A stretch of DNA of 64,000 bases, taken from NCBI GenBank assembly GCA_016748015.1, contig JAAOMT010000441.1, positions 100,204-164,203 on the forward strand. The letters are read 5' to 3'. A program made the translations under genes and the position numbers. This stretch comes from Geosiphon pyriformis (Eukaryota > Glomeromycota > Glomeromycetes > Archaeosporales > Geosiphonaceae). Every line of letters begins with the position of its first letter. Within the stretch, counting starts at the first letter, position 1. The notes beneath the pieces were generated by a model. The model saw only the letters and a program-made list of their open reading frames with translations, did not search any database and was not told where the DNA came from. This document shows, piece after piece, positions 1 to 64,000 of the stretch.

Positions 1-800
1 ATTGAAGAACCTCAAATCAATAAATAGCCCTAAAGAAATCTTACTCTGCTGGTAATGTATCTAAAACCAGATAGCTGTCCTTGTTTACACCGATCAAGTC
101 ACCTGGCTTCAAGGTGGCAGGGTCAACGAGACCAATTAACGGCAGAAAAATAGTCTAGAAAATGGAGTTTTCCATTGAATGGTCGCACAAATTGATTAGA
201 TCGTAGCAATAAAAATAATATGTAGCTTATATAGATTCTTTACCTGCCGTGTAGATGTCTTGATTACAGCACATTTGCCCTTTCGATGAGCATCTAGGTC
301 AATGTTAGCCCCATCTTCCTCTGGCTCATCATTGGGATCCATATCGAGAAGCTAATCGAGTAAAGTTAGAAGATGCGTGTCAATTAATTATATGCGTGAC
401 AACAAATCAGATCCACAGAAAAACGTACCTCGACAACATTTCCAACAAGATACGGCAATTGCTTGTTAACCTTGATTTTTTCTTTGTTATCCTTTATCTT
501 TTCTTTCATTGAAGTCTGTTCGTGTGTTAAACGCACATGCTCTGATCTCATAACCTTAATGGGAAGTTTGAAAGTCAATTATAAACCAATCGGAAGAGGG
601 TAAAGGAGGTTTTTGTAGCAAACTCGAACATAGGAACTTGAAGAAGCATATGATAAGATTCACACCTTGATTTCATTCTCCAGCAACCGCGTACGGTTGA
701 CTATTTCTTCTGTACTTGCACGCAAGATTTCTTGGGGTAAGGGTTCCTCCTCATCCTCCACTGTTTTCTCCCGAAGAGTTTTATCCTCAAGTGTGGTCAT
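1..800 (-). CDS. RPT5: 26S proteasome regulatory ATPase subunit RPT5 (PSMC3/6A), 5' exons, runs off the window
   Basis: One of six AAA+ ATPases of the 19S regulatory particle base, which unfold ubiquitylated proteins and feed them to the 20S core in cytosol and nucleus. Four exons join in frame: 800-666, 554-429, 351-244 and 154-45; all introns are GT-AG (111, 77 and 89 nt). The start MTTLEDKTL and the stretches [22 protein letters not shown] and [20 protein letters not shown] match the N-terminal coiled coil and OB domain of RPT5. Exon 4 ends on a split Glu codon where relatives continue E-F/Y-D-S-R. A possible next acceptor lies at about position 10, so the AAA+ module with its Walker motifs lies outside the window. 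The visible part is about 160 residues. No break is seen. The identification is secure; the short exon 5 start is not resolved. Confidence 0.93.
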
Positions 801-1987
801 TTTTGAAATGTTTATAACTGCACAAATATTTTTCGATTTTGGTCTTATTCGCTTTAGTCAACGGGGATTACGCAAGCTCACAATCTGGATCTCGAATCTC
901 GATTTTATTTTTGAACATCAGATTGGATATCTGTTGGTAGCACAATAACAGAAAAAGAAAAATATGACTTCTTGACTCTTGAGTTAGTGAATTCCACTAT
1001 CCGTCTCTTATACTTCCAACCGCTTGAAAAATCGTTTACATGTCGATATGAATAAGGACGCTGAAGGGAGGTATTAAGAACACAGTTCATACAAGACCTT
1101 TCCTTATGAGCATCCAATTAGTTTGCAATCGGAACGTGCCAAACACGAGAACACCTTTTTTTGTGGTTTGGTTTTTAAGTGTGGCTAGTGTTGAATTCTT
1201 GAACAACACTCGAGTCGAACTAGTTGTATTCGATAGTTTCAAATGATGAAGAAACCGTACGCATGATTTATTGAGGATTTTTAATCGGCCTGATTTAGAA
1301 GGGACAAGATACATACGCTACTGCTATGCGCTTTTGATTTTTTCATGTCGTTGCTTTTTTGTGACGGCATAAAGAATCAATTGAGGCGTAGCTGACTATG
1401 TGTTGTTGAAGGTCTCTCACTTCGTGATGTATATAAAATTGAGAACGGAAATCTGATGAAACGAAACACTTTAACAAAAAAGTTCCGAATTTTCGAATGA
1501 ATTATTGATCACTTTCAGTTTCTTATATTTAATCCTAAACTAGCTTACTTTCGTTTTCAAGAGTCGCAGATAGGCATACAATTCGGAATATATAAAAGGT
1601 AAATATTTTCAAATTTCAAGAATTCCTTTGGCGAACATTTGGGCTTTTGCACTATTACGATTAAATCAAATTTTTAGGAGAAAGGCCAAAATCCGATATC
1701 GTGCAAAATTTATTAGTTGATGGAGTAATTGAAAAAATCAAATTAGAAAGTGAACACCACACCAATGATATTTGAGCCTCACAGCTTTGTCAGAATAGTT
1801 AAAAGCTGGTAAAACGCGTTTACAATTTGTCAAAGATGAACGTGTTAATCTTTGCCGGGATTTATCCTCTTAAATTGATCAAGACCTCGGAATAGAAATT
1901 AATTTTCGATCTCGTAAATTGTTCAGGGTTGGAATTTCTTCACTATATTCAATGGTTCTCGCAAATCCAGTCAATCTAAACTACTTA
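801..1987. other. Intergenic region between RPT5 start and Nudix 3' end
   Basis: Contains the RPT5 promoter (upstream of 800) and the 3' flank of the Nudix gene. Short open frames at 905-1117 and 1087-1314 (-) show no recognisable domain and no splice partners, so I leave them out. I see no RNA gene or repeat here. Confidence 0.5.
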
Positions 1988-2937
1988 TCATATTTTGCCT
2001 TCTTGTCGTAAAGCGTTATAAAGTGTTAAAGCAGAGAGAGCTTTCATGTCGGGCAATTTCCATAACTCGTTCAATTTCATAAGCTTAACAGTGATGCTTT
2101 CTCCATGATCTCTCAATCCACCCAATTTCCCCTCCAGCTTTTGAACTTCATCGTACGGCATTTCTTTCAAGCATAACACTAACCTCAAAAATTCATCGCA
2201 TCCCCCGGGAGAAGGATATGCACCGTGGTACTTTTCGCCAAATGCCAAATCTGTCATATCTATAAGATCCTCCTCCTTTACTTCAATCCCAGTCTCTTCT
2301 TTTATCTCTTCGCTAGCTTTTCCAACAAAATTCCCAGATCCATCAAGCATTCCTAGAACCCATGGAAGATTATTAAAATCTACATATATGACTGAAGTTG
2401 AGAACCCTCAAATATATTCATTCTAGTTAATTACCAGCTGGCAATTCTGTGAATGCAAGAGACGGAACTGAAAGACGTGGCTGAGATGTAAGCACGACAT
2501 GCTCCTCCACGATATCCTCATTCTTTCCTTTAGATCGAAGAATTAATAGGACCGCAACAGATCCACCACGCTGTGAAAATAAATGCCACATGAAGTATTC
2601 ATCAGAGTAGAATATCTTGGAAATAATGAGAGCCAAATTAGAGCTTTCAAACCATAAAAATGATTCCTGGAACATTCTTTCCATTTTCTGTAAGCCTAGC
2701 GTCAACCTTGAACTTGATAAATCCAATTTTTGACCCAAAGTAATCTACATGTTGGATTTCAACACGCTTAATTTCCAATTCCTTTTCAACTTTTGATTCC
2801 ATTTCTTTTGACAAGTCAGCAACCCAATCCCTGAAGGGTTGGAAATTCAGGACAGCAGGGACGTCAATGTCGACTTGCTCAGTCGATACAGGAATAAGGG
2901 TTCCAGCAATTCTGATTGTATTAGTTCCTTCTGACAT
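1988..2937 (-). CDS. Nudix hydrolase, ADP-sugar pyrophosphatase-like (plant NUDX14 type)
   Basis: Predicted to hydrolyse a nucleoside diphosphate sugar (ADP-ribose or ADP-glucose type substrate) to NMP plus sugar phosphate. Three exons join in frame: 2937-2653, 2570-2435 and 2352-1988, with two 82-nt GT-AG introns, giving 261 residues. The order KIGFIKFK, VPGIIF, GGSVAVLLIL, LPAGMLDGSGNFVGKA, EEIKEETGI, PSPGGCDEF, GLRDHGESI and KALSALTLY follows the plant ADP-sugar pyrophosphatase layout closely, including the GGCDE and LRDHGE signatures. The Nudix box keeps the metal-binding EE of REUXEE, but its Arg position is Glu. The start shown is MSEGTNTIRI. In-frame Met codons upstream (3063 and 3135) would add an Arg/Ser-rich, acidic-poor leader that could be a mitochondrial presequence, so the start is uncertain. 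The fold assignment is strong; the exact substrate is inference. Confidence 0.88.
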
Positions 2938-3237
2938 TCTGAATATATGTCCAGTATGAAACTTTGGGGGAAAAGAAACTTCCAAAGAGCCTAATTTGTG
3001 GACCCTAAAGTGATTAGAGCTTCTAAAAAACGCATAAGACCAAGAGGAATACAATCGCAGCATAAAAGTCCGCCATTGATTTCTTGCAGGTTGCCGCCAC
3101 CCTAGTACCATGTTTGATACTAACCACCGCCACACTAGTTTAAAGTTTAGTGGTCTTTAAAGCCGAATGCTGCGCCTTCCATACAGCCTTTTAAACACGG
3201 AAATTTGATACTTTGGTCTTTCATTTATCCGAAAATT

Positions 3238-3953
3238 ATGCCCTCCGCTACAACTTCATTAGAACAGCAACAGGGTGGCGAGAGTCAAATGTTCGCAGTC
3301 GAACCAATTACCGACTGTCCTCATATTGCGACTGATTTTTCGCCAGAATGGAATAACGTGGCTGTTGATGGTACTTCTCTCTTTGCAGAAGATAAAATGT
3401 TTCGTTTTTATACACACGTCTCATGATTATATCGAACTTTTATTTCTAAAGCTCATCAAGAATGTTTGAAGTGCGATGATAAGAGCGAGAACTGGCGTTG
3501 TTTGACCTGTCAAGGCGTGTTCTGCAGCAGGTTTTAAAGTTGAAAGCATCAAATAAACTACAAAGTTAATTTCGAAAAGGTTTCCTTACTATTTTTTACC
3601 ACCTAAAAAAAGGTACGTAAATGGCCACATGAGCCAGCATAATGAGGAAGCTCACCACCCACTCGCCATTTCCCTTAGCGATTTGTCGACTTGGTGCTAT
3701 GCTTGTGACGACTATGTTACTAGCCCAGTATGGTTTTTGTTTAAAACTATGAATGCTTAATTCCATTCCTTACATTTTTTCAGTAAATTAAAATGGTTTT
3801 GTATAACTTTAGACATTGAAAACCTTGGAAATTGCCTTTTACGTTTCAAAATTTGGGTCAATGCCTCCTACTGCTGCGTTAGGGAGTGCTATTGCAGAGG
3901 GTAGTGGTGGTAGTGGTGGTGGTGGTGGTGGTGGTGGTGGTTCGTCTTGTTGA
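3238..3953 (+). CDS. Small stand-alone UBP-type (ZnF-UBP/BUZ) zinc-finger protein
   Basis: The ZnF-UBP domain, known from HDAC6 and several deubiquitinases, binds the free C-terminal Gly-Gly of ubiquitin. Four exons join in frame: 3238-3370, 3452-3530, 3613-3727 and 3813-3953, with 81, 82 and 85-nt GT-AG introns, giving 155 residues. The zinc ligands are visible in order: CPH (C27, H29), CLKC (49, 52), CLTC (61, 64), H76, H80, H86 and CYAC (99, 102). NWRCLTC and YVNGHMSQHNEEAHHPLAIS closely match the HDAC6 finger, including the R-Y and W residues that line the ubiquitin-tail pocket. The C-terminus has a Gly/Ser tail with nine consecutive Gly codons and ends S-S-C. There is no deacetylase or USP domain, so the protein is probably a free ubiquitin-tail binder. 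It is transcribed divergently from the Nudix gene, with about 300 bp between start codons. Confidence 0.88.
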
Positions 3954-4700
3954 CAGTAAATACTGAAAAGTATTTCAATATTGCAATTATGCTATACTGA
4001 TAAATCCAAAAGCCACTAAATTTTTTTAAATTCTTGAAATTGAGAAAATCCTCGCGAAAATATACGATTGAGTTTTGGTAGCAAGGCTATCTCATAAATC
4101 ATACAATCGAGACTCTCAATTGTTGAACTTATTCCTAGCAAATCGTATACCTGTTTTCATGTTGATTTAGTTCCTTTCTTGTGCGAGGGTTTTACAGCCC
4201 AAATAAAAACCATTTATTAATTGTAGGATTTCGAATTTATAATATTCACTATAATAAAAATTAACTTAGAATTAAGAGACTCATCAACGTTGTCCCGATA
4301 AGAAGGTTCACTTTAAAATTTGAGTTCAAACTAGTTTAATTAACTCATTGATAAAGGTTTAAATTAAAGAATTTTTATCCAGCTGAAATTGTAACTGAAA
4401 GCTAAATTTCAGGGCGTATACGATTCACATCATAAATTTTGAATATCGAAAAGGTGCTAGCGTGTAAAGCAAATGCTTCAAAAGCTAAAGTCTGTAGCCT
4501 ACAAGTTATTTTATTGTTATATACAGAATAGATCTCGGCCAATCGCAAAGCGAAATAAGAAAACTACAGAGTAAAATAGTCAAAGGAGAAGGGAAAGGGA
4601 ATAAATAAAAGCAGATAAAGAATTTTGGGAAATCCACACATTTAAATTACGTAGTAATAAACAGTCAAAGAAAATATGGTAAAACTTTTAGAGTGAGCAG
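3954..4700. other. Intergenic, convergent 3' flanks
   Basis: AT-rich spacer between the convergent 3' ends of the UBP finger gene and the STM1-like gene. No coding stretch, RNA gene or repeat recognised. Confidence 0.5.
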
Positions 4701-5359
4701 TTAGGGCATTTTACCATTCTGTACAGTTACAAGACCTTCCTTAGCTTCCGCTTTCCCAGCTTCAGTAGCTTTGGAAAGGATTTCAAATTCTTCAGGATTA
4801 ACCAGCTAGACCAAAGAATCCAAGTTAAGCCAAACTCAAAAATTTTCATAATTTCTATAGTAAAATAACTGATTTCCTTCTACCTTGATCTTTTGAAATT
4901 CCCTATTAGTTTCAGCGGCTGTATCACCATTTTTTTCCTTCTCATAGTCCAACTCGGCTAACTCATCTGTTACGATACCCCAATTATGTCCACCAGCACC
5001 ACCCTATGGTGATAAAAAAAAAGTGAGCGGACAACTTCTCACGAAGTACCTAAACAAATCACATTAAGCACGAGACCAAACTAGTCTATTTTCCTGTTTA
5101 CACATAATATTGATGTACAAGTCTAATAACCTTTTTCGGGTTGCCTCTCTGATCCATCAATCCAGACCTTCAAGTTGAAGAAAAAGATGAAATCAAAGTT
5201 TGTGTGTGAGAAAAACCAATTACGCGTTTTTACAGCATTACAAGTACAGACTGATGAAAAAAATTGCTTGCAGAAAGTTGTTTGAGTGCTCATGTACCTA
5301 GGCAAATGGCGGTCTTTTAAGAGAGCAGCAGGTGCGTTTGAGGTTTTTGAACGCGTCAT
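4701..5359 (-). CDS. Short STM1/SERBP1 (HABP4-PAI-RBP1)-like ribosome-associated protein
   Basis: Relatives bind ribosomes (threading the mRNA channel of idle 80S) and mRNA. Four exons join in frame: 5359-5298, 5167-5131, 5003-4884 and 4805-4701, with GT-AG introns of 130, 127 and 78 nt, giving 107 residues. It starts MTRSKTSNAPAALLKDRH and reads on through RSGLMDQRGNPKK into the hallmark GGAGGHNWG at about residues 34-42, followed by an acidic stretch (TDELAELDYEKEK) and a charged Ala/Glu/Lys-rich C-terminus. STM1 and SERBP1 proteins are usually two to four times longer and Arg/Gly-rich. This one keeps little beyond the HNWG core, so it is a miniature family member. All four junctions preserve phase. 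The family call rests mainly on the HNWG block and the KDRH N-terminus. Confidence 0.75.
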
Positions 5360-5854
5360 GGTTAATACAATTTTATTTGCGGTTTTTACAAATTGGAAAT
5401 TATGGTCTAAAAGACGAGGGAAAAGCCAATTTTGCAAAAATATACTGACAAGAAAATGGAGAGAAACTCTCTCCAATTCCCCATATTTATATATAATTTA
5501 CCTTCTTGATAGGTGGGGCGATTTTTCCCAGACTCGTGTGAATCTGAAGAAAAATGGGCATAAGATCATCAATACGTAATAAAAACCTTTGAACATCATG
5601 ATATATATTGTTTAGTCGGGCGCCAAAAAATAGATCATGCGATGAGTTCTGACTTACAAGATATTGTGCGAGAATATAAAATACTTGTGTAACGAAAAGA
5701 GATAGGTGGAACAAAAGGTCCTTTTTTGGGATAACAAATCAAATGAACAAATTTCATGGAAAACTAAAAATTAAGAGCAAAACTACCTATTTCAAGGTAT
5801 TTGAAGAAAAGCATTTTTAAAATTTACTTGACCACCATTATCAATACTTAACAA
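5360..5854. other. Upstream flank of the STM1-like gene, no gene seen
   Basis: AT-rich sequence with only short, feature-less open frames on both strands (for example 5487-5714, -). Probably the promoter region of the STM1-like gene. Confidence 0.4.
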
Positions 5855-6545
5855 TAATGCTTTTGAGCGACAAAAACAATTTCTCGCCCGATTCCCGACA
5901 AATGAGCTCGTCAACAGTATCGGCTCTGGGGTCAACTTCAAGCGCCAAAGGCTTATGACCCAACTGGAACGATCAAGCCCGGAGGTTACTACTGTGATTG
6001 ACTCTTCTTGTTTGTCTTTGATCTCCCTCCATTCCGCAAAACTCGTGGTTCTCTTCGACGACGCGACCTCTGACGGGCACAAACTCTTGCAGGATATTCT
6101 TGCCATCAACATAGCCTTTATCTGCTGCATGCAGCGAAGAAGAGCTTCTCGCAACTGAAGAGAACCCATGCACACAAAAGCACAAGGGAAAGGCAACGGC
6201 AACTTGTGGCAGATTCCAGAAAACGGAAGGCATCCTCAACCGCACGTTACTATCCTAACCACCTTAGAAGCAGCTATTGAAGCGACGGATGGGCTTGGCG
6301 ATATTTGCCTTTAATATTGTAGTAGAATGGAGCAAAAGGCGTCGCATCATAAAGAAACAAGATGGTATCACGGAAAAAGGATGATTAAACCTATGACAGT
6401 TCAACAAAAACGTCTTCTTTTTGATGATTTTTCAGCTATCTGTGGTGAAAGAAAATTTTGCAGGGCCATCGTCCGTCTTGGCATGCTCTTAAGAGGTTGC
6501 TTAGGCAGCTCCTGCCAACATCACAGACGAAGTGATTGATCAAGC
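5855..6545 (+). other. Unassigned, gene-like open stretches (possible old pseudogene or unrecognised exons)
   Basis: Base composition here is clearly less AT-rich than the surroundings. One frame is open from about 5855 to 6162 with a protein-like pattern (ends LLQDILAINIAFICCMQ). A second frame, shifted near 6110, runs to about 6276 through RERQRQLVADSRKRKASS. A third is open at 6327-6539. On the minus strand 5792-6202 is also open (136 codons). The plus-strand succession could be a gene with indels or with introns I cannot place, as no convincing GT-AG pair joins the frames. I recognise no family, so neither strand nor function is settled. Confidence 0.25.
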
Positions 6546-8879
6546 ATTGGTTGCGCGAAAGGAAGTTATTAAACATAATTCACAGCGATAGCAAGGTGTA
6601 TCACGCATCATCTTTCTTTTCAATCTCGTGAGGCACTGCATCACATCATAACAATTCGTGCTCAGAATTTTGCCACATTCCCTTGGAATCGCTTCTATGG
6701 CTTCTATGTTTCTTACTTCACACGCCAGCAATATATGTACATGCACATCGATACAAAGTAAAGATAATAAATTTTTTACGTTTTTGTTTTTTTTTAAGAT
6801 TGTTTTATATCATTATTTATGTCGTTTTTATGCTATTCATTTTTAAGAATAAACATGTATTATGGCCTCTCCAGTTTGAAAAAAAAGGGTAAAAATAACA
6901 AATGGCCCAATCCACAAGATCACATGTGATGGCAAGCTCAGTTACTATCACAAAACTGATGAGTGGAGGTTTGCCTGAGTATACGAGACGCAAAAACAGC
7001 TCCGCAGATCGAAAACTAGAAAATTCATACGAAAAACAGTTAGAAAAATGCTATGTTGGGTGCACTATCAATTTCTTCAAGTCTAGTCATTAAGGCCGAG
7101 AAATTGGGGTTCGTGTTATCCAAAACGAAGCTTGTAGTCAATGTGGCAACATTAAAGAATCGGAGGATCCAAAATGTACAACTGCCGGAATTGTGGGGAT
7201 TGTGAGATGAAAATGGCGCTCGGGGGATCTTCCTCCGGGCATTGTTTGATAGAGCTTTGGTTTTATGGTAACCATTCAGGAAATAATAGGCATTACATAG
7301 CAAGGGTTATCATTGCCTATTATTGATGTGTTAGAATTTGTCCCAATAATTTTTTCAAAGAGCCGTTAATGAACGAACTAAAATTTAGTAGATGCGAATT
7401 GCATTTATTATGAATTGTGGGAACATAAGTACATACGAATTTCTACAGGAATATTTCTGTATAAAAATGGGTCTGTAGGCTTAAATAAATACATCACATA
7501 TTTGTATCATGAATTGTCCATGATTTATTATGGTTGTCACACGTTCCAACAGGAGCAAAACCTCTTTATTCTTGATTGCATTGGAAACGATTATTCGATA
7601 AAAAAAATCTTATCCCAATCAGTACATAAGATGGCACCTGAATTAGTTTTGCTCTTTGGTTTGGAAAGTCGCGTTTAGGAGTTAAACCTTGAGATCTTGA
7701 TTAATTATGTAATACAGTCCCCATAAAAAATAATGGCAGTCAAACTTTTACTATAAAACAAAAATAAATAAATAGTTTTCAGAACATGTTTAAATAGAGT
7801 CACATATGCCCATAATAAATTGGTTTTTACGTCAGAAATCATGTTTTAAAAGAAATTTGAGCAAACAAGTGGCCCATTCGAGACTAATGAGCAATCATTT
7901 GGAATCAAAAATAAGAGTGAGTATATTAATCCCAAAGCTATGTTTTATAGATAATTTGCCACAAAGACTGAAGTTTCAGAGTCAGAAATGTGAAAAAATC
8001 CCGACACGTAGACGTGATTATAAAATTTCGAGCCACTTTGATCATAACAATAATTTAAAAGAAAGTTTGATAAAAGTTTAAAAGAAAGTTTTACTCAGAT
8101 GGCTACGTTGACCTAAAGCGTAATAAGTGATAATTTTTATAAGCTCAAGTTATGGATAATTAGATGTGATAGGTGTGGAAATTTGAGATAGCATATGTTA
8201 AAATTTTGAAACCCGGTTTCACCCTTTTTCTAACGGTTTTTAAAATATTATAATTGTCTCATAATTCTTGGAAGATATTGTGTTCAAGCTATTATTTGAG
8301 AAAAGTATTTCGAAATAATGATTCAGCTTGCTAATTGCAGTTGAAGAGATAATGATGAAACCAGAAAGCTCCTAGAGTTTTTCATTTTTACATTTATTAT
8401 TAATTTTAATTTCAAGTTGGGTAACTCGAAGATTGACATGATTAGAATAAAAATAAGATTTAAAACAAGTAGTTAATTTATAATAATTCTCTACATTAAA
8501 GGGTGTAGTAACCAAAATAATGCAGCATAGTCTCAAACGTTTATTTAAGAACTTTGAAAATACCTTAATAAATAGAATGCAACGAAATAAAGTTTTAATA
8601 TATACTTCAAAAGAAATTCTTATTTAAATTTATAATATTCTTTTTAGAATTTTTTTTTAAATGATTAAATACAAATTATTTAATTATTTAATTACTTGAA
8701 TTTGTTATTAAATTTTAAAAATGTAACTTTCCAGGATTTTTCTGTTTGATTCATGTAAAATAAAACAAACAATTATCAACTTGAATTTTTATAATTAATA
8801 AAAGATTTAATATTTTTCATAATCAGTTCTTTGAAAAATAATAAATATTTTACAATATTTATATTCAAAACTGCTTAAC
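6546..8879. other. Intergenic, no gene supported
   Basis: Mostly AT-rich sequence. The stretch around 7000-7300 is less AT-rich and has a 50-codon plus-strand frame starting near 7050, but no family is recognisable. The 91-codon frame at 7806-8081 (+) is rich in Lys, Asn and Ser, as chance frames in this composition are. Nothing here can be called with confidence. Confidence 0.35.
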
Positions 8880-10148
8880 CAGCCACAACATTAATGAAGA
8901 AAGCTGAAACCAAAATGTAATCAATTGTTTTTTTGAAATTAACTCTCTTTTTAAAATTATTTTTATTAAAATTACCATCCAGAATAACAAAAAAACTTTT
9001 ATTAACAGTCTTAACTATTAAAAAATTGATAATATTAGCTTAAACAAATCTAGTTTTTAAAGAAACACTAATATAAAAACCTAAAATTGAGACAAAAAGT
9101 TTATTTTTAAAAAGCAATTTGATTGATAAAAGTTGATTAATTATTTTAATAAATTTGTACATATATTTAACCAGATTAATGTTTATAATAAATTGTTATA
9201 CCAGAATTCAAATAATAAAAATTCTAACCAAAAACAAAAACTTTAATACTATTAAATTTATTTTGTCTTAGTAATAATAAAAATTAAATTATTTATTTTA
9301 TAATATTTTTTTGCTTAGCAGAATTGTTTTTTTTATATTATATGTGACAATTTTTTAAATTAAACTAATTATTTAAAAAAATACATAAATTTTATTTTCA
9401 AAAAATATTTTATTTAGTCTTAATAAAATTATATTAACAAAATCTAAAAATACAAACAGATTTAATTCAAAATTATTTAACTAAGCAATAATATTAGAAT
9501 TTACAAATAATATATTAATAGTTTTTTTAATAAAATTATTTAAAATTATACCAAAATTAGTATTTAAAACCAAAAAAATAATAGTATTATAGAAAAAAAA
9601 AGCATTCAACTTTTTAAATATTAATATAACTTAATTAAAAAAAATTTTAAAATACATTTTATTTTGTTTAATTACAAAACTATTAACAAAAAAATATTAT
9701 TAAAAAATACTATAAAAAGAAGTAAAAATAAATTATTATTATTAAAAATTTTATTAAATAAAAACATTTTTATTTAAAAATTTTTACCAAAAGCTATTAA
9801 ATAAAAAATAAAAATATTTTTTAACATAAAAAATAACCAAATAAGAATAATTAGTTTTTAAAAAAATATGCTTATAAAATTTTTTGAATAAGATAAAAGA
9901 AATATAAAAAAATTATGTTTTAACTTAGAATAACCAAAATACTTATATTTTATACAATAAATTAAATCTAATTTAATTCAAAATAAATTCATAATATTAA
10001 AAACAAAAATAGTATAAAAAGTTTAATTAAAAATTTTTTTAAATTTAAAACATATAATAATATATTTGATTTTAATATTAATAATAAATACGTAATTAAT
10101 AATACATGTTTTCTTATTAGTTTTATTCAAAAATTTATTTAAATATTA
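8880..10148 (-). mobile_element. Heavily decayed LINE fragment (endonuclease region recognisable)
   Basis: 8925-9290 aligns by eye with the minus-strand endonuclease region of LINE copies A (14500-14860) and C (47040-47520), for example attaccatccagaataac against the corresponding caccatccaaaatcac of A. The order of landmarks is the same, up to the gtcttagtaataat segment. Nearly all differences are C to T or G to A. The part from 9290 to 10148 is almost pure A/T and probably the remnant of ORF1. The 3' half (RT, RNase H) is absent at the low-coordinate side, so this is a fragment rather than a 5'-truncated insertion. Confidence 0.6.
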
Positions 10149-10422
10149 ATAATTTTTTTTTTATTACAGATTTAACAAGTGAAGTCCAACCACTATCTAG
10201 TACATAGAATCAAACTAAGTAGAACCAACTAAACACAGCTTACATACAGACTACATATGACCAGCCACTTAGGCCAAACAAAACAATACTACACACCTAT
10301 ATTAACATAAGCATTACCATTTAAACCAGAGAAAAAATAACACAATTTGCCTCTACCAAACCTAACAGCAAAAGATTCTATAACACCAAGCATATAAATA
10401 ATACTAGCTGACAACCTAGAAA

Positions 10423-13400
10423 CTACATAGTCAGACAAACCAGACTATTATCCCCAACCAAACCAGCTTTTTCTATATCCATTCTATGTTTGGCCCTAAC
10501 AGTCCATACTTTAGTGTGATACAATTCTACCACAAATCTGATATATTCTACAAGGGCTAGAGTAGTTTTTTTTTGCTTCTTAAAAACTAAAACAGCTTCA
10601 GCATACAAATCTCTTACCACAAACCTCTTGCAAACTGCTATATAAAGACCTATATCCGAAGAACACAATGAAAGCAAATGCAAAACAGCAGATATAAATA
10701 AATACATAAGACCAGACATTAACATTCATTTCTTAGTAGCTTTAACCAAAATGTTCCTGTGGAGACCAGAGTTATCAGAACAAATAAAAACATGATCAGA
10801 CAACTCCATTTTGCCATACAGTAAGCACAACACTCCAGAATAACTTTTGTTATACAATCTCTTCTTAACTGCAACCAGCAGCTGTCTGTAAACAGTCTTT
10901 ATCAAGTATGTGCACAAATTGGCTGACTTTCTACTGGTGAATTCAGAAAGCATATGTGAATTAGGATACCAGATTGTTGCAGTAGCCCCCCAATCTATTT
11001 TCTTAATCATAACATCTGGAATTACATCAAAACCTAAACCAGCTTCCCAATAGGCATAACATATCAACCAATATAAGTTTCAAACAAAATAACAAGCATT
11101 GCCAGATATAGCAGTTTTCTCAGTGACCAAAAATCTTTTCTGAATTCTCACCAGCATAGAAAGAAATGAGGAAGTTGCCTCATTAACCAATGCATCAGCC
11201 TTAACATTGCCCAACACATCTGAATGACTCTTAACTTTTACCCATTTAATAGAAATATTTTTACTTTCAAAAAGATTGTTTATATGCAATTTTTTGATCT
11301 AACATTGGTTACAGAAGTTGGGCACAGCAACAGAAGCCTTGGAGATACAGACATCAATCACAGCTTGACTATTCGAGTACAAAACCACCAAGCACGAAGA
11401 TGGAACACACTTTAACACTAGCACCATAGCTTACAATTTAGTTAAAGTAGAAGACAAAAGCTCAGCCATTCTAATCCCAATACCAGCATCCACAGCTGGG
11501 AAGTATGCAGTCACTCCACTCACCATTTCAGCAGAACCAGCACATTTTAAGGATCTGTCTGTATAAACTTCAATGCAATCAAACCACATCTCTAGTAAAC
11601 TATCACAAACATCAAAAAACCTATCAGAATCTAAAACACTCAGCACATTCTCTCTACTAGCAGAAGTAGTTCTAACTCCCAAAAAAACAGATTTGTTCAT
11701 AAAATCAGATGTCAAGAAGAACCAGCAAGGCACTGGGCCTCTTGGGTCCAACTACTTTCAATGACGAAATGTTTTCCAGTCTATTACCTTTCCTTTCTTA
11801 TCAAAAATTCTGTTACCAAATGCAACACCAAATCATTTCAACAAAAAAATGAATTTGTAGTACAGGAACTGACCCAAGATGCCAAACATTAGAAAGTTAT
11901 CTGATTCATAAAAGGGACAAGACAAATTGTTCATCAATGACAAATTATTTTCCAAAAAAATCTTCACCACTTCAGCTAAAAAATTGTTTACAGGACTAAT
12001 ACACAACCTAACAGGAAACTGTAAAAGGTTCAGAAAAGACCATCTCAAAACTTGCAAATCCAAAAATCTATGATCAAATAAGTGTTCAAGAATGTTGCGT
12101 CCATTGGAAAATGAGATCAGAGATGCCAACTTCTTTTCAGACTGTACTTGCTTAAAGGGCTTCAAACTATATAAAGAAAGATGGTGTAAAACCTCACTGG
12201 AAAAGTCACATGATAAACCAGTTTTGGCTCTAAGACCTTTCTTAACCATAATATCCCACTTGTGACACACACCCAAAGATATAAAACTGAATTGAATATA
12301 ATAGCTAACAATGAGTTGTAAGACCGCTAATACCAAATAACAGAACTGCTTGTCCATAATGGCCTTCTTCGACATTATATTAGAAAAAAATCTGACATTC
12401 ACATGAGTTTAAGCTATACTGGGCTTAGAAAGATCCTCAGTTGATAGAAAAATGCCCAAATACCAGTGTAATTCATCTTTTTTAGCAATTGAAATCAGTG
12501 ATCTGTTGATCAACAGTGAAGTATCTTTAATTCCTTGATTAATAAGAATAGCTACTATTTTATCACTATTAATTGAAATGTCATTAATTACAAAAAACTC
12601 ACTTGCAATATTCAAAATATACTGCATAGATGCATAACTACTACCAACCCAAATTGTATTATCAATGAAAGCACCAGCAGCCAAAAAAAAAGTCTTTTTA
12701 CCACTTACTTTAATTCTGCCAAACTTTACCACAAACCTAAAATCAATTCTGTACCCACATAAATGCTTATGTCTTTTTACCTCACACAAAAGTGAATCAT
12801 AAAAGATTCTCCAAAGTAGTAGAGAAAAGACTTCTCTCTGATCCAACTTATCATGCATCTTGTAGCCTGTTGATAGTCCAAAGTCTGTTATTACCCTGTT
12901 GACCCAGTTCTCATGAATGTGACCAAAAAATTTTATAAAATATTCACATATTTTGATGTGATACAAACTTGCTCGCAAATGATGCCAGCCCACTGAATTA
13001 TAAGCTTTGTGCATATTCTGCAGTATCAACCAAAGCTCTCTGTTTTTTTCCAGAGCATTTTCAATAACTGATCCAATAACAAAAATAGGAGACTGGGTTG
13101 ATGTACCCTTCAACACCAAAAAATTGTCACCACAAAAAACATTGAACTTGCTACAAGCCAAAGATATCCGATCAAAAAGAATCTTAGAAAGTATTTTACA
13201 TGCAGTATCAATTAATGCAATAGGTCTAGTATTTGTTAAAATACCATTCCATTCGTAAGGTTTCGGAATCATTGAAATCTATGCTTTCTTTTAGAGATCA
13301 GCAACTGCACTCTGACTCAAACACAAATTTAACAGTCCCAACAGACAGTTCAAAACCTCCTTACTACAATGCTTTCAAAGCTTGTTAGGTATTCCTGACA

Positions 13401-14973
13401 ACCCAACTGCCTTATCATTTGGCAAGTTACCAACAACCAAAGACAATTTTTCCATACCAATTTTATTTATTACATCAGAGAAAGTACTACCATTAACATA
13501 ATCTAGAGACATATATTGTCGAAACCAAAGATCAGGTATTTTTGGAAGAACTGACCACTTTTTTGTCCACCCTTTTATAATCTCATCAACCTTAAGCTTT
13601 ACTTCATCAGACTCAAACACCAGCTTATCTTCTACTACCAAGTAATCCAAAACCACTTTGTAAAATAGATGTTCTAAAATGCTCTTTATCATCTTTCTTT
13701 TGTCAGAACAAAATTTTTCCATACACTAATCAATTGCTTTTTTTATAATAATATTCTTAGCAACCTTAAACTCACAATACTTAGATCTCCAATACTTTTT
13801 CTTTATTACTAATAAATGTTTAACCAAATCTATTGAGTTCACACCAGCCAAAACCATGCCATTAATCTTGAAAGCTTCAACTTCATCAATAGCCAACCAA
13901 ACCTTAACAAGATGGTTGAAATCCAATAAATTATCAGAATTCCAATATTTCACAATCTTTGCAACAAGCAGTTCCAATTTAAAGAATTTTGAAGATTGTT
14001 TATTCCTTAAACAGTTATACTTACTATATCAAATCTTAGAGAAAACTTTATTGGCAGCTTGTACTATGGTTTCTTCCAATATTCTCCACATCATATTTAA
14101 GTTACTATTGTTTCTTACTTCCTCAAACATGTCTGATCTAACCAACAACTCAGCAAATGAATGGTCTTTAAAGCTTAATCATTGAATGTTATCCACATCT
14201 TTTATTTTAAACTTCCACTGATTTCGGTTGGCTTGTTTGCAAATGTTAATAAGACAGGCATCTAGTAGTCCACTTAAACCAACTAAAACTGAAACTGATT
14301 TATAATCTGTATTAAAAAACTCAGACATATCATCAACTTTATACAATACAATAGCGGATGCCAAATTCTCACTCATTAGAATAAAATCAATTACCCTCTC
14401 AACACCTCTAGAATTGCTCCAAGTAGGAGATTTGGTCAGTAAATATCTAACAAAGATGTTAACCAAGCCCAACCCCAAACAGAACTTGAAATTCACACTT
14501 TTCTGAAAACTGTTTTCATTAAAATCACCATCCAAAATCACAAAAAAGCTGGAATTAATGGCTTTAAAGACCATAAAATTGATATCAGCAGCTTGACCAA
14601 AATGTGTGCCAATAAATGCACCAGCATACAGACCCAAGATTGTAACTGAAAGCTTGTTTTTGAACAAAAGACACACAGAAATCAAATGACCAAGAATCTC
14701 CTCCACTTTCAATATATGCCAAGCTAAAAAAGTGTCCATAATTATAGCAACTCCAGCACCACAAAACCCAACATCCAAACCAGTAGTAAAAACCTGAATC
14801 CTATTAAACTTATTTATAATCTAAGACCTAATATCAGATCTTAATTTTGTCTCAGTAACAATAGAAATCATGTTGCCTGACTTTTTATACCAATAAACAA
14901 TGTCATCCTGTTTAGATAAATTCATTATACCCCTAACATTACATGTAACCACTCTTCAAATGAGCTCACTCAT
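10423..14973 (-). pseudogene. LINE A ORF2: endonuclease-reverse transcriptase-RNase H, inactivated by stops only
   Basis: All recognisable pieces lie in a single frame from ATG 14973 to the stop at 10423, about 1516 codons with many in-frame stops and no frameshift that I can see. The order is APE endonuclease (ETKLRSDI, then LDGDFNEN with the catalytic GDFN intact, then TDY where TDH is expected), reverse transcriptase (IPKPYEWNGILTNTRPIAL, LILQNMHKAYNSVGW), and AFIDNTIWVG in place of the catalytic FxDD. RNase H begins VYTDRSLK, and the C-terminal motif reads CLLYGKMELSDHVFIC. The D-to-N, H-to-Y and C-to-Y changes are all C/G-to-T/A transitions. No enzymatic activity is expected. Confidence 0.88.
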
Positions 14974-16853
14974 TAATACAAACGACTTGCCAAGGAGTCT
15001 AAATTCACACATAACAGATCTAACTTCCCCAAAATCAAGCCAATGGAAACTTCAAAAGCTACCATCTTAAATTTTAAACTACCAACTTTGAAAGTAAGAA
15101 TCTTTGAACTACTTAAACCCAAATCCACAGTCTTGCTCTCAACAATAGAAGATGGAGGAAGAAATAACAGCTGTGAGACATTCAGAACCATATCAGCATT
15201 TAACACTAACTTGACAAGAGCAGAACCAACTGGAGGTCCAACATTGGGAACAGACACCAGAGGCACCAGCTCCATACCATTCAATCTGCACAATATACTT
15301 GACACTTGATCAGCTAGCAATTTCAAAAAGCACTTCAGTAAAGCTAGACAATTGTGTATTGAGGAATCAACATGATTAATTAGCATGCTTCTTTTATCAT
15401 GCAAGACACCAGAAGAAGAGAACCCAGATCCAGAACCTGAACCAGAAAGAGAACCACCAGAAGAAGAAGCAAGTGAAACCACCTATGTTCAAGACTTGCC
15501 ATCAAAAACAGCAGGATGAAAAATGGGAACACCCTTTTTCACATACAGTTTTGCTAGCTAAAGATAATGCTCTCCAGAAGTGACTCTTTTAACAGACTTT
15601 GAAGGTTTAGTACTGAGTACAATTGGTGCATCACACTTCACAGAAAAATGACCAAAATGCTCACAATTTCCATAGTAAACCAAATCTAACCTAGTCCAAA
15701 AACATTTAATCTCACCAAATATTGACTCAGTATGATATACAGACTCCAAATTCTCACTAGATCCAAAACCAATTACAGCACAGCGAATTTGATTACTAGA
15801 ATTCAATAAACAATTGATAACGCAGATTTTTCTACCAATCCTATCTAAAAAAGTGCCCAAATTATGAGCAGTTGTTTTCACTAGCAGAGTAAACAGCAAA
15901 GCTCTAAATTGATCCCTAGATGCCCAAGTATTGTGATTTTCTACAGCCATAGTCATACACATTAAGTCTTTACCAATTAAAAAGGATTATTTAGTAGCCA
16001 AATGTTTAGTCTAACCTAGTTCAGCAAATTTCATCATAGCTTTTTACCACATTTCAATCAGTTGAATTTTGATTGACTTAATTTTGCCAAATTCAGCTAG
16101 TGCAGCGACGATCATTTCCTTTGGTGTGTTCATAAGAATTTTTTTGATGATTACAGCCCAATCTGAATGGATTCTTTGTCTTTTGAGATCGCTGTTTACA
16201 TCAATTCCTTTTTCTCTGGCCAATAAAATAGCCTTTTTTATGCTTTTTTCTGAAGTGAAGATAGATCGAATGATTCTCTCAAATTTTAAGGAGGTAGTGG
16301 CCCCCCCAAAACCATTGACTGAAGAAAAAAATTTTCTGATTAACTGAGTTTTTGTCATTGCTAATTTTCCTTCTATAGCTGAGAGATTAATATCCAAAGC
16401 AAATGACTTTTTGACTAACACTTCCACAGGAGTTTTGATGACCTTTGGGTCAATCCACTTTTTTTCAAGAGAGATAAACAAGCAAGGAAGGAGTACAACT
16501 TCATTATTATCTATATAAAAGTTGGAAGAACTGAGTGGAGAACCAAAAACAACACTAGTGTTAACCCATTTCACCTTAAGTGTAGTAGCAGCTGAACCCA
16601 AAAAAGACCCATCATTCACACCAGACATGCCAATGTTCTCATCATCATCAGATAAACTATTCACATCAGAATATATATTGTCACCAGACTCAGATTTACT
16701 AAGAGATATATCTCTTTTATTACTAGAGTGTTTGATATTACCAATAATAACTTTCTTCTTCTGAGAAAATAAACCACCAGCAGAACCATAAAAAGCACCC
16801 TTAGGTGCCTTCTTCTTAGATGTGGAGCTACTTGCAGTAGCCTTAATATCCAC
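14973..16853 (-). pseudogene. LINE A ORF1: RRM-like and zinc-knuckle nucleic-acid-binding protein, with stops
   Basis: ORF1 protein expected to coat the LINE RNA. One frame from ATG 16853 to 14973 with a few stops. The N-terminal basic Ser/Lys region starts MDIKATASSSTSKKK and contains FSQKKKVIIGN, as in copy D. It is followed by VNGFGGATTSLKFERIIRS and an RRM-like unit (ILMNTPKEMIVAALAEFGKI, KSIKIQLIEMW), a second RRM-like unit, and a zinc knuckle whose first Cys is lost (YYGNCEHFGHFSVKC). The C-terminus is Ser/Val-rich and predicted helical. The last codon before the ancestral stop has become TAA (CAA to TAA), one codon before the TGA that overlaps the ORF2 start. Confidence 0.8.
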
Positions 16854-16984
16854 GAAAAATGGGTTATTACTAGGTAAAAAAATGTTGATATAAACTAAAA
16901 ACCAAAAGAACTTTTTTTCACAAAAAATGCACTTTTTAAGGATTTTTAGAGATAAAAAAGAAAGAAGTATTTGTTTTTTAATAA

Positions 16985-17175
16985 ATTAATTTAACTAAAT
17001 TCAGCAAATTTTATTACAGTTTTTTGCTATAATTTAATAAATTACAATTAAATTAATATTATTTAATTAAACTTAAACAAAATTAAAATAATTGTTTTCT
17101 TAAATATATTTATAAAATTTTTTTTAACAATAATATTTTAATCTAATTAAATATTTTGTTTTTTAAGATTATTGT
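16985..17175 (-). mobile_element. Small decayed LINE ORF1 scrap between copies A and B
   Basis: aattcagcaaattttatta followed by agttttttgctataattta mirrors the segment of LINE A at about 16020-16060 (ttcagcaaatttcatcata, agctttttaccacatttca). Orientation is the same (-), with almost only C-to-T type differences. It fills the gap between two divergent full-length LINEs and shows that an older copy was there. Confidence 0.5.
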
Positions 17176-17315
17176 AAAAACATATAAAAAACTCTCTCTT
17201 GTCGATCTCCTGGCCATGACGAGAGCAAAAACTTTATTATAGAAATAATTTCTTCCTTTCTTTCTTACCTTCAGTTTTCGCAGTTATTTCTCTCCTCTCT
17301 GATTTATTTGTTGTT

Positions 17316-19277
17316 ATGGAACTGGCTGGCTTCTTTGCTGGTGGCTCTGGTTTTGAATCAACTGGGTTAGGGTTCCAGTCGGGCAACAAGAAAAAAGCAC
17401 GAGTTGAGAGTGTCTATTCTCACAGTTCGTCATATAAGAAAGCTAAGAAACCTGAGATTGCTGTCAGCATTGTGAATTTGTTGGCTGGCTCTTTACCTGC
17501 TGTTTTGTTACATTCTGGTGTTGATGATCAAAAAGTGTTTTGGGGAAGCAAAGTTGAAAATAAGGAATCCAGTATAAGTAAAGTGTTAGATATTAAGAAT
17601 TTAAGGAACACAGTGGCTGAAGAGATAAGTTACATCAACTCCAACACTTCTGAGACTGATGATATGGTAGATAATGCTACTCCAAGGAAAATGTGAACTA
17701 AGACTTACGTCTTAGAGCAGCCACCTAAAATGTCTTCTCTCTATTCTCTGAGTAATAACAATACTGAGTTGGTGCTTCTGGCACCTAAGTTTGTTAGATC
17801 CAATCAGCTATTGCTTACCAAGTCACATGTTAAGACAAAACGGAGTTTTGAGCCAGTGAGATTGTATGCTTTGAATATTGAGCTTTCATCAGTGTCTGGA
17901 AAAACCAATGGTAATAAGTTAGTTTTTGTCAAAAAAAATTTTTATCAAATTGATGGTTTTGGGGGAAGGGTGTTGACTCCCTCAAAATTTCCTGGGATCA
18001 TCAGATCTTCATTTACTTCAGAATTGAGTTTAAAAAAAGCTAGGGAATTGGCAATTCATGAGAAATTTGTGGCAAATAGTAATGTCAGGCATGTAAACAA
18101 AATTTCAGATTGGGTAATTGTTGTTAAGGAAATTCTGGTCAATCTTCCCAAATTGGCTGTAGAATCTGTTTTCTCTAAATTTGGAAGAATTGTATCAATT
18201 AAGATGCAATTGATTGGTTTGTGGCAAAAAGCTTTGGTGAATTTTGAGTTATCAGAGATTGCTGATTTGGTCACAGCTAAATGGTCTGTTTTCATGAGAA
18301 AGAATTCAGTTTGTGTGGCTAAAGCTGTTGAAGATAAACAATCGTGGATTTTCAGGGATCAACATCGGACATTGTTGTACACTCTTCCAGTTAGTACAAC
18401 AGCTCATGATTTTTCAGGTTTACTGGAATCATATGATGAAAAAACTTGTTTCATTGGCTGTAATCCCATGTCGTATGTGCATGATAGATGTGCAATTATG
18501 TGTTTTGTTGATGAGGCATCCAAATTGGCTGCTATTGGTTCCGCTCCAGTGTTTAAGGGTGTGAATTTGTGTTGGGCTGGCCTTTCTTTGGCCATTTGTG
18601 CTCATTGCAAACAGTTTGGTCATATCTCTGCAGAGTGTTCTTTGGGTGGGAATTCTGGTTTTCATAGCAAGCAGGTGATAACTCCTCAGAATCAGGTTGG
18701 TTTGGCTAATATATATAAGAAAAAGCAAGTGCCAATTGTTTGCCCAGTTTTTTTCGGTGGGAAAACTTGGGCCCAGGTTGCTGGTGGTTCTCTTTTTTGT
18801 AAGGTTTCATTGAATTCTTCTGGTTTTGGTTCATCTTCAGGTGCAAAATCTGTTCCATTGGTCTCTGATTCATGTGACAATTTCTGTTTGGCTGAGCAGA
18901 TGGCTTCTCTGGAACACTCTTTGGAGCTTTTAGCAGACCAGGTTTCAGATATTTTGAAAAAATTGAGTTTTGTAGATTTGGCGCCTCTGATGTCCAGTCC
19001 CTATGTGTCTCCTCCAGTTGTTGTTGCATCTATTACTGCTAATATGGATTCGAATATGGCTCTTGATGTTGAGACGGTGTTTTTTCTTCCCCCTCTTTCA
19101 GCTGCTGCTGATTCGGTTGTTGACCTAAGCTCAAGTAGTTTTAGAGTTTTGACCACCAAGGTGGGTAGATTGGAGTTCAAGATGGTGGCTTTAGAAGTGT
19201 TAGTGGAATCTGTTTTGGAGAGGTTAAATTGTTTGTGTTCAGATTTGGGTTCATTGGCTTTGTTTTCTTCTCAATGA
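17316..19277 (+). pseudogene. LINE B ORF1: RRM-like domains plus CCHC zinc knuckle, one internal stop
   Basis: Nucleic-acid-binding ORF1 protein of 653 codons, the best preserved ORF1 of the window. A single TGA at 17694-17696 (from CGA or similar) splits it into 126 and 515 residue stretches in the same frame. The second stretch has an RRM-like unit (VIVVKEILVNLPKLAVESVF, SKFGRIVSIKMQLIGLWQKA), a second RRM-like unit (HRTLLYTLPVSTTAHDF, CAIMCFV), and an intact CCHC knuckle (CAHCKQFGHISAEC). A Ser/Gly-rich linker and a C-terminal helix with heptad-like leucines (MASLEHSLELLADQVSDIL) follow. It ends in CAATGA, overlapping the ORF2 ATG by four bases. Confidence 0.82.
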
Positions 19278-22200
19278 GTGATCTTGTTTGAAAAATTGCA
19301 ATATGTAATATAAGGGGCTTAAATAACTCAGCCAAACAGGCTAATATTATTTGATGGCACAACGATATGAAAAATCTGGTTTCAATTTTCACTGAGACAA
19401 AACTTAAGAGTAATATTTGCCTGTGGATAATCAACAAATTTGATGGGGTTCGGGTGTTCATGTCTGGTCTGAATTTTAGTTACATGGGTTCTGAAATTGC
19501 TATTGTAATGAACAACTCTTTAGCAAAGCATGTTTACAAAGTTTCTGAAGTGCTTGGTTGGCTCTTGTCTATTAAGCTGCTGTTCAGGAATAAACTTTCT
19601 GTGTTAATTTTGGGTCTTTATGCTGGTGTTTCTGCATCAGTTTGGTTTTTTCAAGCTGGTAAAATCAACTCTCTCATTGTAAAGGCTGTTAATGAGTCTT
19701 CTTTTGTTGTTCTCAGTGGTGACTTTAATGAGGACAGGTTTCAAAAGTGTGCTAGTTTTAAAAAATGCTTTAATTTGGGCTTAATGAATTCTCTAAATGG
19801 GAGCCCAGCTGCAAAAACATTCACTTGGTGCAATTTTCATGGTGTTTTAAAAATGATTGATTATGTGTTTGTTTCCTCAAATCTGGTTAATGCTGTTGTG
19901 GATTGTAGTGTAGCTGATGTTGTGAACCATTTCGATACTGATCACATGACTGTTTCTGTTTCTGTGAGTTTGGGTGGTTTGCTTGATGTCTAATTGAACT
20001 CACTGTGCAAACAAGCAAATAAGAACTGTTGGAAATTTGATGTCAAAAATATGAATGATACCAAAAGGTGTGAGTTTAATGCAGCTATGATGGCTAATGC
20101 TGCCATGTTTTTGGATGATTTCTCTTTGGCCAGTAAGTTTTCGGATCTGGGACATTGTTCACAAGATTGTGGTTCTCTCAGCAAATGGAATATTCAAGAA
20201 AAAGTGGTTCAAGGGTTTTGAAAGTGTTTTTATCAAGGTGTCTTCCAAGTTTCACAAGCTAGAATTGCTAGTTTCTAAATTGGTTAAGGCTTTGCATTTG
20301 GTCTCTAGTGATGTTTTTGCTTCTTTGTTGGAGGTGTGGAACAAGTTTGATTCTACTGGTGCATTAGCAGTGAGGTTTCTCTTTTTCTCAGGTTCTGACT
20401 TTGGTCTTATTCGATCTGCACTGGCCAAGGCAAGAAAGTTGTACTGCTCTTCCAAATTGCTGGAATCTAGGTGTGCTGAGGAGTTCTCTATCAAGCAGAC
20501 TATTAATAGAAGAATGGAAAGTTTCGAGTTGAACAAAAGCCACACCATCAGGAGTGTGTTGGAGCATTCTTTTCGCGAAGTGGTTTTAAACCATTTGGTT
20601 GTGGATGACAAGCTGGTTCTGGAGCCTGAGTTGGTCAAGTCTAAGGTGGATGTGATAATAGAGAAATGGACTAGGAAGCATAAGGTGGTGACTGATATCT
20701 CAAATAATTGGATTCATCAATACCAGCTCTTGGATTATGTTTTTGATGGTGCTTTTTTTGACATTATGAGCATGATTGGTTTTGATGAGATGTTTGCTGT
20801 AGTATCAAGTCTGCCTGATGAGAAAGCAGCTGGCCTTTCTGGCATCTCAAATGAATTATAGAAGTGCTGTGACAAGTCAGTTTTAGATATGCTTTTGGTG
20901 CTTTTAAATTGTTGTTTGGTTCATGAGTCTGTTTCTGGTTCTTGGAAAGAAGTCTGGGTCTCAATGATTCCTAAACCATATGAGTGGGAGAGTGTTCTTA
21001 CAAACACCCATCTCATTGCATTAATAGAAACGGCCCGCAAAATTCTTTCCAAGATTCTCTCAGACAGAATTTTCTCAGCTTGCAGCACGTTTGATATTCT
21101 TTGTGGAGACAACTTTTCTGTCTTGAAAGGTACATCGACACAATCTCCCATTTTTGCCATAAATTCTGTGATTGAGGATGCTTTAGAAAAAACCATAAGC
21201 TGTGGCTGGTGTTACAAGACATGTGTAAGGCCTATGATTTTGTTGGGTGAGTTCATCTCAAGAGAAGCTTAGTTGGGATCAAAATGTGTGGCAGGTTCAT
21301 TAGATTTTTTGGTGGGATTCACAATGGTTATGTTAACAGAGTAATAACAGACTTTGGTTTAATTGATGAGTATTATGTTCATGACAGTTTGGATCAGGGG
21401 GAGGTTTTTTTGTCTCTTCTCTGGCACATTTTCTATGATTCACTTTTGTGTGAGGTTAAGAGACAAAAGAGTATATGTGGGTACAAATTGAATTCTTATT
21501 TTGTTTCCAAGAATGGCCGGGTAGAGTTTTGTGCTGGATTAACATCATTTTTTGCTACAGGTGCTTTTGTTGATAATATCATTTGGGTTGGTAATAATCA
21601 GGCTGCTACATAACACATTCTCGACATTGCTAGTAAATTTTTTAGATTTAATGACATTTCCATAAACAATGACAAAACTGTGGTCATTCCTATTAATTGT
21701 TAGGTGACATCCCCCCATTTAACTATCAGTGGCACAACAATTTTTATCACAAAGAAAGGTGAACCTTACTGTTATCTGAGTATTTTTTTATCAACTGAGG
21801 GTTTGTTGAAGTCTAGTTTGGCTAAGGCTTATTTGGATGTGTGGTTTTTTGTTAATCTTGTTCTGAGAAAAGCTATCTCAGATAAGCAGTTTGCTTATTT
21901 GGTGTTGGCAGTCCTGTTTCCAATTATCGGCTACAGGACTCAGTTTAGTTATGTTCATCTCAGTGTATGTAATAAGTGGAATGCTCTGATCCACAAATGT
22001 TTAAAATCTAAATCTGGTCTCTTTCATGACTTCTCCAGTGATGCACTTTATTATCCTTCCCTATACAATTTGAAATCTTTTGAGCAAATTCAGGCTGAAA
22101 GCAAATCTGCTTCTACAGTTTTTTTTGCAAATTCAGCTGGAATTTTGGGTCAATTGTTCTTTTACAGATCTCATGATCTTTAAGTTCTTAGCTGGAACCC

Positions 22201-23950
22201 TCGTTATCCTTTATAATTTCCAGCTTGTGTTAAAGTGGATTTTTTGAACAATTTTTTGGCTGGTATGGTCTGTATTTTTTCTGGATGTAATTTGTTTTTG
22301 AGTGGCTCTCTGGTCAGTGCTTTTTGTCTCCGTGGTAGTACTCTTTTGTTTTTTGTTTTTGGTGAGCCTGTTTATTGTAAATATGTTACTTCTCTTCAGT
22401 GTTATGGAGTTGCTTTCATGGAGCAATTGCGTGACTGGAATGGTGTTGTTTTTAATTGGAAGATGTTCAAACATTGGAAGCAGTTGAATCTTTGTGGCCC
22501 AGTTTCTTTGTGGTTTAAGTTATCAGTTTGCTTTCTTGTTGGGGTGGATTCTTCATCTGTTTATCCTTAGCTTTTGGATGACTGCTTCTCTTCTAACATT
22601 TTTCAGTCTGAGGGGTTTGGTGTTGTTAGTAATAGTCTCTTAAATGTTGATGCTAGTAATCTGTCTGTGTATATGGATGAGTCTCTTAGTGGGTTGGAGA
22701 CTTTAGGTATAAAAGCTGGTACTGCTGTTTTTTTTGAGGATGTGGATTTAAGTTTGGGTGTGGGGGTGTCTGGTTTGGTTTCTTTAATCATGACAGAGTT
22801 GCAGGCCATTGCTTTGGCTCTTGAGTGTATTCCTTTTTTTTGTCATGTGAATTTGTTCTCAGATAGTCAGGCTGCTTTGAATGCATGCAAGATAGAATCT
22901 GTATTGGTTTGCCTGGATTTTAGAAATTGGTGTTGGATCAAATGTCGCCACATCTTGGATGTTATCCATCATAAAAATTTAGTTGTTAATTGGGTCAAAG
23001 TTAAAGGTCACTCAGGTGTTTTGAACAATAAGCATACTGACAAACTGGCTAAGGATGCTGCATCTTCGAATTGGTTTTTGTCTCACTTGGTTGGCGAGCA
23101 TTTTCTGAGGGCAGGTGGAACTACAGTTTCTGGTAACTCTAGGCACTTTGTTTATGATGTTTTTAGGTTTGTTCATCGAGCACATTATGAAGTTGGTTCT
23201 GGTTTACAGGTTATGACAGACAGCTTGCGTGCTGATATTGATTGGTACAAATCATCTTTGGTTTGGCACCCGGATTCTCACTTAGCTGCTGGTTTTACTA
23301 GCGTGTGGACTGTTGACGTCTGGACATATTTCATGAAGGTTTTCTATCATCAGCTTCCTGTTGCTGTGCATAAATGACTCTATAATAAGTGTTATCCCAG
23401 TGTTGTATATTTGTTCTGTGGTAATGTTGAAGTCTCAGACCACATCTTTTCTTGTCCTTTCGATACTGCTGCACATGCTCAGCTGTTGAATGTTCATGCT
23501 TCTGCTTGGTTGGTGTATTCTGGCTTGTCTCATTCTTTTTCGTGCATTGTACAATTGTTGGCTACTTGTGTTACTGACATGCAAGTTGGCTTTGCTCTGT
23601 GTAAAGGTTTTGTTTTCAAAGAATGATACCATGAATCTGTTGTTGTTTTCAAGGACTCGAACATTGCAAGTCTCAATATTGTGAGTTTTGTGCGTGAGTT
23701 TTGTCTTGCTTTCCGGAAGAATATTTGGTTGGTTTGCACCAAACACCAGGCTTTTATGGAGAAGAAAAATCTAATTTCATGTGATAGTTCTATTCCCAGT
23801 TCAGTTGCTGGCTTTTCTTCAGTGTTTTTGGCTGGTGTGATTAAGTTATTGGAAATTGCAGATGCTTTGGGTGTTGGCTTTGGGTTTCGTAAATCTTGTT
23901 TGTTTTTTTCTGGTATTGGGGACTTGGTCTCTATTAATATAAGTGTATAG
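19274..23950 (+). pseudogene. LINE B ORF2: endonuclease-RT-RNase H, frameshifted and with stops
   Basis: Domains in order: APE endonuclease (TETKLKSN, LSGDFNED intact, FDTDHMTV intact), reverse transcriptase with IPKPYEWESVLTNTHLIALI and AFVDNIIWVG (second Asp of FxDD lost), and RNase H (VYMDESLSG, TELQAIALALE, FSDSQAAL, VKGHSGVLNNKHTDKLAK). The C-terminal Cys/His motif reads LFCGNVEVSDHIFSC. The frame shifts near 20180 and again near 21200, and several stops are present (after LLDV, LQHA and others). The endonuclease looks complete; the RT active site is dead. Confidence 0.85.
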
Positions 23951-24095
23951 TATTGTTCTGATTGACTTGAGTGGCTAGTCATGTGTAGTTAATACATGAT
24001 TCGCACCTAGTTTAGATCATTTATATGATGTATAATACAAGGCCGTGTTTGGACCTCACTTACTAAACATAATAATAATAATAATAAATTATTGT

Positions 24096-25775
24096 TTACT
24101 ATTATTTTTTTTTGGTAACTAAAACTATAATTTTATTTATGTTTTTTTTAAAAATAAATATTAATTAGATAATCTTTTTAAATCTATTTACTATTATAAA
24201 TAATTTTTAAATAATTAATATTTTTACTATAGTGCTTTTTATTATTATTAACAAATTAATATTTAAAACATAAAATTTTTTAACAAGTATTTTTATTTTT
24301 TTCTTAATTATCTTAAATTTAATTTACTTTTTTTTAAAACAATAAGTTAATATAAAAAAAATTCACTTTTTTATTCTTTATATTAAAATCAATTATATCA
24401 AAAAAAATTTTATTCAACTTATTAGTATTTATTTTTTTTATTTTAAAGTATTTATTTAAAAATTCAAAAAAATTTTATATTTATTATTTATTATATATCT
24501 ATTATTAATTATTAAAAAATTTACTATTTTTTTGTTAAATTTGTATTTATGTTTTTAAATTGATTAAAACTAATACTACTTAAAAATATTTTTAATTTTA
24601 AATTTATTTTATTGTTTAAATATTTAATATTACTAACTAAAACTTTTGGTTTTTGTAATAAGTTATTATTAATAAAATCAAAAACAATGCTTTTAGCAAA
24701 CTTTTTTTTGTTATATTACCACTTATAGTAACTGTTAAATTTAAAACAAAAGAGTTTATATTTTGTAAAATAATAAAAAACATAAAAAAATAAAAACAAA
24801 AAACTTTTTTGTAAAATTTTAAGTATTTTTTTTTACAGTCAAAAAATTAATATTTTTAATAAATAATTTATTAATAAAAACCATAATTGTTTTTAAAGTA
24901 TTTTATTTAAATTTATTGAAAATTTTTACTATTTTTTAAATTAAAACTTGTTTTTTTATTAAGTTTAAAATATGTTTTTTAATATTAGTTTTAATATTTT
25001 TATTTTTTTTAATATTGTTTAAATTTTTTAAAAAATACATTATTAATTTTTTTAGAATTTTTAATTTTTTGCTTATTTTTTTTGGTTTTTAAAACCAAAA
25101 TATTTTTTAATATTTATATTACTTTTTTTTAATTTTTTTTAAATATATTACTATTAAAACCAATAGTTGTCAATTTTCAAAAAATAATTTATTATTAGAT
25201 AAATTAATATTATTATAAGATAGAAAAGTAAAATATAATTTTTTCTTAAATTTATTAGGTTTTTTAAAAAAAAAAAAGTTTTTGTTAATTTATATATATT
25301 ATTAATATTTAATATTAATTTTAAAATTTTACGCATTTATTTATAATTATTATAACTGTTTGCCCATTTTAAAATTATAATATAAACAAAATTAAAAATA
25401 TTTGATTAAGTAATATATTTTTTGTATATATATTTTTTTAATAATAATTAATTTTAAAACTAAGTTGTATTTAGAAAATAATAAAATAATAAAAAAGAAT
25501 TGTTAACTATATTAAATATTAAAAAATTTTGGCATATATTACAAAAAATTACAATTTTATAAATAAATTTTCAGTTATTAAAATGGAAAAACCACATATA
25601 TTGAAAGTTGGTTTTGTTCTTATTGCTTTGCATTAAAAACATGAGTGACAATAATGACATTAGCATTTTAAAAAATTACAAAGTAATAACGTGTGCTGCC
25701 ATAACTTGGTGGCGGTGTAACTAATAAACCAATTTTTTTTTGTACATATGTCAAAACAAATTTTAAGGCACCAAC
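24096..25775. other. A/T-only block downstream of LINE B
   Basis: Sequence is almost entirely A and T with very few G or C for about 1.4 kb, then slightly more mixed after 25560. No open frame is meaningful here. By comparison with 8.9-10.1 kb, where remnants can still be matched, I suspect a fully decayed transposable element, but no alignment is visible. Confidence 0.45.
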
Positions 25776-25783
25776 ATTTTCTA

Positions 25784-25822
25784 CAGGCGTGTGCCTGTGC
25801 GCCTGTGCACCTGTGCACCTTC
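25784..25822. repeat. Short tandem repeat of an 8-bp (a/g)cctgtgc unit
   Basis: Four imperfect copies of gcctgtgc/acctgtgc in a row. It lies just upstream of the CT microsatellite and about 600 bp before the GH17 start codon. Confidence 0.7.
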
Positions 25823-25867
25823 TTTATTTAAAAGAGCTTGTAGCTTTTTACATTTTACCTCGCACCT

Positions 25868-25982
25868 TTCCCTTACTTATTTCCTTCCTTTCTTCCTTCC
25901 TTTCTTTCTTCCTTCCTTCCTTCTTTCCTTCCTTCCTTCCTTTCTTCCTTTCTTCCCTCCTTCCTTCCTTTCTTCCCTCTAT
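25868..25982. repeat. Pyrimidine microsatellite (CCTT/CTTT)n
   Basis: About 115 bases of nearly uninterrupted C and T in ccttccttt-type units on the plus strand. It creates spurious Phe/Leu/Pro/Ser-rich frames at 25789-26064. It sits in the promoter-proximal region of the GH17 gene. Confidence 0.85.
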
Positions 25983-26402
25983 TCATCATCCACCCACTAT
26001 CACAACCACTCTTTCCAAGGCCTTCCCATCACTTTTTATCATTACTCTTTCTTTCTCTAGTTAAAGCCGTCGTTTTTCCACAAGATTTTTCTCATCCTTT
26101 CCTTTTTTATTTGGGTCTGTTTTCGCTACTCTTATTATGTATTATCTTGATTGTTCTTTAGCCTAGATTACTTTATTATCGATTCTTTTCGGGTAAATGC
26201 TTCTTAGCAATTAAACGATTTCAGTCTAAACTTTTGATACTTGAGTACATATATTTTCTCATTAAAACTTTGAACCGAAATTTTTCCTTTAGCATCACAT
26301 AGAGGTGAGTTTCAAGTCTCGCGAGATTGAATGGCAAGACCAATTTCTTTTGTTCTCTAGTTGACTAATTCATTTTCTGAAGCCTCACTACAGTTCTAAA
26401 AA

Positions 26403-27765
26403 ATGGTAGATCCAAATTCCAGTGATTGGCTTCAAGCCCAACAGCGTACTACTCGAAGGACTCGATGGACTCGATTTGCCATCATCATCGTATTAGCGAT
26501 TATTATTGTTGGGGTTGGGTACGCACTTACACATAAATCTAGCAAGAATTCTGAATTAAATAGTAGTGACACAAATACTCAAAATTTGGGTAGCACTAAT
26601 GGACCATTAAGCAGTGGACAGAGTACAAATAAGAATAGTAGTAGCTCTAATTCTTCTAGTCATATATCGCTAAACACATCAAATCAAACTTTTCTGACTT
26701 GGGATAAAAAGCCCGTTAATCTGCAAATAACTCCGAATCCTGCGTTCAAAAAGTCATTTTACGGATTGAATTATGGACCGGTTAATGCTACTTTTCCGTG
26801 GTGCACTAATACTTTAGGCGATGTGATTGAGGACATAAAAGTTTTGTCTCAATTGACAAATCGGATTAGACTTTATGGAATGGATTGTAACGCGGCTAAT
26901 CAAACGATTATGGCGATCAAATTGTTGAACTTGAAGATGACAGTAATCCCTACCATTTGGATCGACAATAACATGACAACCTATGAAAGGCAATATAATG
27001 ATTTATTCAATAATTTGAAGGAACATGGGTTTAGCTATATCGAAGGAATCTCTGTAGGAAATGAAGGTATTTTGAGCTTTATTGATTTGGAATAATTTAT
27101 AATCAGATAATCAACCACAATTCCAATTTCCGTTTGATTGGGTTTTTCAATTTTAAAACCGAAAATTGATTCAAGACTGAAATCAAATCAACTACATTAC
27201 TTTTATAGTTGTTTTCCGAAAAGAGATTCCAACCTCAGACCTCTATGCACGCATAGCTGATGTCCGTAAAAAGGTCCTAGCGATGCCTGGTGCGCCACAA
27301 AACATCCCCATTTTTACATCTGACATCGGATCTAATGTAGACCAAGCATTTGTCTCGGCTACTGACGTGATTTTTGCTAACATACATCCTTATTTTGGTG
27401 GGGTTACAGCTGATCAGGCAGCCCAATGGACCTTTAACTTTTTCGAAGAGTTTGATGTCGCACCAGCAAGCAAACAAAAGAAATTAGCAGTAATGTCCGA
27501 AGTTGGCTGGGCGACTAGAGGAGATAAGGACAAAGAAGCAGTCCCATCCATTCCAAATCTTAAAATCTTTTTGGATACTTTCATTTGTGCTGCAAATAAG
27601 AAAGGCTATCGCTATTATTATTTCGAATCATTTGATACCCCATGGAAAGAAGAGCGTTTCACTGTGCTAGAAGGTGCCTGGGGTCTCTTTTCACCAGATC
27701 GAGTACTTAAACCTGGTCTTACCATTCCTGATTGTCCACCTACCGTTCCAAATCTCAGAACATAA
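26403..27765 (+). CDS. GH17 family glucan endo-1,3-beta-glucosidase-like protein, type II membrane anchored
   Basis: Predicted to cleave or remodel beta-1,3-glucan at the cell surface. Two exons, 26403-27066 and 27209-27765, split by a 142-nt GT-AG intron, give 406 residues. Residues 1-24 are cytosolic-like and basic (QQRTTRRTRWTR). Residues 25-42 are a membrane segment (FAIIIVLAIIIVGVGYAL). A Ser/Asn/Thr-rich linker runs to about 100, and the GH17 barrel starts at FYGLNYGP. The putative acid/base Glu221 is in SVGNE, exactly at the intron junction. The nucleophile Glu319 is in MSEVGWAT. NIHPYFGG and YYYFESFDTPWK are further GH17 signatures. It has a signal anchor and no GPI site, resembling the anchored GH17 proteins of filamentous fungi. 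The catalytic residues are intact, and activity is inferred from that. Confidence 0.92.
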
Positions 27766-28956
27766 AATTTTGCAATATTAGTGTATATGTTGACATAGTT
27801 CGAGATTTTTGATCATTGCATAGATTACCAATTTTTGCTGCTTTCATCCACTTTTAATTTTTTAATATGATTTCTGGTTAAATCATTTATTTTAACAATC
27901 AAGCTTTTGAAAAATTAAAATGTATTTATTGGTAACAATATTATGTTTGTTTTTGGTTTATTATATTGTTTGTATTTGTTTTCTGCATTTTTTGTTTATT
28001 TAACTTTGCTGTAATTTCAAAAAATACATCAATAAATATTATTATTTTATAAAAAGTTGGCAAATATAAATTGTATTAACAAGTTTATTTTTTAAAAATA
28101 TAATTTTGTTTAAAGTTAAAAAAAACCATTGTTTTGAATTAAAACCCTGGCATAAATAAATAACACGAATCACGTTTTTTAGGTAAGCCTTGTGGTGTAT
28201 TTGTTGCATCATGGTGATTATAAATTTGTTTTCGCTTGAGTTAATTAAAAATAAATAGGTGAAATCATTTTTGGATGGCCCATTTTTTGTCCGCTCCCAT
28301 TCTTCACATGGCTTTGCGATGTTCTTGACCCCCTCCTGCCATTTCTCTTTTTTTTTCCCACAACTAACAATGATATCTGCAAGTTGTTTCGTGTATTTGG
28401 TGAAAGAGATCACAGTTTTATCGGGTACCTAAGACAACACTAAAAAATTATTCAGGAATCCAAAAAATAAAAAGCAAAATTAAAAACCTAAATGAGAAAC
28501 AAGGCAGAAGAATAATCCCCTGTCGTGTTTGTTCATTTTTTTGTGGCACCCATTTCCAGATTAAACATACAATCAATAAAGGAAGTGATCGTAACGTTCG
28601 CATTTGATGAATACTTTTATCTCATTTTTCAATTTTTAAAAATTTAATAAATCTAATATTTACCGTACACTAGATTTTGTTGATTTCCAATTGTCTTGAA
28701 ACTCAATGAAAAATGAATGGCATTGACAATCCCAAGATTTCCATCGAACTACCCCAAAATTGCCACTTTGCAATGGATTGAAAATAGAAGATACTCATAC
28801 TAATAGCACCAAATTTAATACTACTCGTACATAACAGATAAAGTAAATACAATAGTACATTGCTCACTAAACATAGAGAATCAAGAATTATCCTTGTCAC
28901 AAAATATTTTTAAGAGTAACGTTAAGCCCGTGTGCACGATGATAGTAATTCTGTAA
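27766..28956. other. Intergenic, convergent 3' flanks
   Basis: AT-rich spacer between the 3' ends of the GH17 and trihelix genes. A 123-codon minus-strand frame at 28042-28413 has a charged N-terminal half but no recognisable family and no splice link to the trihelix gene, which already has a proper stop at 28957. I do not call it a gene. Confidence 0.45.
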
Positions 28957-30697
28957 TTATTCTTTTTTCATGTCAGAATGAATTTCTTTCAAAACCTGGA
29001 TAAAACTATTGAAGGCCTCTACAATTTCTTGCCTGAATTCATCACTCCTGCGTTGGTATTCCTCCCATCGTTCTCGCTCTTCCTTTTTCCTTTCCTGTTC
29101 TTCTCTATGTTGTTTTTCCAAAAGTTCCAATAATTTTTCGACATGTGTCCTTGAATTTTTCTTTCTGCGTTTATCCATCCCAGTCCCTGATCCTCCAGTA
29201 CTAGATGATGTTCTTTCATCCATGTTTAATATCGCTTCAGCTGCGGCACGTTTCAAAGCAATTGTCCCATTGGGATTAATACCATGTTGTGAAGACTCAG
29301 CAATAGGTGGTGACGTTGTTGCCGAATCCAAAGAAAAAAATGAAGATTCAAACCCAATTGACGGCATAGGTACTCGATCAATGGGAGTACTCTCTGGAGG
29401 GACATGATCAGGCATCATAGATGTAGGTTGATCATAATTCGTTATTGTTGATGATGATGATGATGTCGAGGAAGCACGACTAAAATATGTTGCAGTTTTC
29501 TCCTCATAAGAATTACCATTGGACTGGTGATGATTTTCATCCTCAACGATTAACTTTATCTCGTCGTTATACTCAAAAAGTACTGGAGTAACTCCCGGTT
29601 GCCCGTTACGCTGTTTAGTTGCTTTATATCGGCAAAACAATCTTTCCCATTGTTGCTAAATCAACAAGAAATATTGAAAAAAATAACAATGAAGAAATAA
29701 TTGATTTTAAAAATATATAATTTTATCGAAATATATTGGCGATCATCTTTGGCACTGAGGATTTTTAAGGTTATACCTGACATGAACGTTTACTCCTTTC
29801 CGGATAATTTCTATTATGTTCTTCCACTACTCTATCCCATAATTCCCCCTTTTGATTATTCGTACACGCTGCCTGAATGCTTTGATAATAACGATTCATC
29901 GTATTCAAAAAATATTTCGTCTCAGTGTGACTCCAAACCCGTCGTGCTGTCACTTTTTTTGGCGTTTCAATTGGCACTCCATCAGGTTGCATTATTAAGC
30001 CTGGTAATGATATTGTGTTTGTGATATTTTGCTGCTGCTCTTGTACCTGTCTTAATGGGTTACTTTTTTGCTGCTCATCGTCTAGTGGTTGCTCTTGCTG
30101 CTGAATGTGCTGCTCTGACTTTTGTTCCTGATGTTCTAGTTGCTGAAAGTGTTCCAACCCGGTCTGCTGCATTTGTGATTGTCTTTCTTGTTCTCGTACC
30201 TGTAGCTCATGTGTTTCTTGTTGTTGTTGCTGATCTTGGATTTCTCTTTGTTGTTGCTGATAACGTTGTTGCTCGTGTTGTGACTGCTCTCGCTGTTGAG
30301 CGCGTTGTCCATTATGATGGTTTTGATAATGATTCTGTTGGTAATGATTCTGTTGGGGACACAAACGAACACTCCGAGGGGGAGTGTCCAATGACATTGG
30401 TGTAGCTGTTGATATTACTGGCACTGGAGAATTCCTTGGGGACATACAAGGTTTTTGCTCCTTTATATGCCGTGTTGTCATCATTGACATAGTGTTCGTT
30501 GCATTAGAAAACGTGTAAGGTGTTATTCCATCGAAAGTAACTCCTGTAAGCGGTGGTCTTGACAAAAAACGTTGCCCGCCATTATGATACATGTAGCCGA
30601 GAAGAGGAGGTGTTTGGGAGGATAGTGCGGCAGCAGCCGCAACTGCTGTTTGATTTTCCCAGAGTACGAGTGGTGGGGGTTGTCTAGCATTGGCCAT
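28957..30697 (-). CDS. Trihelix / Myb-SANT-like DNA-binding regulator with poly-Gln region
   Basis: Putative transcription factor, 539 residues from exons 30697-29777 and 29655-28957, with a 121-nt GT-AG intron inside the DNA-binding domain. Residues 1-120 are Pro/Ala/Ser-rich. About 125-235 is a Gln/His/Glu-rich low-complexity tract (runs such as RYQQQQREIQDQQQQQ), typical of activation regions. About 252-325 is the Myb/SANT-like (trihelix) domain, with the spaced tryptophans RRVWSHTETKYFL, GELWDRVV and, after the intron, QQWERLFCRYKA. The C-terminus has a basic stretch (DKRRKKNSR), possibly a nuclear signal, and a long charged coiled coil (EKLLELLEKQHREEQERKK). The DNA target is unknown. 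The family call is firm because both splice sides complete the domain. Confidence 0.88.
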
Positions 30698-31412
30698 AGT
30701 TCTTCGTTAGCTTTTCAAAAGTGAAACTTGGGAAGGGTCTGCTCGCGAAATTTCTTAGTGGACGCGTTCTCCACTATGTGAACTCATAATTTTATTGGAA
30801 GATTCCACGTGGTTTAAGTATGACGACACGTAGAGTTTTCCCAATTTACGCCATCCAGGCCAGGGATCCTGGTTCCGCATAATTCTGAAAGGAAGGGATT
30901 TCGCGAGGACCAAAATAAATGAGTATGTTTTTTATAAGATCTACATTGCGGGTGATTTACTATTTACAAACAAACAAACAAACGAGCAATCCAAACTTGT
31001 TGAAAACAACCTGGGCATTAATTTAGTTAAAATTTAAAAAGATCAAGCAAAATTATAATGCAAATTTTTGTATTAATTTTCATATTTCTTTATTTATAAA
31101 TTATATATATTTTTATTGTTTAATAAGTGTGATTCAATTATTATCTACTAAAATACAATAATAAATACTTTAAAATAAATATAACTTATATGTAACCAAT
31201 AAAATTATGTAAAAATTAAAATAATAACTAAAATTTTTTTTTAAATATTACCAAATTAATAGTATTCTTAAAAAACAGAAAAAATTAGCTTAATTTTTAA
31301 AATTAGATAATTTAATAATAAATTAGTTAAAATTACATATAAAAACATGGATTAATAGATTTGTAACAATCTCGGAAAAGCACGTGATTTAATATTGTGA
31401 CACGCGACTTTG
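30698..31412. other. Upstream region of the trihelix gene
   Basis: The first ~250 bp are moderately mixed and likely promoter sequence. A short caaa tetranucleotide run (about 30970-30985) follows. From about 31020 the sequence becomes very AT-rich with no coding stretch. Confidence 0.45.
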
Positions 31413-31487
31413 TTTGTTTCGTCGATCACTGCGCCGTATCTAGCACGTGTAACATGTGATATGTGGCGCAGTGATCGACGAAACAAA
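31413..31487. repeat. Perfect 23-bp GC-rich inverted repeat with 29-nt spacer
   Basis: The left arm 31413-31435 (starts tttgtttcgtcgatcac) and the right arm 31465-31487 (starts ggcgcagtgatcgacg) are perfect reverse complements. The spacer contains the imperfect palindrome cacgtgtaacatgtg. The arms are much richer in G and C than the surrounding A/T sequence. There is no coding potential. The palindrome could be a foldback/MITE remnant, a hairpin RNA or a protein-binding palindrome; I cannot tell which. Confidence 0.8.
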
Positions 31488-32135
31488 ATCTGTTTTAAAT
31501 TATGTAATATTAATTCTTTTTATTGGTTAAAAATAAATTATATATATTATATCACATGGTTTTTGAATTTAACATGTGTTATTTATATATTGTAATACAA
31601 AAACACATCAAAATTTTTGGTATAACTGCTTTTATTTTTGTACAATAAAAGTTTTTTTTGTTTTAAACAATGTCTAAATTATAAAAAAAACTTATATACT
31701 ATGAATATAAACATAAAAATTTGAGTATAAACTATAAATTCTAATGTATTAAAGACAACAGATTATGCAAAATTTAACTCTTTAAACTATTTTAAATAAT
31801 ATTTACTTGAATATATCAATTAGTAATATAGTTAATAGTATATTAGCAATTTTAAATATGATATTTTATATGTTATGTATTATATTAAAGTTAATATTTT
31901 GGTATAAATATAGAGCAAAAAAAAATAACCAGTTTATTTTTAAAAAAATATATATATATATGTTTAGTAAAAGACCATGTGTTAAAAAACTAAAATTATT
32001 TTTATTTTAATTTAGAACTTATTTCTAATATAAAACTAACTAATTAATTCTAAAATCATATTAGTGAAAACCTATTCCAATTAATTAACCAAGTGCCTAT
32101 AAATAAAGATAAAATCTTTGGTTAAAATTTCAATT
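31488..32135. other. AT-rich intergenic stretch before the Mutator-like locus
   Basis: Very AT-rich, with only chance frames (for example 31807-32010). It may contain the 5' terminal part of the Mutator-like element, but no terminal inverted repeat was found. Confidence 0.4.
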
Positions 32136-32473
32136 ATATTTAATATCAGATTTTTTTATATTTATTTAGCTGTAAAACTTTGCATTAGTTATGCTTTTGA
32201 AACATAAAAAAATGTCAATATAATTATAAAAACCTATAGTAAACAACAAGAATTTAAAGTTATCCAAAAGAAATTAGAATAATATTTAAACAGCAGCATT
32301 AAACATCACACTTTTGAATGCAAATTTAGCAGCCAATATAAACCAATAAAAAGATTAACATTTAAAATTATCAAAATATTAAATCAAAACATCAAAAATA
32401 TAATTAGCATATCAATGTCAACTGTATTAAAAACTTATACAAAATAACTCTTATTACTCTTAACAATACACAC

Positions 32474-33452
32474 TATTACCAGACAAAATTAGAGATATTG
32501 TTTAGCATGAAATTACTCTTATAACTCTTATCATTAATTAGCATATATTATTATTTCAAATCATCACTTATTACATTAGCAAAATGTCTGAAATTATCAT
32601 TTAACTAATAACCCAATTTGTATATAACACAAATGTAACCTAAGTACAATGATCAATTATGCAATACCCTGAAATATGTAACATTCAAAAGTTCACTGAA
32701 ATTTGTAGAAATTTGTCGAAATAATTGATAGTTCACTGAAATATCTAATAGTTCACAGAAATAACTTGTAGTTCACCGAAATGTATCTTTAGTTCAGCAA
32801 AATTGTAGAAAAGAGCAAAGTTCAAGTTCATAGAATAGTGTTACGACAAGTTGTATAAAAGAAGAGTTTTTCTCTTTGAGAAAATGTATCTTACTTTAGA
32901 TTTATTACTTAGAACCATTCCTATACACACAAAAAGAAATAAATATCAAATAATTCAAAAAACCAAATTCTTTAATTATTGCACTTGAAAAATCCTCAAA
33001 ACCCAACTAACGTTTTAAAATTGATTAGCTACCAATTTCAATAATCTGTTAATGACTCCAGGCCTGGATAGAAAAACATTTTCCTTGATAAAATCCTATT
33101 TCTTTTATATTTCTTTTATTTTTTTTTCTTTTCTTATTACAATCATTAAGGTAGCCTACAGACGAGATTCCTGTAGAAGAGTTGACTTTCACAGCAAAGT
33201 AACTACACATTTTTAGTGAGCTTTCAGACAAGCAATTCCTGGGAAAGAGTTGACGTTTACTACAACGTAACTATATAAAGTAACTGGCAAGGAATTGGCC
33301 ATTCTACTTATAAGCCCAGCAGTTCAAATTATAGGAGATAATTTGAAGATAAATTCAGTTACTGGAGGTTTAACCACATCCAAAAAACGTGAATTTACAG
33401 TAAACAAGCATCGACAACATTTAAAAAAAGAGACCAAAAACCTCTGGTAACA
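32474..33452 (+). mobile_element. Solo LTR 1 (979 bp) inside the MULE gene
   Basis: It begins tattaccag (ancestral tgttaccag) and ends ctggtaaca, an inverted terminal pair of LTR type. It is flanked by ACAC on both sides (32470-32473 and 33453-33456), as expected for a 4-bp target duplication. It aligns along its whole length with 38272-39237. Inside are several imperfect copies of tagttcac(t/c)gaaat at 32687-32800 and a TATA-like tataaaa at 32854-32860, which favours plus orientation. No internal coding region is attached, since MULE sequence resumes directly, so it is a solo LTR from recombination. Confidence 0.8.
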
Positions 33453-33957
33453 ACACAATCATTCATTATATTTTAATACTAAAAAATATGTTTTAATATA
33501 TTGAAAATTTTCAGATAATATTCTTTAGAAAATCTAATTTTTCATAAAATATACAAATTTATTAATTACTATCCAAAAAAAATTATTAAAAGTAAAATTT
33601 CTAACAGCATCTATTCTTAATTGTGACTTTACAAATGCAATACAAAGATTTAAAATTCATAATAACAAAAAACACAATACATTTTGCTTGTTGACAACCC
33701 ATATAAATTGCAAATTAAATGATCTCAAATAGGTTATAAAGTTTAAAATTAATGAAAATTAGCTTATTTGTACATTTTAAATGTTTCTTGTACAAGTTGT
33801 TTTTTGGTTAGAGTACTATAATATTGTTTTAAATAACAATATAACAAAAACCAACTGTTATTAGATACCACTTTTTTTTTTCTTATTGTAAATAATAATA
33901 TAAAATTCTGCTTTATTGTACAAGTTTTTGTATTAAATAAAACTACTAAATCATATA

Positions 33958-33980
33958 CAGTGAACTCTTTTTATAATCAC
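33958..33980 (+). repeat. Left terminal inverted repeat of the Tigger-like element
   Basis: Starts cagtgaactctttttataa. It is preceded by the TA target duplicate and pairs with 38197-38219 with three mismatches (two transitions and one transversion). Confidence 0.85.
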
Positions 33981-34112
33981 ATCTTTTAGTCAGCACATTT
34001 GTGGTAACTATAGAGAGATAAAACTATAAAAAAATAATTAATATCTTATCACATAATCTATATATTATATGCATAATATAATAACTAATTATATATATTT
34101 TATTTAAAAAAG

Positions 34113-35657
34113 CTATCTATTTGCAATTGTTTTTTTTTTTTGAACTTTGAGAACAGTATTATGAATTAATGTTCTCAAAGTTTTAAAAAAGTTTGAATCA
34201 ACTTTTTTACTATACTGCTCTTCACAATAGCACAATGTATTTTCAAGTGCAGTTTTACCTTGATGTATAGATAGCAAAGGCAAAGATTTATTTTCATCTT
34301 CACTTTCTAAATCTTCATTTGCATTAGAATTTCTACTATATTTGTTGTTAATAAGATCCACAATTTTATTTTCTAAGGCATAAGTAAATAATGGTTCAAA
34401 CTTGTCAATATTAATGAAGTCTATTGCTAATAGCTTGTTAATATCAACATGCTCAATAAAAATTTGTATTTTTTGTAGGAGTTCTTGTTCAATATCTAAT
34501 AAATGGGCTAGTATTTGACTATTATTCAGAATTCTTGTATAATATCAACAGTTTTGGATTGTAATTATTGTTACCATTGATCACACATCAATTAGAAAGT
34601 CAACTGCATTTTTTAATGTTACTATTGATATTGAAATCTTGTCATTATACTGATTAATAAGATGAAAAAGAAACAACTTTTGGTATTGTGTCTTAAAGGA
34701 TACAATAATTCCTGTATTTAATGGTTGCAAATGAGATGTTGTATTGGATGATAGGTATTTAATCATAATATTAGATAATACAAAAGGTTCTCTATTATAA
34801 GAATTAGCATTATCAAGCAATAACAAAATCTTTTTTTTCTTGTGATGCATTTTTTCATTTAATAAATTAAGCCATTCACTAAAAATATCAGTTCACATCT
34901 ATGCTTTTGTATTGTAATAATAAGTAATTAGAAGTGCATTTATATTAATATTGCAAAAACATCATGGTTTTGTGGCTTTGCCGATAATTAAAGACTGCAA
35001 TTTGATGCTGTCTATTGTATTACAAGCAAAAAATATGGTAATTTGACTCTTATTACACTTGGTGCCAGAAGTAGATTTTGTTGCCAAAGTTGCATTTGGT
35101 GGCATTCTAAAGAATAATTCTGTTTTATTGGCATTGTAAACATTATTTAGATCATATTTGCTGATAATCTCACACAGTTTCTTTTGTTCTTCTGGTAAAA
35201 TTTCCAAGAGGACACTGTTTGCTTCACCATGTATCTTAATGTGGTGCAAATTATGACATTTCTTGAATCTTTTTAACCAATTATCTGATGCTTTAAAGTT
35301 ATTTTCTTCCTAAAACTTTTCAGCAAACTTGAGGACTTTCATTTGTAAAATTTTTCCAATAAGAATACAGTTGGTAGCTAGTGCTTCAAGCATCCATTTT
35401 TTCAGTACATTATTTATTTTTGAAAACATCTTTTTCCTGTTTTTTGTCAATTGACCAGAATTGTTAGATACATTCTTTTCAATCTATTAGTCTGATTTCA
35501 CAAGTATCTTTGTTACAGTGAAGTGGTCAATTTTTAGATTAAATATTTTAATAAATCTATTTGCTAAGTAGTCAGAATGCTTTAGTTTGTACTGGCAGAG
35601 AGCTTTTTTAGTCTCCAAGGAGATTGCTACTTGTTTTTGGTTCGTGTTTTTTGACAT
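34113..35657 (-). pseudogene. Tigger/CENP-B-like transposase, single frame with seven stops
   Basis: Cut-and-paste DDE transposase of about 514 codons. Everything from ATG 35657 to TAG 34113 is in one frame, with seven internal stops and no frameshift. The N-terminal psq-type helix-turn-helix (ISLETKKALCQYKLKHSDYL) is followed by a CENP-B/Tc5-type helix-turn-helix (NWLKRFKKCHNLHHIKIHGE). The DDE core has the first Asp replaced (VYNANKTELFF, family form NADET). The second is intact (LLLLDNANSY). The third is replaced (LQPLNTGIIVSF, family form PLDAGI). The replacements and most stops fit C-to-T or G-to-A changes such as TGG to TGA/TAG, CGA to TGA and GAT to AAT. It is catalytically dead. Confidence 0.85.
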
Positions 35658-36261
35658 GTTAATAAGAACACACTTTTTATTGCATTTTGCTTTTATAATG
35701 CATTAATATATCTGTTATGTCTCAAACGTCATTTTGCCTTATATCTAATCAAACATGTAAGGTGTTTCATGGCATATGAAGTGCTTTAGATTATAAAAAG
35801 CAGCCAAATTATAAAAATGAAGGTTTTAATCCAACTGTAGGATTTTAAGTACAAATAACAGATTCTCAGTAAAAAAAACCTAATTTTGATAATGCATTTG
35901 CAACACTTTTTGTCTCTTACCTCTAACTGATAATCAATAATGAAAGCTGTTAATTTGATTCTCCACATACTTGTATAATCATGTAGAAAATAGTACAATG
36001 TCATGTTGTCAAGCTCTTCAAATACAACAATGCCTATATTAATTGGAATATTGATATAAAATACTTTGCACAATGTCAGGGATATCAGAGTGAAAGTCAA
36101 CTGCAGTTTTTTAAAAAATGTCTTGATCATCATAAGTCATGTGATTCGATATGTAATATATATAGGCATGCAATGGCTTCTGAATTAATGTATATGTTGT
36201 TTCTAAGAAAAATCTATCTGTTAAAAGTTACTTAGAATGGGCCCAAAATAAAACAGATCCC

Positions 36262-36963
36262 ATGTTCAAGTTAAAGTATGAACAAGTCTTTTTTTATTTA
36301 CAAGCAATTATTAACTTTCGCACTAGAGTTCATTTCAATAGGTTTTCATTAAGACTCATGGCTAGACAAATGTTTGCACCAATTTGGTCTGCTTGGCACT
36401 ATTCTATTTACCAATTAATTGAAATTGCTAATGAAAAACAATGGCTATAGTTAAAATCTAAAGTTTGCAAGCTGATTCAAGAAAAAATTGTAATTTCTCA
36501 ATCTAAACTTTCAAATCAACATCAAGGTCATGATGCAATACTTGAAGAAATTAACAAAATGCTCAAATTATTGATTCCTTCTATACCTTCACAACAGCAT
36601 TGGGAAATTGCAGTGTGTAACTGTATCAAATTTAAGAGATTGCATATTAACCTCTTTAATGTCATTAGATATTCTAAAAGTGAAATATACAGGTCTTGTA
36701 TATGTCCTAGCTTTATTGCTGAATTAAATTAATTTTGAGTTCAGATAAGAAAGACACAGTTTGTAAATCCAAATGTCTTTAATCATGTTTTTTGTGATAT
36801 TGGTTATAAATAGATATTAAGTAAAAAAATAAAAAAATTTAGTAAAATTGCACAGATGAAAAGAATAAACTTTCTTAAAGCAAGGCAAATTAAGAAAACA
36901 TTGTTAGGTACTTCGAAACCAATTCCAGTAACAAGTAAAGAAGCAGATTATCAAAAAATGTAA
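36262..36963 (+). pseudogene. Unidentified second ORF of the Tigger-like element
   Basis: One plus-strand frame of 234 codons from ATG 36262 to TAA 36961-36963, interrupted by four stops and no frameshift. The protein-like sequence contains YEQVFFYLQAIINF, RQMFAPIWSAWHYSIYQLIE, SNQHQGHDAILEEINKMLK and KTQFVNPNVFNHVFCDIGY. I recognise no named domain. It resembles uncharacterised proteins I associate with arbuscular mycorrhizal fungi; that is memory, not a search. It runs convergent to the transposase and inside the same inverted repeats. It could be an accessory transposition protein or a captured host gene, and no function can be assigned. Confidence 0.6.
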
Positions 36964-37443
36964 ATTTGTTAATAAAATCACAACTATTATCTATTATTAA
37001 CTCTTTAATACCTCTTTTAAGTGATCATGTTTTTGAATCTTATCAAGTTAATTGTGTAACAGCCTAATAAATATCCTTCAAGAAGTTAGAAATATATTGT
37101 ATTGTGTACAGTTTTGTTTACATTGAGTTGGATGCATTATCATTTATAATTGGCATTTTTAAAACATGATATGTTGAGTCTAGGTCCAAATCTCTATTCT
37201 GCGTGATTATGTTTGGATTATGAAAAGCATTTAACACAAATTTATTTGCCCCAAAAAAGTTAATTTTTAATACATTTTTAAAACTATCAGTCAAACTTTT
37301 GTTTGCTAATACTAAATATTGGCCAAATAATAAATATGATTGCTAGTATGGAGCTCTTTTTTAATCACAGATGCCAAAGTTGATGTGAAAATATATTTAT
37401 TGGGTATATATCAGAATCTTCATGCTCTGAGTTTTATTACTGG

Positions 37444-37944
37444 TCATATTTCTCTTTCTAAGGAAAAATAAATTTGAACTCTGTTCCTAGTTGATTTGCT
37501 TGAGCAATGTTTCATTAACAAACTTGTTCTCAAAGGATCCCATTGGACCATTATTTTCACTTGTAGATCTGTTAATTTTTTCTCCCAATACAGAGAAAAA
37601 GTAATCTTATTAGCCAAAGTTTGATCCAGAGTAACTTCATTGATACCCACAGCAACAGCCTCCAAAGCACTACCAACCTCTAAAGCATTACCAGTCTCCA
37701 AAGCACCAAGAGCAGCAATACTGTACCATATGTCAACTATTATTAAAATTCTTATAATATCTATAAACAACAAGCCAAATATAATAATTCTATTATTATT
37801 TTCTGATGGTGGTGGTGGCTTATAAAGAAGAAGAGTAATTAAATGTTGTAATATTTTAAAAATTTTGTTTAGTATTCTACAATCATTTCCAAAAACTTCT
37901 TTAATTTTTTTTACTACCATAAAAAAAATGATTTCCATTGACAA
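37444..37944 (-). CDS. Hypothetical 166-codon frame in the right part of the Tigger-like element
   Basis: Open without interruption, unlike the other frames of the element. It contains hydrophobic stretches (RIIIFGLLFIDIIRILIIV) and a repetitive ALExG segment (GALETGNALEVGSALEAVAV). The C-terminal part (ITFSLYWEKKLTDLQVKIMV) looks protein-like, but no family is recognised. It may be a remnant of a third element gene or chance. Confidence 0.25.
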   Translation of the reverse strand: MSMEIIFFMVVKKIKEVFGNDCRILNKIFKILQHLITLLLYKPPPPSENNNRIIIFGLLFIDIIRILIIVDIWYSIAALGALETGNALEVGSALEAVAVGINEVTLDQTLANKITFSLYWEKKLTDLQVKIMVQWDPLRTSLLMKHCSSKSTRNRVQIYFSLEREI

Positions 37945-38196
37945 ATTGGGAAATCTTTCTGACTGTATATGTCCAATTAAATATGAAATGACATTTAATG
38001 TTTATATCTAATATTATATGATTATAGTGTGACTATAGAAAGTGTAAATTACTTATATTCTGCTATCATATTTATGAGAATAGGGACTATAAGAAAATAT
38101 ATATAATAAAAGTGATTATAAGAAGATAATATTATATATAAATGGTTTTGGTTTTTAAAAAAATGTGATTATAAGAAGATAGTAACTATAACCAAA

Positions 38197-38219
38197 GAGA
38201 CTATAAAGAGAGTTCACTG
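38197..38219 (-). repeat. Right terminal inverted repeat of the Tigger-like element
   Basis: Ends gagagttcactg and is followed by TA. It is the complement of the left terminus, with three mismatches. Several gattataagaaga copies lie within 130 bp internal to it. Confidence 0.85.
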
Positions 38220-38271
38220 TAAATAGATTCTAAAATGCACAAAAAAGCAACAATAACAGAATTATTAGTAT

Positions 38272-39237
38272 TGTTATCAGTAAAGTTTTAATTATAACTA
38301 ACATAAAATTACTCTTATAATTCTTATCATTAATTAACATATATTATTATTATTTTAATTATTACTTATTATTTAATCAAATTATTAAATATTATTATTT
38401 AATAAATAACTTAATTGTACTATAGAATTAAGATAATTAAATTACATAATACTTTAAACTATTTTAACATTCAACAATTTGCCAAAATTTATAGAAATTT
38501 ACTAAAATAATTAATAGTTTGTAGAAATAACTTGTAGTTTATCAAAATGTATTTTTAGTTTATTAAAACAATAGCAAAGAAAAAAGTACAAGTTCAAAGA
38601 CTAGTACTATAACAAATTGTATAAAAAAAAGCTTTTCTCTTTAAAAAAATATATTTTACTATAAATATTTTACTTTAGATATCTTAATTAAAATTAATCA
38701 TCTCTTATACATCTTTACAAAATTAAATAAAAATTAAATATTTAAAAACCCAAAATCTTTAATAATTATATTTGAAATTTCCAAAACATAACTAATATTT
38801 TAAAATTAATTAACTATTAATTTCAATAATCTGTTAGTAATTTCAGATCTGGATAGAAAATATTTCCCTTGACAAAATTCTATTTCTTTTACATTTCTTT
38901 TATTTTCTTCCTTTTATTTTATTATAATTATTAAGATAGTCTATAAATGAGATTCTTGTAAAAAAGTTGATTTTTACAACAAAGTAACTACATATTTTTA
39001 GTGAGCTTTTAGATAAATAATTCCTGAAAAAAAGTTGATATTTACTACAATATAACTATACAAAGTAACTGGCACAGAATTGGCTATTCTATTTATAAGC
39101 TTAGCAGTTTAAATTATAAGAGATAATTTGAAAATAAATTCAGTTATTAAAGATTCACTAGCTTTTAAAAAATATGAATTAACAGTAAACAGATATTAAC
39201 AACATTCAAAAAAAGAGACCAAAAACTTTTAGTAACA
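38272..39237 (+). mobile_element. Solo LTR 2 (966 bp) inside the MULE gene
   Basis: Same family as solo LTR 1. It starts tgttatcag and ends gtaaca, with collinear similarity throughout (for example ttaattaacatatattatt against the matching segment near 32530, and agagaccaaaaac near both 3' ends). The flanks gtat and gtgt are a 4-bp target duplication with one transition. Keeping one copy restores the MULE frame as ELLVFITNAN. This copy is more AT-rich than LTR 1, with many C-to-T differences. The independent target duplications argue that the two LTRs are separate insertions rather than one element's pair. Confidence 0.78.
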
Positions 39238-39889
39238 GTGTTTATTACTAATGCTAATTCTACAACAGATGTATCAGTTGCTTAAATATACAAAACAACT
39301 TACCAAATTTATTATATTTTTTATATTAATAAAAACTTAACAAGAAATTTTAAGTCAAAGCTTTACAATCAATATAAAAGCTTTGTTCACAATTTTTTTC
39401 TATGTTACAATAGTTTATATAAAGAAGATTTCTATAAATAATAATTACAATTTACTAAAACATGTTAATATTAAAGATTATCTAATAAAAGTTTTTTATT
39501 TTAGCTAATAAACATAGATCTGTGTATTTATATCAAAAATATTTACTGCAAAAATTCAAACTACCTCTTATATTAAAGGTTTAAAAATATTATTAAATAC
39601 ATATTTTTAGTAAATAACAGTTTATATAATTTTGCTGATATATTAAATGCAAAACTTAAAAGTAAAACAGAATAAAATTGTTTTTTTGAATATTGTATAC
39701 TTATTTTGTATAAAAATTATGTTAATTGGTCATAATTTTTTTTCTAAGATCAATAAACAAATAACTTAATATTTTATGTTTTATATTTTATCTATAAACC
39801 ATTTAAAAATGACATAATGCCTATATTTTATTGTGAATTAATATCATTAAATATTAATAATTATAATAAGATAATAGAATTTATTTTCT

Positions 39890-40405
39890 AGTGTATTTTT
39901 TTAAGTCATTTATTTAACAATATTTTAATATTTAAGATTCTAGTCCTAATATAATAAGTAATTTTATTGAGAATTTGTATAGTCAGTACTTTTGAACTTT
40001 TAAGTATTTGATCTAAATTTCCTTTAGTAAAAGCATTATCTTTATTATAATCAAAGCTGGTTTCTTTAACCAAATACTTTTTTTTCATATCTATACTATC
40101 AGACTTGATGATATTACCAGTCTTAGAATTCTATGAACAATTACTTAACTCCTTAGCAGAAATTTTTCTATCATTAATATTATCTTCCAAAGCACCACCC
40201 CTTCTTTTTTTTCTAAATACAACAGACTTAATACCAGTATTAAAACCAAAATCTTTTTTATAACAACAATGCTAGAGCCAATAGTGGCCTTATAATCGAA
40301 CAAAACCAGTTTTGATTTATTATATTGAATAGTAAAAACTTCTTTTTCAAAAAACTTTTTAACTCTTTTTTGGAAATTTGAAATGAAAAAGAAAAAAAAG
40401 TTTTT
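39890..40405 (-). mobile_element. 5'-only LINE fragment
   Basis: Read on the minus strand, it has the LINE 5' leader and the N-terminal part of ORF1: the frame 40088-39906 (MKKKYLVKETSFDYNKDNAF) matches MEEKCLVEETSVDYGENGAF of copy C. The upstream leader (cttctttttcaaaaaactt and onward) matches 49490-49560. Everything 3' of it is missing and MULE sequence abuts. LINE insertions normally lose their 5' end, so a 5'-only piece implies a later deletion or insertion. Confidence 0.7.
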
Positions 40406-42504
40406 TTTAATTTTTTTTCCTAAATTTTTATATTATTATTAATAATTTTAAAATTTAAATTAAATTGTTATATTGTTTTAAATAATTGATATTAAAATTA
40501 AAAAATGTTTTTTAAAATATTTATTTTATTGTTTTTTTATTTTTTTAGTAATTATAATAATGTTTATATATTTATTAATTTTGTTAATTAATTTTTATAT
40601 TTGTATTTAATAATAATAATTAATTTTAAATTTTATAAAATATTTTTAAATCCAATTAATAAAATTTATATACTTAAGTAAAGTAATTATAATATTAATA
40701 ATAATTTTTAAATATAATATAATTTTAACCAATTTTTATGTATTGTTTTTTTAAAAATTTTGTTTTTTAATTATAATTTATATGCTTTATTTTTTATTAT
40801 TTTATTTTGAATTAAATTTTTTATCTTACTGTTTTTTGGTTTTAATACAATATAATAAAAATTTTATTTTTAATTTTAAATTTAATTGGTTATTTAAATA
40901 AATAATTATGATGTTTTTTTGTTGTTTTTGTAAATATTTAATATTATTAACTAAAATTTTTTAATTGTTTTTATCAATTAATACATTTTTTTAACAAAGT
41001 AATTTTAAAATTATTTTCTCTTTTTTTAATAAATTGTTTTATTTTGTATAATATTTTTTGTTAAATATTTGTTTGAAGTTATTTAAATAAAAATTTTAAA
41101 TATTAATTGTTATTTTAAGTAAAAATAACAATAAATTAATAAAAATTGTTTTTTTAACTTTTTTAATTATTAATAATATATTATTAAAAGTTTTTATACT
41201 TTTTTGTTTTACATAATTATTTAATTCTTTAATATTTTATATATAAAATTATCTTAGTTTTTCTTATTAATTGTTTTTTTTAAGTGTTTTTATAATAAAT
41301 TTTATTATTATTAATAATTATTTTTATTAAAACAGATATTAAATATTATTTGTAATTTTTATTTTGTTTGTTTTTTATTATTATATATTATTAATATTTA
41401 TATATTTTTTTGTTTAATTTTAAATTTTATTTAGTTTGACTATTTATATTATAAATAATAATAATAATAATTTAATATAATATAGTTTTAATTAAATATT
41501 ATATATTGTTTTTTTTTAAATATTTGTTTTTTAAATACAATTTATATGCTTTATTTTTAAGTATTTAGTAAATATATTATATTTAAGATTAAATTTTTTA
41601 TTTTATTATTTTTTGGTTTTAATATAATATAATAATATTTTGTCTTTAATTTTGTTTATTTGGTAATCTATTATTGTGTTTTTTTTCACTTTTTTTGTAA
41701 AGTTTTAATGTTATTAATTGTTAATTTTTATTTATTTTTAAAATTTTTATTAAATTATATGTTTATTTTAATAAGATTTTTAAAAATATAACTTTTATTA
41801 TTAATTTAATTAAATATATTACTATTTAATTTTAATTAATAATATTACTATTTTTATATACATTAATTTAAATAATATTATTTATATTATATTATATTTT
41901 GTTTTATTGTTTAATAAATAAATAATATTAATAAATAAATAAATAAATAAATATTATTATTTTTAATTTTTTTGGCTAATTTTAATTAATGTTTTATATA
42001 ATATTTTATTAATTTTTTAACTAAAATATTTGTTTTTAAATAATATAATAATAAGCTTTTTACTTTAAAATTTTAACTTATTTGGTTAATATACTGTTTA
42101 TAAAATAAGTTTTATAGTTTAATAATAATTTTTTCTTAAATATATATATTAATATATTAAGTTTTATAAAATAAATTTAGTTATTAATTTGGTGTTAATT
42201 TTTTAAATTATTCTAATTTTTAGTTATTTAGTTAAATAATTCATATTTACTACTATGTATTTGTAATTTTAATAATTATTAATAATAGTTTAATTAAATT
42301 AATTCTAATTTTATTAAATAACTGTTTAATTTTGATTGGTTTGATTTATAATTTTATATATATTAAATAATATTTCGACATAATATTAATCAAAAATAAA
42401 GTTTTTTGGTTTGTATTATTGTTGTTTCTTAATAAAAATATTTAATAGTAAAATTAAAGTATATATTAAATATAATTATTTTCTTTTTTTGTTTTTTAAT
42501 TATT
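40406..42504. other. A/T-only block
   Basis: About 2.1 kb of nearly pure A and T with scattered G. No coding frame. Since a LINE 3' end follows immediately at 42505 in plus orientation, this is probably the decayed body of that LINE, but the body itself cannot be aligned by eye. Confidence 0.45.
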
Positions 42505-42625
42505 CTTGAGTGGCTGGTCACATGTAGCAAATGCGTGAGCCACATTTAGTTAAATTTACTTAGCTTGCATCTGTATACTAGATAGTAATTGGGCTGTACT
42601 TATTAAACAATATAAAAAAAAAAAT
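42505..42625 (+). mobile_element. Conserved LINE 3' end of an otherwise decayed plus-strand copy
   Basis: gagtggctggtcacatgta, then gagccacatttagtt, tagatagtaattgggct, acttattaaac and an A-rich tail match the 3' end of copy D (60681-60785). It lies tail to tail with copy C. Confidence 0.75.
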
Positions 42626-42945
42626 TATTCTTAATAATTTGTTTTGTTTTTTTAATAAATATATTATTATTATTATTATTATCTAAATAAAAAAAATTTA
42701 TTGTTTATAATTATATTTAAATTAATTAATATAATTAATATAATTATTATAAATTTAAAATAAATACTAAAAAAACCAAATAAAACCAATATTTTATTTT
42801 TTACAGATTTTTTTTTTTATTATTATTGCTTAATGAGTGAAGTCCAAACACAACCTAGCACTATACATCAAGGAATTGATCTAAACTAGGCATGAATCAT
42901 GCATTTTCTACACGTGACCAGCCACTCGGGCTGATCAGAACAACA

Positions 42946-45900
42946 CTACGCAGCTATATGAACTGACACTGATTCACCTATACTTGAAAAGAACAAGCAA
43001 GCCTTGCGAAAACCAAAATGAACACCTAAAGCACTAGTAATGCCAAGTAACCTAACCACTCCTGCAGAGAACCTCGAAGCCAAACTATGAACCGAGACGA
43101 CGGCTAAACCATCTAGCGAGATCAGTCTATTCTTCTCCATATATGCACAATGCTTAGCATGAATTAACCAGACATTCTTCCTAAAAGCAAGACCAAGAGA
43201 GCGCACAAACTTGACAATCTCCAAAACAGCAATCTTGGGGTCATGAAAAACGGAAACAGCCTCGCTAAACCATCCATTGAAAACAAAGCCCTTAAAAAGA
43301 GTCATAGACACAGAGGAATCAGAAACACTGGATGATAACAGCTGCAATATATCCGAGAAGGAGTGAGATGAGCCAGAAAGTGCCTTCCAGGACCCTACAT
43401 GAGAATTCAGCAACTGGCGCCAAACAGACTCGTCAACCTTGTAAGAAAACACATGATCCGACACCTCCACCTTACCACAATACAAGCACAACATGCTAGG
43501 ATAACGTTTATCATAGAGGCGCTTCCGAACAGCAACCAGCAGCCAATGGTGCAAAGACTTCATAAAATAAGTACGCACACTGGATGAATACCTGCTGGTG
43601 AATCCTGCAGCCATGTGCAAATCAAGATGCCACACCAATGACGAACGGGGCCAATCAACCTCAGAAGACAAGCTGCCAACCAAAACTCCAGAACCGGAAC
43701 CAACCTCTTATTGTGCACGACAAATAGAACGATAAATATCACGAACAAAATGCCTCGAATTTCCAGAAACAACATCACCATCAGCTGCCAAGAAGTGCTC
43801 ACTCAAGTGAGGAGGAAGATACCAATTGGAGAGAGAAGCGGCACCAGCGATCACATCAGCACGCTCATTTCCCGAAACACCAGAATGACCCTTCACCTTG
43901 CGAAAGCTAACCCTTAACTTCTTACTGTGAATTATGTTGACAATATGATGACGTTTAACCCAACACTGATTATGAAAATCGGGACACACCAGATCTAACT
44001 CTGACCTGCAAGCATCCAATGCCGATTGACTATCTGAGAACAAACAAACAGAGCTTGATGGGGAAACACACTCCAGAGCTAAAGCAACAGCCTGCAATTC
44101 CACCAAAGTAGACGACATCAAACCCAATATCCTTACTCCCAAACCCAAACCAATGTCCTCAAAAAAAACAGCAGCACCAGCTCTACAGCCAACTGTGCCA
44201 AGACCACTAAGAGATCTATCCGTATACACTGACAGGCTGCTAGCACCGGTCACCAAGAGACGATCACGAATAGACACAAATCCACCAGACTCAAAAATGT
44301 TCGAAGGACTACCATCTCCCAAAACTAGAGACTGATTGCGAGAAGATCTCACACTATTGAGAAACAAAACAAAATGCTTGAACCACTCAGGAACTGGGCC
44401 ATGGGGGTCCAATCTCTTCCACCGCTTGAAAGTGTACTAATCATAGACAGCATCATGATGGTCACAAAGTTGATTCACAAAGGCAATACCATACCACTGA
44501 AGGGAAGGGAGAAACTTAAGAAACCTTGACTTGCCCAGAACCTCAGACATAGGCACTCCACCATGAGACCGAAAGGAACTAACTAAAGAGCCACCCAGAG
44601 ACATATTGCAATCGACAAGAACACAAACCATGCCTGCCAGAAAGTTATTAGAAGCACTGACACAAATACAAACAAGAGAACACAACGGATGAACAGGGTG
44701 CCAACACAGAACTTGCAAGTCATGAGACCTGTGGGAAAACAAACGACCCAAGATACCACCAGAGTTCGCAAAACCGACAAGAGAAGTGATCTTGCTTTCA
44801 GATTGAACTTGAGAAAATGACTTCAAACCATAAAACAAAGAGTGATAAACCACATCATTGGGAAAATCGAGTGGCAAACCAGACTTGAGCTTCAAACCTT
44901 TATGAATCAGAGCATCCCACTTCCCGCACATGCCAACAGGAATAAAACTGAACTGAGTTCTATAGTTGACTATCGGATGCAGAACTGCTGACACCAAATA
45001 CAAAAACTGCTTATCTGAGACCGCCTTCCTCAACACCAGATTGGTGAAAAAGTGAACGTCCGAATGCGCTTTAGCCAAGCTAGGCTTCAAAAGACCCTCA
45101 GTCGATAGAAAAATGCCCAGATATCGGTGAGATTCTCCTTTTTTGGCAATAGAAATAGGTGAACCGCTGATAGACAGGGAGGGACTGCTAACTCTGCTAT
45201 TGATAAGAATGGCTACTGTTTTGTCGTTGTTAATAGAAATGTCATTGATAAAAAAAAATTCACTAGCAACATCGAGAATATGTTGAGTAGCCGTCTGACT
45301 GCTACCAACCCAAATCGTATCATCAACAAAAGCACCAGCGGCAAAAAAAGAAGAAAACCCAGCCTGGGATTCGGAACGACCATTCTTGGAAACAAAGTGA
45401 GAGTTTAACCTATACCCACATACACTCTCCTGTCTCTTGACTTCGCACAAAAGAGGATCATAAAATATGCGCCAGAGAAGAGAAAACCTCTTCCTGGTCC
45501 AAACCATCGTGCACACGGTAACCGCTTGTCAGTCCAAAATCAGTCATGACTCGGTTGGTACGATCCCTATGAATACCACCAAAAAACCAAATAAATTTGC
45601 TACACATCTTAATTCTGACCAAACTTTTCTCGAGATGCTCCCAGCCAACCAAGTCATACGCCTTCCGCATGTCCTGCAGAACCAGCCATAGCTCTCTGTT
45701 TTTTTCCAAAGCATCTTCGACCACCGAACCAGTTGCAAAAATAGGGGACTGGGTTGTCATACCCTTCAAAACTGAGAAATTAGCCCCTCGAAGCACATCA
45801 AAAGTACTGCACGCCAAAGAAATCCTGTTCGAGAGTATCTTGGAAAGAACCTTGCGAGCCATTTTGATCAAAGCAATAGGACGTGTGTTCGTTAAAACAC

Positions 45901-47629
45901 CTTCCCACTCATAAGGTTTCGGAATCATCGAGACCCATGCTTCTTTCCAAGGGCCGGGCACTGATTCACTAGACAAACAAGAGTTCAAGAGCACCAACAA
46001 CATATCCAAAACTGACCTATCACAATGTTTTCAAAGCTCATTTGAAATACCCGACAAACCAGCCGCTTTACCCTCTGGAAGATCAGAAATCACCCCAAGG
46101 AACTCATCATACCCAATCGAACACATGACACCAGAAAAAGCTTTGTCAAAAACATACTCCAGTGGCTGATATTGGAGGCGCCAATCCTCCGAGACATAAT
46201 CGACCACCTGACGCTTCCTAGTCCAACCTTCCATGATCGCATCAATCTTGGACTTGACCTGCTCAGGTTTCAAAATCAATTCGTCATCAACCACCAAATG
46301 ATCCAGCACAATCTTACGAAATGGGCACTCCAACACACTTCTTATTGTATGACCTTTATTTACCTTAAAGCTTTCCATCCTCTTGTCTATCGCAGATCTG
46401 ATGCATGTTTCTTTAGTACTTTGAGATTCAATGAGCTTGGACTTTCGATAAGATTTTCTGGCACCAAAAAGAGCAGAACAAACACGACCAGATTCCACAC
46501 CAGAGTCCACCAGATCCTGAACAACTGAAGCCTTGACACTGTCCAGAGTAGCCCAACACTTCATGAGAGAAGCAAAATCCACAGCACACCCCACATGAAA
46601 TGCCTTAATAATTTTTGAAACCAAAAGCTCCAACTTGTGGAACCTTGACGACTCTTTGGTAAAGACACCATCAAATTCCTTGAATCACTTTTTCTTGAAC
46701 ACTTCATTAGCCGAAAGAATCATTATTCTGCGAACAACATCTCACATTGCGTCCAAATCCAAAAACCTCACAGAAACAGCAAACTTATCTGAGAACATTG
46801 TTGCATTAGCCAATGTGGCACACTTAAAATCGATCCATTTACTCTCATCAGCACTTTTGAAATCAAACTTCCATCTGTCTCTGTTTGCTTGCTTGCGAAA
46901 AGAGCTCAATTGCATATCCAGAAGCCCACCCAGACCCAAAGACACTAAAACAGCTTGATGATCTGTGTCAAAGTGCTCACTAACACCCGAAACATTACGA
47001 TGTACCATCGCATTAACCAGATTTGGAGAGACAAACACGTAATCAATTGTTCTTTTGACACCCCTAGAATTCTTCCAAGTGGGCATTTTCACAGCTGGGC
47101 TCCCGACCAAAGAGTTAATCAATCCCAAATCAAGGCACTTCTTGAAACTCGCACACTTATGAGAGCCGTCTTCATTAAAATTGCCACCAAGGATAACAAA
47201 GGAGGACTCGTTAACAGTCTTTGCGACGATAGAGTTGATTTTGCCTGCCTAAGAGAACCGGACCGCCAAAGAAGCACCAGCGTACAGTCCCAAAATTGAC
47301 ACAGAGAGCCTGTTCTTGAAAAGTAACTTGATAGACAACAACCAACCTGGGACCTCAGACACCTTGCATACATGTCTTGCCAAAGAAGTGTTCATAACCA
47401 CCGCCACACCAGCACCCAGATACCCAGAATCCAAACCAGTAGTAAACACCCGGACCCCATCAAACTTGTTAATGATCCAGGGCCGAATCTTACCTTTTAA
47501 CTTAGTTTCAGTAAAAATCGAAATTGAATTGTCCATGTTCTTATGCCAACAAACGACATCACTCTGCTTCGCAGGGTTGTTCATTCCTCTAACATTGCAT
47601 GTAGCAACTTTCCATACTAATTCACTCAT
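42946..47629 (-). pseudogene. LINE C ORF2: endonuclease-RT-RNase H, a handful of stops and one frameshift
   Basis: Domains in order: APE endonuclease (CNVRGMNNPAKQ, TETKLKGK, LGGNFNED where GDFN is expected, FDTDHQAV), reverse transcriptase (IPKPYEWEGVLTNTRPIALI, LQDMRKAYDLVGWEHL, catalytic AFVDDTIWVG intact), RNase H (YTDRSLSG, VELQAVALALE, FSDSQSAL, VKGHSGVSGNERAD, all key acidic residues present) and the C-terminal motif CLYCGKVEVSDHVFS. One frame runs from 47629 to about 45470, then a single shift, then one frame to 42946. Internal stops include TAG from CAG after RFS and TGA from TGG after NEL. Only the endonuclease Asp and the stops appear to disable the enzyme. Confidence 0.9.
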
Positions 47630-49425
47630 TGGGAGGGGGATTGGAAGTTTGCACCACCAGCCAAAGCCAGACTATCGAAACGAGCGGACAAGATCAACAC
47701 AGATTTGGAGAGGCCCTCCAACATATTTTCCAACTTGACAACATGGGGGGACGTGGATGAGTCCACAATCGTGGCAGACTCATGGCCATCAGCCATACTC
47801 AAGTCCATATCCAATGTCACATTACTTTCCGAATTCTGTGGTGTGGCGACCACTGGCAGCCAGCATCTGTGACCAGGCTGGGGAACCACCAGCACAAGCA
47901 AATCTAACCTCTTGGCCAACCCATCAATTTGTTTTGCAAGACTAACAAGACTATCCTCGATACTGACCAGTCTTTTTTCCAGATCTTTTGCAACAGAAGG
48001 GGTAGGTTTACCATCGACGATGGAACCAGAACTTGCCTTACCACCAGAGAGAGAGGGAGCAGAAGGAGCACTAACCACCAATGCCCAAGTTTTACCACCA
48101 AAAGCCAAAGGACGAGAGATAGGCGCAGATCTCCTTGCATAAATTTTCGCCAATCTGAATTGGTCTTGAACCGAAAAGAGAGCCTTTCTGTCTCCTGCAA
48201 TTTCAGCACCCTTGACTGTTCTGCAACCAAGAGAAGTATGACCAAATTTCTCACAAACTGCACATGAAGCTAAAGAAAGACAGGACCAATGGAGACCAAA
48301 GCTCTTTATAACTGGAGTCGTTGCCATTGCATTACCTAATTCCACTTCCGAGCTAAAACACACAGTGGCACAGCGGGCGCGAGAATAACTGATGGGATTG
48401 CGATTGATGAAGCAGGTTTTCTCACCAATAGAACCAATAAAATCCCACAAATCATGAGCAGTAGTTCCCATGGGAAGAGTATATAGCAAAGCCCTAAACT
48501 TATCCCTGGCATCCCACAATTGTTTGTCGATATCAGCCTTGGCCACTCGAATCGCGTCCTTCCCAATAAAGATAGACCACTTAGAGGCCAGAAAATCAGC
48601 CTGGTCTTGATTTTCCAATTCGATGATCGCCTTTTGCCATAAACCCACCAGCTGCATTTTGATCAACTTAATGATGCCAAATTCGGTTACAGCCGCATGC
48701 ACAGCCTTCAAAGAAGTTCTCACAGGAATTTCTTTCAGCACAATTGCTCAATTTGTATGATTGTTTACAGAGCGCTTGAGATCGGTGTTTACCACAACAC
48801 CACGGTCATTAGCCAGATTAGCTGCAGTCATCATCGCCTCTTCAGAAGTGAAAGTAGCCCGAATGATTCCACTAAATTTTGAGGGAGTAGAGGCCCCCCC
48901 AAAACCATTTACACCTGAAAAGATTTTTCTGACAAAATTGACTTTTTCCTAAGAGGATTTACCCACTACTGCCACCAGATCAATATCCAAAGTGAAGGAC
49001 TTGCGAACAGGCACCTGAACGGACGGCTTGACTGGAAAAGGAGGTGGTAGAAGAAAAGACTCATCCAACACATCACCATTCGCATCGACAGTACCATAAT
49101 CAATCACACCCAAAGGCTTTTCTAACACCTTCTTGGTCTTTACATGCAAACTCTTAGGCGTTTGATCAGGATCCTCTCCTGTGAAAGCACCATTTTCACC
49201 ATAGTCAACACTGGTTTCCTCAACCAAGCACTTCTCCTCCATGTCAATACTCTCAGATTCAGTAGTATCACCCACCTCAGAACCCCATGAACGATTACCA
49301 AGAGCTTTATCAGCAACCTTACTATTATCAATACTCTCTGCTAATACACCACCCTTTCTCTTCTTCCTCGATGCAACCATCTTAAAACCACCCTCAGAAC
49401 CAGAAACTTTGGTAGCTTTCTTCAT
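47626..49425 (-). pseudogene. LINE C ORF1: RRM-like domains and CCHC knuckle, two stops
   Basis: One frame of 600 codons with stops near 48947 and 48744. It has a basic N-terminus (ASRKKRKGGVLAES), an acidic Ser/Glu region, VNGFGGASTPSKFSGIIRA, and an RRM-like unit (FGIIKLIKMQLVGLWQKAI). A second RRM-like unit follows (KFRALLYTLPMGTTAHDL, CATVCFSSEVELGNA). The zinc knuckle CAVCEKFGHTSLGC is intact, followed by a C-terminal helical stretch. It ends CAATGA; the ORF2 ATG shares these bases. Confidence 0.82.
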
Positions 49426-49566
49426 AACAGCAATAACAGAGCCAACAGTGGCCTCGTAATCGAAAAACAGTTTTAATTTATCGTACTGAATGGTAAAAAA
49501 CTTCTTTTAAAAAAAACTTTTGACTCTTTTTTGGGAATTTTGGATGAAGGAAAGAAAGAAGTTTTT

Positions 49567-51248
49567 TTATCCAGATTTTAAAAAAACATTTTGTGCATAA
49601 AAACAATTAATATATTATTATTTATAATATATTATTTATTTGGCAGTTTTATTTGTATTTAATTTAATATTAAATGTTTAATATTTTTAGAAAGCTATTA
49701 ATTAAACAAATATATTTTTATTAATATTAAAATTAGAAATATTTATATTATTATTCTTAAGTTTATAAAATATTATTATGTTGAAATATTAAAGTGGTTA
49801 AAATTTCAAATATATATATATAAACAATTATTTTGATTTAAATTTTGGTTTAATTGTTTTTGATTTTTAAAAACATATTTTAAAAATATTAATAAAATTA
49901 AAAAATTATTATTGTAATTAAAAACTAGATTAAATTAAATAAATTATTAAAAACTTTATTATTAAATTTATCAATTGCTTTAATAACATTGATATTATTT
50001 CCAAAATTTTGTTTTTTTATTATTATTATTGGATTTTTCATATTATTATCAAATATTTTAATTTTAATTTTATTACAATTAAAATTATTAACTTTTTTAT
50101 ACACTTACAATTATTAACACTTTTATTAACTAATAAACCTTAATCATATTAATTAAATTTGAAATTTACAATTTATTTTTTAAGGTTAATATTTTTCAAA
50201 CTGATTTTTTAACATAATCAATTTTTTACATTTAGTTAATTCTTATTTTTAGGTATTTATAATAATTTTATTAGCAATTATTATTGAGAAAGAAGGAAAA
50301 TAAGTTGTTTTTTGTTTTTTGACTGCAACTTTAGGCGAAATAAATATATAAATGATTTATGAAATCGGATTGCCAGTAACAATATTGTGTTATATTAGCA
50401 TTTAAAATTATGCTCTATTATTTTTCTTAAGTGAGCATAAATTCAAAAGAAAAATATTCATGGGGAGTTATATTTAAGGTGGCCTTAACTCAAAATCAAC
50501 CAGTTGTACTCATTTCTATTAAAACGGCCCTATACAGAATTACATTTGTTTATGTAGTATGAAAGTTTTTTAAAACTTTAGTTTTAATAAAATATTATGT
50601 TCGAGTTGTGTTATTTATTTTAATTATTAAAAAATAATCTAGTTTTTCTCATATCTTGGATCTTGAATATCACAAAAGCCCAATGATTAAATGAGATTTT
50701 TGGATGTAAGGGATATAGAAAACGAGGAAAAGTAGAGAAAGATAAAAAAGATGGGGTGATGCTTGGATGTTTATTTGAAATTTGATTAGGGTGCATGAAA
50801 ATGCTTTTTATTTCAACGGCGCAGTTTGAATAAAAGAGTGCTGTATCCTAAATACACGCTAATGTCTTGATGTAAATGAGCAGAAGCAAGTATAATGTAA
50901 AGTTATATAAAGAAAGACAAAATTTCTATGTACAAAATGCATAAAAGAATTAATGTGATTGAATATCTACGATCTCACCTCTTCGTCTCACCTTTGAGAA
51001 TAAAGGTTCCAAGTGGCGTGTAAGTTTGGCACATTTATGAAAACAATAAAGCTTGATGACGTCTTCCAGAAATTACATGAAATGTAAAATAAGAATAGTG
51101 TAAATAATTGATCTACAAGTAAGAAAGATTGGTATCGAACCATCGAAAATTTTCCGAAGCCATCGCTTGATTGTTCTTGGATTTTTTAATAATTTATTAG
51201 GAAATTAAATTAACTGATCATTGCTTTTTGTAGCTTGCCATTTAAGCA
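49567..51248. other. Intergenic: A/T-rich block, then the 3' flank of the WD40 gene
   Basis: 49567-50280 is nearly A/T only and adjoins the LINE C 5' end. 50280-51248 is more mixed and borders the DCAF7-like gene 3' end. No gene, RNA gene or repeat recognised in either part. Confidence 0.45.
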
Positions 51249-52992
51249 TCACACCCTCAACGCTTGCACAGTTCTTCCAAACCCTATGGCAACAAAATCT
51301 GTGCATGCTGAGCTCCAGATCAGTTGAGAAATTTCACTCTTAGCCTGATATGCCAAGGAGGGCTCTTGTTGTCGTTTAGTTCCATTAGTTTCGTTAGACA
51401 TCAATATAGAATTAAGATCCCAGACGAGAACTTGCGAATCGTCACCTGTAAATTAGAAATTATCGAGATGAATATGGATAGTGCTATTGAGAACGACCCG
51501 AAAAAATGATGGGAATTCAAATCACTCACCACCACTACAAAGATAATTATTTTGATGAGGCGCCCAATTAACACAATTTACGGTTGCCGAATGTCCGCGT
51601 AACTCTGCAACAGGAAATCCTGGAGCTCGGACATCCAAAATTTGAACATGTGGTGAGTCCATATGGAAAGTGGCTAAATAATTTTGGTCCATTTTATTAA
51701 AACAAAGACGCAAGAGTGGAGAAGGTTGAGATTGGGAAGAATGTGTAGAATTCGCCGTCGAAGGATGTGGTGCATTTGTCTCATAAATAATGGTAGAATG
51801 CTCTAAGGCTCTTGAAATATCATAAGAATTACAGAAATTAGTAAAAACAAGGATTCGATTATAATGAGAACTCATGCAAAAATATCGAATCCGGAAGTCC
51901 AATACGGGGAGAAAAAATAAATTATCAACCTCAAATCAAACATTCGTACGCTACCATCGGCGCCAACACTAGCAAACATATTTACAGTATTCGAAGCAAA
52001 TGCGACATCATATACTTCTTTATCGTGAGCAATTAATTGTGTTTTTGCTTGATTTGTTTCAATATTCCACACTGTGCATGTTGTATCAATACTCGACGTA
52101 ACTGCTAATGTTGTATCAACTTCATTCCAATCAAATGATGTTAAAGGTGCGTTAAAATCTGCCTTAGTCTTAAAAATAAATAAAATTGTATGTGTGATAC
52201 TAATTTATTTAGTAAGGAACTGGAATTCGAAAAAGTAATGCAAGGTGAGTTCCTGTTATACTTACATTTGTCAATAATTGTCGATGAACTAAGCGCTGTT
52301 GTTGGAAACCGTTATGATGATTTGCGCCGATGGTATTACCTCCTGGTTGATTATCATCGGTAACCTCCCATAAGCGCAAATGATCACCAGCAGTTGCTAA
52401 TAAATCGGGTGATTCCGAGCCACTCTATACAAGTTTCGAGAGTGTCGTTACTAAGAGCATTCGAGATAGGCATATAACAATAGACACCCTTTTATCTAAC
52501 CGGCTTATAAGGTTCCCATAACACTTTAGTTATCGGATATTGATGATCAGTTTCTGCGACCTTAACAAAGTCAGCGTGAGGGGAGCGGTAGTAAGGGTCG
52601 ACATGAGCTAAATCTGGAAGTGTTATAATTTGAAGCTGTCAAAGGGGACAAAATAAATTGAATTCTGGAAAAACTGACAAAAGTAGAGATGCGATGCAGA
52701 ATAGAGATCAAAATGTAAAAGTAACCTTATTCTCAAATTCTTCAATGAAACTTCCCAAAGCTAACCGGAATGCCTTATCTTCAGGACGTTTTGACCAGTC
52801 CAAACCATAAACTGGCCATGGGGCTATATATTGATACATTTCTTTCTTGAGAGCATTACCTTCTGAAGGATAGCGTGTTGATACCTTGCCGTTCATTTCT
52901 GAGGTGTAAGGAGAAAAAGGTGGGGAGGAAGGTGGCTGCTGAGGTGGAGATGCATGGGAGTGAGGTGGATACGTTAAGTTTTGCCGGTTCAT
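51249..52992 (-). CDS. DCAF7: WD40-repeat protein of the DCAF7/HAN11/TTG1 family
   Basis: Scaffold beta-propeller that in animals and plants binds kinases (DYRK/HIPK) or bHLH-MYB complexes and can serve as a DDB1-CUL4 substrate receptor. Six exons, 52992-52726, 52635-52501, 52424-52266, 52168-51930, 51810-51530 and 51445-51249, all with GT-AG introns (76-119 nt) and matching phases, give 425 residues. Highly conserved stretches: [134 protein letters not shown] and [11 protein letters not shown]. It has a longer Pro/Ser N-terminus and a Gly/Asn/Gln-rich insert (near residue 160) compared with human DCAF7. No damage seen. Confidence 0.95.
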
Positions 52993-54022
52993 TGCAAGAA
53001 AAAAATGTTGACGGGAGAAATGAAAATATGTTGGTATGATGTCTACTAATTACATCATTTAGTGTTTAACCAATCAGATTTTCATGACTACAGAACTGTC
53101 AAAAATTCGACTTAAGGTTTTGCACTTCAATATAATGATTATCAAAAATTGCAATGTTGATTTTCGCGCGCGTATACAATATAAAGTGACACTTATGCTC
53201 TATCAAACATCAAACAACATGCAAACTAGTAAAAAACACGCATTTGTACTTTGTTTTACAAAAATTATACCACTCTGGTAATTTTTTTCCTGAAAGGAGA
53301 TGAACTGATAACACGATAAAAAAACGTTTTATAAATCCCAACATGATCATTTAATAAAGGGGATGAAATTAATTAACCTGAAAGTTTGGGATTCAAATGT
53401 AGATTCGCAGTTCACCGATGAAACCATATATATCAATTTTGACATGTGCTGACAAAATATTTGAACTTCATTCCATTTTAAGGTGAGAAAGCCGATTTCT
53501 TCTTTCAAACGGCCTTATGACTTTCTTCTAATTTTTAGCTCTCCTCCAATTGAATGGCTTCTCTTGCACTCCTGAAACAATAATTGGTCAGTTTTTTTTT
53601 GAACAAGTGATCTATAAACAAAGATTTTCTTTAATTAAAGAAATTGACTAATCAGACTATAATTTTATAACCACTTTGATCTTAATAAAAAAACTGCAGG
53701 TGTTAATTTTGTAATAAATTTTAAATTGAAATTATTTAATAATTTTTTCAGATATGTTTTTGATTTAAAAGATTTCAGTAATAGTAGTTCTATCAACTTG
53801 AGCTAAAACAGTTTTTTATAATTTATTTTTATTATAAAAATAGGTTTTAAGTTTTAATAAAACATGATTATAAACAGCAGTTAAAAAGGTTTTTTTAATA
53901 TTTAATTATATATGAAAATAGTATATTAACAAATAATATTACATATGGTTTTTCTTTTAAATATATTAATTTATTTACATTATTAAATAAAAGACAACTT
54001 TGTTACTTATATATATTATAAA
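52993..54022. other. Intergenic between the WD40 gene and LINE D
   Basis: The first ~500 bp are mixed and likely the promoter of the DCAF7-like gene. 53600-54022 is AT-rich and runs into the LINE D 5' leader. Only chance frames (such as 53084-53281, +) are present. Confidence 0.45.
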
Positions 54023-54142
54023 AAACTTCTTTCTCTCTTACCTTCAAATAATTCTTAAAGAGCACATTTTCTGAAAAAGAAGTTTTTTAGTTTTTCTTGT
54101 TAAGTTTATATCAATATTTCTTTAAATAATAACCCTTTTGTT

Positions 54143-55978
54143 ATGGATTTAAAGACTGCTTCTAGCAATAATATGTCTAAAAAGAAAGTGCTTAAGAGTA
54201 CTCTTCATGGTCCTGTTGGTGGGTCTTTTTCCCAAAAGAAAAAAATAGTTCTTAGTAATGTTAAATATTTAGATGATGAAAAAGACATTTCTCTTGTCAA
54301 ACTTGGTTCTGGTGGTATGTACTCGGACATGGATAGTAAATCGAGTTGTGGTGAAGACAATACAGTCATGGAAGGTATCAACAGTAGGTCACTTTTAGGC
54401 TTGGCAGCTACTACTCCTAAAGTGAAAAGAGTGAATTCCAGCATGGTCTTTGGGTCTCCTCCCACCCTTCCTTAGTATATCTTTGAAAAAGAAATGGATA
54501 AATCCTAAGATTGTGAAAACCCCTATGGAAGTTTCTGTTAGAAAGTCATTTGCTTTGGATATCAATCTTTTGACAGTGGAAGGCAAATCTGCTACAGCAA
54601 AAACTTAGTTCATTAGGAAAATTTTTTCATCAGTCAATGGTTTTGGGAGGGCCACTACCTTCTCAAAATTTAAAGGAATCATCTGATCAATGTTTACCTC
54701 TGAAAAAAACATGGAAATGACCATATCATTGGCCAAAGAAAAAGGGATCGACATAAACAGCAATCTTAAAAGACAAGGAATAAGGTCAGATTGGGCTGTG
54801 GTGATTAAGGAAATTCCCATAAATACATCTAAAGATATGATTGTCGCCGCAGTGTCTAAATTTGGGGAAATTAAGTCAATCAAAATTTAACTAATTGGAA
54901 TGTGGCAAAAAGCTGTAGTGGAGTTTGCTGAATTAGGCCAAGCTGATTTGTTAGCTTCTAAGTAGTCATTCTTAATTGGTAAGAATTCTGTGCATGTAGC
55001 CAAAGCAGTGAGAGATTATGAGACTTGGACATCAAAAAATCAATTCAGAGCACTTTTGTTTACTTTGCTGATAAGAACAATGGCACATGATCTTGGGACT
55101 CTTCTGAATAGGGCTGGTGGGAAAACTTGCATCATAAACAGATCTCTGGAAACTGGTAATAGAATTTGTTGTGCTGTAGTCAGTTTTGAATCTGATAATG
55201 ATCTGGAGTCTGCCTTTGCACAGAGCCAATTCTTAGCAGTATTAAACTTTTTTGGGCAAGGATGGATCTGGTTCAGTGTAAAAAATGTGAAAAGTTTGGT
55301 TATTCTGCTATGGAATGTGATACATCTGTTGCATCTCCATCTAAGTCTTCAAGAACATTTAAAAAAGTTGTGTTTAATGGATGTCGTCTTTAATTAACTA
55401 AGTTGTATGAAAAGAAAAGTGTTCCAATATCTCACTCTGCTGCCTTTGGTAGCAAATCTTGGATCCAGATGGTTACACTTGCTGGTCTTTCTGGTGGTCT
55501 TTATTTCAGTTCTGGTTTTAGTCTTTTTTTTTCTGATGCCTTAGATTTAGATGGTGGTTTTCCTCTTACTTTAGCCAATACTTCTTTTTTAAATGCTTGT
55601 TTGGCCACTTTAGAATGCTCTTTGGAGCTTTTGATGGATCAGGTATCTGGTATATTAAAAAAATTAAGTGGCATGGAACTGAAATCTATGGCGACCTCCT
55701 TTAGCATTTCTTTTCTGTTTACTTCCACTTCTTTGGTGCTGTATTTGGATGTGGATATGATTTTAGATGATATAATATTGGCTTCTGCTCCTTCTCTTTC
55801 AGCTGTAAATAATGTGGTCCATGATTCTAGCTTGAGTTTTTCTAAGGTTCTGACCTCTAAGATGGGTGGATTAAAATTGAAAATGGTAGCTTTTGAGATC
55901 TCAATCGGTTTGGTTTTGAAAAAGTTGGATTGTCTGTGTTTTGGTGTGAGTTCTTTAGCTCTTTTTCTTTCTCAATGA
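54143..55978 (+). pseudogene. LINE D ORF1, frameshifted and with stops
   Basis: N-terminus MDLKTASSNNMSKKK with FSQKKKIVLSNVK, as in copy A. Then VNGFGRATTFSKFKGII, an RRM-like unit (VIKEIPINTSKDMIVAAVSK, FGEIKSIKI), and a second RRM-like unit (RALLFTLLIRTMAHDLGTLL). A zinc knuckle near 55275 has its His replaced by Tyr (CKKCEKFGYSAMEC). A helical C-terminus (LATLECSLELLMDQVSGIL) follows. The frame shifts near 54475, near 55240 and again near 55390, and several TAG/TAA stops occur. It ends with CAATGA overlapping the ORF2 ATG. Confidence 0.75.
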
Positions 55979-58900
55979 GTAGTTTGGTGTAGAAAGTGGC
56001 TACATGTAATGTCAGGGGCATGAACAATCCTGCCAAACAGGAGGATATTGTTCGATGGCACAAAAATATGGACAACATGATTTCTGTGATTACTGAAACA
56101 AAGTTGAAAGACAAAGTTTGTCCTTGGATTATGAATAAGTTTAATGGCATTCAAACATTCACCTCTGGTTTAGAGTCTGGTTATTTGGGTGTAGGTATTG
56201 CCATAATTATGAATGCTTCTCTAACAAAGCATGTGTGCAAAGTTTCTGAGATGTCTGGTCGACTTATCTCTGTGAAATTGCTCTTCAAAAACAAACTTTC
56301 ATTGACAGTTTTGGGCTTGTATGTGAGTGCCACCTTGGAAAAGAGGTTGGCTCACTTTCATGTCATCAATTCAATGGTGGCTAAGGCTTTAAATGGCAGT
56401 ACATTCATTGTTCTTGGTAGTAACTTTAACAAAAATAATTCTGGTTGCAGTGTAAGCTTCAAGAAATGTTTGGATCTAAGTTTGTTTGATTTTTTATATG
56501 GTTTTTTTTTGCACAGACTTCCCACATGATCCAATTTGAAGGGTGTTCAAAAGTGCATAAATTTTATATTAGTTAGTGATGGTCTTTGTAGTTTATTTTT
56601 TAACCAAAAAGTTTACTGTCTGGCTGAATTTTTTGATTCTGACCACTTGGTAGTATCAGTGAACATTGGTTTGAGGGGTTTTTTTAATTCTCAGCTTAAT
56701 TTGGTATGCAAACAGGCTGTGAAAGAAAAATGGAAATACAAAGTTAGTGGTGTTAGTGATGAAATTTGGAAAAAGTTTGGAGATATATCATTGGCTGTTT
56801 TTTCAAAGTCAGTTGGTAATTTTGAATATCACACCACTGAAGGTAATATCAATGGGATATGAACACTTCTCTGTTAAATGGTGCGCTTTACAACAGAAGC
56901 TACTCTCATGAAAACACAGTCTAGGGATAGTGGGTTGGTCAAAACTTCTGCTTTTTCTAGATTTCACAAGTTAGAACTTTTAGTGGCAAAAATTTTGAAT
57001 GCATACAAATCAGGTAATTTAGAAAAACTTCAGGCTTTAGTTGATAAATGGATCAACTTGGATTTTGACCAAGCTGTAGAGTTTAAGAGTTTCTTGGACA
57101 ATGATCATGACAGAGTGTTGGTTGAACAATTACTGATGTATTTTAGAAAATTATATAGGTCTCGCAAGTTTTTGGAATCTAAGGCTATTAAGAACTCACA
57201 GATCTGAGCAGTTATTAATAAGCACATAGAAGCTTTTGTAGACAACAAAGATCAAATGATTAAAAGTGTGTTGGAAAAGCCTTTCAAGAAAGTCATGCTG
57301 GATTATCTGGTTGATAATAAAGATTTGGTCTTGGAACCAGATTTGGTCAAAGGCAGGATGGATTCAATTATAAAAAATTGGACCAGAAAACATACAGTCA
57401 AACCTTCAATGCCTTCTTATTGGTAAGTACAATTTTTTCCTCTCAATCATGTCAGTAATAGTGCATTTTTTGGCATGATGAAGCAAATTGATTTTGATGA
57501 ATTTTCATTGGTAGTCAAGGATCTTCCTGATGGCAAAGCTGCTGGTTTGTTTGGTATCTCTAATGAGATGTAAAAGTACTGTGATAAGTCTGTTTTGGTT
57601 CTTTTTTTGCATTTGCTCAACTTGTGCTTAGTATGTGAATCTGTTCCAGATGCCTGGAGAGAAGCTTGGGTATCCATAATTCCAAAATCTTATAAGTGAG
57701 AAAGAGTCCTGACAAACACCAGACTTATTGTTCTTATTGAGACTTCTAGGAAAATTTTTTCAAAGATTCTATCTGATCACATTTCAAGAGTCTACAGCAC
57801 ACACAATGTTCTGTGTGGGAACAATTTTTTGGTATTGAAAGACACTTCTACTTAGTCCTCTATCTTTGTTGTAGGATTTGTTGTGGAAGATGCTTTGAAG
57901 AAGGGCAGGAAACTCTGGTTGGTGCTTCAGGACATGCACAAAGCTTACAATTCAGTAGGCTGGTTGCATCTGAAAGGTAGTCTAGAGAGAATCAAAATGT
58001 GTGAGAGGTTTGTCAGGTTTTTTGGTAGTATCCACAATGGCTGCAAGAATAGAGTTATGACAGACTTTGATTTGTCTAAGAGTTATAAGATACACAATAG
58101 TCTGGACCAGGGAGAAGTTTTTTCTCCTCTTTTGTGGAGAATTTTTTATGATCCTCTGTTATGCGAAGTGAAAAAACATGAGTCATTCTTTGGGTATCAA
58201 GTTGATTCCAAATTTGTGGTCAGAACAGATAGAATTGAGTCGAATGCTGGTTTGACTTCTTATTTGGCTGCTGGTGCTTTCATGGATGACACCATTTGGG
58301 TTGGCAATTGTCATACAGCAACACAGAATATTTTGAACATTGCTAGTGAGTTTTTTGAATTAATGGATATATCAATCAACATGAAAAAGATGGTTGCCAT
58401 TTCTATTAACCCAAGGACCAGCAACACCTTCTTGGAAGTGAGCAAATCTCTTATTTCAATCACAAAATCTGGTGAGACTCATCAGTATTTAGGTATTTTT
58501 CTGTCAATTAAAGATCTTTTTGGTCCAAGTTTAAAAAAAGCAAATTCAGATATCAAGTTTTTCTCATCCATGACTTTACGCAAAGCTATTATGGACAAGC
58601 AGTTCTCTTATTTGGTATTAGCTGTTTTACAGTCCATAATAGAATATAAAACTTAATTTAGCTTTGTCAGTAGAAGCATGTGCGAGAAATGAGACTGTAT
58701 AATTAAAAAGGGGTTGAAGTCTAAGGCCAGTCTGCCTAGAGACTTTCCTAATGAGGCAGTGCACTATCCTTCTTTTTACAATTTGAAGTCTTTTGAACAA
58801 GTTCAGGCAGAAGCAAAAGTCTCGTCAGTGTTATAGTTTGCTAATAATAATGGATTAATGAGTTGACTATTTGGGTACAGATCAATGGACTTGCAGGTTT

Positions 58901-60663
58901 TGGGCTGGGTTCTTTAGAACTCTCTTCAATTTTCTGTTAAATTAATGGTCAATTTGATGAACAATTTTCTGGCTGGTGTTACTAAAATTTTTTTATGTAA
59001 TGACATCTCCTTAGCTAATAGTTTGTCCAATGTTTTTTGTCTCAAGTGAGATTTTCTTGTTCTGGATGTTTTGGGCCAAACTATATATCTCCAGGTTTGC
59101 AGATTGCTAAAGCATTTTGGGATCATTTTTGCAGATTAATTGTTGAACAGTCATGGAGAATATTTTAATTAGAAGGATTTTTGCTGTTGGAAACAACTGG
59201 ATCTCAGAGGCCTGGTTCCCTTATGGTTTACACTGGTTTCAGATTTTGTCAAAAGTGGTGGTTTGGTTAAAGATTCTTCTTCTACTTTTGAGTTCTCTTC
59301 CAAGTTGGATGTTTCTGATATGAACCACTTTGGTTTCATCCATTCTAGTTTGAAAGATGCTTCTTTGCCAATGATCTCAGTTTATACTGATGGTTCTGTT
59401 AAAGGCTTTGGTATTTCTAATGCTGTTGGAGGGACTGCCGCTTATTTTTCTGATTTAGGTTTGCACATAGGTGTGGAGGTCCATGATATGCTATCATCTA
59501 CCCTAGCTGAAATGCAGGCTGTTGTGCTGGCTTTCAAGTGCATTTTGGCTTCCTTAAATGTTACAGTTTTCTCTAACAGTCAGGCTTCCTTAGATGCTTG
59601 TCAGGCCGAGTTGAGGTTGGTGGCTCCAGATTTTCACAACAAGTGCTGGATAGAGTACCATTATATTAGCAATTTGGTTAAATATAAAAACATTTCTGTC
59701 ACCTGGTCAAAGGTAAAGGGTCACTCTGGTATTTTGGGCAATGAACACACTGATTGGTTGGCTAATCTAGCCACATCATCAGAGCTTGTTTATTTAGCAA
59801 ATGTCAAAGAAAATTTTTTAATGGCAGATGATAAGGTGATTTCTGGCAATGCATACCACTTCATTAGATTAACAAATAATACTGTTAGATGTTTTCAATA
59901 GAAATTTGAACCTGGTTTGAGCATTGTAGATTCTTCACAAGTTGAGAACATAAACTGGGTTTGTACTGCCTTGGTATGACATCCTGATTCCCATATGTCT
60001 ACAGGATATACAAGTAGAACTACTGCTGGTTTGTGCACATATTTGATGAAAGCCTTATACAGAAGGCTACCTGTAGCTGTTAGAAAGCACTTATATGATT
60101 AAAGTTATCCTAGTGTGCTTTGTGTACATTGCAGAGAGATGGATTTTTCAGATCATAGTTTTATTTGTTGCTTGGACTTTTTGATGCATCAGAGCTTGTT
60201 AAGTGAGCATTCCTCTCTTTGGAAATCTCTTACTGGGACAACCTTGTTATCATCTGTGGTTTTGCAGTCTCTAGCTTCTTCTGTTTCTGATGGTGGTTTC
60301 TACACATCTTTGTGCAAGAGTCTCATGTTTGAGGATTGGTTGGTAGAAGCTAAAGCGTCTTTTGTGAATACTAAGCTTGCAATGTTTAATTTGGTTGAGT
60401 TTGTTTGGAGTATGGTTTTTGGCCATAGGGAGTGGATTTGGGTGCCTAATTCAAAACTTTGAGCTGAAATGGAGCATTGTGGGTCATTATGTACAGATGA
60501 GTCTTTATGTGATATTGTTCGGTGTCTTCCTGCTAAGGTTTCTGGTGGTGTTGCTCGTTTACTAGGAATTGAGAGGAGTCACGTAACCAACTTTGGTCTA
60601 AGTATTAGCCGTTTGTTTTTCGCTAGTGCTATTGGCAAAGTTATAGTAAATATAGTTGCATAG
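55975..60663 (+). pseudogene. LINE D ORF2: endonuclease-RT-RNase H, one frame with stops only
   Basis: About 1562 codons in a single frame. APE endonuclease: CNVRGMNNPAKQ, TETKLKDK, LGSNFNKN (catalytic Asp changed) and FDSDHLVV. Reverse transcriptase: LQDMHKAYNSVGWLHL, with the active site AFMDDTIWVG intact. RNase H: VYTDGSVKGFG intact, AEMQAVVLAFK, FSNSQASL (catalytic Asp to Asn) and VKGHSGILGNEHTDWLAN. C-terminal motif: CVHCREMDFSDHSFIC. The numerous stops (for example the one in place of Trp in PYKW at about 57700) fit G-to-A or C-to-T changes. No frameshift seen across 4.7 kb. Confidence 0.87.
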
Positions 60664-61039
60664 TGTAGCCTTGATTGGCTGAGTGGCTAGTCACATATAG
60701 CAAAAGTGTGAATCACATTTAATTTAGAATTTTAGATAGTTGTATTGTATTAGATAGTAATTGGGCTTCACTCATTAAATAAAAATAAAAAATAAGATCT
60801 ATAAATAAAACAAAAAATTTTATTTTATTTTTTATGTTATTTGAATTAACTAAATATTTTTTTATAATAAATATTACAATAAAAGTAAACAACTGTATTT
60901 TACTTTTTATTAAATGTATAACAAGCTTTTATTAATAAAAATTATTTGTTATATTTGATATAAACTAATTAAAATTAATAATATAGTTGATTTTATTAAC
61001 AAAAAAAAATTTTTTAAAAATTTTTATTTTTATTTTTTT

Positions 61040-62588
61040 TTATTAAAGTTTAATAAGTGGAGTCCAAATGTTACTTAGCACTATACATCATACAAATGAT
61101 CTAAACTAGGCACGAATCATGCCTTTGCTACATGTGACCAGACACTCTGACTGGTCAGAACAACACTACATACTTATATGAACAGAAATCATGTCACCAA
61201 TATCTGCATAAAACAAACAATACTTATGATACCCAAAACTGATGCCAAGTACATCAGCAACACCCAACAACCTAATCACCCCAGCCGAAAGCCAAGTAGA
61301 AAAACCAGAAACAGCGACAGGAATGGAACCATCACGTGGAATTAGCTTATTCTTTTTCATAATGGCCCGGTGTTTCACACAGACCAGCCAGATATTATCA
61401 TAAAATGCAAAACAAAACTCATGTACAAAATTCATAACATTGACTACTGTCACCTTAGGATCCTTGTAAACAGAAACAGACTTGCAATACCAATTGCCGA
61501 AAACAAAGCCCTTACACAGAGCCGTACTAACAGTTACATCTGAAATGCAAGTTAACAACAACTGCGATATGCATGAAGAAGAATGAAACAGACCAAAACG
61601 CATCTCCCAGGCAGTTGCATAAGTGTCCAACAAACCGGCATGACTATTAGTATTAGAAGAGCAAGAAAAGACATGGTCTGAGACTTCAATCTTATTACAG
61701 AACAAACAAACTACACTGGGATAACCCCTATCATACAGATGCTTTTGTACAGCAACAGAAAGGCGATAATGAAAGGCTTTCATGAAATATGTACGAAAGC
61801 CAGCTGTCCGAATACTAGTAAAACCAATTGCCATGTGGAAATTCGGGTGCCACATCAGAGAGGATCTCAACCAATCAATATCAGCATGCAGACAACCTGA
61901 AACAACCCGAGAACCAGAATCAACCTCCCAATGCATGCGATTGATAGACCTGAATATGTCATGAACAAAATGCTTCAAATTACCAGAAACCATATTAACA
62001 CCAGCCTTCAAAAACCTCTCACTGACCAAGTGGGGCAGGTGCCAAGCAGAAAAGACAGCATTCTTAGCAAGCACATCAGCCCACTTGTTGCCTGAAACAC
62101 TTGAATGGCCCTTAACCTTAATTCAATTAACATCCAAATTTTTGTGATGAATGACATTGGCAATGTGATGATGCTCAATCCAACAACAATTCCTGAAATC
62201 AAGACCAACTGATAAAGACTCCGACCTGCAAGCATCTAAAGCCACCTGGCTGTCCGAAAACAAGTTAACTAAACAAAAAGAAGGAACACACTCAAGAGCT
62301 AAAGTAATGGTCTGCAATTCCACCAAAGTAGAAGAAACTAAACCAAAAACCCCCACACCCAGACCTGAATCAATGTCCTCAAAAAAAACCGCAGCACTAG
62401 CCAACATGTCAATAGTGCCCAAGTTATTCAGAGACTTATTTGTGTACACAGAAAGGTGAGTGGCACCAACATTCAACAGATCATTACAAATAACACCAAA
62501 ACCAAAAGACTGATGGATGTTAGAAGAGCCACAAACGCCCTTATGAGGAGAATGACTAGAAGGAGAAACCACACCACCAAGAAAACGT
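61040..62588 (-). mobile_element. LINE copy E, 3' part, interrupted by an LTR retrotransposon
   Basis: Minus-strand LINE with the conserved 3' end at 61051-61152 and the C-terminal third of ORF2: RNase H (VYTNKSLNN, VELQTITLALE, FSDSQVAL), DVLAKNAVFSAWHLPHLVSE, and the C-terminal motif CLFCNKIEVSDHVFSC. Coding similarity to copy B runs right up to 62588 (RFLGGVVSPSS against VCFLVGVDSSS), where the LTR starts. The rest of this LINE is therefore expected beyond the 3' LTR outside the window, not lost by 5' truncation. The first Asp of RNase H (YTDGS) is Asn. Confidence 0.85.
61166..62572 (-). pseudogene. LINE E ORF2 fragment: RNase H and C-terminal domain
   Basis: Two long pieces of one coding sequence (62572-62123 and 62074-61166) separated by an in-frame stop near 62120 (Trp or Gln codon, giving VN then stop before the KVKGHS region). 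All landmarks of copies B and C are present in order, including VSGNLKHFVHDIFRSINRMH and YFMKAFHYRLSVAVQKHLYD. The stretch from 62074 to 61166 is an uninterrupted 302 codons. It is partial because of the LTR insertion. Confidence 0.8.
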
Positions 62589-63454
62589 TGTTACGGTTTA
62601 AGAATTTAGCAAAAAGAATCATAAAAATAATACAAACTATTCAATCATAATATAGCACAGTAATAATCTTAGAAAGATAATGATTAACATAGTAGCAAAC
62701 ACCATCTCGCGATAGTGGCAAGCACCAGTTCACAATAGCAGCCAACACCAACTGGTGATAGCAGCAAACACCAGGTTGAAATATCAAAAAGAAAGTATTT
62801 TTTCGTAGAACTACAAACATGTATATATACAGTAGTTTTAATATTGGGAAATAATCAATCAAGTAATAAAAATCATAACTTATCAAGCAACAGATCCAAT
62901 TTTATCCAATAAACTCTACTTTAAATTATACTTTCAAATTAAATATTCCAAGAAACCTTTAAAAATTAAAAAGAAATGAAAAAAAATAATTAAAATAGAA
63001 CTATCACAACCCAAAGTATTAAGAAACTTACTTGTATTATTTATTGAATGAAACTATCATTCATCAACTGAATCCCTTGGAAGAATAATCCTTAATCAAG
63101 ATTATTCATGTTGTTATTAATTGATAAAAGCTTTATTGTGAGAATTAGAAAAGCGCTAAAGACCATTAACATTCTGTGTTTCTAGATTAGAGAAACACAT
63201 CAGGCAATTGCAAAGATAGCCTCAGAGAAGACCTCAGACAGTGGGTAGATTTCAGTTCAGCCTCTGAGAAGAAGTACATAAACACACACAACAATCAAGA
63301 ATTAAAGAATAACTTACATCGCAACAGTAAAAAGAAGCCTTCAGTGTAACAGTGACATTATCACACAAATAGAATTGAGGAACTCACGAAAGACTGATTG
63401 CAATTAAAGTGGAATATCAGCAATTAAATATAACAAAAAAACCATTCCGTAACA
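62589..63454 (+). mobile_element. 5' LTR (866 bp) of an LTR retrotransposon inserted in LINE E
   Basis: It begins tgttacgg and ends ccgtaaca, a clean inverted pair. It is preceded by acgt (62585-62588), the expected 4-bp target duplicate, and followed by a primer-binding-type sequence and a gag frame. It contains a TATA-like tatatata near 62822 and a short tandem array at 62694-62780. The termini resemble those of the solo LTRs (TGTTAC...GTAACA), but the bodies are different. Confidence 0.8.
62694..62780. repeat. Tandem array of a ~23-bp unit inside the LTR
   Basis: About four imperfect units of the form caaacacca....gatagcag, seen as gcaaacaccat, gcaagcaccag, gccaacaccaa and gcaaacaccag spaced 22-24 bp. 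It lies upstream of the TATA-like element, as expected for U3 repeats. Confidence 0.65.
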
Positions 63455-63472
63455 TTTGGTGAACCCTATGAG
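63455..63472 (+). promoter_or_regulatory. Putative primer-binding site of the LTR retrotransposon
   Basis: tttggtgaaccctatgag follows the LTR end directly. tggtgaacc is the kind of sequence that pairs with a tRNA 3' end (...GGTTCACCA). The tRNA species is not identified. Confidence 0.5.
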
Positions 63473-63509
63473 GAAAGAAAATCAAAAAAAAAATAATAAT
63501 TAACAATAA

Positions 63510-64000
63510 TTCATTGCTAAAAAGGAAAAGACAAAAGTGGTGACAAAAACCCCTAATCTTACTGTTCTTGAATTCTGCCATGCTATTTACACACAAAATC
63601 AAAGTGATCTTGGATTACCAGAAGGGTGTTGTCCAGCAGAATCTGCCTTCACTTATTATATCAACACCAGAATAAATTATCATATAGGAAATGAAGAAGA
63701 ACTACACGACATAAAACTTGGATTGTATAGAGAATTATCACAATACACTACAAAAGAAGTAGCAGTAATAGCCGCAACTATTGTCAAAATCCATCGAGAA
63801 ATTGAGCAATACGCCAACAAAAATTTTTCAATATCCACAGGAAACACTAGGGAACGCGCCAACAAAACCAAAGAAAATTTAGAAACTAATCAGGAAAATA
63901 ACCAGCAAAAACTAGAAACACCAGCTCAAACACCAAAGAAAACTGTCATTCAATCAATAAAAAAACAATGTATTTATTCACCAGAAGATAAATCATACCA
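63510..64000 (+). CDS. Gag-like protein, N-terminal part, runs off the window, no ATG seen
   Basis: The frame is open from after a TAA at 63507-63509 to the window end, with no methionine codon in the visible 163 codons. The sequence is protein-like: NLTVLEFCHAIYTQNQSDLG, AFTYYINTRINYHIGN, ELHDIKLGLYRELSQYTTKE and IVKIHREIEQYANKNFS, then a Lys/Gln/Asn-rich region. Position right after LTR and primer site suggests gag. Translation may start at a non-AUG codon, by splicing from the leader, or the AUG was lost. Domain identity is inferred mainly from position. Confidence 0.5.

Follow-up and report, generated by a model that had tools for sequence, protein, structure and literature searches.

The window analysed here is a stretch of 64,000 nucleotides of Geosiphon pyriformis DNA. 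It contains four segments of one Mutator-like element (MULE), separated by two solo long terminal repeats (LTRs) and a Tigger/pogo-type DNA transposon, each insert being bordered by its own target duplication (Table 1). The initial annotation had recognized the segments as one split transposase gene and had placed it at 32136-39875. The element actually starts with a terminal inverted repeat at 31349 and runs to 39981. The classes proposed for the inserts (solo LTR, Tigger-like element, solo LTR) hold, given paired-LTR relatives with gag for the LTRs and DDE_1 with HTH_Tnp_Tc5 for the element between them.

Table 1. Coordinates of the MULE, its inserts and their target duplications within the window.
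Feature	Position	Strand	Evidence or remark
MULE fragment 1, left terminal inverted repeat beginning GGATTAATAGATTTGTAACAATCT at 31349	31349-32473	+	Adjoins fragment 2 in 17 relatives; terminus matches the inverse of the relatives' right ends
Target duplication ACAC	left 32470-32473, right 33453-33456		Flanks solo LTR 1; 4-bp duplications also at the family's full-length relatives
Solo LTR 1, Ty3/Gypsy-type	32474-33452	+	LTR pairs enclose internal sequence at C138 and C96; Retrotrans_gag in relatives
MULE fragment 2, contains start of PF10551 region	33457-33957	+	
Target duplication TA	33956-33957 and 38220-38221		Flanks the Tigger/pogo-type element; single TA in relatives
Full-length Tigger/pogo-type element, 4.26 kb, ends CAGTGAACTC...GAGTTCACTG	33958-38219	-	Empty site in relatives
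Broken transposase of the Tigger/pogo-type element	34113-35702	-	DDE_1 E 2.2e-28, HTH_Tnp_Tc5 E 5.4e-10
MULE fragment 3, 50 bp	38222-38271	+	One base shorter than relatives
Target duplication GTAT (left), GTGT (right)	left 38268-38271, right 39238-39241		Flanks solo LTR 2
Solo LTR 2, more decayed relative of LTR 1	38272-39237	+	
MULE fragment 4, truncated	39242-39981	+	Relatives extend ~1 kb further
Different dispersed repeat, abuts the broken MULE end	39982-40420		776 first-look candidates; many matches begin at its first base

Relatives of the host element were sought in the 124.7-Mb assembly (406 contigs). The segment 33500-33950 has 40 genomic matches, and most of the long ones show 80-85% identity. 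In BLAST comparisons with the first relatives, window positions 31359-32478, 33453-33957, 38220-38272 and ~39240-39981 are contiguous in L003, L004, L006 and L009. The same four segments lie nearly end to end in L005 and L008, and further relatives agree. When scanned singly against Pfam, none of the window segments gave a significant match, so the MULE identity was read from the uninterrupted relatives instead. With stops read as X, these contain the MULE transposase domain PF10551 (L003, E 6.8e-9; L006, E 2.8e-8), and the match in L003 spans the region into which the Tigger-type element and LTR 2 inserted. A PF10551 profile search of the genome found 18 places, several of which were loci already known as MULE relatives. 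The window copy is assigned to the same family by homology to these relatives, which are 81-85% alike. The FAR1-type domain that had been suggested beside PF10551 did not appear: Pfam scans of the L003, L006 and L009 frames, again with X at stops, gave no match for a FAR1-type or zinc-finger DNA-binding domain. A zinc-knuckle-like CxxC pattern was seen by eye near the 3' end of MULE relatives.

The ends of the family are known from the relatives, in which the left terminal inverted repeat GGATTAATAGATTTGTAACAAYCT matches the inverse of the right one, GGATGAATCTAGTTGTAACAACCT. In the copy on C143 both ends are present ~3.4 kb apart and are flanked by an exact 9-bp target duplication, TTTAAATAT. 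Three other copies have weaker, partial and decayed target duplications. The 9-bp duplication is thus a property of the relatives, the right end of the window copy being lost. PF10551, terminal inverted repeats and a 9-bp duplication together place the family in the Mutator superfamily (MULE-MuDR), in which target duplications of 8-11 bp are expected. It differs from other members in that every examined copy is broken and the FAR1-type domain is missing from the Pfam results. Inside the MULE 5' region of the window, at 31413-31487, there is a near-perfect 75-bp palindrome (TTTGTTTCGTCGATCACTGCGCC...) that is shorter in L003 and L009 and missing in L005; a very small insertion or an array of hairpins could account for it.

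The inserts were examined by an empty-site test. For each of them, 50+50 flanking bases were joined, one duplicate was removed and the product was aligned to 17 relatives in the same genome. Only these short flanks were joined, and the natural uninterrupted relatives took the place of a mended full-length gene. All three joined junctions align without a gap at the junction in 17/17 relatives (E 1e-32 to 8e-17), which excludes chance. The three duplications predicted from the window sequence (ACAC, TA and GTAT/GTGT) are present where they had been placed. Most relatives have GTGT at the third site, hence the window's GTAT arose later by a G>A change. The initial annotation had named native occurrence of the inserts in relatives as an observation that would speak against nesting, and none of the three was found in any of the 17. 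The inserts are therefore younger than the MULE and are not native sequence, and the proposed sequence of events, MULE first and the other three later, is borne out by relatives that run through all sites.

These results also bear on other ways of producing such a structure. Misjoins usually fall in repeats, and an assembly artefact that brought unrelated repeats together is very improbable, as a misjoin would not leave every complete insert flanked on both sides by target duplications of family-typical length, nor give the private mutations found in every element of the nest. It is still less probable that the four segments are unrelated pieces of several MULE copies joined by rearrangement. 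The abundance of repeats in the region and the truncation of the MULE at 39981 speak for such rearrangement, but the segments join base for base as in the 17 relatives and a duplication of the expected length surrounds each insert. Equally implausible is an origin of the inserts as introns, or as some other native component of the MULE family, since they are missing from every one of those relatives and each insert belongs to a separate high-copy family present elsewhere in the genome.

The two solo LTRs belong to related subfamilies and are 75% identical to each other. LTR 1 has 3426 first-look candidates in the genome and LTR 2 has 3917, the best of them at 84%. Full-length relatives of LTR 1 consist of two same-strand LTRs whose starts are ~8.9 kb apart (C138:130800-140660 and C96:179178-189053). 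They are flanked by 4-bp duplications (ATGT for the C138 copy, TTGG for the C96 copy), in agreement with the 4-bp duplications in the window. Within the 1.5 kb read beside the LTRs, relatives encode Retrotrans_gag (E 1.9e-13) and a Ty3-type capsid, Ty3_capsid (E 1.5e-7), and at the pol end there is a weak Tf2-1 SH3 match below the Pfam cut-off. Based on these three matches the family was assigned to Ty3/Gypsy. It shares with other Ty3/Gypsy retrotransposons the TG...CA form of the LTR and the Ty3-type gag of its relatives, and it differs in the 4-bp duplication and in having an additional open frame upstream of the 3' LTR. In Ty3/Gypsy elements a 5-bp target duplication is commoner than a 4-bp one. 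The additional frame (~239 aa, IPQNIQQLSQKLML...) lies between pol and the 3' LTR and is without a Pfam match (L062 784-1500, L055 784-1500). The same LTR family is also found close by in other MULE copies, at different points (L002, L007, L010).

The element between the two LTRs recurs as the same span of ~4.27 kb at several loci, which are 88-92% identical. With its DDE_1 domain, Tc5/CENP-B-type HTH and TA duplication it is a Tigger/pogo-type member of the Tc1-mariner superfamily. It departs from other Tigger/pogo elements in its length, with ~2 kb beyond the transposase that have no Pfam match. This part is kept in all copies, and the element has open stretches on both strands (36184-36732, 37444-38001). 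A second gene in the ~2 kb is possible.

The MULE was damaged by more than the three inserts. Five nearly full-length relatives were translated and stops are abundant in every frame; no undamaged relative turned up. The search for an uninterrupted copy yielded 17 relatives that are free of the inserts, and those examined for coding capacity are broken. The window copy lacks one base within 33457-33957 compared with L003 and another within 38222-38271 compared with the relatives. In-frame stops stand beside the junctions, for example in SYK*ILK, where several relatives share the position of the stop. It had been claimed that removing the inserts restores the reading frame at the three junctions. 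Each junction is indeed in the PF10551 frame of L003, but the two one-base deletions and the stops leave no single open frame over the whole gene.

The initial annotation made no mention of a truncation at 39981 against a fourth repeat. The window copy ends there while relatives continue, and a search of the window for the lost 3' end yielded nothing but low-complexity matches and a single unrelated repeat next to relative L021. Since the relatives extend ~1 kb further and this part was not found within the window, the right end of the MULE is lost. Judging from where its genomic matches begin, position 39982 looks like the dispersed repeat's own family boundary. This repeat (39982-40420) and a second window copy at 49181-49568, 71% alike, represent an unclassified high-copy repeat with no Pfam match. 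The adjoining 40421-42500 is AT-rich (~10% G+C) and self-similar, and in its internal alignments transversions outnumber transitions.

Taken together, these observations are best explained by a MULE, now dead, that was split by three independent later insertions and lost its 3' end, with the two Gypsy inserts reduced to solo LTRs. We give this account a probability of roughly 0.96. A Mutator-superfamily DNA transposon would have inserted at the locus and died. Three other mobile elements, two of them Ty3/Gypsy retrotransposons and one a Tigger/pogo-type DNA transposon, entered it independently, each leaving the target duplication now seen around it. Both Gypsy elements would have shrunk to solo LTRs through LTR-LTR recombination. 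The loss of the MULE 3' end against another repeat may have been a deletion, or a further insertion accompanied by loss. The sequence is most likely functionless now, a stack of dead elements.

The MULE predates all three inserts. The structure gives no order among the inserts, because they are not nested in one another. Measured against the family majority, the host MULE has diverged by 0.12-0.13, the Tigger-type element by 0.071-0.078 and LTR 1 by 0.055; LTR 2, the most decayed, is 84% identical to its best match. Sequence divergence suggests, with low confidence, that LTR 2 may have inserted before the Tigger-type element and LTR 1 last; confidence is low because C>T hypermutation is not clock-like and transversion counts are too small.

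As in other repeat-rich genomes, younger elements lie within an older one, each has its own target duplication and the relative order is read from the nesting. There is no difference in principle; what is seen here is three independent strikes on one 3.4-kb element. With 17 empty sites behind it, the nest illustrates cleanly how transposons can be dated relative to one another, and it shows that annotation segment by segment would overlook the MULE gene. Nested transposons of this kind are ordinary for a repeat-rich genome, and the transition-biased decay of the repeats is the more interesting lead.

Compared with its family majority, the window copy of the Tigger-type element has transitions and transversions in a ratio of 67:0 in the left part and 157:4 in the right part, mostly C>T/G>A. 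Within individual Gypsy elements, the paired LTRs differ by 60:2 and 39:0. The pattern was noted for the Tigger-type element, LTR 1 and the genomic relatives on C138 and C96. C>T changes occur whatever the context. Within the Tigger family, CpG sites are ~50% T and the other contexts 15-27%, TpC being more affected than ApC and GpC; most copies show no strand clustering of the changes. More diverged window repeats that keep longer reading frames have transition/transversion ratios of ~1.1 to 2.5, at a divergence where saturation is possible. The extreme transition bias is therefore not common to all repeats.

Repeat-induced point mutation (RIP) is a C>T bias that is confined to repeats and requires, during the sexual cycle, an enzyme of RID/DIM-2 type. 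In Neurospora it prefers CpA. What the repeats described here share with RIP is that nearly all differences between copies are transitions, C>T/G>A for the most part. They differ from it in that all C contexts are affected, CpG most and then TpC, and in the lack of strand clustering. Cytosine methyltransferase exons (PF00145) are present in the genome, at C318:788280, C96:423510 and C307:684535. The transition-dominated spectrum, as measured on repeats and one 18S locus, would fit either RIP or deamination of methyl-cytosine. Whether C>T hypermutation, RIP-like or driven by methylation, acts on the repeated DNA of this genome in every context is doubtful, and we put it forward as a tentative idea only. 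If true, such hypermutation would help explain the death of the MULE family and of the elements inserted in it. A 2025 survey described RIP-like enrichment in ascomycetes only (PMC12543289); a study of entomophthoralean fungi suggested, with caveats, that RIP occurs outside Dikarya (PMC11105155). These repeat families would be good material for testing this.

The sole 18S locus found in the genome (L082 on C320, 743-2559, minus strand) has 11 departures from 280 conserved Rfam columns in the part shown. Ten of these 11 are C>U or G>A, and they reach even the universal 530 loop. Judged by eye, the ribosomal DNA points to a fungus that may lie outside Dikarya. Rhizophagus was considered as the host and dropped, because the AML2 primer target that characterizes arbuscular mycorrhizal fungi has no exact match and the 18S locus has GTTTTTG there. 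By this comparison, the locus looks like a decayed rDNA copy.
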